Positions 1-64,000 of a stretch of DNA of 64,000 nt are shown piece by piece. The notes below the pieces were generated by a model. That model was not told the DNA's origin. It saw nothing but the letters and a program-made list of their open reading frames with translations, and searched no databases. The stretch covers positions 620,001 through 684,000 of the forward strand of contig NZ_CP033969.1 of assembly GCF_003854935.1 (NCBI RefSeq). The letters run 5' to 3'. The translations under genes were made by a program, and so were the position numbers. The DNA comes from Cupriavidus pauculus. GTDB taxonomy: Bacteria; Pseudomonadota; Gammaproteobacteria; Burkholderiales; Burkholderiaceae. The number at the start of each line of letters is the position of its first letter. The stretch's first letter is position 1.

Positions 1-166
1 GCAGCGTCAGGATGACCAGGATCGGCCGGATCAGCGTGTTGACGAGGCCCAGCACCAGCGCGGCAACCATCGCCGAGCCAAAGCCGCCGAGTTCGATGCC
101 GCTGAGCAGGTAGCTCACGAGGAACAGCGAGGCGGCGTTGATGATCCAGACAGCCAACAGTCTCAT
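1..166 (-). CDS. Phage-holin-family (4TM) membrane protein, partial
   Basis: Only the first 55 codons are inside the window; the gene runs off the left edge. The ATG at 166-164 is preceded by an AAGGAG-type ribosome site. The visible protein starts MRLLAVWIINAASLFLVSY and holds two hydrophobic segments separated by a short glycine-rich loop, followed by a conserved-looking NTLIRPIL stretch. This is typical of the small four-helix 'phage holin family' membrane proteins, which despite the name are usually chromosomal and of unknown function. It lies 118 bp downstream of ahcY on the same strand and is probably cotranscribed with it. In relatives metF often follows, but that would be outside the window (inference). 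Confidence 0.75.
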   Translation of the reverse strand, partial: MRLLAVWIINAASLFLVSYLLSGIELGGFGSAMVAALVLGLVNTLIRPILVILTL

Positions 167-283
167 TGCGACTCCTTTGTTCTTGGGATGGAGGACACCG
201 GCGGGGAGCGGCCAGGCGCCCCTCCCCGCCCCCGCTCCCGACGCGCGGGAGACGGGTGCAAACCGCGGGGCCAGCCCCGGCGA

Positions 284-1702
<1,419 letters not shown>

Positions 1703-1839
1703 GAGTCACTCCGGTGTAAGAGTGGCACGCGAACGGAACGGGAGGATGGCGGACGCGCCATGCGGCGGCTGGCAAACACAGCCGGATCGGGCATGACGGG
1801 CAGACAGGTCGACTCGCGCCCCGTGCGAAACCACGGAAC

Positions 1840-1908
1840 AGCGAGCGCCGTTGAGACATTCCGAGCCTGGCGGACGACAAGGCATCCGTTGCAACGCTCC
1901 TCGGAGTG
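1840..1908 (-). promoter_or_regulatory. SAH riboswitch in the ahcY leader
   Basis: Read on the minus strand, the leader carries CTCCGAGGAGCGTTGCAACG, then CAGGCTCGG, then AACGGCGCTCGC. These are the conserved blocks of the SAH riboswitch in order: CCGAG pairs with CTCGG, GAGCG pairs with CGCTC, and the GTTGCAAC block lies between. SAH riboswitches are known ON switches upstream of ahcY, metH and metF in proteobacteria. The aptamer begins about 7 nt after a TACAAT -10 element, so it should be the first thing transcribed. About 137 nt separate it from the ahcY start codon. Confidence 0.93.
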
Positions 1909-1913
1909 GCGGT

Positions 1914-1919
1914 ATTGTA
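1914..1919 (-). promoter_or_regulatory. Probable -10 element of the ahcY promoter
   Basis: TACAAT on the minus strand, placed so that transcription would start at about 1907, the 5' edge of the SAH aptamer. No convincing -35 hexamer is visible 17 bp upstream (CAGCTT). The assignment rests mainly on its position relative to the riboswitch. Confidence 0.6.
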
Positions 1920-1997
1920 GCGTGCCTGTTCGCGGCAAGCTGGCCGAATCGCCAGATTTTTTCCGCTTTTTTGTTTCCGACTGCTCCCGCCCTGCAC

Positions 1998-2828
1998 ATG
2001 CTCCCCACGCCACCCCGCACCCTGACCATCGCCGGTTCCGACTCCGGCGGCGGCGCCGGCATCCAGGCGGACCTGAAGACGTTTGCCGCGCTCGGCTGCT
2101 TTGGCATGAGCGCGATCACGGCCATCACGGCCCAGAACACGCTGGGCGTGACGGGCGTGCACGCCATTCCGGCCGAAATGGTGGCGGCCCAGATCGACGC
2201 CGTGGCCGACGACATCGGGGTGGACGCCGCCAAGACCGGCATGCTCGGCACGGCGTCCATCGTCGAGGCCGTGGCCGGCGCGGTGGACCGGCATGGCGTC
2301 GCCCGGCTCGTGGTGGACCCGGTGATGATCTCGACGTCGGGCGCGACGCTGTCCGACGATGCCACCAGCCAGGCCATGGTGCGCCTGCTGTTCCCGCGCG
2401 CGATGCTGGTCACGCCGAACCTGCCCGAGGCGTCGTACCTGCTCGGGCGCCGCATCGCCCGCCGCGCCGACATGGAAGCCGCCGCGGCCGAACTGCTGGC
2501 GATGGGCTGCCGGGCCGTGCTGCTCAAGGGCGGCCATCTGGAGGACGACGGCCCGGCCGCCGCCGGTCTTGACGACCTGCTGATGCTGGCCGACGGCACC
2601 GTCCGTGTATTCACGCATCCGCGCATCGACACCCCGAACCTGCATGGCACCGGCTGCACGCTGGCGGCGGCCATTGCGTCGCAGCTCGCGCGCGGCGACG
2701 CCCTGCCCGACGCCGTGGGCACCGCGCTCGACTTCGTGGCCCAGGCCATCGCGGCGGGCGCGCATCTGCGCCTGGGCGCCGGCAACGGCCCGCTGAACCA
2801 CGGCTTCGCGCCGCGCGTGCTGGGCTGA
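1998..2828 (+). CDS. thiD: Hydroxymethylpyrimidine/phosphomethylpyrimidine kinase
   Basis: Phosphorylates HMP and then HMP-P to HMP-PP, the pyrimidine half of thiamine. From the ATG at 1998 the protein is 276 aa, normal for ThiD. Ribokinase-fold hallmarks are present: the N-terminal [18 protein letters not shown] substrate loop, the central VVDPVMIST block, and the C-terminal [12 protein letters not shown] anion-hole/catalytic motif. The same frame is open further upstream, but that stretch covers the divergent ahcY leader and lacks ThiD similarity, so I reject a longer form. It is separate from the TPP-controlled thi operon, which lacks thiD, and so supplies the missing step. Confidence 0.95.
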
Positions 2829-2834
2829 ACCGCG

Positions 2835-3284
2835 ATGCAGACGCTACAGGACATCGACCTGCGCCACGATCCCGCCGCGCGCTGGTACGTCAAGGATGAA
2901 ACGGTGCAGGTGACGTTCGCCGCCGAACCGGGCGAGCTGGCCAGCCGCGAGGGCCCCAACCGCTACCGGGTGGCCGACGCCATCGTGACCGGCGCCACGG
3001 GCGACCGCTGGGTGGTGTCGCGCGACCGCTTCGACGCCCGCTACGTCGCGGCGGGGCCGCAAGCGCACGGCGAGCCCGGCCCGTATCGCAGCCAGCCCGT
3101 GCCGGTGCTGGCCAAGGCCATGCCGCAGCCGTTCGCCATCGCCCGCTCGGCCGGCGGCGACGTGCTGACCGGCAAGCCCGGCGACTGGCTGATGCAGTAC
3201 GCGCCCGGCGACCATGGGATCACCGAGCGCGCACGGTTCGAAGCGGTGTACCGCCCGGCCCCGGGCGGCGATCCGGCGGCCTAG
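2835..3284 (+). CDS. PGDYG-domain-like protein of unknown function
   Basis: A 149-aa soluble protein starting 6 bp after thiD and probably cotranscribed with it. Near residues 118-128 it carries [15 protein letters not shown], resembling the 'PGDYG' repeat family of small uncharacterised proteobacterial proteins. No signal peptide, membrane segment or catalytic motif is visible. The stop codon overlaps that of the convergent thioesterase gene in a CTAG sequence at 3281-3284. Function is unknown; the family call is by motif recall only. Confidence 0.75.
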
Positions 3285-3715
3285 TTCCCGCCGGCCAGCT
3301 GCACGAGCTTGAACGACGCCCGGGCCACGCAGCAGACCGTGCCCGACGCGTCGCGAGCCTCGCCCTCGCAGAACGCGATCTTGTTGCCCCGGCGCATCGT
3401 GCGCGCCTCGAACGTCAGTTCCCCGCGCGCGGCGGCCAGGAAATGGGTCGACATGTCGATCGTGATGACCCCCACGTCCAGCGGCGCATGCGACCGCGCC
3501 GCGCCGCTCAGCGTGAAATCGAGCACCGCCATCAGCGTGCCGCCGTGCACGTCGCCCCGGCTGTTCACCACATGCGGATTGGCCGGCAGCCGCGTGCGGC
3601 ACAGCCCGTCTTCCATGTGCACCGGCTGCAGGCCCAGCAGCCGCATCAGCGGAATCTCGATACCGAAATAAGGCTTGTCCGGCGTACCCGGTGCCGCGGG
3701 GATGATCTCGTTCAC
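3281..3715 (-). CDS. PaaI-type hotdog-fold thioesterase
   Basis: Predicted 144-aa acyl-CoA thioesterase of the PaaI/4HBT family. The family signature is seen in NSRGDVHGGTLMAVLDFTLS (about residues 48-67), where HGG and the following acidic residue line the active site. I chose a GTG start at 3715 because AGAGGAA sits 6-7 nt upstream; a longer form to 3976 would have to read through the palindromic repeat at 3901-3941. It converges with the PGDYG-like gene and shares a CTAG stop overlap with it. The substrate cannot be told from sequence. Confidence 0.85.
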   Translation of the reverse strand: MNEIIPAAPGTPDKPYFGIEIPLMRLLGLQPVHMEDGLCRTRLPANPHVVNSRGDVHGGTLMAVLDFTLSGAARSHAPLDVGVITIDMSTHFLAAARGELTFEARTMRRGNKIAFCEGEARDASGTVCCVARASFKLVQLAGGN

Positions 3716-3990
3716 TGCTGTTTCCTCTCGTGCGGGTTCCGTATGGCGGAACCTCGATCCTTTGGTGACTGGACGGAGAGCATATGCGGATTCGCCGGCA
3801 GCCGGAAGCCAGGCTGGCCGGTTAGCGGACAAAGGATGGGGGCGGTGACCGGGCCGGATCGGCCTTGCAGGACAGGAATTGGGGGAGACGGACGCGTTCG
3901 CTCCCCTCTCACGCAGGCGGGAGAGGGGCCGGGGGTGAGGGCCAGCGGTACAAACTGCCACCACCCCCACAAGCAAAACCCAACAAACCC
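3716..3990. other. Intergenic region with one dispersed palindromic repeat
   Basis: This 275-bp gap lies between thiE (ending at 3991) and the thioesterase start. Its only clear element is one copy of the 41-nt dispersed repeat (3901-3941). I see no gene. Confidence 0.7.
3901..3941 (-). repeat. Dispersed 41-nt palindromic repeat, copy 1
   Basis: Core CCCCTCTC-acgcaggcg-GGAGAGGGG followed by a CGGGGGTGAGGG tail. This is the same asymmetric palindrome found in seven other places in the window. The orientation is given as minus relative to the copy at 13371, where the tail precedes the palindrome. Confidence 0.9.
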
Positions 3991-5121
3991 TCAGCCAAAC
4001 ACCCCGATCAACCCGGCCACCGCCGCCGGCACATCGTCGGCCTCGGTGATCGCGCGCACCACGGCTGCGCTGCCGACGCCCACGGCCAGCACTTCGCGCA
4101 GGTTGTCGGCGTTGACGCCGCCGATGCCGACCAGCGACGGAATCACCGGCTGCATCACTTTCACGTAGGCCCGGAAGCGGCCCATGCCCTGCGGCTGGGT
4201 GGGCATGACCTTGGTGGTGGTCGGGAAGATCGCGCCAAGGGCGAGGTAGCTGGGCTGGATGGCCGCCACGCGCAGCATTTCGGCGTAGCCGTGCGTCGAC
4301 ACGCCCAGGCGCAGGCCCGAAGCGCGGATGGCGTCGAGGTCGGCGTCGTCCAGGTCTTCCTGGCCCAGGTGGATGCCGTAGATGCCGCTGTCGCCGCCGC
4401 AGGCCGCGTGGTGGTCGATCGCCACGCGCCAGTGGTCGTTGATGAACAGGCGTGACGCCGAGCCCTTGGCCGCGTTGGCGGCCCGGACCACTTCGGCGCG
4501 CACGGCGGCGGCATCGTCAGACTTGAAGCGCAACTGCACGGTCGGCACCTGCAGCGGTACCAGCCGCTCGATCCACGCGGCGGTGGGCATCACGGCGTAG
4601 AGGCCCAGGTCCGGCGGGCACTGGGCGAAGGCGGCGGGCGGCTGGTCCGGCGACGCCAGCGCGGGCTGCCGCACACGCGGGAAGCGGCCGAAATCGGCGG
4701 GCCACGCGGTGCTGCCCGGCTGCCAGGCGCGTGCGATGCACAGCGCGTCGTGGGCCGGGAAATGCAGCGACAGCGCCGCGGTCAGCACGGCCACGAACGC
4801 CGGCGAGTGCGGCGCGCCGTCATCGGCGTCCGATGCCAGCACCCAGGTGCCCATCCACGACCGCACGGTGTCGATCCAGCGGCCGCCCTCGCGCACGGTG
4901 GCGATCAGCACCGCATTGGCGCCGGCCACGCGATCGACCGCCGCTGCCGGCGCCTCGCCCTCGGCCAGCAGCACGTCGTGGCGGCCCAGCGTGGCGGGCG
5001 CGTCGGCCAGCGTCCACGCCTGCCACGGCGTGGCGTCGTGCCCGAACACCGGCGCGTAGCGCCGCGCCAGATCCTCGAACAATGCGGCGTCGATGGCCGC
5101 GGCTACGCCCTGGCGCGTCAT
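3991..5121 (-). CDS. thiE: Thiamine-phosphate synthase with extra N-terminal domain
   Basis: Couples HMP-PP and thiazole phosphate to thiamine phosphate. The C-terminal ~200 residues of this 376-aa protein are a normal TMP synthase: GLYAVMP, VPTVQLRFK, INDHWRVAIDHHA, GIYGIHLGQEDL, LGVSTHGY, LALGAIFPTTTK, and the C-terminal VGIGGVN phosphate loop. About 165 residues precede this domain, where ThiE is normally only ~210 aa in total. The extension ends in a segment (AFVAVLTAALSLHFPAHDAL) loosely like the C-terminus of ribokinase-type ThiD. The start at 5121 overlaps the thiG stop by 4 bp (ATGA), implying translational coupling. It is the last gene of the TPP-regulated operon. Confidence 0.93.
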   Translation of the reverse strand: MTRQGVAAAIDAALFEDLARRYAPVFGHDATPWQAWTLADAPATLGRHDVLLAEGEAPAAAVDRVAGANAVLIATVREGGRWIDTVRSWMGTWVLASDADDGAPHSPAFVAVLTAALSLHFPAHDALCIARAWQPGSTAWPADFGRFPRVRQPALASPDQPPAAFAQCPPDLGLYAVMPTAAWIERLVPLQVPTVQLRFKSDDAAAVRAEVVRAANAAKGSASRLFINDHWRVAIDHHAACGGDSGIYGIHLGQEDLDDADLDAIRASGLRLGVSTHGYAEMLRVAAIQPSYLALGAIFPTTTKVMPTQPQGMGRFRAYVKVMQPVIPSLVGIGGVNADNLREVLAVGVGSAAVVRAITEADDVPAAVAGLIGVFG

Positions 5122-5966
5122 GCGCGGTCCTCCGCGCCCTCGGCGTGCCAGAACGGCATGCCCACCACCGGCGTGCTGGCCTGCGCCACCTCGCGCTCGG
5201 GCATCGGCCCGGCCAGGTAGGCGGTGCGCCCGGCCTCCACGGCCAGCGCAAACGCGCGCGCCATGTTCACCGGATACGCGGCCTGCGCCACGGCCGTGTT
5301 CAGCAGCACGCCGTCGTAGCCCCATTCCAGCACCTGCGCCGCGTGCGACGGCAGGCCCAGCCCGGCATCGACGATCAGCGGCGTATCGGGCAGGCGGTCG
5401 CGCAGCGTGCGCATGGCGTGCGGATTCACCGCGCCCCGGCCCGTGCCGATCGGCGCGGCCCACGGCATCAGCGCCTGGCAGCCCACGTCCAGCAGGCGCC
5501 GGCACAGCACCAGGTCCTCGGTGCAGTACGGCAGCACCTTGAAACCTTCCTTGACCAGCGTCTCGGCCACGGCCGGCATGTTCAGCGTGTCGGGCTGCAG
5601 CGTGTAGTCGTCGCCAATCAGCTCCAGCTTGATCCAGTCGGTCTCGAACACCTCGCGCGCCATCATGGCCGTGGTGATGACCTCCTGCGCGGTGAAGCAG
5701 CCGGCGGTGTTGGGCAGCACCGGCACGCCCAGCGTGCGCAGCATCTGCCAGAACGTGTCGCCGCCCAGCGTCTGGCCGTCGCCGCTGCCCACCGCCGTCT
5801 GGCGGCGCAGCGCCACGGTGATCATGGCCGGGCGCGACGCCTCCACGGCCGCCTGCAGCGTGGCCGGCGACGGGTAGCGCGCGGTGCCCAGCAGCAGCCG
5901 GGAGTTGAACGATTCCCCGTACAGCACGAACGGATCGCGCAAGGTTTCAGTCGGTTCGAATGTCAT
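5118..5966 (-). CDS. thiG: Thiazole synthase
   Basis: Builds the thiazole phosphate ring from deoxyxylulose phosphate, dehydroglycine and the thiocarboxylate of ThiS. The protein is 282 aa, normal for the family. The Schiff-base lysine lies in WIKLELIGD (about residue 125); PNTAGC, LMPWAAPIGTG and the GVLLNTAVA phosphate-binding loop are all present. It is the fourth gene of the thi operon: 7 bp downstream of thiS and overlapping thiE by 4 bp. Confidence 0.97.
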   Translation of the reverse strand: MTFEPTETLRDPFVLYGESFNSRLLLGTARYPSPATLQAAVEASRPAMITVALRRQTAVGSGDGQTLGGDTFWQMLRTLGVPVLPNTAGCFTAQEVITTAMMAREVFETDWIKLELIGDDYTLQPDTLNMPAVAETLVKEGFKVLPYCTEDLVLCRRLLDVGCQALMPWAAPIGTGRGAVNPHAMRTLRDRLPDTPLIVDAGLGLPSHAAQVLEWGYDGVLLNTAVAQAAYPVNMARAFALAVEAGRTAYLAGPMPEREVAQASTPVVGMPFWHAEGAEDRA

Positions 5967-5973
5967 GGTGTGG

Positions 5974-6171
5974 TCAGCCTCCCGTCACGGGTTGCACGAG
6001 GTCGATCTGGTCGCCCGCGTTGAGCGCGGTGGCCGCATGGGCGGCGCGCGGCACGAACTGGCCGTTCACGGCGGCCGCGAACGGCGGCGCGATGGCCGCG
6101 GCCGTCACGGCGTCCGCCAGCGTGGCGGCGTCTGGCAGGTCCAGCGGTTGGCCATTGAGCAGGATTTTCAT
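5974..6171 (-). CDS. thiS: Thiamine biosynthesis sulfur carrier protein ThiS
   Basis: A 65-aa ubiquitin-fold sulfur carrier ending in the required Gly-Gly (QPVTGG), whose terminal carboxylate becomes the thiocarboxylate that donates sulfur to ThiG. It starts with the typical MKILLNGQPLDL strand. It is flanked by thiO (16 bp) and thiG (7 bp) on the same strand. No thiF-like activating enzyme is nearby, so the adenylating enzyme must be encoded elsewhere. Confidence 0.95.
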   Translation of the reverse strand: MKILLNGQPLDLPDAATLADAVTAAAIAPPFAAAVNGQFVPRAAHAATALNAGDQIDLVQPVTGG

Positions 6172-6187
6172 GGTCGGGGGGTTCGGG

Positions 6188-7399
6188 TTAATGCAGCGTG
6201 CCGCCGGACGCGTCGGACCGCGCGCGCCGGCCGGATGATGCCGGGTCGGACACGGCCTCGATCATGCCGGGCCAGCGCAGCGCGGCCGGCACGGCGTGGG
6301 CGGCCGGATCGGCGTCCAGCATCGCGCGCACCACGTGGCAGGCGGCCTCGGTCACGGCCGGCGCGATCAGCCAGCCGTGGCGGTACAGGCCGTTGACGCG
6401 CACCACGCGGGCCCGCTGGTCCACGCGGATCGCGGGCAGGTGGTCGGGCCGGGTCGGGCGGCGCTGGACGTTGAGTTCCAGCACGCGCGCCTCGCCAAAG
6501 GCGGGATGCAGCGAATGGGCCGCCGACAGCAGCTCCAGCGCCGAGCGCACGCTCATCGGCGATTCGTCCTCGCTTTCCAGCTCGGTGGCGCCAATCACAT
6601 ACAGGTCGTTCGGCTTCGGCGCGATGTAGATCGGGTAGCGCGGATGCAGCAGGCGCACCGGGCGGTGCAGCTTCACGTCCGGCGCGTGGACGCGGACAAC
6701 CTCGCCACGCAGCCCGCGCAGCCCCGGCAGCGCCTGGCCGCCGGCCGCGCCGGCTTCGGCCCATGCCGCGCGGGCGCCCAGGCCCCGGCAGTCCAGCACC
6801 ACGCCGGCGTGGATGCCCAGCGCGGGCAGCGCATCGGCGTCGATCTCGCCCGCTTCCCACACGCAGTGCAGCCCTTCCTCGATCGCGCACGCCAGCAGCG
6901 CGCGCATGGCGCCACGGTTGTCGAGCTGGCCTTCGCCCTGCAGCAGCAGGCCCTGCGGAAAGCGGCCCGCCAGCGCGGGTTCCACCTGGCCGACGCCATT
7001 GCCGTCCAGCGCGCGCAGCCGCGCCTGCACCAGTTCCGGCGGCGCCACGGCGCGCATGCGGCCCGTGAACAGGGACACCTCGCTGCGGTCACGCGCGTGC
7101 CAGACCACTAGCGTGCCGTCTTCCTGGAAGAACACCGGCTCGGGCAATTCCTGCAGCCAGGTGCGCCACAGGTCGACGCTGGCGATGCCCAGGTCGACGA
7201 TGCGCCGTTCGGCGATGGCTGATTCCGCCAGCGGCGCCAGCATGGCCGCGGCCACGTGCGCGGCCGATCCGCTGCCGTCGGGGCCGCCCCGCTCCACCAG
7301 CGCCACGCGGGCACCGGCGCGCACCAGTTGCCAGGCGGACAAACGTCCGGCCAGGCCGGCGCCGAGGATGGCGACATCGAAGGACTGTACTGCTGTCAT
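6188..7399 (-). CDS. thiO: Glycine oxidase, FAD-dependent
   Basis: Oxidises glycine to iminoglycine, the dehydroglycine precursor used by ThiG in aerobes that lack the radical enzyme ThiH. The 403-aa protein opens with the FAD-binding FDVAILGAGLAGRLSAW Rossmann motif (residues 6-22) and ends with the DAO-family block VVRVNGLYRHGWLIAPAV. I took the ATG at 7399 because the conserved domain begins six residues later; an ATG at 7426 is also in frame and neither has an ideal ribosome site. It is the second gene of the thi operon, 172 bp after thiC. That gap is GC-rich and holds no recognisable gene. Confidence 0.92.
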   Translation of the reverse strand: MTAVQSFDVAILGAGLAGRLSAWQLVRAGARVALVERGGPDGSGSAAHVAAAMLAPLAESAIAERRIVDLGIASVDLWRTWLQELPEPVFFQEDGTLVVWHARDRSEVSLFTGRMRAVAPPELVQARLRALDGNGVGQVEPALAGRFPQGLLLQGEGQLDNRGAMRALLACAIEEGLHCVWEAGEIDADALPALGIHAGVVLDCRGLGARAAWAEAGAAGGQALPGLRGLRGEVVRVHAPDVKLHRPVRLLHPRYPIYIAPKPNDLYVIGATELESEDESPMSVRSALELLSAAHSLHPAFGEARVLELNVQRRPTRPDHLPAIRVDQRARVVRVNGLYRHGWLIAPAVTEAACHVVRAMLDADPAAHAVPAALRWPGMIEAVSDPASSGRRARSDASGGTLH

Positions 7400-7571
7400 A
7401 AGCTTGCTTGCCGGCGGCGTTGGCATCCTGCGTGGCGCCGCCGGCCTCCTGTTGGGTGAATACCGCCGCGCCGCGTGGGGGCGCCGCGCGCGGGACTCTG
7501 TACTGCGGTACTGCGGGGCGGGACGCCGCGTGGGCGCCCGCCCGTCCTGCAAGGTACGGCGTGGATGGCGC

Positions 7572-9931
<2,360 letters not shown>

Positions 9932-11617
9932 ATGACCGCCACATCCGTTGCCGACGCCGGCAGCGCGCAGACCCACAGCGTGTTCAACCAGGTGCCCGAC
10001 CTGGCCGACTACAACCTGTTCGCGTCGGACCCCGGGCTGCGCGCGGCGCTGGACCGGCTGGGCGGCGGCTGGCACGCCGACGCGCTGGACGGCTACGGCG
10101 CGCGGCTGGGCGAGCCCGAGGTGCAGGCCTGGGCCGCCGACGCCAACCGCTACGCGCCCGAGCTGCACACCCACAGCCGCACCGGCGAGCGCATCGACAC
10201 CGTGCAGTTTCATCCCGCCTGGCACCAGTTGCTGGCGCTGCTGCGCAGCCAGCAGTTGCAGGCGCTGCCGTTCGCGCAGCCGCGCCCCGGCGCCTGGGCA
10301 GCGCGCACCGCCGGCTACTTCCTGCAGGCCCAGGTGGAATCGGGCTCGCTGTGCCCCACGACGATGACGTTTGCGAGCATCCCGGTGCTGTCCAAGGAGC
10401 CGGCGCTGTTTGGCGACCTGGCGCCGCGGCTGTTCGATACCGGGCACGACGCCCGCGACCTGCCCTGGCGCGACAAGACGGCCGTGATGATCGGCATGGG
10501 CATGACCGAGAAACAGGGCGGCTCCGACGTGCGCGCCAACACCACGGTGGCGCTGCCGGTACGCGGCGACGGGCGCGGGGCCGAATATGCGCTGACCGGC
10601 CACAAATGGTTCTTCTCGGCGCCGATGTGCGACGCGCACCTGGTCGTCGCGCGGATGGGCGCGGCCGACGGCCCGCTGTCGTGCTTCTTCGTGCCGCGCT
10701 TCCGCGACGACGGCAGCAAGAACCTCATCCTGATCCAGCGGCTCAAGGACAAGCTCGGCAACCGCTCCAATTCCAGCAGCGAGGTGGAATTCCGCGGCGC
10801 CACGGGCATCCTGATCGGCGAGGAGGGCCGCGGCATCCCGACCATCATCGAGATGGCCACCAACACCCGGCTCGACTGCGTGATCGGCAGCGCCGCGCTG
10901 CTGCGGGCCGGGCTGGTGCAGGCGCTGCACCACGCGCGCCATCGCATGGCATTCGGCCGCCTGCTGGCCGACCAGCCGCTGATGCGCAACGTGCTGGCGG
11001 ACCTGGCGCTGGAATCCGAGGCCGCCACGCAGATGATGATGGCGCTGGCCCACGCGTTCGAGCACACCGACGCCGACCCGCTGGCCGCCGCCTGGAAGCG
11101 CGTGATGACGCCGGCCGCCAAGTTCTGGATCTGCAAGCGCGCGCTGGAAGCCACCGGCGAGGCCATGGAGGTCTGGGGCGGCAACGGCTACGTGGAGGAA
11201 GGCCCGATGGCGCGGCTGTACCGCGAGGCGCCGGTCAATTCGATCTGGGAAGGCTCGGGCAACATCATGTGCCTGGATGTGCTGCGCGCGCTACAGCGCA
11301 ATCCCGACGACGGCGCGCGGGTCTTGCAGGACCTTGCGCGGCTGTCCAACGGCGACGCGGCGGTGCGGGCCGAACTGGCGTCGCTGCAGGCCATGCTGCA
11401 CGGCCCGGCGGAATCGCTCGAAGGCAGCGCCCGCCGCCTGGCGCAGGGGCTGGTGCTGACCGCGCAGGCCGCGCTGATGATCGCGCACGCGCATCCGGAG
11501 TCGGCGGCGCAGTTCGTCGCCAGCCGCCTGGGCCGCCAGCACGGCCGCGTGTTCGGCACGCTGGATGCCGATAACGCCACCCTACAGCGCATCGCAACGC
11601 GCGCCTGGCCGGCCTGA
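9932..11617 (+). CDS. aidB: AidB-like acyl-CoA dehydrogenase-family flavoprotein
   Basis: A 561-aa flavoprotein that matches the E. coli AidB subgroup rather than ordinary acyl-CoA dehydrogenases. It has the N-terminal THSVFNQVPDL, the RIDTVQFHPAWH region, GSLCPTTMTFAS, IGMGMTEKQGGSDVRANTT, GHKWFFSAPM, and MEVWGGNGYVEEGPMARLYR with VNSIWEGSGN. AidB is induced in the Ada alkylation response, binds DNA and is thought to protect it; isovaleryl-CoA dehydrogenase activity has been reported as weak. The ATG at 9932 has CAGGAG 7-8 nt upstream. No ada gene is nearby, so the link to alkylation damage here is only by family. Confidence 0.9.
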   Translation: MTATSVADAGSAQTHSVFNQVPDLADYNLFASDPGLRAALDRLGGGWHADALDGYGARLGEPEVQAWAADANRYAPELHTHSRTGERIDTVQFHPAWHQLLALLRSQQLQALPFAQPRPGAWAARTAGYFLQAQVESGSLCPTTMTFASIPVLSKEPALFGDLAPRLFDTGHDARDLPWRDKTAVMIGMGMTEKQGGSDVRANTTVALPVRGDGRGAEYALTGHKWFFSAPMCDAHLVVARMGAADGPLSCFFVPRFRDDGSKNLILIQRLKDKLGNRSNSSSEVEFRGATGILIGEEGRGIPTIIEMATNTRLDCVIGSAALLRAGLVQALHHARHRMAFGRLLADQPLMRNVLADLALESEAATQMMMALAHAFEHTDADPLAAAWKRVMTPAAKFWICKRALEATGEAMEVWGGNGYVEEGPMARLYREAPVNSIWEGSGNIMCLDVLRALQRNPDDGARVLQDLARLSNGDAAVRAELASLQAMLHGPAESLEGSARRLAQGLVLTAQAALMIAHAHPESAAQFVASRLGRQHGRVFGTLDADNATLQRIATRAWPA

Positions 11618-11631
11618 AGGGCGCCGGCGGC

Positions 11632-11658
11632 ACCGCTGTGCGGAAATCGCACAGCGGT
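11632..11658 (+). terminator. Perfect 11-bp hairpin after the AidB-like gene
   Basis: ACCGCTGTGCG-GAAAT-CGCACAGCGGT is a perfect inverted repeat 14 bp past the stop codon. It is not followed by a T-run (TTGCTG follows), so if it ends transcription it does so weakly or with Rho; it may instead be an operator or an mRNA 3' stabiliser. Confidence 0.4.
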
Positions 11659-11798
11659 TGCTGCAAGGCACCATGGGCCGCTTCAGCAGTGACGGCCCCT
11701 GCCGTAAACGTTGTGGCGACGGGCTCCCCGCCCGCCTGCGAAAACCAAGTCGCCCACAACGGACGGCCCCGCCAAGCAACGCGGGCCGCCACCCCCTC

Positions 11799-13340
11799 AT
11801 GAATATCAGCAAACGCCTGCTTCTCACGTTGTCCCTGGCATTACTCGCCCTGTTGTTCGTCGGCCTTGGCGGTATCTGGCAGATGAACGAGTCCGAAGAA
11901 CGCTTCGAATACTTCAACGACAACACGCTCGCCAGCGTGCGCGACCTGAACAACCTCAGCGGCGCGCTGGCCAGCGTCCGCGTATCGCTCTACCGCCATG
12001 CGATGACGGCCGACATCAAGGCCAAGGCCGACGCCGAGGCCATGCTCGACAAGGCCAACCAGCGCTTTGACGCGCTGCTGGCCAAGTACGAGCGCGACGA
12101 CATCTCCGACGACACCGACCGCAAGCTGCTGGAAGCCGACCGCGCGGCCATGAAGGCGTACCGCGACCAGTTCGGCCCGTTCCTGGAGAAATCGCGCAAC
12201 AACGATTTCGAGGCGACCCAGCAGATGATTACCAGCGGCCCGGTGCACGTAGCGTCGTCGGCCGTCCGCAAGGCGCTCGACGAACACCTGGAATACAACA
12301 CCAGGCTCGGCGACGAGGCCGTGGCCCACAACAAGGCACGGCACCAGACGTCGGTGCGCGTGTTCTCGGCCGTGATCGTCATCGCCGTGGCGTTGACCGC
12401 GTTCCTGGCGCTGGGCCTGTACCGTCGCATCCGCGGCAGCCTGGCGGAAATCCAGGGCACGCTGGCCCACGTCAGCCAGACGCTGGACCTGGACCACCGC
12501 GCGCCGGTGGACCGGCTCGACGAGATCGGCCTGACCGCGCAGTCCTTCAACGCGCTGATCGACCGCGTGGCCGGCACGCTGCGCGAAGTGCGGCGCTCGA
12601 CCGATTCGGTCAGCGTGGCGGCGGCGCAGATCGCGGCGGGCAACGTCGACCTGTCGTCGCGCACCGAGCAGCAGGCCGCGTCGCTGGAAGAAACCGCGTC
12701 GAGCATGGAGCAACTGACCGCCACCGTGCGGCAGAACGCCGAGAACGCGCGCCAGGCGTCGTCGCTGGCATCGAACGCCGCGCTGGTGGCCGACGAAGGC
12801 AACCATTCGGTGCAGCAGATGGTGGGCACGATGGGCGCCATCAGCACCAGCTCGGAGCGCATCGCCGAGATCACGAACCTGATCGAGGGCATCGCCTTCC
12901 AGACCAACATCCTGGCGCTCAACGCCGCCGTGGAAGCAGCACGCGCCGGCGAACAGGGCCGCGGCTTCGCGGTGGTGGCCGGCGAGGTGCGCAGCCTGGC
13001 GCAGCGGTCGTCCAGCGCGGCCAAGGAGATCAAGGAACTGATCGAGGCGTCGGTGGACACGGTACGCACCGGCTCCACGCAGGCCGAGGAAGTCGGCAAG
13101 ACCATGACCGACATCCGCCAGGCCGTAAAGCGCGTGTCCGACATCATCGCCGAGATCTCGGCCGCCTCGCAGGAACAGAGCGCCGGCATCGACCAGGTCG
13201 GCCACGCCGTCGGCCAGATGGACCAGGTCACGCAGCAAAACGCCGCCCTGGTCGAAGAAGCCGCCGCCGCCGCGCAATCGCTGGACGAACAGGCCGGCCG
13301 CCTGCGCGACATGGTGGGACAGTTCCAGATGCGGGGGTGA
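11799..13340 (+). CDS. Methyl-accepting chemotaxis protein
   Basis: A 513-aa Tsr/Tar-type chemoreceptor of the inner membrane. The layout is TM1 at about residues 7-28, a ~160-residue periplasmic four-helix-bundle sensor (4HB_MCP type), TM2 near 188-208, a HAMP domain starting RRIRGSLAEIQ, then a long cytoplasmic signalling coiled coil. The hairpin tip has the invariant EGIAFQTNILALNAAVEAARAGE (split in the family core), flanked by methylation helices. No C-terminal CheR-binding pentapeptide (xWxxF) is present. Ligand unknown. The ATG at 11799 puts TM1 at the N-terminus; no chemotaxis genes are adjacent. Confidence 0.95.
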   Translation: MNISKRLLLTLSLALLALLFVGLGGIWQMNESEERFEYFNDNTLASVRDLNNLSGALASVRVSLYRHAMTADIKAKADAEAMLDKANQRFDALLAKYERDDISDDTDRKLLEADRAAMKAYRDQFGPFLEKSRNNDFEATQQMITSGPVHVASSAVRKALDEHLEYNTRLGDEAVAHNKARHQTSVRVFSAVIVIAVALTAFLALGLYRRIRGSLAEIQGTLAHVSQTLDLDHRAPVDRLDEIGLTAQSFNALIDRVAGTLREVRRSTDSVSVAAAQIAAGNVDLSSRTEQQAASLEETASSMEQLTATVRQNAENARQASSLASNAALVADEGNHSVQQMVGTMGAISTSSERIAEITNLIEGIAFQTNILALNAAVEAARAGEQGRGFAVVAGEVRSLAQRSSSAAKEIKELIEASVDTVRTGSTQAEEVGKTMTDIRQAVKRVSDIIAEISAASQEQSAGIDQVGHAVGQMDQVTQQNAALVEEAAAAAQSLDEQAGRLRDMVGQFQMRG

Positions 13341-13370
13341 CGGGTGACGGGTCGCGATTTGCACCGCTGG

Positions 13371-13411
13371 CCCTCTCCCCCGGCCCCTCTCCCGCGTGCG
13401 GGAGAGGGGAG
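13371..13411 (+). repeat. Dispersed palindromic repeat, copy 2
   Basis: CCCTCTCCCCCGG tail followed by the palindrome CCCCTCTCCCGC-GT-GCGGGAGAGGGG. Taken as the reference orientation for the family. Confidence 0.9.
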
Positions 13412-13471
13412 ACAACACACAGGCTTCAGACTGGGCGTCCGACTTCAGACTGGGCATCGACCGCTGGTTTG

Positions 13472-13512
13472 CTCCCCTCTCCCGCCAGCGGGAGAGGGGC
13501 TGGGGGTGAGGG
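13472..13512 (-). repeat. Dispersed palindromic repeat, copy 3
   Basis: CTCCCCTCTCCCGC-CA-GCGGGAGAGGGG followed by CTGGGGGTGAGGG; inverted relative to copy 2 in the same tandem unit. Confidence 0.9.
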
Positions 13513-13556
13513 CGTTGAGCCTCTGCTTGCCGACTGGTCGCGGTTTGCACCGCTAG

Positions 13557-13597
13557 CCCTCTCCCCCGGCCCCTCTCCCGCGTGCGGGAGAGGGGAG
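13557..13597 (+). repeat. Dispersed palindromic repeat, copy 4
   Basis: Same sequence and orientation as copy 2, in the second tandem unit. Confidence 0.9.
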
Positions 13598-13637
13598 AAA
13601 AAATGGGGCTTCAGACTGGGCGTCGACCGCTGGTTTG

Positions 13638-13680
13638 CTCCCCTCTCCCGCGCCAGCGGGAGAGGGGCTGGGGGTGAGGG
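13638..13680 (-). repeat. Dispersed palindromic repeat, copy 5
   Basis: Same orientation as copy 3, in the second tandem unit, with a slightly longer loop (CGCCAGCG). Confidence 0.9.
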
Positions 13681-13760
13681 CGTTGAGCGTCTGCTTGCCG
13701 ACTAGTCGCGGTTTGCACCGCTAGCCCCTTCCCCCGCGTGCGGGAAAAAACCCCCAACCC

Positions 13761-15443
13761 TCAATCCGCCACCGCCGCCTCCCTGATCCGTAGCGTCACG
13801 TGTGGTGCGTAGCGGATCAGATCGTGGGCGCGTTCGCCGATCATGATGGCGGGGGCGTTGGTGTTGCCGCCGATCAGTGTCGGCATGATCGAAGCGTCGA
13901 CCACGCGCAGCGCCTCGACGCCGCGTACGCGCAACTGAGGGTCCACCACCGCCAGCGCGTCCATGCCCATGCGGCAGGTGCCCACCGGGTGGTAGATCGT
14001 GTCGGCGTGCTCGCGGATCCAGGCGCGCGCGGTGTCGTCGTCGGTGCCATCCAGCCGCAATGCGTCGGAATACAGCTCCCGGCCGCCGAAGCGGGCCAGC
14101 GGTGGCTGCGTGACGATGCGGCGCACGATGCGCAGCCCCTCCAGCAGGTCATCCATGTCCTGCGGATCGGACAGGTAGCGCGGATCGATGCGCGGCGCGT
14201 CGCGCATGTCGGCGGATGCCAGCCGCACCTCGCCCCGGCTGCGCGGGCGCAGCACGCAGACGTGGCACGAATAGCCATGGCCCAGGTTGACGCGCCGCAT
14301 ATGGTCGTCGGCCATGCCGATCACGAAGTGCAGCTGCAGGTCCGGCTCGGGCAGCCCCGGCCGGCTGCGTACGAACGCGCCGGCCTCGGCGAAGTTCGAC
14401 GTCATCATGCCGCTGCGGTCGCGCCGGTAGCGCAGCCATTCGCCGATCAGCCGCCGCGCGCCGCCCAGCGACACGCCGAACAGTTCCGGCGCCGCCACGC
14501 GCTTGTGGACGATCACGTCCAGGTGGTCCTGCAGATTGCCGCCCACGCCGGGCAGGTCGTGCACCACCGCCACGCCGTGCTCGCGCAGGTGCGCGGCCGG
14601 CCCCACGCCCGACGCCATCAGCAGTTGCGGCGATCCGAACGCGCCGGCCGACACGATGACCTCGCGGCGCGCGCGCAGCACCACCTCCTGGCCGTCGCGC
14701 CAGGCCAGCACGCCCACCGCGCGCCGGTGCTCGAACAGGATGCGCAGCACCTGCATGCCCGTCATCACATGCAGATGGCTGCGCCCGCCGTTGCAGTGCC
14801 GGTCGCGCGCGTTGCCGCCGTGCAGGTAGGCCCGGGCAGCGTTCCAGCGTTCGCCGTTGTGCTGGGTCACCTGGAACCAGCCCGCGCCCTCCTGTTCCTC
14901 GCCGTTGAAGTCGTCGTTGCGCACGATGCCCGCCATCTGCGCGGCATCGATGAAATGCTGACCGAACGGATTCGGCGAGCGCAGGTCGCTCACGTGCAGC
15001 GGGCCGGTGCCGCCGTGCAGCGGATCGTCGTCATGGCCGGCCACGCGCTCGTTGCATTCGGCGCGGCGGAAGTACGGCAGCACGTCGTCCCACGACCAGC
15101 CGTCGCAGCCGGCGGCTGCCCAGTCGTCGTAGTCGGCCGGGCGCCCGCGCATGTAGATCATCGCGTTGATGGCCGACGACCCGCCCAGCCCGCGTCCGCG
15201 CGGCTGGAAGCCCCGCCGCCCCGCCAGGCCGGCCTGCGGCACCGTCTGGAAGCCGTAGTTGCGTGCGCCGGCGCGCGGCAGCATGGCCGCGCAACCGGCA
15301 GGTGTGCGTACCAGCACATGGTGGTCGTGCGCGCCGGCTTCCAGCAGCGCGATGCTGTCGGCGCCGCTGTCGGCCAGCCGGCCCGCCAGCGCGCAGCCGG
15401 CCGATCCGGCCCCCACCACGAGATAGTCGAAAGTCGTTTCCAT
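13761..15443 (-). CDS. GMC-family FAD-dependent alcohol/choline dehydrogenase
   Basis: A 560-aa glucose-methanol-choline oxidoreductase. It has the N-terminal dinucleotide motif YLVVGAGSAGCALAGRLAD (residues 6-24), the GMC signature GRGLGGSSAINAMIYMRG near residue 85, the second signature GAFGSPQLLMASGVGP near 270, and the C-terminal catalytic region YHPVGTCRMG followed by GGNTNAPAIMIGERAHD. Such enzymes oxidise primary alcohols to aldehydes using FAD, usually passing electrons to the respiratory chain (AlkJ/BetA type). It is divergent from an aldehyde dehydrogenase gene 238 bp away, which suggests a two-step alcohol-to-acid route. The actual substrate cannot be read from sequence. Confidence 0.92.
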   Translation of the reverse strand: METTFDYLVVGAGSAGCALAGRLADSGADSIALLEAGAHDHHVLVRTPAGCAAMLPRAGARNYGFQTVPQAGLAGRRGFQPRGRGLGGSSAINAMIYMRGRPADYDDWAAAGCDGWSWDDVLPYFRRAECNERVAGHDDDPLHGGTGPLHVSDLRSPNPFGQHFIDAAQMAGIVRNDDFNGEEQEGAGWFQVTQHNGERWNAARAYLHGGNARDRHCNGGRSHLHVMTGMQVLRILFEHRRAVGVLAWRDGQEVVLRARREVIVSAGAFGSPQLLMASGVGPAAHLREHGVAVVHDLPGVGGNLQDHLDVIVHKRVAAPELFGVSLGGARRLIGEWLRYRRDRSGMMTSNFAEAGAFVRSRPGLPEPDLQLHFVIGMADDHMRRVNLGHGYSCHVCVLRPRSRGEVRLASADMRDAPRIDPRYLSDPQDMDDLLEGLRIVRRIVTQPPLARFGGRELYSDALRLDGTDDDTARAWIREHADTIYHPVGTCRMGMDALAVVDPQLRVRGVEALRVVDASIMPTLIGGNTNAPAIMIGERAHDLIRYAPHVTLRIREAAVAD

Positions 15444-15681
15444 CTGTCTCCCCGCGTGTGCCCGGTGCCGGTGCCCTGCCCCGGCGGACCATGCCGGGAA
15501 AAATCCAGTTTAGGCGCTGCCGCCAGCCGGGTGAAGCGGGGCAACCCCGACACCCGCGCCGCCCGCGCGCGCTGCCGCACGCCGGCGTTTGGGAGCCATC
15601 CTCCATTGATATAACGGGCGGGCTGGCATATGGTGCGCGATGGCCCATGGAATACGGGTCGCGCCAACGAGGAGACCGCCG

Positions 15682-17085
15682 ATGAGAGAAGTGCCCGCCA
15701 TGTCCACGGTGTTCAACGCCATGCACGCGGCATCGCGCCACGACCAGGCGCCGGCCTGGACGCTGCGCGCCGACCGGCTGCGCCGGCTCAAGGCGCTGGT
15801 GCGCGATCACCACGACGCCATCGCCGCGGCCATCCATGCCGATTTCACCAATCGGCCGCGCCAGGAAACGGCGCTGCTGGAAGTGTTTCCGAGCCTGTCC
15901 GGCATCGATGACGCACTGCGGCACGGCAAGCGCTGGATGCGCGTGCGCCGGGCGAAGACCGGTCTCTGGTTCCAGCCCGGCAAGTCGCGCCTGATGCCCC
16001 AGCCGCTGGGCGTGGTCGGCATCGTCGTGCCATGGAACTACCCGCTCTACCTGACCATCGGGCCGCTGACCGGCGCGCTGGCGGCGGGCAACCGGGCCAT
16101 GATCAAGCTGTCCGAGTACACGCCGGCGTTTTCCGAGCTGTTCGCGCGGCTGGTGCAGGCGTCGTTCGCGCCCGACGAGGTGGCCGTGGTCAATGGCGAT
16201 GCCGACATGGCCGCCGCGTTCACCGCGCTGCCGTTCGACCACCTGCTGTTCACGGGCTCGACGAGTGTCGGCCATCACGTGATGAAGGCCGCCGCCGCCA
16301 ACCTGACGCCGGTGACGCTGGAACTGGGCGGCAAGTCGCCCGCGATCATCGGCCCGGGTGCCGATTTCGAGCGCGCCGTGGAGCGCATCCTGGTGGGCAA
16401 GCTGCTCAACGCCGGCCAGACCTGCATCGCGCCCGATTACGTGCTGGTGCCCGACGCCCAGCGCGACCGCCTGATCGACGCCGCGCGCCGCGTGGTGACG
16501 CGGCTCTACCCCGACATCGCCCGCAACCCCGACTACACGAGCATCATCAGCCCGCGGCATTTCGACCGCCTGGTGTCGCTGGTGGACGCCGCGCAGGCCG
16601 CCGGCGCCCGCGTGGTGCCGCTGACCGATGCCGCGCCCGACGCCGCCGCGCGGCGCCTGCCGCCCGTGCTGCTGGCCGATGTGCCGGACGACCTGCGCGT
16701 GATGCAGGAGGAAATCTTCGGGCCGGTGCTGCCGGTGGTGGGATACGCCAGCCTGGACGACGCCCTCGCGTACGTCAACGCGCGGCCGCGCCCGCTGGCG
16801 CTGTATGTGTTCGACAAGGGGGGCGACGTGGTGGACCGCGTGATGCGGCAGACCGTGGCCGGCGGCGTGACCGTCAACGACACGCTGTTCCACATCGCGC
16901 AGGACGGCCTGCCGTTTGGCGGCGTGGGGCCGAGCGGGATGGGCTGCTATCACGGCCAGGCCGGCTTCGAGACGTTCTCGAAGCTCAAGCCCGTGTTCTA
17001 CCAGTCCGGGCTCAACGGCGCCGGGCTGCTCAAGCCGCCCTATGGCGCAAGGTTCGCGTCGATGCTCAAGCTGCTGATGCGCTAG
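15682..17085 (+). CDS. Aldehyde dehydrogenase, coniferyl-aldehyde dehydrogenase type
   Basis: A 467-aa NAD(P)-dependent aldehyde dehydrogenase of the short CalB/class-3 type. It shows VVPWNYPLYLTIGPL, the general-base region LELGGKSPAII (about residues 214-224), and the nucleophile cysteine in LNAGQTCIAPDY (about residue 251), then EEIFGPVLPV and the C-terminal FGGVGPSGMG. The ATG at 15682 is preceded by GAGGAG with good spacing; earlier in-frame ATGs lack this. It lies divergent to the GMC alcohol oxidase, supporting joint oxidation of an alcohol through its aldehyde. Related enzymes act on coniferyl and long-chain aldehydes. Confidence 0.92.
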   Translation: MREVPAMSTVFNAMHAASRHDQAPAWTLRADRLRRLKALVRDHHDAIAAAIHADFTNRPRQETALLEVFPSLSGIDDALRHGKRWMRVRRAKTGLWFQPGKSRLMPQPLGVVGIVVPWNYPLYLTIGPLTGALAAGNRAMIKLSEYTPAFSELFARLVQASFAPDEVAVVNGDADMAAAFTALPFDHLLFTGSTSVGHHVMKAAAANLTPVTLELGGKSPAIIGPGADFERAVERILVGKLLNAGQTCIAPDYVLVPDAQRDRLIDAARRVVTRLYPDIARNPDYTSIISPRHFDRLVSLVDAAQAAGARVVPLTDAAPDAAARRLPPVLLADVPDDLRVMQEEIFGPVLPVVGYASLDDALAYVNARPRPLALYVFDKGGDVVDRVMRQTVAGGVTVNDTLFHIAQDGLPFGGVGPSGMGCYHGQAGFETFSKLKPVFYQSGLNGAGLLKPPYGARFASMLKLLMR

Positions 17086-17104
17086 CCCCGCGCGGGGCCG
17101 GCGC

Positions 17105-17992
17105 TCAGGCCGCCAGCATCGGCCGGCCCAGCATGCGGGACAGCACCGCTTCCGGCGAATGGGTCCGGTCGCCGATGGCGGCCGGGTCCAGGTAGATCGT
17201 CTGCTCCATCATCGCCTTGCCGCGCATGGCCGCGTGCAGCAACTGGTCGCTGAACACGATCCAGGTGGCGCCCGGCGGGAAGTGGAATTCCTGCTGCGGC
17301 ACGGTCTTCTGGTAGTCCAGGTCGGCCTTGGCAAGGTCGTGAAGCTGCAGCATCCGGTGGTCGTACTCGCTGCGCGCGCGCTTGGTGATGTGCAGCGTCT
17401 TCATCAGCCATGCCTGCCCGGGCCACATGCCGTGGGTCCTGGGCACGAACTTCTGCGCGAAATCTCCGAACGGCTCGCCCACGCGCCACACGCGCGGCGC
17501 CTCGGGATCGATGTTGTGGAACACGCGCAACAGCCGCTTGCCGAGCATCGGATTGGACGGGAAGGCGTCCACGTGCAGCCGCGTGTCGTCCTTGCGCCAG
17601 CTCACCGGGCGGCCGGCAATCTCGCTGGGCCGCAGCGACGTGCCCGCGCGCGTCATATGCCCCGCGTACTCGGGAAACAGCGCATGGATCAGCGACTCGC
17701 TCGACGTGGCGTAGCGGTGGATCAGGCTGTACAGGTCGGCCAGGTCCTGCTCGGTGCCGGCCGCGCCGCGCACGGCCCGCTCGTCGGCGCGCAGGTTGAT
17801 GTTCTTCGACTTGCCGTCCGAGTAGCGCGGGTCGAGAAAGCGTTCCTCGCCCGGCTGGAACTGGAACCGCAGGTGCGGGAAGTACAGCACGGCACCCTGC
17901 TCCAGATCCCGGCGCAGCGCGGCACGCGTCTCGGGCGCTACCTCGGGTGACCAGTCGGTATAGGGCTGGGTGCGGATCAGGTCCAGGGCCAT
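17105..17992 (-). CDS. kdoO: Kdo hydroxylase (Kdo 3-hydroxylase family)
   Basis: A 295-aa protein matching the Fe(II)/2-oxoglutarate-dependent Kdo hydroxylase family that converts Kdo in Kdo2-lipid A to Ko. Visible features are VLYFPHLRF, SKNINLRAD, the HxD iron-binding pair in TRLHVDAFPS (about residue 143), VFHNID, and a distal histidine in FSDQLLHAAMRGK. The start at 17992 follows the family N-terminus. It lies 173 bp from metK on the same strand, with a terminator between, so it is probably a separate transcript. Two lipid A acyltransferase genes lie just beyond metK, consistent with a role in the outer membrane. Confidence 0.85.
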   Translation of the reverse strand: MALDLIRTQPYTDWSPEVAPETRAALRRDLEQGAVLYFPHLRFQFQPGEERFLDPRYSDGKSKNINLRADERAVRGAAGTEQDLADLYSLIHRYATSSESLIHALFPEYAGHMTRAGTSLRPSEIAGRPVSWRKDDTRLHVDAFPSNPMLGKRLLRVFHNIDPEAPRVWRVGEPFGDFAQKFVPRTHGMWPGQAWLMKTLHITKRARSEYDHRMLQLHDLAKADLDYQKTVPQQEFHFPPGATWIVFSDQLLHAAMRGKAMMEQTIYLDPAAIGDRTHSPEAVLSRMLGRPMLAA

Positions 17993-18070
17993 GGCAGTGT
18001 CTTGAATCTCGAATTCAGGTTGACCGGATTCTACTCCGCACGGGCGTCGCCGCCCGCGTGGCGCCGGGGC

Positions 18071-18108
18071 AACAAAAAACCCCGCGGGTCCCAGGGGACC
18101 GGCGGGGT
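18071..18108 (-). terminator. Rho-independent terminator of metK
   Basis: On the minus strand CCCCGCCGGTCCC-CT-GGGACCCGCGGGG is followed by TTTTTTGTT: a strong GC-rich stem with one mismatch and a clear U-tract, about 60 nt after the metK stop. Confidence 0.92.
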
Positions 18109-18166
18109 CGTCGGCCACCGCAGCCGGCGGACCGGCGGGTGGCCTGGCGCTCAGGCGCCCAGGCGC

Positions 18167-19330
18167 TTACAGGCCGGCGGCGGCGCGCAGCGCGGCGGCC
18201 TTGTCGGTGGCTTCCCACGAGAACTCCGGCTCCTCGCGGCCAAAGTGGCCGTAGGCGGCGGTCTTCTCGTAGATCGGGCGCAGCAGGTCCAGCATCTGCA
18301 CGATGCCCTTCGGACGCAGGTCGAAGTGCTCCAGCACCAGTTCGGCAATCTTCTCGTCGGAGATCTTGCCGGTGCCTTCCGTGTACACGGTGACGTTGAT
18401 CGGCCGGGCCACGCCGATCGCGTAGCTGACCTGCACCTGGCACTGGCGCGCCAGGCCGGCGGCCACCACGTTCTTGGCCACGTAGCGGGCGGCGTAGGCG
18501 GCCGAGCGGTCCACCTTCGACGGGTCCTTGCCCGAGAACGCGCCGCCGCCGTGCGGCGAGGCACCGCCGTACGTGTCGACGATGATCTTGCGGCCGGTCA
18601 GGCCGCAGTCGCCCTGCGGGCCGCCAATCACGAACCGGCCGGTCGGGTTCACCAGGTACTTGGTGTCCTTGAGCATGTCGGCCGGCAGCACCGGCTTGAT
18701 GATTTCCTCGATCACGGCTTCGCGGATCTGCGCCTGCGAGATGTCCGGCGAGTGCTGGGTCGACAGCACCACGGTGTCCACGCTGTGCGGGCGGCCGTCC
18801 ACGTAGCGCACGGTCACCTGCGACTTGGCATCCGGGCGCAGCCAGGGCAGGCGGCCGTCGCGGCGCAACTGCGACTGGCGCTCCACCAGGCGGTGCGAGT
18901 AGTAGATCGGGAACGGCATCAGTTCCGGCGTCTCGTCGCAGGCGTAGCCGAACATCAGGCCCTGGTCGCCAGCGCCCTGGTTCAGGTAGTCGTCCGAGGC
19001 GCGGTCCACGCCCTGGGCGATGTCGGGCGACTGCTTGTCGTACGCCACCAGCACGGCACAGCCCTTGTAGTCGATGCCGTAGTCGGTGTTGTCGTAGCCG
19101 ATGCGCTTGATGGTGTCGCGGGCGACCTGGATGTAGTCGACATTCGCGGTCGTGGTGATTTCGCCTGCCAGCACCACGAGGCCGGTATTGCAAAGGGTCT
19201 CGGCCGCCACACGGGCGTACTTGTCCTGGGACAGGATGGCGTCCAGGACAGCGTCCGAAATCTGGTCAGCGACTTTGTCGGGATGGCCTTCGGAGACAGA
19301 TTCCGAAGTAAAGAGGAAATCGTTCGACAC
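18167..19330 (-). CDS. metK: S-adenosylmethionine synthetase
   Basis: Makes SAM from methionine and ATP. The protein is 387 aa. It has the N-terminal [20 protein letters not shown] motif, [12 protein letters not shown] (MAT signature 1, about residues 119-130) and [19 protein letters not shown] (signature 2, about 260-278). The leader carries a strong -10 element and a structure resembling a SAM-II riboswitch, so its own product probably represses it. It is followed by a strong terminator and divergent from the lipid A acyltransferase pair. Confidence 0.98.
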
Positions 19331-19383
19331 GATCTGGTTTCTCCAGGTTGGCTATTGCGTGCCACCCTTTGAAACGGTGCGGC

Positions 19384-19460
19384 GACGCTTTAGCGGTATT
19401 TTCAGGCCACCCGGGTAGAGCGGCATCGCCCCGCAAGTTGTCAGTTAACTCGGCGATGGC
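19384..19460 (-). promoter_or_regulatory. Probable SAM-II (SAM-alpha) riboswitch in the metK leader
   Basis: Minus strand reading: stem CATCGCC / GGCGATG (7 bp) closes a loop GAGTTAACTGACAACTTGCGG. After about 23 nt comes GAAAATACCGCTAAAGCG. This matches the SAM-II layout: P1, then a U-rich/CTTGC loop, then a 3' strand containing AAAT..GCTAAAG that pairs back into the loop. GCGG in the loop can pair with CCGC in the tail. The loop has GAGTTAA where the usual sequence is GATTTAA/GATTTGA. The aptamer begins at the predicted transcription start and ends about 55 nt before the metK ATG. The call is by eye and needs a covariance-model score. Confidence 0.68.
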
Positions 19461-19464
19461 GGGT

Positions 19465-19470
19465 ATTATA
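19465..19470 (-). promoter_or_regulatory. metK promoter -10 element
   Basis: A consensus TATAAT on the minus strand in otherwise very GC-rich sequence. A weak -35 (CTGCAA) lies 17 bp upstream. The expected start is at about 19458, the edge of the riboswitch P1 stem. Confidence 0.75.
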
Positions 19471-19605
19471 CCGGCCTGCCGCATCTGTTGCAGCCTGCCG
19501 TGCTGAACGGATTAACGGCCGCACCGGCTGGCGGTTTTCGAATGCCCTTGCGGCGATTCAGGTTTTTCTGATGCCTCTGCTTTATCGGCCGATTTTGCGA
19601 TCGAC

Positions 19606-20499
19606 ATGACCTTCCTGTTCTGGCTCATTTCCCGCCTGCCCCTGCGGCTGCTGCACGCAATTGGCGGCGCCCTGGGACTGCTGGTGGCCCGCCTGCCCGG
19701 CCGCTACGGGCGCCGGCTCGTGGAGAATTTCCGGCACGCCTACCCGCAGGCGACCGACGCGATGATCGCCGAGTCCGCGCGCCACACCGGCCGGCTCATC
19801 ATGGAGATGCCGTACTTCTGGAGCCGCCGCAAGCTGACGGTGCGCACCGACGGCTTCGACGCGATGTGGGCCGAGACCGGCCGGCTCGGCGCGGCCGGCA
19901 ACGGCGTGATCATCCTGACCCCGCACTTGGGCTGCTTCGAGGTGCTGCCCCAGCACCACGCGCTGACGCGCCGCGTCACGTGCCTGTTCAAGCCGCCCCA
20001 CCAGCCGTGGCTGCGCGAGTTCATCGAGCGGATGCGCACGCGGCAGGACATCGCCATGGCGCCCGCCACGCCGCGCGGCGTGCGGATGCTGGTCAAGGCG
20101 CTCAAGCGCGGCGAAGCGGTCGGCATCCTGCCCGATCAGGTGCCAAGTGCCGGCGAGGGCACCTGGGCGCCGTTCTATGGCAAGCCGGCCTATTCGATGA
20201 CGCTGGTGCACCGGCTGCAGCAACTGACACGCGCGCCGATCGTCGCCGTCTTTGCCGAGCGCCTGCCGCGCGGCGTGGGCTACCGGGGCCACCTGCGGGT
20301 GCTGTGCGACGGCGGCATGCTGCCCGACGACCCCGCGCAGGCATCGGCCGCGATCAACGCCGCGATCGAGCAGTTGATCGCGATCGATCCGACCCAGTAC
20401 CTGTGGGGCTATAACCGCTACAAGCATCCGGCCGGCGCCGGACTGCCGCCCGCCATGGCCGACGCCGGCGCGGCGGTCACCAACGACGAGAATCAATGA
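19606..20499 (+). CDS. lpxL: Lipid A biosynthesis lauroyl-type acyltransferase (LpxL/HtrB family)
   Basis: A 297-aa inner-membrane enzyme adding a secondary acyl chain to Kdo2-lipid IVA. It has an N-terminal hydrophobic helix (about residues 3-27), the catalytic HX4(D/E) motif in TPHLGCFEVLP (about residue 107), and the LPDQVPSAGEG..APFYGKPA block with its conserved phosphate-binding pattern, ending YLWGYNRYKHP. The next gene overlaps its stop by 4 bp and is a paralogue, so the two form an operon making a hexa-acylated lipid A. Which of the two acts first cannot be told from sequence. Confidence 0.92.
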   Translation: MTFLFWLISRLPLRLLHAIGGALGLLVARLPGRYGRRLVENFRHAYPQATDAMIAESARHTGRLIMEMPYFWSRRKLTVRTDGFDAMWAETGRLGAAGNGVIILTPHLGCFEVLPQHHALTRRVTCLFKPPHQPWLREFIERMRTRQDIAMAPATPRGVRMLVKALKRGEAVGILPDQVPSAGEGTWAPFYGKPAYSMTLVHRLQQLTRAPIVAVFAERLPRGVGYRGHLRVLCDGGMLPDDPAQASAAINAAIEQLIAIDPTQYLWGYNRYKHPAGAGLPPAMADAGAAVTNDENQ

Positions 20500-21389
20500 G
20501 CCGCTTTCTTACCTGGCTCGGCATCGGCCTGTTGACGGTGCTGGGCAAACTTCCCTACGCCTTTGTGGCCCGCTTTGGCGAGGCGCTCGGCAGCGTCCTC
20601 TACCTGGTGCCGAACCCGCGCCGCGAGGTGGTCCGCGCCAACCTGCGCCTGTGCTTCCCGGACCACAGCGACGCCGAGATCGACGCGCTGGCGCGCGAGA
20701 GCTACCGCAAGGTGTTCCGCAGCTTTGCCGAAGGCGGCATCTTCTGGACCTGCGGCGAGGCCAAGATGCGCGAGTTGGTCCAGATCAAGGATCACGGCAA
20801 CCTGCTGGCGCTGGACGGCCAGCCCCACATCCTCGTGACGCTGCACCTGTCCGGGCTGGAAGCGGGCGCCATCCGGCTGACCATGCACCTGCGCGACCAC
20901 GTGGGCCGCTCGGGCGCGTCGCTGTACACCGTGCAGAAGAACAAGCTGTTCGACGACTTCCTGAAAGTGGCGCGCGGCCGCTTTGGCGCCAACATGATCT
21001 CGCGCAATGACAGCGTGCGGAACATCCTGCGCGTGCTCAAGAAGGGCGAGGCCCTGCAGTTGATCTCGGACATGGATTTTGGCGAGCGCGACTCCGAGTT
21101 CGTGCCGTTCTTCGGCGTGCAGGCGCTGACGCTGACTGCGGTGTCGCGGCTGGCGCGGCTGGCCGGCGCCAAGGTGGTGCCGATCTATACCGAGCAGCTG
21201 CCCGACTACCAGGGCTACGTGCTGCACCTGCTGCCGCCGTGGGACAACTACCCCGGCGAGAGCGTGACCGACGACACGCGCCGCATGAACGCCTTCTTCG
21301 AGGAAGCCATCCGCCCGCGCGTGGCCGACTACTACTGGGTGCACAAGCGCTTCAAGCACCGGCCGCCCGGCGAACCGGACATCTACTGA
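20496..21389 (+). CDS. Second lipid A acyltransferase (LpxL/LpxM family)
   Basis: A 297-aa paralogue of the preceding protein. It has an N-terminal hydrophobic segment, the catalytic HX4E motif in [11 protein letters not shown] (about residue 113), [19 protein letters not shown] and a C-terminal [14 protein letters not shown], the normal end of the family. The ATGA overlap with the upstream gene implies translational coupling. It probably adds the second secondary acyl chain of lipid A, but chain length and position are not predictable here. dapF follows after 14 bp and may be partly cotranscribed. Confidence 0.9.
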
Positions 21390-21403
21390 CTACAATCGGC
21401 ACC

Positions 21404-22270
21404 ATGAAACTCCAGTTCACCAAGATGCACGGCGCCGGCAACGATTTCATCGTGCTGGACGGCATCCACCAGAAGCTCGACCTGACCGAAGCCCAATGGC
21501 GCGCGCTGGCCAGCCGCCACTTCGGCATCGGTGCCGACCAGATCCTGATTGTGGAGCAATCGTCACGCGACGACGTCGACTTCCGCTACCGGATCTTCAA
21601 TGCCGATGGCGGCGAGGTGGAGCACTGCGGCAACGGCGCCCGCTGCTTCGTACGCTTTGTCACCGACAAGGGCATGACCGACAAGCGCTCGGTGCGCGTG
21701 GAGGTGATGAACGGCGTGATCACGCTGACGCTGCAGGACGACGGGCAGGTCACCGTGGACATGGGCGCGCCGGAACTGACGCCGGCGCGCGTACCGTTCC
21801 TGCCCGACGGCCTGCCCACGCGCACCGAAGGCGCCGACACGCTCTACGGCCTGGAGATCAACGGCCGTACCGAATGGATCTCGGCCGTGTCGATGGGCAA
21901 CCCGCACGCGGTGCAGGTGGTGGACGACGTCGAGCAGTTTCCCGTGCTGCAGGACGGCCCGGTCATCGAGCACCACAAGGCGTTCCCGAACCGCGTCAAC
22001 GCGGGCTTCATGGCCATCGCCGACCGCCACACGATCAACCTGCGCGTCTTCGAGCGCGGCGCCGGCGAGACGCTGGCCTGCGGCACGGGCGCCTGCGCGG
22101 CCGTGGTGGCCGGCATCCAGCGCGGCCTGCTCGATTCGCCGGTCAAGGTCCACACCCACGGCGGCGACCTGACCATCGCCTGGCAAGGCCCCGGCCAGCC
22201 CGTGCAGATGACCGGCCCCGCCACCACGGTGTTCGACGGCACCATCGACCTCGACGCGCTCGGCGATTGA
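21404..22270 (+). CDS. dapF: Diaminopimelate epimerase
   Basis: Converts LL- to meso-diaminopimelate for lysine and peptidoglycan synthesis. The 288-aa protein has [17 protein letters not shown] at the N-terminus, the first catalytic cysteine in EHCGNGARC (about residue 77) and the second in ACGTGACA (about 227), plus [10 protein letters not shown]. The ATG at 21404 gives the standard family start; the longer in-frame extension overlaps the upstream acyltransferase gene. TACAAT lies 8 bp upstream of the ATG (21391-21396), a possible -10 that would yield an almost leaderless message, though no -35 is visible. Confidence 0.97.
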
Positions 22271-22328
22271 CGCCACCAGCGGCTTGCCCGACCATGGCGG
22301 ATCGAACGCACGGTCACCGGGAGCGCGC

Positions 22329-23138
22329 ATGACGCTGGACGATTTTCGTATCACCGCCGGCAAGGGGTTCAAGCTGGCGAACTTCGACGCGGGCGGCAAG
22401 CCGCTGTCCACGGGCAGCAAGGCTTCCGACGAGGCGCGGCTGGGAGAGCTGGCCCAGCAGCTCGATGCCGTGCAGGACGTCTTCTACGCCGAGCACCGGC
22501 ACAAGCTGCTGATCGTGCTGCAGGGGATGGATACCAGCGGCAAGGACGGCACCGTGCGATCGGTGTTCCGCAGCTTCGATCCGCTGGGCATCCGCATCGC
22601 CAGCTTCAAGTCGCCGACACCCGAGGAACTGGCGCGCGACTACCTGTGGCGCGTGCACGCGCAGGTGCCGCGCAAGGGCGAGATCGTGATCTTCAACCGC
22701 AGCCACTACGAAGACGTGCTGATCACGCGCGTGCATGGCTGGATCGACGACGAAGAATGCAAGCGCCGCTACCGGCAGATCCGCGAGTTCGAGCAAATGC
22801 TGGTGGAAACGGGCACCACGATCGTCAAGTGCTTCCTGCACATTTCGAAGGACGAGCAGAAGCAGCGGCTGGAGCAGCGCATTGCCGATCCGCAAAAGCA
22901 CTGGAAGTTCGACATGCAGGACCTGGCCGAGCGCAAGTTCTGGAAGGAGTACCAGCGCGCCTACGAGGACGCCATCGCGGCCACGGCCACGCCGCAGAGC
23001 CCGTGGTACATCGTCCCGGCCGATTCGAAGAGCCACCGCAACCTGGTGGTCGCGGACATCCTCAAGACCACCTTTGACCAACTGCGGCCCGACTACCCGC
23101 CACCCAAGCCGGAACTGGCCAAGGTGGTCGTCGAGTAG
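22329..23138 (+). CDS. ppk2: Polyphosphate:nucleotide phosphotransferase, PPK2 family
   Basis: A 269-aa cytosolic kinase that phosphorylates nucleotides at the expense of polyphosphate (or the reverse). It has the Walker A LQGMDTSGKDGTVRSVF (about residues 63-79), the FDPLGIRIASFKSPTPEE segment, Walker B-like IVIFNRSHYEDVL, and the lid/DLAERKFW region followed by WYIVPADSKSHRN. This is a single-domain PPK2; its length and sequence suggest the class that handles both NMPs and NDPs, but I am not sure of the class. The ATG at 22329 has GGGAG upstream; an in-frame ATG at 22284 is the alternative. Confidence 0.92.
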   Translation: MTLDDFRITAGKGFKLANFDAGGKPLSTGSKASDEARLGELAQQLDAVQDVFYAEHRHKLLIVLQGMDTSGKDGTVRSVFRSFDPLGIRIASFKSPTPEELARDYLWRVHAQVPRKGEIVIFNRSHYEDVLITRVHGWIDDEECKRRYRQIREFEQMLVETGTTIVKCFLHISKDEQKQRLEQRIADPQKHWKFDMQDLAERKFWKEYQRAYEDAIAATATPQSPWYIVPADSKSHRNLVVADILKTTFDQLRPDYPPPKPELAKVVVE

Positions 23139-23147
23139 CGGCGCGCG

Positions 23148-24539
23148 TCAGGTGTCGCCGTTGCCGCGATGCACGTCGTGGGTGACGAACGGGCGCTCGG
23201 CGCTGGGCATCGCCAGCCAGTGGGGGTGCTTCAACGTGTCGCGGATATCGTCGAGCCCGCTGGACCAGTGCTCGTGCATCGTCAACACGCCAAACTGGTA
23301 GTCCTTGGCGCTGCCTTCGAAGGTCTTGTCGCGGTAGATGAGCTGGATCACGTTGCGGCGCGCGTCGCAGGCGTGGTCGGCGGCGCGGCGGAACCACGGG
23401 TCGTCGCGCTTTGAGGGCGGCACCAGCGCCATCAGCTCGCTGAGCATCCGGCGGTAGTTCTGCTGCTCGCGCATGTAGTCGGTGATTGCGCGGGTGCGGC
23501 TGGAATACTGGATGTCCTTCTGGCGCTCGGCCACGTCCAGCAGGTTGTGCGGCAGCTTGCCGCGCGCGCTCCAGAGATCGACCTGGAAGATCAGTGCGTC
23601 GCGCCGCGGCTGGGCGGCCAGCACCTCCTGCAGCGGCGTGTTCGAGACCAGCCCGCCGTCCCAGTAGTACTCGCCATCGATCTCCACGGCCGGAAAACCG
23701 GGCGGCAGCGCGCCCGACGCCATGAAATGCTCGGCCCGCAGCGTCATGCGCGTGTTGTCGAAGTACGCGAAGTTGCCGGTGCGCACGTTCACCGCGCCCA
23801 CCGACACCCGCATCTCCCTGGGCCGGTTGACCCGGTCGAAATCGACAAACCGTTCGAGCGTGGCCTTGAGCGGCGCGGTGTCGTAGTAGCTGGCGCTGCC
23901 CGGATCGTCGAAGCGCGCCCAGAGGTCCGTGATGGCGCGCGGCGAGAAGAAGCCGCGCTGGCCTTCCAGCAGCGCGCGCGTGGCGTTGAGGCTGTCGAAC
24001 CAGACGCGCATCGGCTCCGGCCACAGCGGCGCGGCTTCCGTCAGCAGGTCCAGCGGCAGCCCCGGGAGCCACGGCTGGGCGCAGATGTATTCCCAGAACG
24101 CGCGAAGCTGCGCCACGCGCGTCTCGGGCGGATTGCCGGCGATCACCGCCGCGTTCAGCGCGCCGATCGAGATGCCCGCCACCCAGTTCGGATGGATGCC
24201 GCCCTCGGCCAGCCCCTGGTAGACGCCGGCCTGGTACGACCCCAGCGCCCCGCCGCCCTGCAGCACGAGCGCGCGGATGGCATAGGCCTCGTGGGCGGGA
24301 CCCTCGTGCGGCGGCGCGTCCGGCGCGCAGTGTTCCAGCGGTAGCGCGGCCTTGCGGCGCGCGGGGCGTTTCGCCTCGGCCGGCGTGGCCGCGGCGGGCG
24401 CGGAATCCTGCGGTGGCGGCACCTGGGCGCCCACTTCGCGCTGGATCGCCTGCCTGGGGGGCCGCGCCTGCCCGCTCACGTCCGTTGTTTCCGTCCTTGC
24501 CTTCGCCGCGCCTTGCCGCGCCACGCGTTTTGTCGCCAC
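23148..24539 (-). CDS. Patatin-like phospholipase with DUF3734-like C-terminus
   Basis: A ~463-aa protein. After a basic, proline/alanine-rich low-complexity N-terminus of ~85 residues comes a patatin domain: oxyanion loop LQGGGALGSYQAG, nucleophile elbow GISIGAL, and the catalytic aspartate in YWDGGLVSNTP. The C-terminal half (YSSRTRAITDYMREQQNYRR, IQLIYRDKTFEGSAKDYQFG) matches the DUF3734 family. I prefer the GTG at 24539 because AGCGGAG lies 8 nt upstream; the next in-frame start (TTG at 24584) would sit in the T-tract of the pyrE terminator. Substrate unknown; lipid acyl hydrolase activity is the family role. Confidence 0.85.
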   Translation of the reverse strand: MATKRVARQGAAKARTETTDVSGQARPPRQAIQREVGAQVPPPQDSAPAAATPAEAKRPARRKAALPLEHCAPDAPPHEGPAHEAYAIRALVLQGGGALGSYQAGVYQGLAEGGIHPNWVAGISIGALNAAVIAGNPPETRVAQLRAFWEYICAQPWLPGLPLDLLTEAAPLWPEPMRVWFDSLNATRALLEGQRGFFSPRAITDLWARFDDPGSASYYDTAPLKATLERFVDFDRVNRPREMRVSVGAVNVRTGNFAYFDNTRMTLRAEHFMASGALPPGFPAVEIDGEYYWDGGLVSNTPLQEVLAAQPRRDALIFQVDLWSARGKLPHNLLDVAERQKDIQYSSRTRAITDYMREQQNYRRMLSELMALVPPSKRDDPWFRRAADHACDARRNVIQLIYRDKTFEGSAKDYQFGVLTMHEHWSSGLDDIRDTLKHPHWLAMPSAERPFVTHDVHRGNGDT

Positions 24540-24589
24540 GCCGTTGCTCCGCTGAATGACCGCCGGGAATGTTTCGTCCACCAAAGAAA

Positions 24590-24611
24590 AAGGCCCCGTG
24601 CGGGGCCTGGT
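24590..24611 (-). terminator. Terminator after pyrE
   Basis: On the minus strand GGCCCCGCACGGGGCC followed by TTTTTCTTT, directly between the pyrE stop (24618) and the patatin gene. It should end pyrE transcription and separate the two genes. Confidence 0.88.
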
Positions 24612-24617
24612 TCCAGG

Positions 24618-25295
24618 TCAGACGCCGTACTTCTGACGATAGGCCGCGACAGCGTCACGAGAGTTCCCCAACGCGGGGTCCTGCGAGGCATCCAGGTACG
24701 CCAGCAGGTCCTTGAGCGTGGCGATGGCGATGACCGGCACGCCGTACTCGCGCTGCACGTCCTGGACGGCCGAATGGGTGCCGATGTCGTCGGCGGTGCC
24801 GCTCTTTTCCATGCGGTCCAGCGCGATCAGCACCGCCGCCGGCTCCGCGCCGGCCGCGCGGATCATCTGCATCGACTCGCGCACCGAGGTGCCGGCCGAG
24901 ATCACGTCGTCGACGATCACCACCTTGCCCTGCAGCTTCGCGCCAACCAGCGTGCCGCCTTCGCCATGGTCCTTGGCTTCCTTGCGGTTGTAGGCAAACC
25001 CGACGTCGCGGCCCATGCCGGCCAGCGCCACCGCCGTGGCCGATGCCAGCGTGATGCCCTTGTAGGCCGGCCCGAACAGCACGTCGAACTGCACGCCCGA
25101 GTTGATCAGGGTCTTCGCGTAGAATTGCGCCACCTGGCCCAGCATCGCGCCCTGGTTGAACAGCCCGGCGTTGAAGAAATACGGCGACTTGCGGCCGGCC
25201 TTGGTCACGAATTCGCCAAAGGACAGCACGCCCGCGTCCAGCGCAAAGCGGATGAAGGTCTGGCTCAGGGCATCCGGCGTCGTCTGCTGCGTCAT
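24618..25295 (-). CDS. pyrE: Orotate phosphoribosyltransferase
   Basis: Joins orotate and PRPP to give OMP in pyrimidine synthesis. The protein is 225 aa. It has the flexible-loop region [14 protein letters not shown] (about residues 102-115) and the PRPP-binding motif [13 protein letters not shown] (about 124-136), as in all OPRTs. It is divergent from the exonuclease III gene with only 30 bp between start codons, and followed by a strong terminator. Confidence 0.97.
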
Positions 25296-25325
25296 CTTTT
25301 CTCTCTGAATTCAAAATTTCCCGAG

Positions 25326-26102
25326 ATGTTACGGATTATCAGCGCCAACCTCAACGGCATCCGCTCGGCCCACAAGAAGGGCTTCTTCGACTGGATGGGC
25401 AAGCAGGACGCGGACATGGTCTGCGTGCAGGAACTGAAGGCCCAGCAGGCCGACATGACCGACGCCTTCCTGGCGCCACATGGCTATCACGGCTACTTCC
25501 ACTACGCCGAGAAGAAGGGCTACAGCGGCGTGGGCCTGTACACGCGCCACCAACCGGAGCGCGTGGTGACCGGGTTCGGCTGCGCCGAGTTCGACGCCGA
25601 AGGCCGCTACGTCGAGGTGCAGTATCCGCACCTTGCGGTGATCTCGGTCTATGTGCCGTCCGGGTCCAGCGGCGAGGAACGCCAACTGGCGAAATTCCGA
25701 TTCATGGAAGCGTTCCTGCCCCACCTGCTCCAGCTCAAGGCCACTGGCCGCGAGATCGTGCTGTGCGGTGACGTCAACATCGCGCACAAGGAAATCGACA
25801 TCAAGAACTGGAAGGGCAACCTGAAGAACTCCGGCTTCCTGCCCGAGGAGCGTGCGTGGATCGGCGCGCTGTTCGACAGCCACGGGTACGTCGACGTCTT
25901 CCGCCAGCTCGACCCGCGCCCCGAGCAGTACACGTGGTGGAGCAACCGCGGCCAGGCCTACGCCAAGAACGTCGGGTGGCGTATCGATTACCACCTGGCA
26001 ACCGCCAGGATCGCCGCCACGGCCAAGGCCTGCGCCATCTACAAGGACGAGAAGTTCAGCGACCACGCGCCGCTGTCGATCGACTACGATTTTCCGTTGT
26101 GA
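25326..26102 (+). CDS. xth: Exodeoxyribonuclease III / AP endonuclease
   Basis: A 258-aa DNA-repair nuclease of the exonuclease-endonuclease-phosphatase superfamily. Catalytic motifs are visible in order: SANLNGIRSA, CVQELKAQ, YSGVGLYTR, LCGDVNIAHKEIDIKN, and the C-terminal WRIDYHLA with FSDHAPLSIDY. The ATG at 25326 gives MLRIISANLNG, the normal family start; the frame extends upstream only as an overlap on pyrE and is rejected. It acts on abasic sites and 3' blocked ends in base-excision repair. Confidence 0.95.
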   Translation: MLRIISANLNGIRSAHKKGFFDWMGKQDADMVCVQELKAQQADMTDAFLAPHGYHGYFHYAEKKGYSGVGLYTRHQPERVVTGFGCAEFDAEGRYVEVQYPHLAVISVYVPSGSSGEERQLAKFRFMEAFLPHLLQLKATGREIVLCGDVNIAHKEIDIKNWKGNLKNSGFLPEERAWIGALFDSHGYVDVFRQLDPRPEQYTWWSNRGQAYAKNVGWRIDYHLATARIAATAKACAIYKDEKFSDHAPLSIDYDFPL

Positions 26103-26351
26103 TGCCGGCGTGACCCCTGGCGCGGCGGCCGGCGGGTGGCCGTAACTGCGTCATGCGTCGGATGGAGCGCAGTTCCTCCAGCAGGTCCGGGTGCGGAACC
26201 GACTTGGCGATTTTTCGCCACGACGGAACTGCGCCAGATCGCAACGGCGGTTTTGGCGTAAACCCCACGTCCGGCCCCCAACCTCGCTACAATGCAGGTT
26301 CTCCGCCCCCCAGGACAGGAGACTCTTCGCATTTTTCACAGTGAGTCCGCC

Positions 26352-27299
26352 ATGGTTTTCAAAGTGTTCGTCGATGGTCAGGAAGGCACCACGGGTCTCC
26401 GGCTGCTTGACTATCTCTCGGGTCGCTCCGATGTTGAGCTGCTGCGCATTGCCGATGACAAGCGCAAGGACCCGCAGGAGCGCGCACGCTTCCTGAACGC
26501 CTCGGATGTCTCTTTCCTGTGCCTGCCGGACGTTGCCTCGCGCGAGGCCGTCTCGCTGGTCACGAATCCCGATACCTGCGTGATCGACGCCAGCACGGCG
26601 TTCCGCACCGCCGACGACTGGGCGTATGGCCTGCCCGAGCTGACGCGCGGCCAGCGCGACAAGATCCGCGCCAGCAACCGCATCGCGGTGCCGGGCTGCC
26701 ACGCCAGCGCCTTCGTGCTGGCCGTGCGTCCGCTGGTGGAAGCCGGGCTGATGCCGGCCGACTACCCGGTCTCGGCGTTCTCGCTGACCGGCTACAGCGG
26801 CGGCGGCAAGTCGATGATTGCCGAGTTCGAGGCCGGCGGTAACCCGAAGCTGATGAGCCCGCGTCCGTACGCGCTGGGCCTGGCGCACAAGCACCTGCCG
26901 GAAATGCGCGTGCAGGGCGAGCTGGCGCGGGCGCCGATCTTCAACCCGATCGTCGGCAACTTCCTGAAGGGCCTGTCGGTGACGGTGCCGGTGTACCCGT
27001 CGCTGCTGTCGCGCAAGGCCGATGCCGAGGCCATCCTGGACATCTACCGCAAGCACTACGAAGGCGAGCAGTTCGTGCGCGTGCACCCGTACAACAGCGA
27101 CGAGAACCTGGACAAGGGCTTCTTCGACGTCCAGGGCAGCAACGACACCAACCGCGTGGACCTGTTCGTGTTCGGCAACGCCGACCAGCTCAACCTGGTG
27201 GCGCGCCTGGACAACCTGGGCAAGGGTGCCGCCGGCGCGGCCGTGCAGTGCATGAACGTGCGCATCGGCGCCGACGAGGCCACGGGCCTGGCGGCCTGA
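26352..27299 (+). CDS. argC: N-acetyl-gamma-glutamyl-phosphate reductase, type 2
   Basis: Third step of arginine synthesis, NADPH-dependent reduction of N-acetylglutamyl phosphate. The 315-aa length and sequence fit the short type-2 ArgC. It has [18 protein letters not shown] in the nucleotide-binding N-terminus, the active-site cysteine in VPGCHASAF (about residue 117), and [10 protein letters not shown]. The ATG at 26352 starts the conserved fold. The 249-bp upstream gap contains TACAAT at 26288-26293, a possible -10 without a good -35. argB, the preceding pathway step, lies 8 kb away in the opposite direction, so the two are not an operon. Confidence 0.95.
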
Positions 27300-27346
27300 G
27301 CGCGGCGGCGACGCGGGAAGGCGCCCCCTTCCCGGCCCGCAAAACA

Positions 27347-27372
27347 AAACCGGCTCCTTGGAGCCGGTTTTT
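27347..27372 (+). terminator. Bidirectional terminator between argC and the M48 protease gene
   Basis: AAAACCGGCTCC-TT-GGAGCCGGTTTTTT has A- and T-runs on both sides, so it works for argC on the plus strand and for the convergent peptidase gene on the minus strand. Confidence 0.93.
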
Positions 27373-28308
27373 TCATGGCTTGAGCGGCCGCATGCGGTCC
27401 TCGTCGCCGGCGTCGACCGGCGCGCCGCCCAGGTTGGCCATGTTCGGCTGGTAGGGCGCGAGTTTTTCCATCGGCATGTTCATGCTGCTGGCGTACAGCG
27501 GCAGCACTTCCTTCATGTGCGCCTCCAGCACGGCGATGCGGGTGCGGCCGGACGGATGGGTCGACGTGAACTCGTCGCCGGCCTGCAGGAACTTGCCCAT
27601 CTTCTGCCAGAGCGTGATGGCCGCGCGGGGGTCGTAGCCGGCGCGGGCGGCGATATCCATGCCGATCAGGTCCGCTTCCGTCTCCTCGGCGCGCGAGAAC
27701 CGCAGCGACAGCATCCTGGCGTTCGAGCCAATATCCATGTTGCCCAGGTTGCCAAACCCGGTGAGCTGCGACACCACGTTGGCGCCCAGGTTCGAGATCT
27801 CGGCCTGCGCCGCGCGCTGGCGCGCATGCTCTTCCAGCGCATGGGCAATCTCGTGCCCCATCACCACGGCCACTTCGTCGTCGGTCAGCTTCAGGTCGTC
27901 CAGCAGCCCGGTGTAGACGGCCATCTTGCCGCCCGGCATGCAGAACGCATTGACCTGCTTGGCGCGGATCACGTTGATTTCCCACGGCCAGCGGCCGGCG
28001 CGCGGATTCCAGAGCACGGTCTGCGGCAGCAGCCGGATGCCGATCTCGCGCAGCCGCCGCACCTGCGGGTGGTCGTCGTCCAGCAGCGTGCGGCGCGCGA
28101 TGGCTTCCTGCTTGACCTGCTCGTACTCGCGGGCGGCCTGCTGGTCGATGACCTCCATCGGCACGATCTCGCGTACTTTCGAATAGCGGCGCTCCACGCG
28201 CACGCCGTCGTCGGGCGCGGCCACCAGCGCCACCTCCTGGGCCAGGGCGGGCAGCGCCATGGCACAGGCCACGGCGGCGAGCATGGGACGCAGGCAGGAC
28301 TGGCGCAT
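27373..28308 (-). CDS. M48-family zinc metalloprotease, exported
   Basis: A 311-aa protein. From the ATG at 28308 it has a clean signal peptide (MRQSCLRPMLAAVACAMALPALAQ, cleavage expected after AQ), so it should be periplasmic. The M48 zinc motif HEIAH (in VVMGHEIAHALEEHAR, about residue 168) is followed by the third ligand glutamate in RAEETEADLIGMDIAARAGYDP, and the domain ends at SGRTRIAVLEAHM. It resembles LoiP/BepA-type envelope quality-control proteases but has no TPR domain. A longer in-frame start at 28422 would bury the signal peptide and is less likely. It ends at the bidirectional terminator. Confidence 0.9.
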   Translation of the reverse strand: MRQSCLRPMLAAVACAMALPALAQEVALVAAPDDGVRVERRYSKVREIVPMEVIDQQAAREYEQVKQEAIARRTLLDDDHPQVRRLREIGIRLLPQTVLWNPRAGRWPWEINVIRAKQVNAFCMPGGKMAVYTGLLDDLKLTDDEVAVVMGHEIAHALEEHARQRAAQAEISNLGANVVSQLTGFGNLGNMDIGSNARMLSLRFSRAEETEADLIGMDIAARAGYDPRAAITLWQKMGKFLQAGDEFTSTHPSGRTRIAVLEAHMKEVLPLYASSMNMPMEKLAPYQPNMANLGGAPVDAGDEDRMRPLKP

Positions 28309-28445
28309 GATCTGGGGCAGGATGGGATGAACGGGCGGCCGGCGCGCGGGCAGGCGCGGATACGGCACCAAGCGTACGTGAAAAGTCCGCGGGGCGGCGC
28401 GGACGGTGATGCAATAATACACGCCAGCCCCGGCGCCACCCCATC

Positions 28446-29726
28446 ATGAATTTCCATACCTACCTCGACATCTTCCGCAACCGCCGCATCGGCGCCATGC
28501 TCACGCTCGGCTTTGCCTCGGGCCTGCCGCTGGCGCTGACATCGGGCACCCTGCAGGCCTGGATGACCGTGGAAGGGCTCGACATCAAGACCATCGGCTT
28601 CTTCTCGCTGGTGGGGCAGGCGTATATCTTCAAGTTCCTGTGGGCCCCGCTGATGGACCGCTACACGCCGCCACTGCTGGGGCGCCGGCGCGGCTGGCTG
28701 CTGGTGACGCAGCTCGGGCTGGTGGCCAGCATCGCGGCCATGGCGTTCTGCCCGCCGCAGCAGGCCCTCTGGACGCTGGCCGCGCTGGCCACGCTGGTGG
28801 CCTTCCTGTCGGCGTCGCAGGACATCGTGTTCGATGCCTACAGCACCGACGTGCTGCGCCCCGCCGAGCGCGGCGCCGGGGCGGCGGTCAAGGTGCTGGG
28901 CTACCGGCTGGCGATGCTGGTGTCGGGCGGGCTGGCGCTGTATCTGGCGGACCGCGTGCTCGGCTGGTCGAACATGTACCTGCTGATGGCCGGGCTGATG
29001 GGGGTTGGGCTGCTCACGCTGTTCTGGGCGCCCGAACCCGATGCGCCGGCGCGCGCGCCGCGTTCGCTCGAAGAGGCCGTGCTGGGCCCGCTGCGCGACT
29101 TCTTCGGCCGGCAGGGCGCGTGGTGGCTGCTGCTGCTGATCGTGCTCTACAAGCTTGGTGACGCCTTCGCGGGCAGCCTGTCCACCACGTTCCTGATCCG
29201 CGGCCTGGGCTTCGATCCCGGCCAGGTCGGCATCGTCAACAAGACGCTGGGCCTGGCGGCCACCATCCTGGGCGCGCTGTTTGGCGGATCGCTGATGGTG
29301 CGGCTGGGGCTGTACCGGTCGCTAATGCTGTTCGGGCTGCTCCAGGCCGGGTCGAACCTGGGCTACTGGATGCTGGCCGTGACGCCGCCGCACCTGTGGA
29401 CGATGGCCGCCACCATCGCGGTGGAAAACATCTGCGGCGGCATGGGCACGGCCGCGTTCGTGGCGCTGCTGATGACGCTCTGCAACCGGGCGTTCTCGGC
29501 CACGCAGTACGCGCTGCTGTCGGCGCTGGCGTCGATCGGGCGCGTCTACGTGGGCCCGACGTCGGGCTACATGGTCGAAGCCTGGGGCTGGGCGCCGTTC
29601 TACCTGGGCACGGTCGTCGCGGCGCTGCCCGGCGTGGCGCTGCTCTGGGCGATGCGCGGGACCGTGCACCGCTACGAGGCCCAGGCGCGCGAGCCGGCCG
29701 AAGCCGCCGTGGCGCGCCCGGCCTGA
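28446..29726 (+). CDS. ampG: AmpG-type muropeptide transporter (MFS)
   Basis: A 426-aa inner-membrane MFS permease that imports GlcNAc-anhydroMurNAc peptides released from peptidoglycan, for recycling and beta-lactamase signalling. The N-terminus GFASGLPLALTSGTLQAWM, the conserved FKFLWAPLMDRY loop, SASQDIVFDAYSTDVL and the later ALLSALASIGRVYVGPTSG are hallmark AmpG segments; about 12 hydrophobic helices are visible. It converges with the thioesterase gene, with 3 bp between stop codons. No ampR/ampC neighbour is present. Confidence 0.93.
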   Translation: MNFHTYLDIFRNRRIGAMLTLGFASGLPLALTSGTLQAWMTVEGLDIKTIGFFSLVGQAYIFKFLWAPLMDRYTPPLLGRRRGWLLVTQLGLVASIAAMAFCPPQQALWTLAALATLVAFLSASQDIVFDAYSTDVLRPAERGAGAAVKVLGYRLAMLVSGGLALYLADRVLGWSNMYLLMAGLMGVGLLTLFWAPEPDAPARAPRSLEEAVLGPLRDFFGRQGAWWLLLLIVLYKLGDAFAGSLSTTFLIRGLGFDPGQVGIVNKTLGLAATILGALFGGSLMVRLGLYRSLMLFGLLQAGSNLGYWMLAVTPPHLWTMAATIAVENICGGMGTAAFVALLMTLCNRAFSATQYALLSALASIGRVYVGPTSGYMVEAWGWAPFYLGTVVAALPGVALLWAMRGTVHRYEAQAREPAEAAVARPA

Positions 29727-29729
29727 GGG

Positions 29730-30548
29730 TCATTCCTTGTAGTAGACGATCTGGTGCGAGCTGGCCAGCAGGTCGCCGTCGGGGCTCCAGATCTCGGCGG
29801 TCTGGTCGAAGAAGCCCTGCCGGAACACGCGCGCCTGCGCGCTGCCCAGCACGTGGCGGTGGCCCAGCGCGGCCAGCGTGGCCGCATCGGCGTGGAAATA
29901 GGTGGTCAGCGACACGGTGCCGGCCGGCACGAAGCCCGCGCGCTTGAGGAAGATGCGCGGGTAGAACGCGTCGCACCAGGCCGCCATGGCGGCGTAGTCC
30001 GGCGTGCGCGGCGGCTGGTCGCGGAGCCAGAACTGCGTCAGGCTGTCCGGATGCTCGGTGCCGGGCTCGGTCGTCGGCTTGGCGCCGCGCACGGCGCGCA
30101 TGTCGTAGCTGCCCAGCCATTTCACCGGGGCAAAGCCGCCCATCTGGGGCAGCGCATCGGCCGCCGGCACAGCCGGCATCGTCGCCTCGCCACAGCGCCA
30201 GGTATCGCGGCGCACGGCAAACACGGCGCTGCCGGTGGTCGTGATCTCGCCGTTCTGCAGCAGTTCCAGGTGCCAGTGCTGGGTGGACCGGTTGGTCCGG
30301 GACGGCCGCGCCACCACCTCGAACGCGCCCTCGGCAATCGGCCCGGCAAAGTTGACGGTCAGCGCGCTGGGGTCGCCCAGCCGCTCGGGGTGGCGCAGCG
30401 CGGCGCTCAGCATGACCGCCGCCGTGGCGCCGCCAAACGGCCCGATCATGTTCCAGTAGGCCTGGCTGGTATGGCCGCGAGAGCGATGTTCGCCGGCCGG
30501 TTCCAGTTGCAGGGCTTGGTCGAGCGGATGCAGGGGCGCTGATGTCAT
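29730..30548 (-). CDS. Acyl-CoA thioesterase, double-hotdog (TesB-like/4HBT_3) family
   Basis: A 272-aa protein with two hotdog halves: an N-terminal half with MIGPFGGATAAVMLSA and a C-terminal half with VSLTTYFHADAATL and ARVFRQGFFDQTAEIWSPDG..LASSHQIVYY, matching the TesB-like thioesterase family. The ATG at 30548 begins the conserved protein. An operator-like palindrome lies 20-50 bp upstream. Likely hydrolyses acyl-CoA; the substrate is not predictable and the nearby ampG is convergent rather than cotranscribed. Confidence 0.85.
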   Translation of the reverse strand: MTSAPLHPLDQALQLEPAGEHRSRGHTSQAYWNMIGPFGGATAAVMLSAALRHPERLGDPSALTVNFAGPIAEGAFEVVARPSRTNRSTQHWHLELLQNGEITTTGSAVFAVRRDTWRCGEATMPAVPAADALPQMGGFAPVKWLGSYDMRAVRGAKPTTEPGTEHPDSLTQFWLRDQPPRTPDYAAMAAWCDAFYPRIFLKRAGFVPAGTVSLTTYFHADAATLAALGHRHVLGSAQARVFRQGFFDQTAEIWSPDGDLLASSHQIVYYKE

Positions 30549-30570
30549 GGGGGCAACCTCGGGCAGGAAA

Positions 30571-30602
30571 AACGTACGATCGTTCGCTAACTTGCGTACG
30601 GT
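30571..30602. promoter_or_regulatory. Operator-like palindromes upstream of the thioesterase gene
   Basis: CGTACGATCGTTCG followed by CTAACTTGCGTACG. The core ACGATCGT is a perfect 8-bp palindrome and CGTACG occurs at both ends. Such ACGATCGT-type sites are common TetR-family operators. No TetR gene is adjacent; the nearest (slmA) is 2 kb away and unlikely to be the partner. Confidence 0.4.
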
Positions 30603-30656
30603 ATGCCCGCCAGAGGCTTGCGTCAAGCTAGGGACGTGCCGGGGCCGCCGCCTGGG

Positions 30657-31268
30657 TCAGGCCGCCGCCACCCGGTACACCGCCAGGCTGCCGCGCCAGT
30701 TGACGCCCCAGTTCACGGTCACGCCCTCGTGCATCACCACGCGGTCCAGCACGCGCAAGCCCACCTTGGGCGCCAGTTCCTCGAAGTCGCGGATCGTCAG
30801 CACCCGTACGTTGGGCGTGTTGTACCACTGGTACGGCAGCGATTCGGACACCGGCATGCGGCCCTGGAACACCGACAGCCGGTGCGGCCAGTAGCCGAAG
30901 TTCGGAAACGAGACGATGCACTCGCGGCCCACCCGCAGCGTGTCGCGCAGCACCTGGGCCGTGTTGTGGATGGTCTGCAGCGTCTGGGACAGGATCACCG
31001 TGTCGAAGCTCTTGTCCTCGAACAGCGCCAGCCCGCCCTCCAGGTTCTGCTGGATCACGTTGACGCCCTTCTGCGCGCAGGCCAGCACTTCCTCGTCGCG
31101 GATCTCGATGCCGTACGCCTTCACGTCCAGCTCGTCCTGCAGCACGCGCAGCAGGCTGCCGTCGCCGCAGCCGGCGTCCAGCACGGTCGAGTTCGGCTCC
31201 ACCCAGCGGGCAATCGCGCGAAAGTCCGGACGCAGCGCGAGGATGTTGGGATTGGCGGCGGCGTTCAT
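30657..31268 (-). CDS. metW: Methionine biosynthesis protein MetW
   Basis: A 203-aa SAM-dependent methyltransferase-fold protein always found next to metX in this group. It has the SAM-binding motif [15 protein letters not shown] (about residues 30-44), [13 protein letters not shown] and a C-terminal [13 protein letters not shown]. MetW partners MetX in methionine synthesis and has been reported to stimulate MetX. Its start overlaps the metX stop by 4 bp, so the two should be translated together from the metX transcript. Confidence 0.95.
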
Positions 31269-32437
31269 GCACCGATCTCCTCGGCAATGCGCGCGTAGTA
31301 GGCGCGCATCAGGTTGTGGTAGCGCGGGTCTTCCAGCAGGAAGGCGTCGTGGCCGTGCGGCGCGTCGATCTCGGCGTACGACACCTGCCGCTTGTTGTCG
31401 AGCAGCGCCTTGACGATCTCGCGGCTGCGGTTCGGCGCAAAGCGCCAGTCGGTGCTGAAGCTGACCACCAGGAACTTCGCGTGCGTCTGCGCCATGGTCC
31501 TGGTCAGGTCGCCCTGGAAGGCCAGCGCCGGGTCGAAGTAGTCCAGCGCGCGCGTGATCAGCAGGTAGGTGTTGGCGTCGAAGTATTCGGCGAACTTGTC
31601 GCCCTGGTAGCGCAGGTAGCTTTCCACCTGGAACTCGACGTCGAACGAGAAGCGGATGTCCTCGGCCTTCAGCGTCCGGCCGAATTTCTCGGCCATGTCC
31701 TCGTCGGACAGGTACGTGATATGGCCGATCATCCGCGCCACGCGCAGGCCGCGCTTGGGCTTGACGTTGTGCGCGTAGTAGTTGCCGCCGTGGAAGTCAG
31801 GGTCGGACAGGATGGCGCTGCGCGCCACCTCGTTGAACGCGATGTTCTGCGCCGACAGCTTCGGCGTGGACGCCACCACGATGCAGTGCCGCAGCCGGTC
31901 CGGGTACATCAGGCTCCAGGCCAGCGCCTGCATGCCGCCCAGGCTGCCGCCCATCACGGCCGCGAACTGCTCGATGCCGAAGTGGTCGGCCACGCGCGCC
32001 TGCGCGTTGACCCAGTCCTCCACCGTCACCACCGGGAACAGCGCGCCATACGGGGCGCCCGTGGCCGGGTTGGTGCTCATCGGCCCCGTGGACCCGAAGC
32101 ACGACCCCAGGTTGTTCACGCCGATGACGAAGAAGCGGTCGGTATCGAGCGGCTTGCCCGGCCCCACCATGTTGTCCCACCAGCCGATATCGCGCGGATT
32201 GTCGGCGGCGATGCCGGCCACGTGGTGCGACGCGTTCAGCGCGTGGCACACCAGCACGGCGTTGCTGCGCGCGGCGTTGAGCGTGCCGTAGGTCTCGACC
32301 ATCAGGTCGTAGCCGGCAAGCTGGGTGCCGTTGCGCAACTTCAAGGGTTCGGCGAAATGCAGGCGCTGGGGCGTGACGACGCCGACGGAATCGGTCGGCA
32401 CGTCTAGCACGCCAGCGGGAGGAGCGACATCGGTCAT
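31265..32437 (-). CDS. metX: Homoserine O-acyltransferase (MetX; probably succinyltransferase)
   Basis: Acylates homoserine to start methionine synthesis. The 390-aa alpha/beta-hydrolase protein has [14 protein letters not shown], the nucleophile elbow [11 protein letters not shown] (about residues 163-173), the catalytic aspartate in STDWRFAP and histidine in [11 protein letters not shown]. Beta-proteobacterial MetX proteins paired with MetW are usually succinyltransferases (metXS); that is family knowledge, not read here. The ATG at 32437 is chosen by homology; no strong ribosome site is visible and in-frame upstream starts exist. The leader carries a SAM-II-like riboswitch. Confidence 0.95.
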
Positions 32438-32465
32438 GGAACAGGCCCGCGTGAAATCAGCGGGC

Positions 32466-32510
32466 ATAAAAAAACCCGACCGGCCAATGCGTGGGATTCG
32501 CAGCCAAGTC
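32466..32510 (-). terminator. Possible attenuator hairpin in the metX leader
   Basis: On the minus strand AAGCCCGACTTGG..(loop)..CCGGTCGGGT is followed directly by TTTTTTT, about 30 nt before the metX start. Stem CCCGACTTGGC / GCCGGTCGGG plus a U-tract looks like an intrinsic terminator placed between the aptamer and the gene, so the riboswitch may act by transcription termination. Confidence 0.65.
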
Positions 32511-32571
32511 GGGCTTCTCGCGGGGTTCCGCGTGTCAGCGCTTCGGGCGGAAACAGCATCCGCGAGGCACC

Positions 32572-32663
32572 AACCCAACCTCTTTAGCCGCATTTATATT
32601 GGCAACCGGAGAGACGTCCTCCCGCTGCCGCGCGCCCGCAAGCCAGTCATCAAATCGGCGCGA
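32572..32663 (-). promoter_or_regulatory. Probable SAM-II riboswitch in the metX leader, with a hairpin insertion
   Basis: Minus strand: stem CGCGCC / GGCGCG (6 bp) closes the loop GATTTGATGACTGGCTTGCG; a ~29-nt hairpin (GGCA..CGG..CCG..TGCC) follows; then ATAAATGCGGCTAAAGAGG. GATTTGA, CTTGC and AAAT..GGCTAAAGAGG are the conserved blocks of SAM-II RNAs found before metA/metX/metZ-type genes. The loop UUGC can pair with GCGG in the tail to give the pseudoknot. It begins within a few nt of the predicted start site. The ~135 nt between it and metX hold another hairpin ending in a T-run (32466-32510). Confidence 0.72.
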
Positions 32664-32670
32664 CCCGCAC

Positions 32671-32676
32671 ATTATA
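32671..32676 (-). promoter_or_regulatory. metX promoter -10 element
   Basis: Consensus TATAAT on the minus strand (in GCACTATAATGTGC), 8-10 bp upstream of the SAM-II-like P1 stem. No clear -35 in the expected place. Confidence 0.7.
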
Positions 32677-32734
32677 GTGCAAAGCGCGCGCCGTGCTCAT
32701 GCCGGCCTGCCAGCCGCCGCGGCGCGGCCCGCGT

Positions 32735-33400
32735 TCAGCCCAGCAGCACGCGCAGCTGGGCGTCGATGTTGTCGCCCGGCAGCTTGCGAAAGCCGCTGCG
32801 CGCGTAGCGGTGCCAGTGGCCCTGCACCGTGGCCGTGATCAGCGCCACGCGCACGGGGATGTCGGCGTCGGCCGGGAACGCGGCCTGCGTGACCGCCACC
32901 TTCAGGCACTGCCGCAGCGACGCCTCGATGCGGTCGATCATCTGGTTGATCCGTTCCTGCAGCCGCTCGTGCTCGCCCACCAGCGCCTCGCCGGTCAGCA
33001 CGCGCGTCATGCCCGGGTTCTTCTCGGCAAAGTTCAGCAGCATCCGCACGATGGCCTGCACCTGCCGCAGGCCGTGTTCCTCCTGCGTGGTGATCTGGTT
33101 GATCAGGCCGAACACCGTCTGCTCGATGAAGCCGATCAGCCCTTCGAACATCTGCGCCTTGCTGGCGAAGTGCCGGTACAGCGCGGCCTCGGACACCGAC
33201 AGCCGGGCGGCCAGCGCGGCCGTCGTGATCTTTTCCCCGCGCGGATGTTCGAGCATGCCGGCCAGCGTCTGCAGGATCTGGATGCGGCGTTCGCCCGGGC
33301 GCGGGCGCTTGCGGGCCGGCGCCTCCGGATCGATGGCCGCCTGGGCCGGTTGGGCAACTGGCATGGCTGCCCCTGCCTCGCGAGCGATGGTTTGCGTCAT
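32735..33400 (-). CDS. slmA: TetR-family nucleoid occlusion factor SlmA
   Basis: A 221-aa TetR-fold DNA-binding protein. The helix-turn-helix is in GEKITTAALAARLSVSEAALYRHFASK (about residues 56-82, shown in the family as the most conserved part), followed by an all-helical domain with ending NIDAQLRVLL, as in SlmA. SlmA binds scattered chromosomal sites and blocks FtsZ assembly over the nucleoid. It carries a ~38-residue unstructured N-terminal extension. The start overlaps the stop of the upstream HAD gene by 4 bp, so the HAD gene and slmA should form an operon, possibly with argB. Confidence 0.85.
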   Translation of the reverse strand: MTQTIAREAGAAMPVAQPAQAAIDPEAPARKRPRPGERRIQILQTLAGMLEHPRGEKITTAALAARLSVSEAALYRHFASKAQMFEGLIGFIEQTVFGLINQITTQEEHGLRQVQAIVRMLLNFAEKNPGMTRVLTGEALVGEHERLQERINQMIDRIEASLRQCLKVAVTQAAFPADADIPVRVALITATVQGHWHRYARSGFRKLPGDNIDAQLRVLLG

Positions 33401-34419
33401 GACCCGATTCTCCGCTTTTGTCGTAGGAGTTGATGCATCAATTGTACTTTTATGTCCACATATCCCGGGCGATTCACCACGCGCGCGCGCACCCTGGGGG
33501 TGGCATCGGCCGCCATCTGTGGTGCCGTTGCCGCAGTCGGGCCCGGCTGCCCGGCCGACGGGTCCTGGCTCTCGGCCGCCACCAGCGTCACCGAGCGCTC
33601 CTGGGCGGCATGGCCCACATGCTGCCGATCCTCGGCAGCCAGCGCTGACTTCGTGGCCGCATCGCGCGCCGCGCCGGCCTGCGCCGGCACCACGTGGGGC
33701 CGCGACGGCGCCAGCGTGCGCAGGAAGCCGGTCACCCAGGCCGTCCGGATGCCCAGCCCGGCGTACGCCTTCAGGTGCGAGACCGTGTCTTCCACCAGCA
33801 CCACGCGGCGCGGCGCCACGCCGGTCTGGGCCAGCAACCGGCGCAGCATGCGCCGGTCAGGCTTCGGACGCAAATGGCCGTGCACCCACATGTCCTCGAT
33901 GGCCACCACCCGCTCGAAATACCGGTCGATGCCGGCCACCGCCATCACGGCCAGCGCGTAGTCGCGCGGCGCGTTGGTGACCAGGATCTTGCGCCCCGGC
34001 AGCCGCCCCAGCGCCGCCGCCAGGCCACGACGCACGCGCACCATGTCGGCCAGTTCGGGGAAATGGTGCGCCGCGCGCAGGAAGTCGGCCGGGTCCACCT
34101 GATGGTGGCGGATCATGCCGAGCAGCGTGGCGCCGTAGCGCTGCCAGTATTCCACCCGCACGCGGCTGGCCGTGGCCTCGTCGCTGCCCAGCACGCGCGC
34201 CACGTAGGCCGTCATCAGCCGGTTGATGGCCGGGAAAATGGCGTGCGAGGCGTCGTGCAGCGTGTTGTCGAGGTCGAACAGCCAGACCGTGCGGCCGCCG
34301 TTGTCGCCGGCCGCTCCGCGCAGCAGGTGCCGGCGCGGGCGATGGCGCGGGCCCTCGGCGGACGATTGGCGGCGAGCGCGGTCCCTGCCGCGACGCTGGG
34401 TGGGCTGTCGGATGAACAC
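33397..34419 (-). CDS. HAD-superfamily pyrimidine 5'-nucleotidase-like hydrolase
   Basis: A 340-aa protein. A basic N-terminal tail precedes the HAD motif I in VWLFDLDNTLHDA (about residues 45-57), motif II in KILVTNAP, motif III/IV in RPKPDRRM and VLVEDTVSHLKAY. This matches the 'pyrimidine 5'-nucleotidase' (SDT1-like) HAD group that dephosphorylates UMP/CMP-type nucleotides. A long Ala/Pro-rich linker (~75 aa) follows, then a short end piece RPGYVDIKVQLMHQLL that looks conserved. The start is a GTG at 34419 without a good ribosome site; a later start is possible. ATGA overlap with slmA. Confidence 0.85.
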   Translation of the reverse strand: MFIRQPTQRRGRDRARRQSSAEGPRHRPRRHLLRGAAGDNGGRTVWLFDLDNTLHDASHAIFPAINRLMTAYVARVLGSDEATASRVRVEYWQRYGATLLGMIRHHQVDPADFLRAAHHFPELADMVRVRRGLAAALGRLPGRKILVTNAPRDYALAVMAVAGIDRYFERVVAIEDMWVHGHLRPKPDRRMLRRLLAQTGVAPRRVVLVEDTVSHLKAYAGLGIRTAWVTGFLRTLAPSRPHVVPAQAGAARDAATKSALAAEDRQHVGHAAQERSVTLVAAESQDPSAGQPGPTAATAPQMAADATPRVRARVVNRPGYVDIKVQLMHQLLRQKRRIGS

Positions 34420-34488
34420 GCCGGGATTGTGAACCTGAATGGGAAGGGACGGGAACCCGCGCAGCGCGGGCCCCCGGGGGAAATGCGC

Positions 34489-35848
<1,360 letters not shown>

Positions 35849-35849
35849 C

Positions 35850-36788
35850 ATGAATAGCCTTCGTGGAATCGACCTCAACCTGCTGGTGGTGCTGGAAGCA
35901 CTGCTGGCCGAACGCCATATCTCGCGCGCGGCGCTGCGGCTTCAGCTCAGCCAGCCGGCCGTCAGCCATTCGCTGGCGCGGCTGCGGCAGTTGCTGGACG
36001 ATCCGCTACTGGTGCGCGGCCAGGGCGGGCTGGTGCTCACGCCCCGGGCCCACGAACTGACCGCCCCGCTGGCCGAGGCGCTGGCGCAGGTGCGCATCCT
36101 GCTGGGGCCGGGCGGGTTTCAGCCGGCCACGGCGCGGCGCTCGTTCCGCATGGCGATGTCCGACTATGGCGAACTGGTGGTGCTGCCGCGCCTGCTGCGC
36201 GCGCTGCGCCGGGCGGCCCCCAATATCGACCTGGTGGTCACGCAGGCCAGCCGCGAGACGATGACGGCCCAGATTGCGGACGGCGAGCTGGACATCGCGC
36301 TGGGCGCCTTTGCGTTCGAGCCCGAGGGCGTGCGCACGGCGGTGCTGTTCGACGATGACTTCGCCTGCGCGGTCGATGCCGCCACGGTGCGCGACACGGG
36401 CCGGCTCGACCACGTGGCCTACCTGGCGCGCTCCCACGTGCTGGTGACCGCCGCCACCGAGCGCGGCGAGGCCATCGACGCGGCGGTGACGCGGCTGGGC
36501 GGGCGGCGCAAGATCGCCTGCTCGGTGCCGCACTGGAGCGTGGCGCCGGCGCTGATCGTCGGCACCAACATGGTCCTGACCACGGCGCGGCGCAGCCTGG
36601 AAGCGCTGGCCGACAGCCGCCTGGCGATCTTCGAGGCGCCGTTCACGATCCCCGGCTTCACCTACAGCATGATCTGGCCCGAGAAGGCCGACGCCGATCC
36701 GGGCCACACCTGGCTGCGCGAGCGCGTGCGCCAGGCCGTGGCCGCGCCCGAGGACGAGGACGCGGCGGCCATCAGCCTGCGCGGCTGA
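35850..36788 (+). CDS. LysR-family transcriptional regulator
   Basis: A 312-aa protein with the N-terminal winged helix: LDLNLLVVLEALLAE-type start (here IDLNLLVVLEALLAE), HISRAALRLQLSQPAVSHSLARLRQLLDDPLLVR (about residues 22-56, given as the family motif), followed by a periplasmic-binding-like effector domain starting RRSFRMAMSDYGELVVLP. This resembles the NodD/NahR/LinR subgroup. Targets are unknown: it is not divergent from a metabolic gene. An inverted repeat lies immediately upstream. It converges with the copper chaperone gene. Confidence 0.9.
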   Translation: MNSLRGIDLNLLVVLEALLAERHISRAALRLQLSQPAVSHSLARLRQLLDDPLLVRGQGGLVLTPRAHELTAPLAEALAQVRILLGPGGFQPATARRSFRMAMSDYGELVVLPRLLRALRRAAPNIDLVVTQASRETMTAQIADGELDIALGAFAFEPEGVRTAVLFDDDFACAVDAATVRDTGRLDHVAYLARSHVLVTAATERGEAIDAAVTRLGGRRKIACSVPHWSVAPALIVGTNMVLTTARRSLEALADSRLAIFEAPFTIPGFTYSMIWPEKADADPGHTWLRERVRQAVAAPEDEDAAAISLRG

Positions 36789-36819
36789 GCGGCGCGCCGC
36801 CGCCGGGCAATCCCGGTGC

Positions 36820-37311
36820 TCAGTGCTTGTGCTGCATGTGGCCGGCCGGCTGGGCGGCCGGCGCGGTCACGTCGCGCACCTCGGCCTTGACGGTCTGCTC
36901 GGTCAGCTTGCCGTTCTGCTCGAACTTCAGCGTGATGGGCACCGTGTCGCCGGCCTTGAGCTGCTGCTTCAGGCCCATCAGCATCACGTGGTAGCCGCCC
37001 GGCTTGAGCTGCACGTCCTGCATCTTCGGCAGGTCCAGCGACGGCACTTGCCGCATCCGCATCACGTTGTTGTCCATCTTCATCTCGTGCAGCTCGGCCG
37101 ATGCCACCGGCGACGACACGCCGACCAGCTTGGCCGCATCGTGCGCATGGATCGTCATGAACGCGCCGGACGCGGTCTGCGCCGGCACCGTGCCGCGCAC
37201 CCAGGCGTCGGTGACGTCGACCTGGGCCATGGCCTGGGCGCTGGCCAGCAGGCCGGCCAGGCCAAGGGTGACGATAGCGGCGGCACGCGCCGCGCGGACT
37301 TTGGCTTGCAT
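36820..37311 (-). CDS. PCu(A)C-type periplasmic copper chaperone
   Basis: A 163-aa protein with a signal peptide (ending AQAMAQ) and the PCu(A)C domain. The copper-binding His/Met set is visible: ELHEMKMDNNVMRMR and GGYHVMLMG, matching the family HX10MX21HXM pattern, plus a Met/His tail ending GHMQHKH. Such proteins deliver Cu(I) to the CuA or CuB centre of cytochrome oxidase. It is divergent from a RegB/RegA pair, recalling the RegB-SenC-RegA arrangement in purple bacteria where a copper chaperone adjoins the redox sensor. The ATG at 37311 opens the signal peptide. Confidence 0.93.
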   Translation of the reverse strand: MQAKVRAARAAAIVTLGLAGLLASAQAMAQVDVTDAWVRGTVPAQTASGAFMTIHAHDAAKLVGVSSPVASAELHEMKMDNNVMRMRQVPSLDLPKMQDVQLKPGGYHVMLMGLKQQLKAGDTVPITLKFEQNGKLTEQTVKAEVRDVTAPAAQPAGHMQHKH

Positions 37312-37494
37312 GGGTAACCTTTCCACGATGGGGCTCGAAGGGGGCATTTCAGGGGCGATCATTAGACCACGGCGCGCCGGACGTCGTCCTGCCGCGCCAC
37401 GCAACCGCGTAGTCTGGCAGCACCGCCGCCGCGCCTGAATGCGGCACGGTGTCGCATCGCGGGCAGCCGCGCGCAGCATTGCTACACTCGCGCC

Positions 37495-38865
37495 ATGCCT
37501 GCCCAGATCGACCTGTCCCCCGCCCCGCCGCCCGCCATCTTCGGCGTGCCGGCGCAACGTCACAGCCTTGTCAGCCTGCGCCGCCTGTGCTGGCTGCGCT
37601 GGGCGCTGCTGGCCGGGCAGGCGATGCTGCTGGTGTCGTGCGAATCGGCCGCCGGCATCATCCTGCCGTACCAGCCGCTGCTGTTCCTGTTCGCGGTGCA
37701 GGCCGCCTTCAACCTGTACACGGTGGCGCGGCTGCGCTGGCATGCCACGCGGGGCACCATGCCCGGCGACGGCGAGCTGATGGTGCAGATGCTGGTCGAT
37801 CTCAGCGCGCTGTCGGCCATCCTGTTCTACACCGGCGGCGCCACCAACCCGTTCGTGTCGTTCTACCTGCCCGGGCTGGCCATCGCGGCGGCCATCCTGC
37901 CGTGGCGGCTGGTGGTGGTGCTGGCGCTGTACGCGCTGTCCTGCTATTCGCTGCTGCTGCTGGAATACCTGCCGCTGCACCTGCACAACCCCGACAACGC
38001 GGTGAACTACCACCTGGCCGGGATGTGGCTCAACTTCGTCGCCAGCGCGGTGATGATCGCGTTCTTCGTGGCGCGCCTGTCAAACGTGCTGCGCCAGCGC
38101 GACGCCCAGCTCAACCAGGCCCGCGAGCTGCTGCTGCGCGAGGCACGCGTGGAAGCGCTCAACGACCAGGCCGCCGCCGTGGCCCACGAGATCGGCACGC
38201 CGCTGGCCACGCTGGCCGTGATCGCCGGCGAACTGCGTGCCGATGCCGCGGACACCGCGCGCGGCGAAACCCCGGTGGCCGCCTACCTGCCCGACCTGCG
38301 CACCATGGAGCAGCAGCTAGACCTGTGCCGCACGATCCTGGCCCGGCTGCGCGAGGACAACGAGACGCTGGCGCCGCAGCGCATCGACGGCTGGATTGCC
38401 GCGTTCGTCGAACGCTGGCAGCTCCGGCATCCGCAGGCCAGCCTGCAGGCCGATGTCTCGCCCGACGCCGGCGCGCAGGCCGTGGACACCGCGCGCGTGA
38501 GCCAGATCCTGACCATCGTGCTGGACAATGCCGCGCGCAGCCAGCAGGCCGCCGGCGGCGCGCCGGGCCAGGCCCCGCCGCTGGCGCTGGACGTGACGCG
38601 CACGGCCGGGGCGCTGGTCTGGCGCGTGACCGACCACGGCAGCGGCATCGCGCCGGACCTGCGCGCCAAGCTGGGCGAGGCGCCGGTGACCAGCCGCCAC
38701 GGCGGCCAGGGCATCGGTTTGTACCTGGCGCAGAGCGCCGCGCGCCAGCTCGGCGGCCGGCTGGCGTGGCGCGACAACCCCGCCGGCGGCACCGTGACCG
38801 AACTGCTCCTGCCCCTGGCCACGGCCGGGCAGGCGCCCCTCCCTACCTCCGCCTACGAATCGTGA
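37495..38865 (+). CDS. regB: RegB/PrrB-type redox sensor histidine kinase
   Basis: A 456-aa membrane kinase. Six hydrophobic helices span about residues 30-200, with the RegB signature GGATNPFVSFYLPG (about 115-128), known in the family as the ubiquinone-sensing motif. The H-box AVAHEIGTPLATL follows (phosphorylated His near 223), then N-box LTIVLDNAARSQ and G-boxes DHGSGIAP and GGQGIGLYLAQ. The dimerisation-region redox cysteine of RegB is not obvious to me. The stop overlaps the regA start (TGATG), so the two are coupled. It should sense the quinone redox state and control aerobic/anaerobic respiration genes. Confidence 0.92.
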   Translation: MPAQIDLSPAPPPAIFGVPAQRHSLVSLRRLCWLRWALLAGQAMLLVSCESAAGIILPYQPLLFLFAVQAAFNLYTVARLRWHATRGTMPGDGELMVQMLVDLSALSAILFYTGGATNPFVSFYLPGLAIAAAILPWRLVVVLALYALSCYSLLLLEYLPLHLHNPDNAVNYHLAGMWLNFVASAVMIAFFVARLSNVLRQRDAQLNQARELLLREARVEALNDQAAAVAHEIGTPLATLAVIAGELRADAADTARGETPVAAYLPDLRTMEQQLDLCRTILARLREDNETLAPQRIDGWIAAFVERWQLRHPQASLQADVSPDAGAQAVDTARVSQILTIVLDNAARSQQAAGGAPGQAPPLALDVTRTAGALVWRVTDHGSGIAPDLRAKLGEAPVTSRHGGQGIGLYLAQSAARQLGGRLAWRDNPAGGTVTELLLPLATAGQAPLPTSAYES

Positions 38866-39470
38866 TGACCGACGCTCCCGCCAACGTGCCCACCGACGCC
38901 CCCGCGGGCACGCCCTTCCTTGTGATCGATGACGACGAGGTGTTCTCGGGCACGCTGGCCCGGGCGCTGACGCGGCGCGGCTATGCGGTGCAGGTGGCGC
39001 ACACCGGCAGCAGCGCGCTGGCCATGGCGGCGCGCACGGCCTTTGCCTACGTCACGCTGGACCTGCACCTGGGGCCGCCGCCCGAGGCCAGCGGCACGGC
39101 CGCCGAGTCGGGGCTGCATTTCGTGGCGCCGCTGCGGCAGGCGCTGCCCGACGCGCGGATCTTGGTGCTGACCGGCTACGCGAGCATCGCCACGGCCGTG
39201 GCGGCCGTGAAGCAGGGCGCCGACGAATACCTGGCCAAGCCGGCCAATGTCGACTCGATCCTGACGGCGCTGATGGCGGGGATTTCGGAGGATGCGGCCG
39301 AGGCCGCGCTGGAAGAGCCGGTGCCGCTGTCCGTGGCGCGGCTGGAATGGGAACACATCCAGCGCGTGCTCACCGAGCACGGCGGCAATATCTCGGCCAC
39401 GGCGCGGGCGCTGAACATGCATCGGCGCACGTTGCAGCGCAAGCTCGGCAAACGGCCGGTATCGCGCTGA
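38865..39470 (+). CDS. regA: RegA/PrrA/ActR-type response regulator
   Basis: A 201-aa regulator with a receiver domain (FLVIDDDEVFSGTLARAL; phosphorylated Asp in YVTLDLHLG, about residue 64; lysine in DEYLAKPAN) and a C-terminal Fis-type helix-turn-helix (GNISATARALNMHRRTLQRKL), the nearly invariant RegA DNA-binding end. The loop after the phospho-Asp is longer than usual (GPPPEASGTAAESG), where RegA normally has ~4-5 residues. The ATG overlaps the regB stop. Targets probably include terminal oxidases and related energy genes (family knowledge). Confidence 0.93.
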   Translation: MTDAPANVPTDAPAGTPFLVIDDDEVFSGTLARALTRRGYAVQVAHTGSSALAMAARTAFAYVTLDLHLGPPPEASGTAAESGLHFVAPLRQALPDARILVLTGYASIATAVAAVKQGADEYLAKPANVDSILTALMAGISEDAAEAALEEPVPLSVARLEWEHIQRVLTEHGGNISATARALNMHRRTLQRKLGKRPVSR

Positions 39471-39519
39471 TCGTGCTACCGGCCGCCGGGCGCGCGCCGG
39501 CGGGGCATCGACAAACGGT

Positions 39520-39873
39520 TCAGAGGCGAAGCTGGACGTAGTCCCAGCCCAGGTCGTCATCGTTCGACGCCTCGGCCATGCGCGCCGCGTCGCGGGCGTG
39601 GCGGTCGGCCAGCGTGACGAGCGCGCCGGACGCCATCGCTTCGGCCGCCACGGCTGCGCCGCGGCCGGTCGAATCCACGGACCTGGCCGACTTGGCCGAC
39701 TTGGCAGGCGTGACGGACTCCGCCGGCATGGCCGCGGCGGTGGCCGTCGGCAGCATGGCGGGACGGATGCAGAGAAAGACGGTGGCGGCCGTGATGGCGC
39801 CGACCACGGCGGCGGTGGCCATGGCAACGCGGCGTTTTCGCACGCGGTTGCTCTTGAAGAAGGTGGTGCGCAA
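39520..39873 (-). CDS. Small single-span membrane protein of unknown function
   Basis: A 117-aa protein. A basic cytoplasmic N-terminus (TTFFKSNRVRKRR) precedes one hydrophobic helix (about residues 17-39), then an Ala/Ser-rich tail ending NDDDLGWDYVQLRL. I chose a TTG start at 39873 because CGGGAG lies 6-7 nt upstream; an internal ATG (residue 19) would remove the basic anchor. No family is recognised. It converges with regA. Confidence 0.55.
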   Translation of the reverse strand: MRTTFFKSNRVRKRRVAMATAAVVGAITAATVFLCIRPAMLPTATAAAMPAESVTPAKSAKSARSVDSTGRGAAVAAEAMASGALVTLADRHARDAARMAEASNDDDLGWDYVQLRL

Positions 39874-40144
39874 GGCAGACTCCCGGTAGGTATTTGTGCA
39901 GAATGCGGTGGCTCCCGCATCGGTCCATCGACCAACAAGGTGCGCAAGGGTCTCATCGGCGCGGGGCCGGACGCCAGCATGCTTACCAATGCTTACGCGG
40001 GTTACGGGGCCGAGATCGCGCGGCACGGCGCTGAAACACGGCCGACTTGTTTGCCGGTGCCGCGCCACTGCGGCACCACGCCGCAGGGTGGCCATCGCGG
40101 CCCGCCGCTAGACTGACGCACTTTCCGTCCATCTCCGTTCCGCC

Positions 40145-40672
40145 ATGATCTTCCGCACGTTCATCGCCCTGCTGCTGGCCGCCGCCGCGTCGCTGGCCTC
40201 GGCCCACATCGTCTTCGAACAGAAGCAGGCCAGCGCGGGCAGCTACTTCAAGGGCGTGCTGCTGGTGGGCCATGGCTGCCAGGGCAGCGCGACCAAGGCC
40301 ATCACTGTCACCGTCCCGGACGGCGTGCAGGGCGCGCGTCCGCAGCCCAAGCCCGGCTGGCAGCTCGACGTGCAGCGCGCCAGACTGGCCAAGCCCTACA
40401 CCTCGCACGGCCGGACCATCGAGGACGACGTGCGCACCATCCGCTGGTCCGGCAACACGCTGTCCGACCAGCATTTCGACGAATTTCAGCTGCTGATGAA
40501 GCTGCCCGAGCAGGCCGGCAAGCTCTACTTCCCCGTGGTGCAGGAATGCGAGAACGGCAGGTCCGAGTGGACCCAGATCCCGGCCGAGGGCCAGAACCCG
40601 CGCGAGCTGAAGTCGCCCGCCCCGGCGCTGGAACTCGTCGCCCCGGCCGGCCACGCGGGGCACAACCACTGA
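40145..40672 (+). CDS. YcnI-like (DUF1775) putative copper-binding protein
   Basis: A 175-aa exported protein. The signal peptide ends SLASA, leaving histidine as the first mature residue (HIVFEQ), which is how YcnI-type proteins bind Cu(II). The DUF1775 body shows VGHGCQGSATKAITVTVPDG and later YFPVVQECENGRSEWTQIP. The tail is His-rich (GHAGHNH). Together with the PCu(A)C chaperone 3 kb away this suggests a copper-handling neighbourhood. A bidirectional terminator follows. Confidence 0.85.
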   Translation: MIFRTFIALLLAAAASLASAHIVFEQKQASAGSYFKGVLLVGHGCQGSATKAITVTVPDGVQGARPQPKPGWQLDVQRARLAKPYTSHGRTIEDDVRTIRWSGNTLSDQHFDEFQLLMKLPEQAGKLYFPVVQECENGRSEWTQIPAEGQNPRELKSPAPALELVAPAGHAGHNH

Positions 40673-40702
40673 CCGACGCGCGCGGCAGATTGGCCCAGGC
40701 AA

Positions 40703-40734
40703 AAAAAGAGCCGGACCCTCGTCCGGCTCTTTTG
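40703..40734 (+). terminator. Bidirectional terminator between the ycnI-like gene and hslU
   Basis: AAAAAAAGAGCCGGAC-CCTC-GTCCGGCTCTTTTGCTTT has A- and T-runs on both sides of a perfect 10-bp stem, serving both convergent genes. Confidence 0.93.
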
Positions 40735-40753
40735 CTTTGGCGATGACGCCGCG

Positions 40754-42085
40754 TTACAGCACGTAGCGCGACAGGTCCTCGTTGCCCGCCAGGTCGCCCA
40801 GGCGCTCGTCCACGTAGGCGGCGTCGATGGTCACCGTGGCGCCCGACGACTTCGTCGCGTGGAACGACAGGTCTTCGAGCAGGCGCTCCATCACCGTGTA
40901 CAGCCGGCGCGCGCCGATGTTCTCGACCTTCTCGTTGACCGAGAACGCAATCTCGGCCAGCCGGCGGATGCCGTCCGGCGCGAACTGCAGGTCAACTTCC
41001 TCGGTCTTCAGCAGCGCCTGGTACTGCTTGGTCAGGCTGGCGTCGGTCTGCGTCAGGATGGCCTCGAAGTCCTGGACGGACAGCGATTCCAGCTCCACGC
41101 GGATCGGGAAGCGGCCCTGCAGTTCCGGGATCAGGTCGCTCGGCTTGGACAGGTGGAACGCGCCCGACGCGATGAACAGGATGTGGTCGGTCTTGATCAT
41201 CCCGTACTTCGTGTTGACCGTGGTGCCTTCCACCAGCGGCAGCAGGTCGCGCTGCACGCCCTGGCGCGACACCTCGCCGCCGCCCACGTCGCTGCGGCTG
41301 GCGATCTTGTCGATCTCGTCCAGGAACACGATGCCGTTCTGCTCCACGTTGGCGATGGCCTTGTGCTTGAGCTCTTCCTCGTTGAGCAGCTTGGCGGCTT
41401 CCTCGTCGATCAGCAGCTTGAACGCTTCCTTCACCTTCATCTTGCGGCGCGCCTTCTTGCCCTGGCCCAGGCCCGCGAACATCGTGCGGATCTGCTCGGT
41501 CATGTCCTCCATGCCCGGCGGGCCCATGATGTCCATGCTCGGCAGCGCGGCGGCCACTTCCAGCTCGATGTCCTTGTCGTCCAGCTGGCCTTCGCGCAGC
41601 TTCTTGCGGAACACCTGGCGCGTGTTCGAATCCTTGTCCTCCTGCTGCTGGAAGCCGATGTCGCGCGGCGGCGGCAGCAGCACGTCCAGCAGGCGGTCCT
41701 CGGCCGCGTCCTCGGCTTTGGTGCGCACCTTCTTCATCTCGGACTCGCGCGTCTGCTTGACGGCCATCTCGGCCAGGTCGCGCACGATGGTGTCCACATC
41801 GCGGCCCACGTAGCCCACCTCGGTGAACTTGGTGGCCTCGATCTTGATGAACGGGGCGTCGGCCAGCTTGGCCAGCCGGCGCGCGATCTCGGTCTTGCCC
41901 ACGCCCGTGGGTCCGATCATGAGGATGTTCTTCGGCGTGATTTCCTGGCGCAGCGGCTCTTCCACCTGCTGGCGGCGCCAGCGGTTGCGCAGCGCCACGG
42001 CCACGGCCTTCTTGGCCTTGTTCTGGCCGATGATGTGCTTGTCGAGTTCGGAAACGATTTCCGACGGGGTCATGGTTTGCGACAT
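40754..42085 (-). CDS. hslU: ATP-dependent protease ATPase subunit HslU
   Basis: A 443-aa AAA+ unfoldase that feeds substrates to the HslV peptidase. It has the Walker [16 protein letters not shown] (about residues 54-68), Walker [11 protein letters not shown], the long I-domain between them, the GYVGRD pore motif and a C-terminal end LSRYVL that docks into HslV. The stop/start gap to hslV is 17 bp, giving an hslVU operon as in other proteobacteria. Confidence 0.98.
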
Positions 42086-42102
42086 GGGAATCCGTTGGCG
42101 CG

Positions 42103-42639
42103 TCAGTCGAGGCTCTCGATGACGAAGTTGGTGTTCGTGTAGATGCAGAGTTCGCCGGCGATGGTCAGCGCTTTCTCGACCACGTCGCGCGGGGCCAGCT
42201 CGGTGTTCTCGACCAGCGCCTTGGCAGCCGACTGCGCGTACGCGCCGCCCGAGCCGATGGCCGCGATGCCGCCCTCGGGGTCCAGCACGTCGCCGTTGCC
42301 GGTGATGACCAGCGTGGTGTCCTTGTCAGCCGTGATCAGCATGGCCTCCAGGCGGCGCAGCGCGCGGTCCGAGCGCCAGTCCTTGGCCAGGTCCACCGCC
42401 GCGCGGGTCAGGTTGCCCTGGTACTTTTCCAGCTTCGCCTCGAAGCGGTCGAGCAGCGAGAATGCGTCGGCCGTGCTGCCGGCAAAGCCGACCAGCACCT
42501 TGCCGTTGTAGATGCGCCGGACCTTGCGGGCCGTCCCCTTCATCACGATATTGCCGAGCGTGACCTGTCCGTCACCGCCGAGCGCAACCTGGTTGCCGCG
42601 CCGGACGCTGACGATGGTGGTGCCGTGATACTGTTCCAT
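42103..42639 (-). CDS. hslV: ATP-dependent protease peptidase subunit HslV
   Basis: A 178-aa proteasome-beta-like threonine protease. After removal of the leader MEQYHG the mature N-terminus is TTIVSVRRG, with the catalytic threonine exposed. Further hallmarks are [28 protein letters not shown] and [15 protein letters not shown]. First gene of the hslVU operon. Confidence 0.98.
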
Positions 42640-42807
42640 GGTGCCTTTGCGTGAGAGGTGTCAGCCGGGTAGGTGGCGCCACATGACGGGCTTTCAAGAG
42701 CGGCCGGTGGCGGGCACGGTCTTCCAATATAGGAAACGGTCGGACACGGCGCGGCGCCCGGCGGTTCCGCACGGGCGCGCTGGCGCACCGGCGGATGCGG
42801 CGGCCCA

Positions 42808-42841
42808 ATGAAAAAGGCCACGCGTCGTTCGCGTGGCCCTG
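42808..42841 (-). terminator. Terminator of the Bug-receptor gene
   Basis: On the minus strand GGGCCACGCG-AACGA-CGCGTGGCC is followed by TTTTTC, about 50 nt after the stop codon of the Bug gene. Confidence 0.9.
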
Positions 42842-42889
42842 GCGTGGCTTCGGGGGCACCGGCCGGGCGGCCGGCGCATCCGCGGCAAC

Positions 42890-43876
42890 TCAGTCGGCGT
42901 ACACCCCTGCCTTCTTGATGACCGGCGTCCACTTGTTGATCTCGGACGCCAGGAACGTGCGCAGCGATTCCGGCGTGGCGCGCTGGGCCGGCACGGCCTC
43001 GGCGCCCAGTTCGGCCATCTTGGCGCGGAAGGTCGGGTCCTGCACCGACTTCTGCAGCGCGGCCGACAGCTTGTCGATCACCGGCTTCGGCGTGCCCTTC
43101 GGCGCGTACATCGCGTGCCAGATCTTCACTTCCACGCCCGGCAGGCCCTGCTCGGCGGCCGTCGGGATGTCCTTGAACGCTTCCACGCGGCGCGACTGCA
43201 TCGCGGCGTACGGCTTCAGCGACCCGGCCTTGAGCTGGCCGGCGATGTTGGTGGTCTGGTCGCACATCAGGTTGACCTGGCCGCCCAGGATGTCGGTCAG
43301 CGCCGGGGCCGTGCCCTTGTACGGCACCGTGGTCAGCTCGGTCTGGATGGCGCTCTGGAACAGCAGGCCGCACAAGTGCGACGCCGAGCCGATGCCGGCG
43401 TTGGCCAGCGACAGCTTGCTGGCGTTGGCCTTGATGTACGGCAGCAGTTCCTTGAACGTGGCCGGCGGCAGTTGCTTGTTGCCCACCAGCACCATCGGCA
43501 CGTCGGCCAGTTCGCCGACCATCTCGAAGTCCTTCAGCGGGTCGAAGCCCAGGTTCCGGTACAGCGCCGGGGCGGTGGACATGCCGATATGGTGGATCAG
43601 GATCGTGTAGCCGTCGCCCTTGGCCTGCGCCACTTTCTTGGCGCCGATGGTGCCGCCGGCACCGCCCAGGTTCTCGATCACGATCGTCGTGCCCAGGTGC
43701 TTGGACATGATGGCGGTCAGTTCGCGCGCCACCTTGTCGGTCGGGCCGCCCGCGGCGAACGGCACCACTGCCTGCACCGGCTTGCTTCCCGGATATTCCT
43801 GAGCCTGGGCCCCCGTGAAGGCACCCACGCCGGCAACGGCCAGCGCGGCTGCGATATGCATTGCAACTCGTTTCAT
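42890..43876 (-). CDS. Bug-family (TctC-like) periplasmic solute-binding protein
   Basis: A 328-aa exported receptor of the tripartite tricarboxylate transporter type. It has a signal peptide (MKRVAMHIAAALAVAGVGAFTGAQAQ), then the Bug signatures YPGSKPVQAVVPFAAGGPTD, IVIENLGGAGGTIG and the VPYKGTAPALTDILGGQVNLM ligand-binding segment. The ATG at 43876 is preceded by AGGAGAG. No tctA/tctB permease genes are nearby, so it is one of the many orphan Bug receptors typical of Cupriavidus, Bordetella and relatives. The ligand is probably a carboxylate but unknown. Confidence 0.93.
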   Translation of the reverse strand: MKRVAMHIAAALAVAGVGAFTGAQAQEYPGSKPVQAVVPFAAGGPTDKVARELTAIMSKHLGTTIVIENLGGAGGTIGAKKVAQAKGDGYTILIHHIGMSTAPALYRNLGFDPLKDFEMVGELADVPMVLVGNKQLPPATFKELLPYIKANASKLSLANAGIGSASHLCGLLFQSAIQTELTTVPYKGTAPALTDILGGQVNLMCDQTTNIAGQLKAGSLKPYAAMQSRRVEAFKDIPTAAEQGLPGVEVKIWHAMYAPKGTPKPVIDKLSAALQKSVQDPTFRAKMAELGAEAVPAQRATPESLRTFLASEINKWTPVIKKAGVYAD

Positions 43877-44251
43877 TACGTCTCTCCTGTTCCTTCTGGG
43901 ATTCCCCGTTCCAACGCCGCGCCTGCCGCCGGCACCGCGCGATGCGCAGCGCCGGAACGCGTCGATCCATATCGGAAAAACGCGCTGACCATCGGCAGGA
44001 TGTATGGGTGGCATGCAGCGTCAAACCCCGCCGACAGGCGGAGCCGGAGGTGGATGTTAGCAACGCGGAACAAGCGGCAGGTATAGGGGCTAACCCGCGA
44101 GAATGTGGCGTTTCTAACGCGAATGTAATGAAACTGGGATTTTCTTCCCGCAGCGTGTCGGCGGCGTGCGAAGGGCATCCGCAAGTCGCCTTGCGTGCGT
44201 CGCTCTATATATATAGGCACGTCGCCGCCATCCGAAAAAAGACCCTGCTTG

Positions 44252-44268
44252 TGCAACTGAATTGCAAC
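44252..44268 (+). promoter_or_regulatory. Candidate Zur operator, site 1
   Basis: TGCAACTGAATTGCAAC: TGCAA/TTGCA arms separated by 5 bp. It is identical at 14 of 17 positions to a site at 47179-47195 upstream of a CobW-type GTPase operon. It overlaps a -35-like TTGCAA, so a bound repressor would block the promoter of the Fur/Zur gene. Confidence 0.6.
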
Positions 44269-44290
44269 TCGTGAGGGCCTATGGTTAAAT
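44262..44290 (+). promoter_or_regulatory. Probable promoter of the Fur/Zur-type gene
   Basis: -35 TTGCAA (44262-44267), 17-bp spacer, -10 TTAAAT (44285-44290). The start would fall at or next to the ATG at 44298, giving a leaderless mRNA; no ribosome site precedes that ATG. Confidence 0.5.
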
Positions 44291-44297
44291 CGCCCGC

Positions 44298-44828
44298 ATG
44301 AACCGCCCCACCCCCCATCCGGACGCCGACACCGGGCACGGTGCCGCCCCCGCCGACAGCGCTGGCAGCGTCGATGCGGCGCAGTCGCGCCTGCGCCAGT
44401 TGGGCGCGCGCGTGACGCAGCCGCGCGTGGCCATCCTGGCGTGCCTGATCGACGCCGAGGCGCCGCTCACGCACCAGGCCGTGATCGACCGCCTGCCCGC
44501 CGATGGCGACGTGGACCGCGTGACCGTCTACCGCGTGCTGGACTGGCTGGTGGACCAGGGGCTGGCGCAGAAGCGCGCCGGCAACGACCGCGTGTTCCGC
44601 TTCACGCTGGTGGAACACGAGGCCGCGCGCGCCGAAGTCCATCGCCAGCACAGCCACTTCCATTGCACGCGCTGCGACCGCACGTACTGCCTGGAGGCGG
44701 CCGGCAAGTCCGTGGCGCCCAAGGTGCCGAGCGGCTTTGCGGTGGAACACGTCGAACTGACCGTCAACGGCGTCTGCGCGGCCTGCGGCAAGGCGCCAGG
44801 CGGCCATGGTGGCGGCAGCGATCACTGA
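44298..44828 (+). CDS. zur: Fur-family metal regulator, probably Zur/FurC
   Basis: A 176-aa Fur-family repressor. A 30-residue disordered N-terminus precedes the winged helix (RVTQPRVAILACLI, VDRVTVYRVLDWLVDQGL). The metal sites show HRQHSHFHCTRCDRTYCLE and a C-terminal CAACGKAPGGHGGGSDH, i.e. a CXXC...CXXC structural zinc site and a His-rich tail. The gene is followed at 70 bp by a CobW-type GTPase and shares an upstream motif with a second GTPase operon that contains a ZnuD-like receptor, which makes zinc the likely metal. The exact specificity (Zn versus Fe) is inferred from context. Confidence 0.85.
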   Translation: MNRPTPHPDADTGHGAAPADSAGSVDAAQSRLRQLGARVTQPRVAILACLIDAEAPLTHQAVIDRLPADGDVDRVTVYRVLDWLVDQGLAQKRAGNDRVFRFTLVEHEAARAEVHRQHSHFHCTRCDRTYCLEAAGKSVAPKVPSGFAVEHVELTVNGVCAACGKAPGGHGGGSDH

Positions 44829-44898
44829 TTGAACCGGGGCGGCGCGGTTGCCGCCCTGTCTTACCGGCTTACCGGCTTCCTCCTCGGAGCACAACAAC

Positions 44899-45990
<1,092 letters not shown>

Positions 45991-46332
45991 TTTCCCGCCC
46001 GGGTGCGTCCGCCGCCGCCCGGCGGCCGGACGCACTGCCGCCCCGCCGCCGCCCGCCACCCTCCCGTCGGGTGGGGAATACCGGGAAAACTCCTGTCTCT
46101 TGTCGGTCTTTCTCCCATATCTCCGAAAAATTTGTTCAAGTACAATAGGCCGGATTTGATACCGACGGCGCACCTCCGGGTGCCAGCGGTATTTGCAGGG
46201 CGGCGGTCGTCGTCAGCATGAGGCGGGGCCGCCGGCAGGCGCGGTCGTTGGCTTCGTGCGGAGACCGCCCTCCGCCTGGGGCCCCACGATCGGAGCGCCG
46301 TCACTCTTCGACGCGTTGAGAGAGGTGTCCCC
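45991..46332. other. Long leader region upstream of dksA
   Basis: 342 bp with no gene. TACAAT at 46141-46146 is a likely -10 for dksA, leaving a ~185-nt untranslated leader. Near its 5' end is a stable hairpin (46159-46192): ATACCG pairs with CGGTAT and CACC with GGTG around a UCCG loop. More GC-rich inverted repeats follow but I cannot resolve a known RNA family. Confidence 0.6.
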
Positions 46333-47019
46333 ATGACAGCCGCAACAAAGACCAAGGAAAGCCGCAGCAAGACAGGTACCGCTGCGGCGGAGACGCTCAA
46401 GGCTTCGCCCGAAAAGGCGACGCCAGCTCCCCGCGGCAGTACGGCGCACGCCGATGCGGGCGAGGCCAAGGGAGGCACGCGAAGCAGCAAGACTGCAGCC
46501 AGCCAGAGTGAAACAGCCGCCCCGCGCAAGCGGGCGGCCACTGCACCCGAGCGGACGAAGACGCCGCCGGTCGCATCAACAAGAGAATCAGCAGGAACCA
46601 TGAGCAGCAACAAACTTCTGACTGAAGCTGAAATCCTGAAGATGAGCGACAAGGATTACATGAACGAGGCGCAGCTTGCCTTCTTCAAGAATCGCCTTGA
46701 GCAGCTTCGCGATGAAATCCTCAAGAATGCGGACCAGACCACGGAGCACCTGCGCGAAACGGTCATCGTGCCGGATCCGGCGGACCGCGCCACCATCGAG
46801 GAAGAACACGCCCTGGAACTGCGCACGCGCGACCGCGAGCGCAAGCTGCTGAAGAAGGTGGAACAGTCGCTGCAGCGCATCGAGTCCGGCGACTACGGCT
46901 GGTGCGAGGAAACCGGCGAGCCGATCGGCGTGCCGCGCCTGCTGGCCCGCCCCACGGCCACGCTGTCGCTGGAAGCCCAGCAGCGCCGCGAACTGCGCCA
47001 GAAGCTGTTCGGCGACTGA
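46333..47019 (+). CDS. dksA: RNA polymerase-binding transcription factor DksA, cysteine-poor form
   Basis: Binds the RNA polymerase secondary channel and acts with ppGpp in the stringent response. The conserved part starts at MSSNKLLTEAEILKM (residue 90). The coiled coil carries DPADRATIEEEHALELRTRDRE with the acidic tip. The globular end reads GWCEETGEPIGVPRLLARPTATLSLEAQ: only one of the four zinc cysteines remains, as in zinc-independent DksA forms. An 89-residue Ala/Lys/Thr-rich extension precedes it. Two starts are plausible: 46333 (AGAGAGG upstream) and 46600 (CAGGAACC upstream). It lies between two CobW-type GTPase genes. Confidence 0.93.
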   Translation: MTAATKTKESRSKTGTAAAETLKASPEKATPAPRGSTAHADAGEAKGGTRSSKTAASQSETAAPRKRAATAPERTKTPPVASTRESAGTMSSNKLLTEAEILKMSDKDYMNEAQLAFFKNRLEQLRDEILKNADQTTEHLRETVIVPDPADRATIEEEHALELRTRDRERKLLKKVEQSLQRIESGDYGWCEETGEPIGVPRLLARPTATLSLEAQQRRELRQKLFGD

Positions 47020-47178
47020 TCGCCCTGGCGGCCCGACGCGCCGTCATCGCCCGCGCGGCCCGGTCATCCGGGCCGCTTTGCCTTTCTGGCGGCGCGTTTT
47101 GCCTTTGTGGCGTCACGGCGACGGCACTACCATTGCGAAAGGCCGTTGCTATGCCCGCTCCGGCCTTTCTGTTACAGT

Positions 47179-47195
47179 CGCAACTTTGTTGCAAC
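47179..47195 (+). promoter_or_regulatory. Candidate Zur operator, site 2
   Basis: CGCAACTTTGTTGCAAC with perfect GCAAC/GTTGC arms around 3 bp. It matches site 1 (44252-44268) at 14 of 17 positions and lies 18 bp before the start codon of the second GTPase gene. Confidence 0.6.
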
Positions 47196-47212
47196 AACCG
47201 GCTTTCCCACCC

Positions 47213-48400
47213 ATGCCCGCTCGCCTGCCCGTCACCGTGCTGTCCGGATTCACCGGCGCCGGCAAGACCACCGTGCTGCATCGGCTGATGTCGCAACCTG
47301 GCGTGCGCGTGGCCGTGGTGGACAGCCGTGCCGACCTGCTGGCGGAAGTGGATCGGCTGGCCCAGACCGGCCAGTACGACTTCGCGGTCATCGAGGCCGA
47401 TCCGACCGACGAGCCGCTGGGCATCGCCGAAGGCTTTGCGTTCGAGGACGCCCACGGCGAACAGGCGCCCGGCGTGGCCCACCTGGACACGCTGGTGACC
47501 GTGGTCGATGCCAGCCGCTTCCTGACCGACTTCCACGACGCCGATTTCCTGTCCGCGCGCGGCCTGGCCGCCCACGATGACGACGACCGCACCGTGGTGG
47601 ACGTGCTGATCGAGCAGGTCGAGGTCTGCGACGTCATCGTCATCAACAAGATCGACCTCGTCGATGCCGGCCAGCTTGGCCGCCTGCACGTGGTGCTGCG
47701 CGCGCTGAACCCGCGCGCCGCCATCGTCGACGCGAGCCAGGGCAACGTGCCGGCCGCGCAACTGCTGGGCACCGGCCGCTTCGACATGGAAGCCACGCCC
47801 AACGCGGCCGGATGGCAGGCCGCGCTGCAGGGCGACGCGGTGCCCGACGCCGCCGGCATCGCCACGCTGGTCTATCGCCGGCGCCGGCCGTTCCACCCGC
47901 AGCGGTTTGCCGACCTGATCCACACCGAATGGATGCGCGAGCATGGCGACGTGCTGCGGTCCAAGGGCCTGTTCTGGCTGGCCAGCCGCATGGATATCGC
48001 CGGCGACTGGAGCCAGGCCGGCGGCGTCTGCCGTCCCGGCGCGGCCGGCGCGTGGTGGGCCGCGATCGATCCCGACGAATGGCCGGCCGAGGGCCTGGCC
48101 CGCGCCGCCATCGACGCCGACCTGCTGGAGGACGGCCTGCCCGCCGAACACGGCGACCGCCGCCAGGAACTGGTGCTGATCGGCGCCGACCTGGACGTGC
48201 CCGCGCTGGAAGCCCGGCTCGACGCCTGCCTGCTGACCGACGAGGAAATGGCGGCCGGCCCCGATGCCTGGGCGGCCTATCCGGACCCGTTTCCGGACTG
48301 GGGCGATGCGTTCGACGACGATCACGACCATGATCACGGCCACGACGGCCATCGGCACGACCATGGCGACGGATCGTGCGACTGCGGGCATGCGCACTGA
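47213..48400 (+). CDS. ZigA/YciC-type COG0523 GTPase lacking the CXCC segment
   Basis: A 395-aa G3E-family protein. The Walker A SGFTGAGKTTVLHRL and the NKxD motif INKIDLV are intact, and the C-terminal half (YRRRRPFHPQRF, RSKGLFWLASR, WSQAGGVCR) matches the ZigA/YciC group. Between VRVAVVDSR and ADLLAEVDRLA about 45 residues usual in this group, including the CXCC metal site, are missing, and the G3 motif ESTGISEP is replaced by EADPTDEP. The tail is His/Asp-rich ending CDCGHAH. The reading frame is clean, so this is not a recent frameshift. First gene of an operon with a small membrane protein and a ZnuD-like receptor. Confidence 0.9.
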   Translation: MPARLPVTVLSGFTGAGKTTVLHRLMSQPGVRVAVVDSRADLLAEVDRLAQTGQYDFAVIEADPTDEPLGIAEGFAFEDAHGEQAPGVAHLDTLVTVVDASRFLTDFHDADFLSARGLAAHDDDDRTVVDVLIEQVEVCDVIVINKIDLVDAGQLGRLHVVLRALNPRAAIVDASQGNVPAAQLLGTGRFDMEATPNAAGWQAALQGDAVPDAAGIATLVYRRRRPFHPQRFADLIHTEWMREHGDVLRSKGLFWLASRMDIAGDWSQAGGVCRPGAAGAWWAAIDPDEWPAEGLARAAIDADLLEDGLPAEHGDRRQELVLIGADLDVPALEARLDACLLTDEEMAAGPDAWAAYPDPFPDWGDAFDDDHDHDHGHDGHRHDHGDGSCDCGHAH

Positions 48401-48803
48401 TCTCCCGCTCCTCTCACGCTGGCGCGCGCGCGGCGTCGGATTCTGGCCGGCGCTGTGGCTCGTGGCCTGCCTGCTGCTGGCGCAGCACGCCGGGCTGGTG
48501 CACCGCGTGGTCCACGGCGGGCTGCCCAATGCCGCCGCGCCGGCGGCCGCCATCGTGCCCGTCGCCCAGCATGCCGCGGGCGACACCCACGGCGAACCGT
48601 TTTCCCTGAAGCTCGGCCTCCACTCGTGCGTGCTCTTTGACGGCGCGACGATGGCCGACGCCCATGCCGGCGGCTTCACCCCGCCGCCGCTGGTCTTCGG
48701 CAAGCCGGTCAAGCCGGCCAGCCTGGCCTACCGCTGGCCGGACCTGCCGGCCGCCCGCCCGTTCCACTCCCGCGCCCCACCGGCCGCCTTCGCATTCGCC
48801 TGA
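48390..48803 (+). CDS. Small membrane protein in the zinc operon (DUF2946-like)
   Basis: A 137-aa protein starting 11 bp before the end of the upstream GTPase gene. It has one N-terminal hydrophobic helix (FWPALWLVACLLLAQHAGL, about residues 18-36) followed by HRVVHGG and a short Pro/Ala-rich periplasmic part with HSCVLFDGATMADAH. The layout recalls DUF2946-type small proteins found with metal-transport genes, but the match is weak. Its position between a Zur-linked GTPase and a TonB receptor suggests a role in zinc uptake (inference only). Confidence 0.65.
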   Translation: MRTDLPLLSRWRARGVGFWPALWLVACLLLAQHAGLVHRVVHGGLPNAAAPAAAIVPVAQHAAGDTHGEPFSLKLGLHSCVLFDGATMADAHAGGFTPPPLVFGKPVKPASLAYRWPDLPAARPFHSRAPPAAFAFA

Positions 48804-48911
48804 ACAGCCGGGCACGCGGCGCCATGCCGCGCGTCCGCGCATGCCTGAACGGGCGCGCCCACGCCATGCGTGGCGCCGCGCCCGCCCACCGAATCCGAAG
48901 CATCGCGAGCC

Positions 48912-51065
48912 ATGTCCTCGAACAAGAACCTTTTTCCGGCGGTGCGCCGCACCCCGCTGGCGGCGCTCGCCGCCCTGATCGCCGCTGGCCTCTCCTCGCA
49001 CGCCGTGGCGCAGGATGCCACCCCGGCCGCCCCGGTGGCGCCCGTGGCCCAGCCCGCCTCCCCGCAGACCCTCAAGGAAGTGGTGGTCACCGCCAACCCG
49101 CTCGGCAGCGACCTGAACGACATGGTCGCGCCCGTTTCCACGCTGGGCGGCGACGCGCTGACCGTGCGCCAGGCCAGCACGCTGGGCGAGACGCTGAACA
49201 GCCTGCCTGGCGTGACGTCGAGCTACTTCGGCCCCAACGCCAGCCGCCCCATCATCCGCGGCCTGGACGGCGACCGCATCAAGGTGCTGCAGAACGGCGG
49301 CGCCACGCTGGACGCGTCCACGCTGTCCTATGACCATGCGGTGCCCATCGACCCGCTCGTCGCCGAGAAGATCGAGGTGGTGCGCGGCCCGGCGGCGCTG
49401 ATGTACGGCGGCAACGCCGTGGGTGGCGTGGTCAACGTGATCGACAACCGCATCCCGCGCGACCCCATCACCGGCGTGACCGGCGCGGCCGACGTGAGCG
49501 GCACCATCGGCGGCGACAAGGGCCGCAACGCCAGCGGCCTGCTCGAAGCCGGCAACGGCAGGTTCGCCGTGCACGCCGACGCCTTCGTGCGCCAGACCAG
49601 CGACCTGCGCATCCCCGGCTACGCCCGCAGCGGCAACCTGCGCGCCACCCAGCCCCTGCCCGAGGGCGAGACCGAGCCGTACGGCAAGATCCCGAACACC
49701 AACGCGCACCAGGAAGGCGGCTCGATGGGCGGCGCCTACACGTGGGCGGACGGGTTCGTCGGCGCCAACTGGTCGACCTACCGCAACGACTACGGCACCC
49801 CGGCCGAGGAAGCCGCGCGCATCAAGATGCGGCAGGACCGCTTTGCCGTGGAAGGCGAATCGCGCAACCTGGCCGGCAGCACCAACGGCATCTTCCAGTC
49901 GGTCAAGGGCAAGTTCAGCTACACCGACTACGAGCACCGCGAGATCGAGGACGGCGAGACCGGCACCACGTTCAAGAACCACGGCTGGGACGCCCGCATC
50001 GAAGCCACGCACGGCAAGATCGGCAACATGACCGGCGTGATCGGCACCCAGTTCGGCCACACCAACTTCTCGGCGCTGGGCGAGGAAGCCTTCGTGCCGT
50101 CCACCGCCACCGACAACGCCGCGTTCTTCGTGTTCGAGGAACTGCCGCTGATCCCGTCCGGCGACCTGAAGCTGAACTTCGGCGGCCGGCTGGACCACAG
50201 CCGCGTCAAGGCCACCGCCAACGGCAACGACCGCTTCAGCGACGCCGAGCGCAGCTTCAACGCCGGCAGCGCGTCGGCCGGCCTGCTCTACAAGCTCAAC
50301 CCGGTCTGGACGGTGACGTCGAACCTGTCGTACACCGAGCGGGCGCCCACGTTCTACGAGCTCTACGCCAACGGCCCCCACCTGGCCACCGGATCGTTCG
50401 AAGTGGGCGACCCGAATGCAGCCAAGGAACGCGCGACGTCGATCGACCTGGGCGTGCGGTTCAAGCAGGGCGACCACAGCGGCAGCGTGTCCGGCTACTA
50501 CAGCCGGTTCCAGAATTACCTGGCGCTGCTGAACACGGGCGCCTACCGCGACAGCGAAGGCAACGTGGTGGCCGCCGGCAGCGACGGCGCGCTGCCCGAG
50601 CTGACCTACCTGGGCGTGCCGGCCACGCTGTACGGCTTCGAGGCCGAGGGCAAGACCCGCCTGCTGAACAAGCTGCTGACCACCAGCGACACGCTCGACT
50701 TCGAAGCCCGCGCCGACTACGTCCACGGCGAAAACCGCAGCAACGGCGAACCGCTGCCGCGCCTGTCGCCGCTGCGCCTGGGCGGATCGCTGGTCTACGC
50801 CGCCGGCGCCTGGGGCGCCCGCGTCAACGTCGACTGGAACGCCCGCCAGAGCCGCGTGCCGTCCGGCGACACGGCCACCGACGCGTACACCATGCTCGGC
50901 GTGGCGCTGACCTACAAGGTCAAGCTGTCCGGCACCCAGACGCTGTTCTACGTGCGCGGCGACAACCTGACCAACACCGAAGCCCGCAGCGCCACGTCGA
51001 TCCTGCGCGACATCGCCCCGCTGCCAGGCCGCAGCGTGCGAATCGGGATGCGGACGCAGTTTTGA
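48912..51065 (+). CDS. znuD: TonB-dependent outer-membrane receptor, ZnuD-like
   Basis: A 717-aa outer-membrane receptor with a signal peptide (to SHAVAQ), a TonB-box-like LKEVVVTANP (about residues 55-64), a plug domain with SRPIIRGLDGDRIKVL, LDASTLSYDHAV, VEKIEVVRGPAALMYGGNAV-type sequence, and a 22-strand barrel ending in phenylalanine (GMRTQF). The plug is of the ZnuD type that takes up zinc in Neisseria and is repressed by Zur. It is the third gene of the operon behind candidate Zur site 2. Zinc as the substrate is inferred from similarity and context. The ATG at 48912 gives the signal peptide. Confidence 0.88.
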   Translation: MSSNKNLFPAVRRTPLAALAALIAAGLSSHAVAQDATPAAPVAPVAQPASPQTLKEVVVTANPLGSDLNDMVAPVSTLGGDALTVRQASTLGETLNSLPGVTSSYFGPNASRPIIRGLDGDRIKVLQNGGATLDASTLSYDHAVPIDPLVAEKIEVVRGPAALMYGGNAVGGVVNVIDNRIPRDPITGVTGAADVSGTIGGDKGRNASGLLEAGNGRFAVHADAFVRQTSDLRIPGYARSGNLRATQPLPEGETEPYGKIPNTNAHQEGGSMGGAYTWADGFVGANWSTYRNDYGTPAEEAARIKMRQDRFAVEGESRNLAGSTNGIFQSVKGKFSYTDYEHREIEDGETGTTFKNHGWDARIEATHGKIGNMTGVIGTQFGHTNFSALGEEAFVPSTATDNAAFFVFEELPLIPSGDLKLNFGGRLDHSRVKATANGNDRFSDAERSFNAGSASAGLLYKLNPVWTVTSNLSYTERAPTFYELYANGPHLATGSFEVGDPNAAKERATSIDLGVRFKQGDHSGSVSGYYSRFQNYLALLNTGAYRDSEGNVVAAGSDGALPELTYLGVPATLYGFEAEGKTRLLNKLLTTSDTLDFEARADYVHGENRSNGEPLPRLSPLRLGGSLVYAAGAWGARVNVDWNARQSRVPSGDTATDAYTMLGVALTYKVKLSGTQTLFYVRGDNLTNTEARSATSILRDIAPLPGRSVRIGMRTQF

Positions 51066-51079
51066 TTGGGGGGATTTGA

Positions 51080-51120
51080 CTCCCCTCTCCCGCCTGCGGG
51101 AGAGGGGCTGGGGGTGAGGG
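51080..51120 (-). repeat. Dispersed palindromic repeat, copy 6
   Basis: CTCCCCTCTCCCGC-CT-GCGGGAGAGGGG followed by CTGGGGGTGAGGG, 14 bp after the receptor stop codon; may also act as a 3' mRNA structure. Confidence 0.9.
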
Positions 51121-51161
51121 CCAGCGGTTCAAGACGCGACATGGCAACTTGCACAGCCATG

Positions 51162-51203
51162 CCCTCACCCCCGACCCCTCTCCCACGGTGTGGGAGAGGG
51201 GAG
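51162..51203 (+). repeat. Dispersed palindromic repeat, copy 7
   Basis: CCCTCACCCCCGA tail then CCCCTCTCCCAC-GGT-GTGGGAGAGGGG; opposite orientation to copy 6, 41 bp away, so the pair forms a larger inverted repeat in the convergent gap between the receptor and GNAT genes. Confidence 0.9.
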
Positions 51204-51262
51204 CAAACCAGAGGTGACGATGCTGCGAGGCGGCAATCCGCCAATGCCCTACCCCCCCACCA

Positions 51263-51820
51263 TCACCCCCTACCGCCCCCCTCAAATGACTCAGGCACCA
51301 GCGAATACACGGCGGCCGCCACGGGCCGGCCGCGCAGGATCAGGCGGTTGCGGGCGATGCATTCGAACCGCGCACCGATCTTTTCGGCGACGGCGCGGCT
51401 TGCGAGGTTGGTCTCGACGGCCACGATCTCCAGGCGCGTGAGCGCCAGCGCGTGGAAGCCGTGGCAGGCCATCATCGCGGCGGCGCCCGACGCCAGGCCG
51501 CGATGCTGGCGGCTTTGCCGGATCCAGTAGCCCAGGTTGCCCAGGTTGTCCTCGCGGCGGATCTGGTTGATGGCCACGCCGCCGTACAGCTCGCGCCCGT
51601 CCGGCGAGAACACGCCGATGTCGTACGCGGCGCCCTCGTCCATCATCGCCGCGCAGCGGTCGAACCACTCACGGGCGTCGTAGATGCCGTAGTCCGGGCG
51701 CGCCCAGGGCATCCAGAGGCCCACCGTCGGCATCGATTCCCGCACGGCCATCACGAACTGCGCCTCGTCGCTGGCGCGGAACGGGCGGAGCAGAAAGTCC
51801 TGGCTGCGCAGCGGCTGCAT
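51263..51820 (-). CDS. GNAT-family N-acetyltransferase (RimJ/RimL-like)
   Basis: A 185-aa acetyltransferase. It starts LLRPFRASDEAQF, has the acetyl-CoA-binding region YWIRQSRQHRGLASGAAAMM (about residues 98-117; the RQHRGLA loop replaces the usual Q/RxxGxG/A) and the later LEIVAVETNLASRAVAEKIGARFE, typical of RimJ/RimL-type enzymes that acetylate ribosomal-protein N-termini or small amines. It lies 2 bp after the metallo-beta-lactamase gene, at the end of the long leftward run. Substrate unknown. Confidence 0.9.
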   Translation of the reverse strand: MQPLRSQDFLLRPFRASDEAQFVMAVRESMPTVGLWMPWARPDYGIYDAREWFDRCAAMMDEGAAYDIGVFSPDGRELYGGVAINQIRREDNLGNLGYWIRQSRQHRGLASGAAAMMACHGFHALALTRLEIVAVETNLASRAVAEKIGARFECIARNRLILRGRPVAAAVYSLVPESFEGGGRG

Positions 51821-51822
51821 GG

Positions 51823-52749
51823 TCAGCCCGCGTCGACGACCCGCTCGCCCTCGCGCCGCAGCGCGCCGGCGCGCTCCAGCGCCTGCAGCGTCTGGTCGAA
51901 CAGCGCGTCGAGCGGCTCTCCGGCCAGAAAGCGGGCGTGGATGCGGTGCATCAGCGGCGTGGCCCGGAACCACGCGTACAGCGCGTCGCGGGACAGCGCC
52001 TGCGCCTCCAGCAGCCGGAACTTCACGAGCACGCGCATCGCGTGGGTGGCATTGCGCAGCGGGTCGCCGCGCAGGTAGTCGAGCCGGCTGCGCGCCCGCG
52101 CCACCGCGCCGGTCACGTCGCCAAAGACGGCACCGTGGCCGGGGATCACGATGCGGGCGCCGAGCGTGTCGATGCGCGCAAGGATGGCGGCCTGCTCGAC
52201 AAAGCCGCTGTCGCCGTCCAGTTCCGGAAAGATCACGCCGAAGCCGTTCTCCCAGAGCGCATCGCCCGAGATCAGGATGCCGTGCGCCGGCGCGAACAGC
52301 ATGACCGCGTGCGGGTCGTGGCCCGGCGCGGCGATCACCTGCCAGTCGATGCCGCCCAGCATCAGCGTGTCGCCGTCGTGCAGCACCGCATCGAACGTGA
52401 AGCGGTCGCACTGCTGGCCGGTGGCGTCGAAGGTCAGCGCGTCGGCGTCCCAGGCGGCTACCGCGGCGGCCTCGGCGGCCGGGATGGCCGTGCGCGGCTG
52501 CCAGCGCCGCTGCAGCGCCGCGTTGCCGCCGCAATGATCGGAATGGAGATGGGTATTGACCACGCGCCGCAGCGGCCGGCCATGCAGCGCCGCTTCCACC
52601 AGCGCCACGGTCTGCGCGGCGTGCGTGACGTAGCCGGTATCGACCAGCGACGTGTCGCCGCTGGCATCGTCGATGAACAGCACGTTGTTGGCCGACAGCC
52701 AGCCACGTTCGAACACGCGCATCGTGGCGGGCAGCGCCGGGGCGGTCAT
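51823..52749 (-). CDS. Metallo-beta-lactamase-fold hydrolase
   Basis: A 308-aa protein with the binuclear zinc motif THLHSDHCGG (about residues 66-75), a further ligand histidine in APGHDPHAV, the bridging aspartate in ISGDALWENG and the final histidine in IPGHGAVFGD. The C-terminal ~100 residues add a small winged-helix-like region (LVKFRLLEAQALSRDAL). This pattern fits the broad hydroxyacylglutathione-hydrolase/LACTB2-like group; the substrate is unknown. Its start overlaps the DUF1289 stop by 4 bp. Confidence 0.9.
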   Translation of the reverse strand: MTAPALPATMRVFERGWLSANNVLFIDDASGDTSLVDTGYVTHAAQTVALVEAALHGRPLRRVVNTHLHSDHCGGNAALQRRWQPRTAIPAAEAAAVAAWDADALTFDATGQQCDRFTFDAVLHDGDTLMLGGIDWQVIAAPGHDPHAVMLFAPAHGILISGDALWENGFGVIFPELDGDSGFVEQAAILARIDTLGARIVIPGHGAVFGDVTGAVARARSRLDYLRGDPLRNATHAMRVLVKFRLLEAQALSRDALYAWFRATPLMHRIHARFLAGEPLDALFDQTLQALERAGALRREGERVVDAG

Positions 52750-52997
52750 GCCGCGCTGTCCTGGCACAGCCGCGCCACGCGGGCAGGCAGCAGCGCCCAG
52801 ATGCGCCGCCGCTGCGCGTCGTCGGCGCCGGACCAGCCGGCGATCTCGTCGATGGTGCGCAGGCAGCCTTCGCAGAAGCCGCTGTCGCGGTCCATCTTGC
52901 AGACGCTGCGGCACGGCGACGGCACCGGCGAGACGATCTGCGCCGCCGCCGCGCCGCGCACCATGTCAGCCAGCAGCCGGCGGCGGGCGGGCGTCAT
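52746..52997 (-). CDS. DUF1289-domain small protein
   Basis: An 83-aa protein with the DUF1289 cysteine pattern SPCRSVCKMDRDSGFCEGCLRT (C-X3-C-X9-C-X2-C, written here over about residues 27-48), then IDEIAGWSGADDAQRRRIW. The four cysteines suggest a bound metal or Fe-S centre; function unknown. ATGA overlaps with both neighbours (ybaK upstream, metallo-beta-lactamase gene downstream) imply tight translational coupling. Confidence 0.9.
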   Translation of the reverse strand: MTPARRRLLADMVRGAAAAQIVSPVPSPCRSVCKMDRDSGFCEGCLRTIDEIAGWSGADDAQRRRIWALLPARVARLCQDSAA

Positions 52998-53491
52998 GCC
53001 GGGGCCTGCTGCTGCGCCACGTCGGCCACGTCGGCGCCGGTCATGGCCTGCAACTGCTGGGGTGTCAGGTTGAAGACGGCGTGCGGATGCCCGGCGGCGG
53101 CCCAGACGCTTTCGTAGCGGAACAGGTCGGCGTCCAGCAGCATCACCGGCTTGACCGCGTGGCCGATCGGGCAGACGCCGCCAATCGCGTAGCCGGTCTT
53201 CTCGCGCACGAACCGGGCGTCGGCCTTGCCCAGCGCGCCCACGCGCGCGGCCACCTTGGCCTCGTCCACGCGGTTGCTGCCGCTGGCGATGACCAGCACC
53301 GGCGCGTCGTCCTCCACGCGCCGGAAGATGATCGACTTGGCGATCTCGGCCACGGTGCAGCCCAGCCCGGCCGCGGCCTCGGCGGACGTCCTGCCGGTGG
53401 CCGGCAGCATCACCACCGGCCGGTCATGGCCGATGCCGGCCAGCAGGTCCGCCACGCGCTGCGCGGATTCGGGGAGCGAGTTGTCGCCCAT
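52994..53491 (-). CDS. ybaK: YbaK/ProX-type aminoacyl-tRNA deacylase
   Basis: A 165-aa YbaK/EbsC-fold protein that hydrolyses misacylated tRNA. It shows LGCTVAEIAKSIIFR (about residues 43-57) with the catalytic lysine, VLVIASGSNRVDEAKVA, and TGYAIGGVCPIGH with the GXXXP loop. It resembles the free-standing deacylases that clear Cys-tRNA(Pro) or Ala-tRNA(Pro); which one is not clear. 19 bp downstream of mvaB. Confidence 0.9.
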   Translation of the reverse strand: MGDNSLPESAQRVADLLAGIGHDRPVVMLPATGRTSAEAAAGLGCTVAEIAKSIIFRRVEDDAPVLVIASGSNRVDEAKVAARVGALGKADARFVREKTGYAIGGVCPIGHAVKPVMLLDADLFRYESVWAAAGHPHAVFNLTPQQLQAMTGADVADVAQQQAPA

Positions 53492-53510
53492 GCTTGCAGT
53501 CCTCCCTGGT

Positions 53511-54440
53511 TCAGACGCAGACGGTGGCGTCCGCCGCCGCCCACTTGGTCAGCAGTGCCTTGCCCACGCGCGAACTGTTGGCGCGGCCGATGGCCTGCGA
53601 GATGAAATCGCCGGCCCGGACCACCGCCTCCAGGTCGATGCCCGTGTGCAGGCCCATGCCGTGCAGCATGTACAGCACGTCCTCGGTGGCCACGTTGCCG
53701 GTGGCGCCCTTGGCATACGGGCAGCCGCCCAGCCCGGCCACCGATGCGTGGAAGATGCCGATGCCCACTTCCAGGCTGGCCAGGATGTTCGACAGCGCCT
53801 GGCCATAGGTATCGTGGAAATGGCCCGACAGCCGGTCCATCGCGAATTCGGCCGATGCGGCGCGCATCACCTCCTGCACCCTGACCGGCGTGCCGACGCC
53901 GATGGTATCGGCAATGTCGATCTCGTCGCAGCCCAGCTCGCGCATCCGGCGCACCACGTCCACCACGGCGCTCACGGGCACCTCGCCCTGGTACGGGCAG
54001 CCCAGCGAGCACGAGATGCTGCCGCGCAGGCGGATGCCGGCTTCCTTGGCGGCGGCCGCCACCGGCTCGAAGCGCGCGATCGATTCGGCAATCGAGCAGT
54101 TGATGTTCTTCTGCGAGAACGCCTCGCTGGCCGCGCCGAAGATCACCACCTCGTCGGCGCCGGCAGCCACGGCGCCCTCGAAGCCCTTCATGTTCGGCGT
54201 CAGCACCGAGTACAGCGTGCCCGGCCGGCGGGCGATGCGGGCCATGACCTCGGCGCCGTCGGCCATCTGCGGCACCCATTTCGGCGACACGAACGACGCC
54301 GCCTCGATGTTGACAAAGCCGGCGTCGGTCAACTGGTTGATCAGCGCGACCTTCACGTCGGCCGGCACCATCGCCTTTTCGTTCTGCAGGCCGTCGCGCG
54401 GGCCCACTTCGACGATCTTCACGTACTGGGGGATAGTCAT
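53511..54440 (-). CDS. mvaB: Hydroxymethylglutaryl-CoA lyase
   Basis: Last step of leucine catabolism, splitting HMG-CoA into acetoacetate and acetyl-CoA. The 309-aa TIM-barrel protein has VEVGPRDGLQNEK (residues 10-22), FVSPKWVPQMAD, the metal-binding HFHDTYGQAL (HxH, about residue 202) and the catalytic cysteine in GLGGCPYAKGATGNVATED (about residue 235). The ATG at 54440 is chosen by homology. Together with mccA and liuC it marks this locus as a leucine/isovalerate (liu) degradation cluster. Confidence 0.95.
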   Translation of the reverse strand: MTIPQYVKIVEVGPRDGLQNEKAMVPADVKVALINQLTDAGFVNIEAASFVSPKWVPQMADGAEVMARIARRPGTLYSVLTPNMKGFEGAVAAGADEVVIFGAASEAFSQKNINCSIAESIARFEPVAAAAKEAGIRLRGSISCSLGCPYQGEVPVSAVVDVVRRMRELGCDEIDIADTIGVGTPVRVQEVMRAASAEFAMDRLSGHFHDTYGQALSNILASLEVGIGIFHASVAGLGGCPYAKGATGNVATEDVLYMLHGMGLHTGIDLEAVVRAGDFISQAIGRANSSRVGKALLTKWAAADATVCV

Positions 54441-54472
54441 GGTTGTCTCCTCGTTTGCCGGTTCGGCGCCGC

Positions 54473-55414
54473 TCAGTAGCCGCGCCCCAGGTCCACCACG
54501 CCAGCGATGGGCTTGCCCGCGGCGAGCAGGCGGATCTTGCCGGCGATCTGGGCGATGCTGTCCTCGCGCAGCGTCAGCGCCGAGATATGCGGGGTGATGG
54601 TGATGCGCGGCTCCTGCCAGAACGGATGCTCGGCGGGCAGCGGCTCGGTGCGGAACACGTCCAGCGTGGCGCCGGCGATCTGCCCGTCCTGCACGGCCGC
54701 CAGCAGGTCTGCTTCCACCAGGTGCTGGCCGCGCGCCACGTTGACCACGTAGGCGCCCTTGGCCAGGCGGTAGAGCAGCGCGGTATCGATGATGTCCTCG
54801 GTCTCGGGCGTCAGCGGCAGCACGTTCACCAGCACCTTGATCCCGTCCAGGAACGCGCCTTGGCCGTCGGTGCCGTGGAACGACTGCACGCCGTCCACCG
54901 CCTTCGGCGACCGGCTCCAGCCGCGCACCGGAAAGCCGAAACCGGCCAGCGTGCGCGCGATATGGGCGCCCAGCGCGCCGATGCCCATCACGCCGACCGT
55001 GAAATCGGCGCGGCGGTGGGGCTTCAGGAATTTCCACGTGCCGGCCCGCTCCTGCGCGTCGTAGGCATCGAGCTTGCGGAAGTAGCGCAGCACGGCCGCC
55101 GTGACGTACTCCCCCATCTGGGCCGCCATACCGGCGTCATCGAGCCGCACGATTGGCACGCCGGCCGGCAGCGCGTCTGGGGCCGTGTCGCGCAGCCGCA
55201 GGATGCCGTCCACGCCGGCGCCGAGATTGAAGACCGCCTTCAGGTCCGTGCGTCCGCGCAGCATCTCCAGCGGCGGCCGCCACACCACGGCGTAGTCGGC
55301 CGCCTGGCCCTGACTGTCTTCCCAGGTCAGGCACTGCGCCTCGGGCAACGCCTCGGCAAATCCCTCGATCCACGGCGCGTAGCGGCCATCGGGCACATAC
55401 AACTGCAACTTCAT
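54473..55414 (-). CDS. ghrA: Glyoxylate/hydroxypyruvate reductase A (D-2-hydroxyacid dehydrogenase)
   Basis: A 313-aa NAD(P)H-dependent reductase of the GhrA group. The nucleotide-binding motif is TVGVMGIGALGAHIA (about residues 139-153), followed by RGWSRSPK (the Arg-Ser-Arg favouring NADPH), NVARGQHLVEADLL with the catalytic arginine, and PHISALTL with the catalytic histidine. It reduces glyoxylate and hydroxypyruvate. It lies 32 bp upstream of mvaB on the same strand; its metabolic link to leucine breakdown is not obvious. Confidence 0.92.
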   Translation of the reverse strand: MKLQLYVPDGRYAPWIEGFAEALPEAQCLTWEDSQGQAADYAVVWRPPLEMLRGRTDLKAVFNLGAGVDGILRLRDTAPDALPAGVPIVRLDDAGMAAQMGEYVTAAVLRYFRKLDAYDAQERAGTWKFLKPHRRADFTVGVMGIGALGAHIARTLAGFGFPVRGWSRSPKAVDGVQSFHGTDGQGAFLDGIKVLVNVLPLTPETEDIIDTALLYRLAKGAYVVNVARGQHLVEADLLAAVQDGQIAGATLDVFRTEPLPAEHPFWQEPRITITPHISALTLREDSIAQIAGKIRLLAAGKPIAGVVDLGRGY

Positions 55415-55561
55415 CTCGACTCCATTGTGTCTTGCGGGGCTATGAGCGGGAATTATGCGCGCATTTGCGGGCCGCGGCGGGGGGTACTGCAGGGCGGGAT
55501 GGTGCGATGCCGCGGCCGTCGCACGCGCTTGCGGGCGCTGCCGCGGCTGGAACCGCCTGGG

Positions 55562-55602
55562 CCTCTCCCCCGGCCCCTCTCCCGCCTTGCGGGAGAGGGG
55601 AG
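55562..55602 (+). repeat. Dispersed palindromic repeat, copy 8
   Basis: CCTCTCCCCCGG tail then CCCCTCTCCCGC-CTT-GCGGGAGAGGGG, in the 244-bp gap between mccA and ghrA. That gap holds no gene and nothing else I recognise. Confidence 0.9.
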
Positions 55603-55658
55603 CAAGAAGCCTCCGGGCTAGTGCGATTGCGCCTGCCTTGGTGAGGCCCCGGCCCCGC

Positions 55659-57698
55659 TCAGGCCACCGCTTCCGCCGCGGCGAAGGCCAGCAACTGCGC
55701 GCCTTCGGCCACCTGTTCGCCGACGCCGTAGAGCACCTCGCTGACCAGCCCGTCGGTGGGGGCGTGGATGGTGTGTTCCATCTTCATGGCCTCCATGACC
55801 AGCAGCGGCGTGCCGCGCGTGACCTTGCTGCCCGGCTCCACCATCACGGCGATGACCTTGCCCGGCATCGGCGCGGTCAGCTTGCCGCCCTCGCCTTCCG
55901 ATTCGCCGGCGTGGGCCAGCGGGTCCAGCCAGGCCACCACGGTGTGGCGGCCGGCGTGGAACACGTGGAAGGTGTCGCCCTCGCGGTGTACCTGCCCGTG
56001 CGTGCGGCGCGTGCCCAGGTCGACGCGGATGTCGTCGGCATTGAACGTGTAGGCGAACGGTGCCGCCTGGTCGGCGTAGATCAGCGTGCTCTTGCGCGTG
56101 TCGCGGGCGTCGCCCTTGAGCACGACTTCGAGCTTGTGCCCCGCGCCTTCGAAATGCAGCGTGCGTGTGTCGCGCCCGTTCAGGCGCCAGCCGCCGGCCT
56201 GCGTCCACGGCGAGTGGCGATCAGCTTCGTCCACGCGGCGCTCGCGCGCCTCGCGCTCCAGCAGCGCCGCCACGGCCAGTGCGATGGCCTCGATGCCGAC
56301 CGACTTCTGCGGCGGAAACAACGTGGCTTGGTTGCGCTCGATCAGCCCCGTGTCCAGGTCGGCCGTGCGGAACGCCTCGGACTTCACCAGCCGCTGCAGG
56401 AAGGCGACGTTGGTCGACAGCCCCACCACGTGGTAGCCGGCCAACGCCTGCGCCATGCGCGACAGCGCCTCGTCGCGGTCGCGGCCCCAGACGATCAGCT
56501 TGGCGATCATCGGGTCGTAGAACGGGCTGATTGCGTCGCCCTCGCGCACGCCGGCGTCGATCCGCACGCCGGCCGGGCCATGGGCGTCGCCGCCACGCAT
56601 GAACTGCACCGCCGGCGGCGTGCGCAGGAAGCGCAGCGTGCCGGTGGACGGCAGAAAGCCCTTGTCGGGGTTTTCGGCATAGATGCGCGCCTCCAGCGCG
56701 TGGCCGTCGATACGCAACTGGTCCTGCGTCAGCGGCAACAGCTCGCCGGCCGCCACGCGCAACTGCCATTCGACGAGGTCCTGCCCGGTGATCATCTCGG
56801 TCACCGGATGCTCGACCTGCAGCCGCGTGTTCATCTCCATGAAGTAGAACGAGCCGTCCTGGTTGGCGATGAACTCGACGGTGCCGGCGCCCACGTAGCC
56901 CACCGCGCGCGCGGCGGCCACGGCGGCCTCGCCCATGGCGCGGCGGCGGTCCTCGGTCATGCCCGGGGCCGGTGCTTCTTCCAGCACCTTCTGGTGGCGC
57001 CGCTGCACCGAGCAGTCGCGCTCGAACAGGTAGACGCAGTTGCCGTGGGTGTCGGCAAACACCTGGATCTCGATGTGGCGCGGCCGCGTCAGGTACTTTT
57101 CCACCAGCACCTTGTCGTCGCCGAAGCTGGCCGATGCCTCGCGCTTGACCGACGCCAGCGCGGCCTCGAACCCGTCGCCAGCCTCCACCACGCGCATGCC
57201 CTTGCCGCCGCCACCGGCGCTGGCCTTGAGCAGCACCGGGTAGCCGATGCGGTCGGCTTCGCGCCGCAGCAGCGCGGCGTCCTGGTCCTCGCCGTGGTAG
57301 CCGGGCACCAGCGGCACGGCCGCCTTTTCCATCAGCTGCTTGGCGGCGCTCTTGCTGCCCATCGCGTGGATGGCGTCGGCCGGCGGGCCGATGAACACGA
57401 GCCCGGCCTCGGCGCAGGCGCGCGCGAAGTCCTCGTTCTCGGACAGGAAGCCGTAGCCCGGATGGATGGCCTGGGCGCCGGTCTCCTTCGCCATCTCGAT
57501 GATGTGGTCCGCGCGCAGGTAGCTGTCGCGCGCGGCCGGGCCGCCGATATGCACGGCCTCGTCGCAGAACGCCACGTGCCGGGCGTCGGCATCGGCGTCC
57601 GAGTACACCGCCACGGTGCGGATGCCCAGCCGGCGGCACGTAGCCGCCACGCGGCAGGCAATCTCGCCACGGTTGGCGATCAGGATCTTGTTGAACAT
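55659..57698 (-). CDS. mccA: Biotin-dependent acyl-CoA carboxylase alpha subunit (probably methylcrotonyl-CoA carboxylase)
   Basis: A 679-aa protein with a biotin carboxylase domain (KILIANRGEIACRVA; ATP loop ASAGGGGKGMRVVE; EMNTRLQVEHPVTE), a BT linker region, and a C-terminal biotinyl domain with the biotin-bearing lysine in VMEAMKMEH (about residue 645). The length fits MccA/LiuD or PccA; leucine-pathway genes liuC and mvaB nearby favour 3-methylcrotonyl-CoA carboxylase. The beta subunit is not in the window and may lie beyond the right edge. The biotin synthesis genes lie directly upstream on the same strand (bioB ends 73 bp before). Confidence 0.93.
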   Translation of the reverse strand: MFNKILIANRGEIACRVAATCRRLGIRTVAVYSDADADARHVAFCDEAVHIGGPAARDSYLRADHIIEMAKETGAQAIHPGYGFLSENEDFARACAEAGLVFIGPPADAIHAMGSKSAAKQLMEKAAVPLVPGYHGEDQDAALLRREADRIGYPVLLKASAGGGGKGMRVVEAGDGFEAALASVKREASASFGDDKVLVEKYLTRPRHIEIQVFADTHGNCVYLFERDCSVQRRHQKVLEEAPAPGMTEDRRRAMGEAAVAAARAVGYVGAGTVEFIANQDGSFYFMEMNTRLQVEHPVTEMITGQDLVEWQLRVAAGELLPLTQDQLRIDGHALEARIYAENPDKGFLPSTGTLRFLRTPPAVQFMRGGDAHGPAGVRIDAGVREGDAISPFYDPMIAKLIVWGRDRDEALSRMAQALAGYHVVGLSTNVAFLQRLVKSEAFRTADLDTGLIERNQATLFPPQKSVGIEAIALAVAALLEREARERRVDEADRHSPWTQAGGWRLNGRDTRTLHFEGAGHKLEVVLKGDARDTRKSTLIYADQAAPFAYTFNADDIRVDLGTRRTHGQVHREGDTFHVFHAGRHTVVAWLDPLAHAGESEGEGGKLTAPMPGKVIAVMVEPGSKVTRGTPLLVMEAMKMEHTIHAPTDGLVSEVLYGVGEQVAEGAQLLAFAAAEAVA

Positions 57699-57771
57699 GG
57701 CTCCTCCCTTGTCTCCGGTAAGGCGAGCCCTGCTCCGTCGGACCAGCGGTACTGCGTCCCCCTGGCGTCGG

Positions 57772-58848
57772 TTACCCCGCGTAGCCTTCCGCGCGGATAT
57801 CCAGACGGGCCAGCAGTACGCGGTCGCGCTCTGCCTGGGGATTGCCGGTCGTCAGCAGCTTCTCGCCATAGAAAATGGTATTGGCGCCGGCCATGAAGCA
57901 CAGCGCCTGCAACGCTTCGTCCATGGCCTCGCGGCCGGCGGACAGGCGCACCATCGCGCGCGGCATCGTGATGCGTGCCACGGCAATGGTGCGGACGAAT
58001 TCGAACGGGTCCAGCGCCTCGGTGCCGGCCAGCGGCGTGCCTTCCACCTGCACCAGGTTGTTGATGGGCACCGACTCCGGGTACGGGTCCATGTTGGCAA
58101 GCTGGGCAATCAGCCCGGCGCGCGCCGCGCGCGACTCGCCCATGCCGACGATGCCGCCGCAGCACACGTTGATGCCCGCCTCGCGCACGTGGCCGATGGT
58201 GTCCAGCCGGTCCTGGTACGTGCGCGTGGTGATGATCTTGCCGTAGAACTCGGGCGACGTATCGAGGTTGTGGTTGTAGTAGTCCAGCCCGGCGTCCTTG
58301 AGCCGCTGCGCCTGTTCGGCCTTGAGCATGCCCAGCGTGACGCAGGTCTCCAACCCCATCGCCTTCACCTCGCGCACCATGTCGATCACGGGCTCCAGGT
58401 GGCGGTCCTTCGGGCTGCGCCAGGCGGCGCCCATGCAGAAGCGCGTGGCGCCGTTGGCCTTGGCGGCGCGGGCTGCGTCGAGCACGGCGTCCAGCTCCAT
58501 CAGCTTCTCGGCCTTCACGCCGGCCTCGTGGTGCGCGCTCTGCGGGCAGTAGCCGCAGTCTTCCTCGCAGCCGCCGGTCTTGATCGACAGCAGCGTGGAA
58601 AGCTGCACCGTGTTCGGGTCGAAGTGCTCGCGGTGCACCTGCTGCGCGCGGAACAGCAAGTCGTTGAACGGCAGGGCAAACAGCGCGGCCACGTCGTCCA
58701 CGCGCCAGGCGTCGTCCGCCTTCGGGGCGGCGGCGGCGAGGTTGCGGGCCGACTGGCGCAGGGCGTCGGCGGAGATGGTGGCAACGGCCTGGCTGTCGTT
58801 GGTCCGGGTGTTCTGGGTGTTCTGGATGTTCTGTGCGGTCTGGGTCAT
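57772..58848 (-). CDS. bioB: Biotin synthase
   Basis: Radical-SAM enzyme that inserts sulfur into dethiobiotin. The 358-aa protein has the CX3CX2C cluster motif CEEDCGYC (about residues 79-86), the second-cluster ligands in RFCMGAAWR and [10 protein letters not shown], and [12 protein letters not shown]. The N-terminal ~35 residues are an Asn/Thr-rich tail (starting MTQTAQNIQ) not usual for BioB, so a later start is possible. Last of the bioA-bioF-bioD-bioB run, 33 bp after bioD. Confidence 0.97.
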
Positions 58849-58881
58849 TTTGTCTGGCGAATTCGGTTTGTCGGGCGCGGG

Positions 58882-59640
58882 TCAGGCGTGACGCGGCGCG
58901 CCGGTTTCGGCGGAGGGACCGGGCAGCGGGCTGGCAAACAGCGGCGCGAGGTCCAGGTGCTGGGCGGCGGCGGCCGGGGCCACCTGCCAGGGCAGCTCGC
59001 CCAGCAGCGGCGCGTCCAGCGCGTCCTGCAGCGTGACGATGTTCTCGGTGGGCAGCAGCATGTCCGGGTCAATGCGGTTGGCAATCCAGCCGGCCAGCTT
59101 CAGCCCGCGCGCGCGTACCGCCTCGGCGGTCAGCATCGCGTGGCTCAGGCAGCCCAGCCGCACGCCCACCACCATGATCACGGGCAGGTCCAGCATCACG
59201 GCCAGGTCGGCGGTGGTCCACCGCACGGCGCCCACGTCCAGCGGCACCACAAAGCCGCCCACGCCCTCCACCACCACGGCGTCGGCCTTGCGGCGCAGCA
59301 CCTCTAAGGCGTCGCGGATCGGGCCGCGCGTGATGCGTTCGCCCTCCAGCGCGGCGGCCAGGTGCGGCGACGCCGGCGTGCGGAAGAAGAACGGGCACAT
59401 CTCTTCCTGCGGCACGATCACGGAGCCCGCCGCGCGCAACTGGTCGACATCGTCGTTCTGCCAGCGGTCGTCCAGCCATTCGCCGCCGGCCGCCACGGGC
59501 TTCATGCCCACGGTGCTGTAGCCGGCGCCGTGCAGCGCGTGCAGCAGCGTGGCCGTGGCGTGCGTCTTGCCCACGCCGGTGTCGGTGCCCGTGACAAAGC
59601 AGGCAAAGCGCGCGGGACGGTGGGTTCGGATGGCGGTCAT
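58882..59640 (-). CDS. bioD: Dethiobiotin synthetase
   Basis: ATP-dependent ring closure of diaminopelargonate with CO2. The 252-aa protein has the P-loop [17 protein letters not shown] (about residues 16-32), the substrate loop GMKPVAAGG and [13 protein letters not shown]. The start overlaps the bioF stop (ATGA, 59637-59640). Confidence 0.96.
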
Positions 59641-60857
59641 GCGGCCTCCCGTAGCACCTGCGGCGTGGCGCGGGCGATGGCGTCGAGCAGGCGCGCCACG
59701 TCGGCCGCCGTATGCGACGCCGACAGCGTGATGCGCAGCCGCGCCGTGCCGGCCGGCACCGTGGGCGGCCGGATCGCGCCCACGCGGATGCCTTCGGCCT
59801 CCAGCGCGGCGGACAGCGCCAGCGACGCGGCGTTGTCGCCCACGATCAGCGGCTGGATCGCCGTGTCGCTCGCGCCCAGCGTCCACCCTGCCTGCGCGGC
59901 CAGCCCCGCCAGCCCGGTGCGCAACTGCGCGATCAGGTCGGCCAGATGGGCGCGGCGGCTGCGGCCTTCCTCGCCGCCGATGATCTCCAGGCTCGTCAGC
60001 AGCGCGTGCGCCACGGCCGGCGGCGCGGCAGTCGTGTAGATATACGGGCGCGCCGTGTTGACCAGGTGCTCGACGATGCTCTCGTGCGCGGCCACGAACG
60101 CGCCGGCCACGCCGGCCGCCTTGCCCAGCGTGCCGATGTAGATCAGCCGCTCGGCGCGCAGCCCCAGGTGTTCCAGCACGCCCCGGCCGTGCGCGCCGAG
60201 CGCGCCAAAGCCGTGCGCGTCGTCGACCACGATCCACGCGTCGTGGCGCTCGGCCAGCGCCAGCAGCGCGGCCAGCGGCGCGATGTCGCCGTCCATGCTG
60301 AACACGCTGTCGGTGACAATCAGCTTCAGCGTGCCCTGGCTGGCCTGCAGCAGCGCGTCCAGCGCCTGCACGTCGCCGTGCGGATAGCGTTGCACGTCGG
60401 CCCGGGCCAGCCGCGCGCCGTCGATCAGCGACGCATGGTTCAGCGCCTCGCAGAACAGCGTCGCCCCGGCCGTGCCCAGCGCGGTCAGCACCGCCAGGTT
60501 GGCCATGTAGCCGGTGCAGAAGTACAGCGCCTGCGCCTGCGGGATGTGCGGCGCCAGCCAGCGCGCCAGTTCTTGTTCCAGCTGCGCGTGCGCCAGCGAA
60601 TGGCCGCTGACCAGGTGCGACGCGCCGCTGCCGGCGCCGTAGCGGTGCGCGCCCTCGGCCAGCGCGTGGGCGATCGACGCATGGTCGGCCAGCCCCAGGT
60701 AGTCGTTGCTGCAGAACGTCAGCAGCGGCGTGGGCGTGGCGTCGACGGCGCCCACCGACTGGTGCGGCGCGCAAGCCGTGTGGGCGATGCGGCGGCGGCG
60801 CGTCAGCGACTGCGCCTCGCGCTCGGCGGCGGCGCGCTTCAGGTGGTCAAGCAGCAT
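59637..60857 (-). CDS. bioF: 8-amino-7-oxononanoate synthase
   Basis: PLP enzyme joining pimeloyl thioester and alanine. The 406-aa protein has [48 protein letters not shown] and the PLP lysine in [13 protein letters not shown] (about residue 249). The start overlaps the bioA stop by 11 bp and its stop overlaps bioD, giving a tightly packed operon. Confidence 0.96.
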
Positions 60858-62253
60858 GGCGAACCTCCTGCGCGGCGCCGATCACCGCGTGCAGCGTGGC
60901 ACGCAACTGGTCGCCCAGCCACGCCGCCAGCGCGGCATCGAACACGTACGGCGGCATCACGTACAGCGTGTGGCCAATCGGCCGGACCAGCACGCCGTGC
61001 GCGCGCGCGGCCAGGTGGAAGCGCGCGGCAAAGTCGGGGCCGGCGGCGGCCGGGTCGATGTCGGCCGCCCAGATCAGGCCGCGCTGGCGCACGTTCGTCA
61101 CGCGCGGGTCGGCGGCGATGCCGGCCATGGCGGCGGCCAGCCACTGCGCGCGCTCGCGGTTGCGGGCCAGCACGTCGTCCTGCGCGAACAGGTCCAGCGT
61201 GGCCAGCGCCGCGCGGCACGCCAGCGGGTTGCCGGTGTACGAGTGCGAATGGAGGAAGCTGCGCGCGATATCGTCGGCCACGAACGCGCGCTGCACCTCG
61301 GGCCGCGACAGCACCAGCGACAGCGGCAGGTAGCCGCCCGTGATGCCCTTGGACAGGCACAGGAAATCGGGCCAGCCATGCGCCGGCACCGGGTCGCCGC
61401 CGCGCGCCTGTTCCCAGGCGAAGAACGTGCCGGTGCGGCCGCAGCCCACCGCGATCTCGTCGGCGATCAGGTGCACGCGGTAGCGGTCGCACAGCGCGCG
61501 GGCGCCGTCCAGGTACGACGGGTCGTACATCGCCATGCCGGCCGCGCCCTGCACCAGCGGCTCGACGATCAGCGCGGCGATCTGGCCGGCGCGCTCGCGC
61601 AGCAGCGCTTCGAGCGCGGCCAGCGCGCGGGCGGCCACGTCGGCCGGCGTCTCGGCACCCACGGCCTGGCGCGCATCGGGCGACATCACCACGTGGGCGC
61701 GGCGCGTGAGCGGGTCGTAGGCGTCGCGGAAGATCTCCACGTCGGTCACGGCCAGCGCGCCCACCGTCTCGCCGTGGTAGCCGTGGCGCAGGCAGACGAA
61801 CTCGCGCTTGGCCGACAGGCCCGTGTTGCGCCAGTAGTGAAAGCTCATCTTCAGCGCGATCTCGACGGCCGAGGCGCCGTCGGACGCGTAGAACGCATGG
61901 CCCAGCGCGCCGCCGGTCAGCGCCGACAGGCGCTCGGCCAGTTCCACGGCCGGCGCGTGCGTGCAGCCGGCCAGCATCACGTGTTCCAGCGTCTGCAACT
62001 GCCGGGTCAGCGCCGCGTTGATGGCCGGGTTGGCGTGGCCGAACAGGTTGACCCACCACGAGCTGATGGCGTCGAAATAGCGGCGGCCGTCGGTATCGAC
62101 CAGCCACGGGCCGTCACCGCTGGCAATGGCCAGCGGCGGCTCGTTGGCCGATGCGTCGGGACGCAGCCGCGTGCAGGGATGCCAGACGGCGCGCTGGCTG
62201 CGCGCCGCGAGCGTGGCATCGCCCGTCGCGGATTGGGGGACAGGATGTGTCAT
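60847..62253 (-). CDS. bioA: Adenosylmethionine-8-amino-7-oxononanoate aminotransferase
   Basis: PLP aminotransferase using SAM as amino donor to make diaminopelargonate. The 468-aa protein has [11 protein letters not shown] near the N-terminus, [56 protein letters not shown] and the PLP lysine in [11 protein letters not shown]. The ATG at 62253 has a perfect AAGGAGG upstream; an in-frame ATG ~28 codons earlier with a weaker site is the alternative. First gene of the bio operon. Confidence 0.96.
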
Positions 62254-62579
62254 GGGACCCTCCTTGGATAAGCCATGACCCGCCACGCCGGGCACGGCAG
62301 CGGCTGCCGGGGCGGTGCGGGATCGGGGGAGGCTCATGGTAGGAAGGTCCTTGGACGGTTGGCAAATCGCGTGGCGCTGGCCGTTTGGCGTCGCGTTAGG
62401 CGAGGTTGGGCGATGTTCGGGGCGCTGGTGGCGAGTGTGGCACCTGGGTGGACGGCTTTTGCGTGTAACGTCGGCCAAGATTTCGTGATGACCGGGGCGC
62501 TGGCCCTCTCCCCCAGCCACATCGGCATGACTGCCGCCGCGGGCTGACCTGGGAGCGGGCTGGCATCGCCATCACCGGC
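62254..62579. other. Region between liuC and bioA
   Basis: 326 bp with no convincing gene. It should contain the bioA promoter, but I find neither a BirA-type nor a BioR-type operator. A half copy of the dispersed repeat tail (CCCTCTCCCCCAGCCAC) lies at 62504-62520. Confidence 0.6.
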
Positions 62580-63365
62580 CTACACCTTCCACGCCGGTGC
62601 GCGCTTTTCCAGGAACGACCGCACGCCGTCGCGGCCTTCATCCGAGGCGCGGATGGCGGCGATGCGGTTGGCGGTGTCGGCCAGCAGGTCGCTGTCGATG
62701 GGGCGGCCAGACACTTCCTGCACCAGGCGCTTGCTCTCGCGCACGGCGTTGGGGCTGTTGGCGGCCAGCGTGGCGGCGATCTCGGCCACTTTCTCGTCCA
62801 GGTCCTGCGGCGGCACCACGGCGTGGACAAAGCCCAGGCGCAGCGCCTCGGCGGCGTCGAACCGTTCGGCCGTGATGAAGTAGCGGCGCGCGGCCTGCTC
62901 GCCCATCGCGCGGATCACGTACGGGCTGATGGTGGCCGGCAGCAGGCCCAGCCGGGCCTCGGACAGGCAGAAGTTGGCCGTTGCCGACGCCACGGCGATG
63001 TCGCACGCGGCCACCAGGCCCATGCCGCCGGCGTAGGTATCGCCCTGCACGCGCGCGATCACGGGCTTGGGGCAGATCCAGACCGTGTGCAGCATCTGGG
63101 CCAGCGTCAGGGCGTCGGCGCGATTCTCGTCGTCCGAGTAGCCGGCCATCTTCTTCATCCAGTTCAGGTCCGCGCCGGCGCAGAACGCCGGGCCGTTGCC
63201 GGCCAGCACGATGGCGCGCACCTCGGGCGTGTCGCCCAGCGCGCGGAAGGCGCCGGTCAGTTCGGCAATCACGGTCTCGTTGAACGCGTTGCGCACGTCG
63301 GGCCGGTTCAGCGTGACCGTGGCAACGTGGCGCTCGGCCGTCACGGTCAGGGTGGTGAATTGCAT
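62580..63365 (-). CDS. liuC: Enoyl-CoA hydratase, probably methylglutaconyl-CoA hydratase
   Basis: A 261-aa crotonase-fold protein. It has VATVTLNRPDVRNAFNE, the oxyanion-hole segment GPAFCAGADLNWMKKMAGYS (about residues 59-78), typical of LiuC, then GDTYAGGMGLVAACDIAVA and the catalytic SEARLGLLPATISPYV with glutamate. It hydrates 3-methylglutaconyl-CoA to HMG-CoA in leucine breakdown, the substrate of mvaB encoded 8 kb downstream. The liu gene order here is interrupted by the bio genes. Confidence 0.92.
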   Translation of the reverse strand: MQFTTLTVTAERHVATVTLNRPDVRNAFNETVIAELTGAFRALGDTPEVRAIVLAGNGPAFCAGADLNWMKKMAGYSDDENRADALTLAQMLHTVWICPKPVIARVQGDTYAGGMGLVAACDIAVASATANFCLSEARLGLLPATISPYVIRAMGEQAARRYFITAERFDAAEALRLGFVHAVVPPQDLDEKVAEIAATLAANSPNAVRESKRLVQEVSGRPIDSDLLADTANRIAAIRASDEGRDGVRSFLEKRAPAWKV

Positions 63366-63393
63366 GGTTCTGTCTCCGGTAGATCGGTCGTGA

Positions 63394-64000
63394 TCAGGAT
63401 GCCTGGCCGGCGGGCCGGCCCCGGACCGGCAGCGCCCGCTCGGGCAGTTCGTCGAACGGCAGCCCCAGGTGGCGGAAGAACGCTTCTACCTCGGGCAGCC
63501 ACAGCGCCACGCCGGCGCGGTTGCTGAACAGCCGGTGCGAGTCGCCCTCGAACTCGCCCACGTCGACAAAGCGCGCATCGGCGGCCGGGCCGCGCGCGTT
63601 GGCCTTGTAGCTGTTGAACATGCGCTCCGGCAGCGGCCACGGCCAGTAGCTGTCGTTGGCGCCGTAGATCCACAGCGACGGGTAGCGCGCGCCGCGCCCG
63701 TAGTCGCCGAACGCGTCGATCAGGTTGTTCTCCCAGCCCACGCAGTTGTCGTTGCGCAGGCCGCCCGCGAAATTGACCACGCCCAGCACGCCGGGGTAGC
63801 CAATGGCCGACAGCGCCATGGTCGACAGCCCGCCGTGCGACTGGCCCAGCACCACGATGCGCGCCGGATCGACGTAGGGCTGCTGCGCCAGGTAGTCCAG
63901 CGCCGCCACCACGTCCTCGGCCTGCATCATGCCGTTGCCGCGCACGTCGCAGCTGCCGCCCACGTACTGGCCGCCCGATTTCGAGAAGCCCTGGCGCATG
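63394..64000 (-). CDS. Alpha/beta-hydrolase (dienelactone hydrolase-like), partial
   Basis: The C-terminal ~200 residues of a serine hydrolase; the 5' part lies beyond the right edge, and the Met at 63999 is probably internal. The nucleophile elbow is VVLGQSHGGLSTMA, the catalytic aspartate is likely in YGANDSYWPWPL, and the histidine in FEGDSHRLFSN. A CDV..AEDVVAALDYL segment precedes the elbow as in prolyl-oligopeptidase/dienelactone hydrolase relatives. It lies 28 bp upstream of liuC on the same strand. Substrate unknown. Confidence 0.85.
   Translation of the reverse strand, partial: MRQGFSKSGGQYVGGSCDVRGNGMMQAEDVVAALDYLAQQPYVDPARIVVLGQSHGGLSTMALSAIGYPGVLGVVNFAGGLRNDNCVGWENNLIDAFGDYGRGARYPSLWIYGANDSYWPWPLPERMFNSYKANARGPAADARFVDVGEFEGDSHRLFSNRAGVALWLPEVEAFFRHLGLPFDELPERALPVRGRPAGQAS

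Follow-up and report, generated by a model that had tools for sequence, protein, structure and literature searches.

Introduction

A CXCC motif is stated for all members of COG0523 in the available text on this GTPase family (PMC2770081). CobW3 of Cupriavidus metallidurans, unlike the other COG0523 proteins it was compared with, is reported to lack the GCI/mCC site and to have no GTPase activity, and its C-terminus is reported to bind about eight zinc ions with falling affinity (PMC11340326). The same source, in the part available, places CobW3 in the Zur regulon, names zur, zupT and cobW3 as controlled by Zur, and describes an effect of CobW3, together with ZupT and CobW2, on zinc and cobalt content: cobW3 mutants are affected in import and ZupT-dependent flow, CobW2 is the proposed store, and under cobalt stress CobW2 and CobW3 act antagonistically (PMC11340326). 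The accessible parts of two further papers state that CobW3 has lost its GTPase function and may control transport (PMC12632275, PMC13192273), and the second of these places zur upstream of cobW2 and dksA between cobW2 and cobW3. In view of these C. metallidurans data, the central point, a CobW3 without CXCC site or GTPase activity, is already known for the orthologue of the protein described here, and a new kind of protein was rejected as an interpretation because CobW3 had been described earlier without the motif. What we regard as new is the repeated loss of CXCC together with a matched change in selective constraint; a literature search, judged mostly by title and abstract, found no earlier description of such repeated loss.

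The cobW3 locus in Cupriavidus

The window, the whole 64,000-nucleotide stretch of DNA analysed here, carries on its forward strand a Fur-family regulator (44298-44828; Pfam FUR, 33.2 bits) assigned as zur by its place in the gene order, cobW2 (44899-45990), dksA (46333-47019; TIGR02420, 146.7 bits) and cobW3 (47213-48400). Profile searches and translation identify cobW2 as a COG0523 paralogue with an internal His-rich stretch, and its GCICC motif bears out the preliminary description, which had placed a CXCC-bearing paralogue at 44899. Downstream on the same strand, a small ORF (48390-48803), a neighbour of cobW3 in Cupriavidus stretches that matched nothing in Pfam or NCBIfam at E 0.001, is followed by the gene of a ZnuD-like TonB-dependent receptor (48870-51065) with Pfam plug and barrel domains, whose best NCBIfam match, Zn_piracy_ZnuD, scores 309.7 bits and so falls below the cut-off of 950.

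The order zur-cobW2-dksA-cobW3 is that of C. metallidurans. A protein match was present in all 61 Cupriavidus genomes searched, and dksA precedes cobW3 in all 61 stretches (the window and L080-L139); cobW2 is found in 60, the remaining one ending at a contig end, and zur in 58, the other three (L112, L124, L134) each being cut by a contig end. The window protein is 83% identical to L088, presumably the C. metallidurans CH34 protein, and carries the same lesions; its nearest named records include Cupriavidus pauculus (92%). Judged by gene order and the identity to L088, 47213-48400 is the orthologue of C. metallidurans CobW3.

Two other genes of the window deserve mention. The product of dksA, the sole TIGR02420 match in the window genome, has largely lost its zinc-finger cysteines, a single one remaining (CEET...LSLEA) in 60/60 Cupriavidus rows counted, and by its sequence this DksA looks zinc-independent; it would also have an Ala/Lys-rich N-terminal extension unless the start is a later ATG (about 46600). 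Near the zinc locus, 40145-40672 encodes a DUF1775 protein with a short His-containing end (GHAGHNH), possibly a metal-handling protein.

Anatomy of the window protein

The cobW3 frame translates into 395 residues with no internal stops. Its N-terminus, MPARLPVTVLSGFTGAGKTTVL, holds the P-loop (G1) GFTGAGKT at residues 12-19 (47246-47269, forward, as are all features of the gene); the chain continues through VRVAVVDSRADLLAEVDRLAQTGQYDFAVIEADPTDEP to the G4 motif NKID (residues 145-148; 47645-47656), and a His-rich tail with CDCGHAH closes the protein. Pfam cobW (PF02492) matches in two stretches with 73.7 bits (cut-off 20.7) and CobW_C (PF07683) with 87.3 bits (cut-off 22), the latter at residues 216-340 (47858-48232). 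The His/Cys-rich tail, residues 369-395 (48317-48397), is predicted to be disordered, with pLDDT below 50 throughout. Among curated families, ZigA (NF038288) fits best, at 408.3 bits and below its cut-off of 600, and the MRF model (NF047431) gives 143.2 bits, below its cut-off of 375. As for the traits of COG0523, the Walker A P-loop and NKxD are both present, CXCC is absent, and in the G3 motif ExxG the glutamate is kept and the glycine is gone.

The preliminary description had noted an intact frame with P-loop and NKID and without CXCC, which the translation confirms, and had proposed that about 45 residues were skipped. The gap is real, and smaller than that. By BLASTP and alignment, L125, an orthologue encoded at this locus in another Cupriavidus and bearing CXCC, has 36 residues, with the switch I region and GCICC among them, that the window protein lacks at its 38/39 junction (47324-47329). 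Likewise, the altered G3/switch II motif EADPTDEP (residues 61-68; 47393-47416), evident from translation and row comparison, had been read correctly and set against ESTGISEP, when the usual Cupriavidus comparator is ESTGVAEP, carried by 14 of the 15 orthologues of that genus that have CXCC; in the remaining 25 rows with CXCC the motif reads ESTGISEP, ESTGIAEP or ESTGVAEP.

CXCC has been lost twice in the family

We aligned 100 proteins. Sixty are Cupriavidus orthologues whose frames are open, and the other 40 comprise six second copies from Cupriavidus and rows from other genera of the family. L139, which has a broken frame and lies on the same contig as L055, was excluded from the orthologue counts; in the part of L055 examined, CXCC is likewise absent. 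The motif is missing in 45 of the 60 intact Cupriavidus orthologues and present in 15. The loss is graded, since 18 of the 45 retain a one-cysteine remnant, PPGC, and the rest have lost more of the segment. The strain-specific loss that the preliminary description had named as a refutation is thus not what we see, although its other caveat, that close relatives might keep CXCC, does apply to a quarter of the orthologues (15/60).

A second CXCC-less clade comprises 14 rows from three other Burkholderiaceae genera (g9, g16, g20). On a tree from which the columns of the deletion, of G3 and of the tail were left out, two changes of CXCC state are required, one for the 45 Cupriavidus rows and one for the 14 second-clade rows. 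Bootstrapping gives a range of 2-3 changes when L178 (genus g4) is included and 2-2 when it is not; L178, whose branch is very long, may be a third loss. The 45 rows and L178 are united by a branch with support 89/99. The g4 protein (L178:5259-6470) sits in the zur-cobW2-dksA position. It no longer has CXCC or G3, its P-loop is without the lysine (GLPGTGVS), its G4 reads NRTD and the His/Cys tail is retained; from its sequence it is perhaps a full pseudo-GTPase.

Spread of the CXCC-less form beyond the family was rejected on a sample of 300 genomes drawn from across the order. Matches at E 1e-60 came from 46 of them, and among the 28 new loci examined (L182-L209) CXCC is present in 27, the exception, L192, being a member of the second clade. 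No close match to a second-clade protein was found among plasmid records, all of which were below 60% identity, and matches to cobW2, zur and dksA are absent from the 12 kb stretches around all 14 second-clade loci. We also considered backup by a CXCC-bearing ZigA copy. Six of the 61 Cupriavidus genomes have a second ZigA-like match at E 1e-10 (not counting the second row of G184, a piece of a broken gene), three with CXCC in cobW3 (G152, G153, G154) and three without (G161, G171, G173), and the window genome has none at this threshold, so backup is unsupported.

Retained motifs and the C-terminal tail

The P-loop GxxGxGK[TS] is kept in 45/45 CXCC-less Cupriavidus rows and NKxD in 39/45, with NKAE in three and NHxD in three. 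The GFLGAGKT form of the P-loop is found in 40/40 CXCC-bearing rows. The switch II motif has fared worse: ExxG is seen in 27/45 CXCC-less rows versus 15/15 CXCC-bearing Cupriavidus rows, the window protein being among the 18 without the glycine, and in the second clade ExxG..P is kept in 8/14 rows. Four second-clade proteins, from genera g16 and g9, show further damage: in L158, L159 and L167 both the P-loop and G4 are affected, and L160 has NHAD. The loss of P-loop or NKxD residues in these four proteins and L178 suggests that nucleotide binding may be dispensable there.

A tail with at least five His and at least two Cys is present in 45/45 CXCC-less Cupriavidus rows. The tail is not special to this form: all 15 CXCC-bearing Cupriavidus orthologues have one with 3-12 His and at least two Cys, and tails are present in three g24 rows too. 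These tails led us to reject the idea that the tail was gained as compensation for the loss of CXCC. Second-clade tails have 5-18 His, with Cys absent in 4/14. Since the CXCC-bearing Cupriavidus orthologues have tails, the tree suggests that the tail is older than the loss of CXCC in the Cupriavidus lineage; a formal test of CXCC loss against tail richness has two independent pairs and is powerless.

Selective constraint shifts from the GTPase domain

To compare constraint we used pN/pS, a simple Nei-Gojobori-type count on pairs rather than a fitted model, given as medians of disjoint pairs and, for the GTPase domain, computed without the deletion columns. The disjoint draws limit non-independence, and the three smaller groups give 4-7 pairs per draw. 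In the GTPase domain pN/pS is 0.507 in CXCC-less versus 0.203 in CXCC-bearing Cupriavidus, and 0.490 in the second clade versus 0.221 in its CXCC-bearing relatives. The corresponding values for CobW_C are 0.304 versus 0.271 and 0.245 versus 0.256. For the tail they are 0.222 versus 0.378 in Cupriavidus, and 0.306 (0.229-0.371) in the second clade versus 0.441 (0.342-0.508) in its relatives, two ranges that overlap. After both losses, then, the GTPase domain is freer, CobW_C has not changed, and there is a tendency towards a tighter His/Cys tail. All-pairs counts, which covered the two Cupriavidus groups and the second clade, run in the same direction for the Cupriavidus groups and look alike for the second clade.

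The neighbouring genes of the same genomes do not show the shift seen in the cobW3 GTPase domain. Comparing genomes with CXCC-less and CXCC-bearing cobW3, pN/pS is 0.162 versus 0.176 for cobW2, 0.174 versus 0.265 for dksA, 0.314 versus 0.422 for the receptor and, slightly higher, 0.335 versus 0.27 for zur. Even within the freer domain, constraint on the G1 columns persists in CXCC-less Cupriavidus (0.228, versus 0.080 in CXCC-bearing rows), and nucleotide binding may therefore still matter. With the CXCC-less form in 45/60 Cupriavidus orthologues and pN/pS well under 1, the earlier claim that this form is maintained and not decaying holds.

Candidate Zur boxes

Pattern searches placed a candidate Zur box at 47177-47195, about 20 bp before cobW3, which holds the dyad GCAACTTTGTTGC (47180-47192), and a related candidate at 44253-44268 before zur. 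An exact GTTGCAA or TTGCAAC lies within 130 bp upstream of cobW3 in 55/60 Cupriavidus rows; this exact form is absent from L087, L088, L095, L114 and L138, and also from the four other-genus rows examined (L161-L163, L178). The box patterns were derived from two of the sites they retrieve, and the strict one gives two matches, its own cobW3 and zur sources, versus two for the control. The looser pattern gives 12 matches in the window genome versus 8 for the reversed control; the 12 include the cobW3 dyad on both strands (two matches), the zur site and a site about 90-100 bp before the sole ZIP-family gene found. We take the candidate box before cobW3 as a lead, consistent with the published finding that Zur controls zur, zupT and cobW3 (PMC11340326).

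Proposed role and alternatives

We consider it reasonably probable that cobW3 encodes a Zur-controlled former ZigA-type GTPase whose tail-bound metal signals the metal mix and alters import. In this model, a zinc-chaperone GTPase of the ZigA type would have lost the beta-2/alpha-2 segment, with switch I and CXCC, and the switch II glycine. As the Rossmann scaffold, P-loop and NKxD are retained, CobW3 may still bind nucleotide, and metal-coupled GTP hydrolysis would not be expected. The disordered His/Cys tail attached to the CobW_C domain would hold the metal instead. Under zinc shortage, Zur would leave the promoter and CobW3 would be made; the occupancy of its tail by zinc (or cobalt) would then report the metal mix, and import through ZupT and other transporters would be adjusted, with the old GTPase domain serving as a framework that perhaps binds nucleotide and does not turn it over. 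Several considerations speak against this model. A mere scaffold needs no nucleotide site, and the P-loop in 45/45 rows, NKxD in 39/45 and the pN/pS of 0.228 in G1 indicate that the site is still selected in Cupriavidus. In addition, the sensor role of CobW3 is a genetic inference by others, and the published CobW3 work, as far as it is accessible, describes no physical contact between CobW3 and ZupT. The overlapping tail ranges of the second clade and its relatives, and box patterns that were built from their own sites and barely exceed their controls, weigh against it too.

An unlikely alternative is that CobW3 is a passive zinc (and cobalt) buffer, its tail storing metal during starvation without signalling to transporters. 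The roughly eight zinc ions bound per protein with decreasing affinity (PMC11340326, in the available part) would suit a store, as would the strong constraint on the tail, which in CXCC-less Cupriavidus is one of the most constrained regions of the protein. However, a pure store has no need of the conserved P-loop, and the mutants described there alter import and ZupT-dependent flow, with CobW2 as the proposed store (PMC11340326).

Less likely again, and improbable in our view, is the partnership put forward in the preliminary description, here taken to mean that CobW3 would be a catalytically silent partner that binds CobW2 and tunes its GTPase or its release of zinc. The presence of cobW2 at the same locus in 60/61 Cupriavidus stretches and the published antagonism of the two under cobalt stress (PMC11340326, in the available part) would fit such a pair, whereas none of the 14 second-clade loci has a cobW2, zur or dksA match in its 12 kb stretch, cobW2 is about equally constrained beside either form of cobW3 (0.162, 0.176), and the accessible published work reports no physical interaction and ties CobW3 mainly to ZupT and import. 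The accompanying suggestion of a regulator with a metal-binding His-rich tail was broadly right and fits what is published for the C. metallidurans orthologue (PMC11340326, PMC12632275, PMC13192273, each in its accessible part); taken as a whole, that interpretation is partly supported.

Two further readings are very doubtful. CobW3 could be a degenerate COG0523 protein that serves some other machine as an adaptor, in the way that the ribosome hibernation factor is recruited by mycobacterial Mrf. Rv0106, a Zur-repressed COG0523-like protein without both GTPase motifs in the available description (PMC2770081) and named as Mrf in that of PMC13418864, offers a precedent, and the window protein reaches 143 bits with the MRF model; this is far under the cut-off of 375, though, the ZigA model gives 408, and the CobW3 phenotypes in the accessible literature concern metal uptake and content. 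Equally doubtful is a GTP-driven chaperone that still hydrolyses GTP through a rearranged site: P-loop, G3 glutamate and NKID are retained, but the switch I region, CXCC and the ExxG glycine are all gone, and the available accounts report the orthologue to be without GTPase activity (PMC11340326, PMC12632275, PMC13192273). A decaying gene, to which the GTPase-domain pN/pS of about 0.5 and one genome with a broken frame (where zur and cobW2 are fragmented too) might point, has a negligible chance of being correct, and decay or assembly error was rejected, the frame being open in 60/61 Cupriavidus genomes and CobW_C and the tail being constrained.

Comparison with known systems

Returning to a metal-reporting CobW3, we regard the chances as about even that on at least two occasions Burkholderiaceae have made a metal-sensing pseudo-GTPase out of a ZigA zinc-chaperone GTPase, with the tail present first, switch I and CXCC then lost, the GTPase domain relaxed and the tail tightened. 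If true, CobW3 would exemplify a path, taken more than once in evolution, by which a metal insertase turns into a metal-occupancy adaptor. What had been an oddity of one metal-resistant laboratory strain is the commoner form across the sampled Cupriavidus and arose again elsewhere in the family. The natural series of intact CXCC, one-cysteine remnant, full deletion and damaged P-loop would let the roles of GTPase site and metal tail in COG0523 chaperones be separated, a question that spans the whole family up to its vertebrate members.

The closest known system, CobW3 of C. metallidurans, shares with the window protein the locus order, the absence of an internal GCxCC, the P-loop and the C-terminal His-rich tail. 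The two differ in G3, EADPTDEP in the window protein and EAGATDEP in L088, and in that the genome of L088 has a second ZigA-like match at E 1e-10 whereas the window genome has none. Likeness to ZigA (NF038288) extends to 44.6-46.1% identity with ZigA-annotated plasmid records, among the 40 matches listed of 1540, yet the window protein stays under the ZigA cut-off (408 bits against 600); ZigA-like proteins from other families of the order have CXCC in 27/27 loci and no His-rich stretch in their last 40 residues. E. coli YjiA (1nij, 4ixm, 4ixn) differs in carrying CXCC in switch I, according to the available text of PMC2770081, and since its chain stops where the model of the window protein reaches residue 341, the CobW3 tail has no counterpart in it; the structure comparison ranks Foldseek's own candidates, so that absence from its list is uninformative. 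Mrf of the Rv0106 type is alike in being a Zur-linked COG0523-like protein with lost GTPase motifs (PMC2770081, in the same text), but it differs in the nature of its lesions and in having a known task, and the window protein falls well short of the cut-off of its model.
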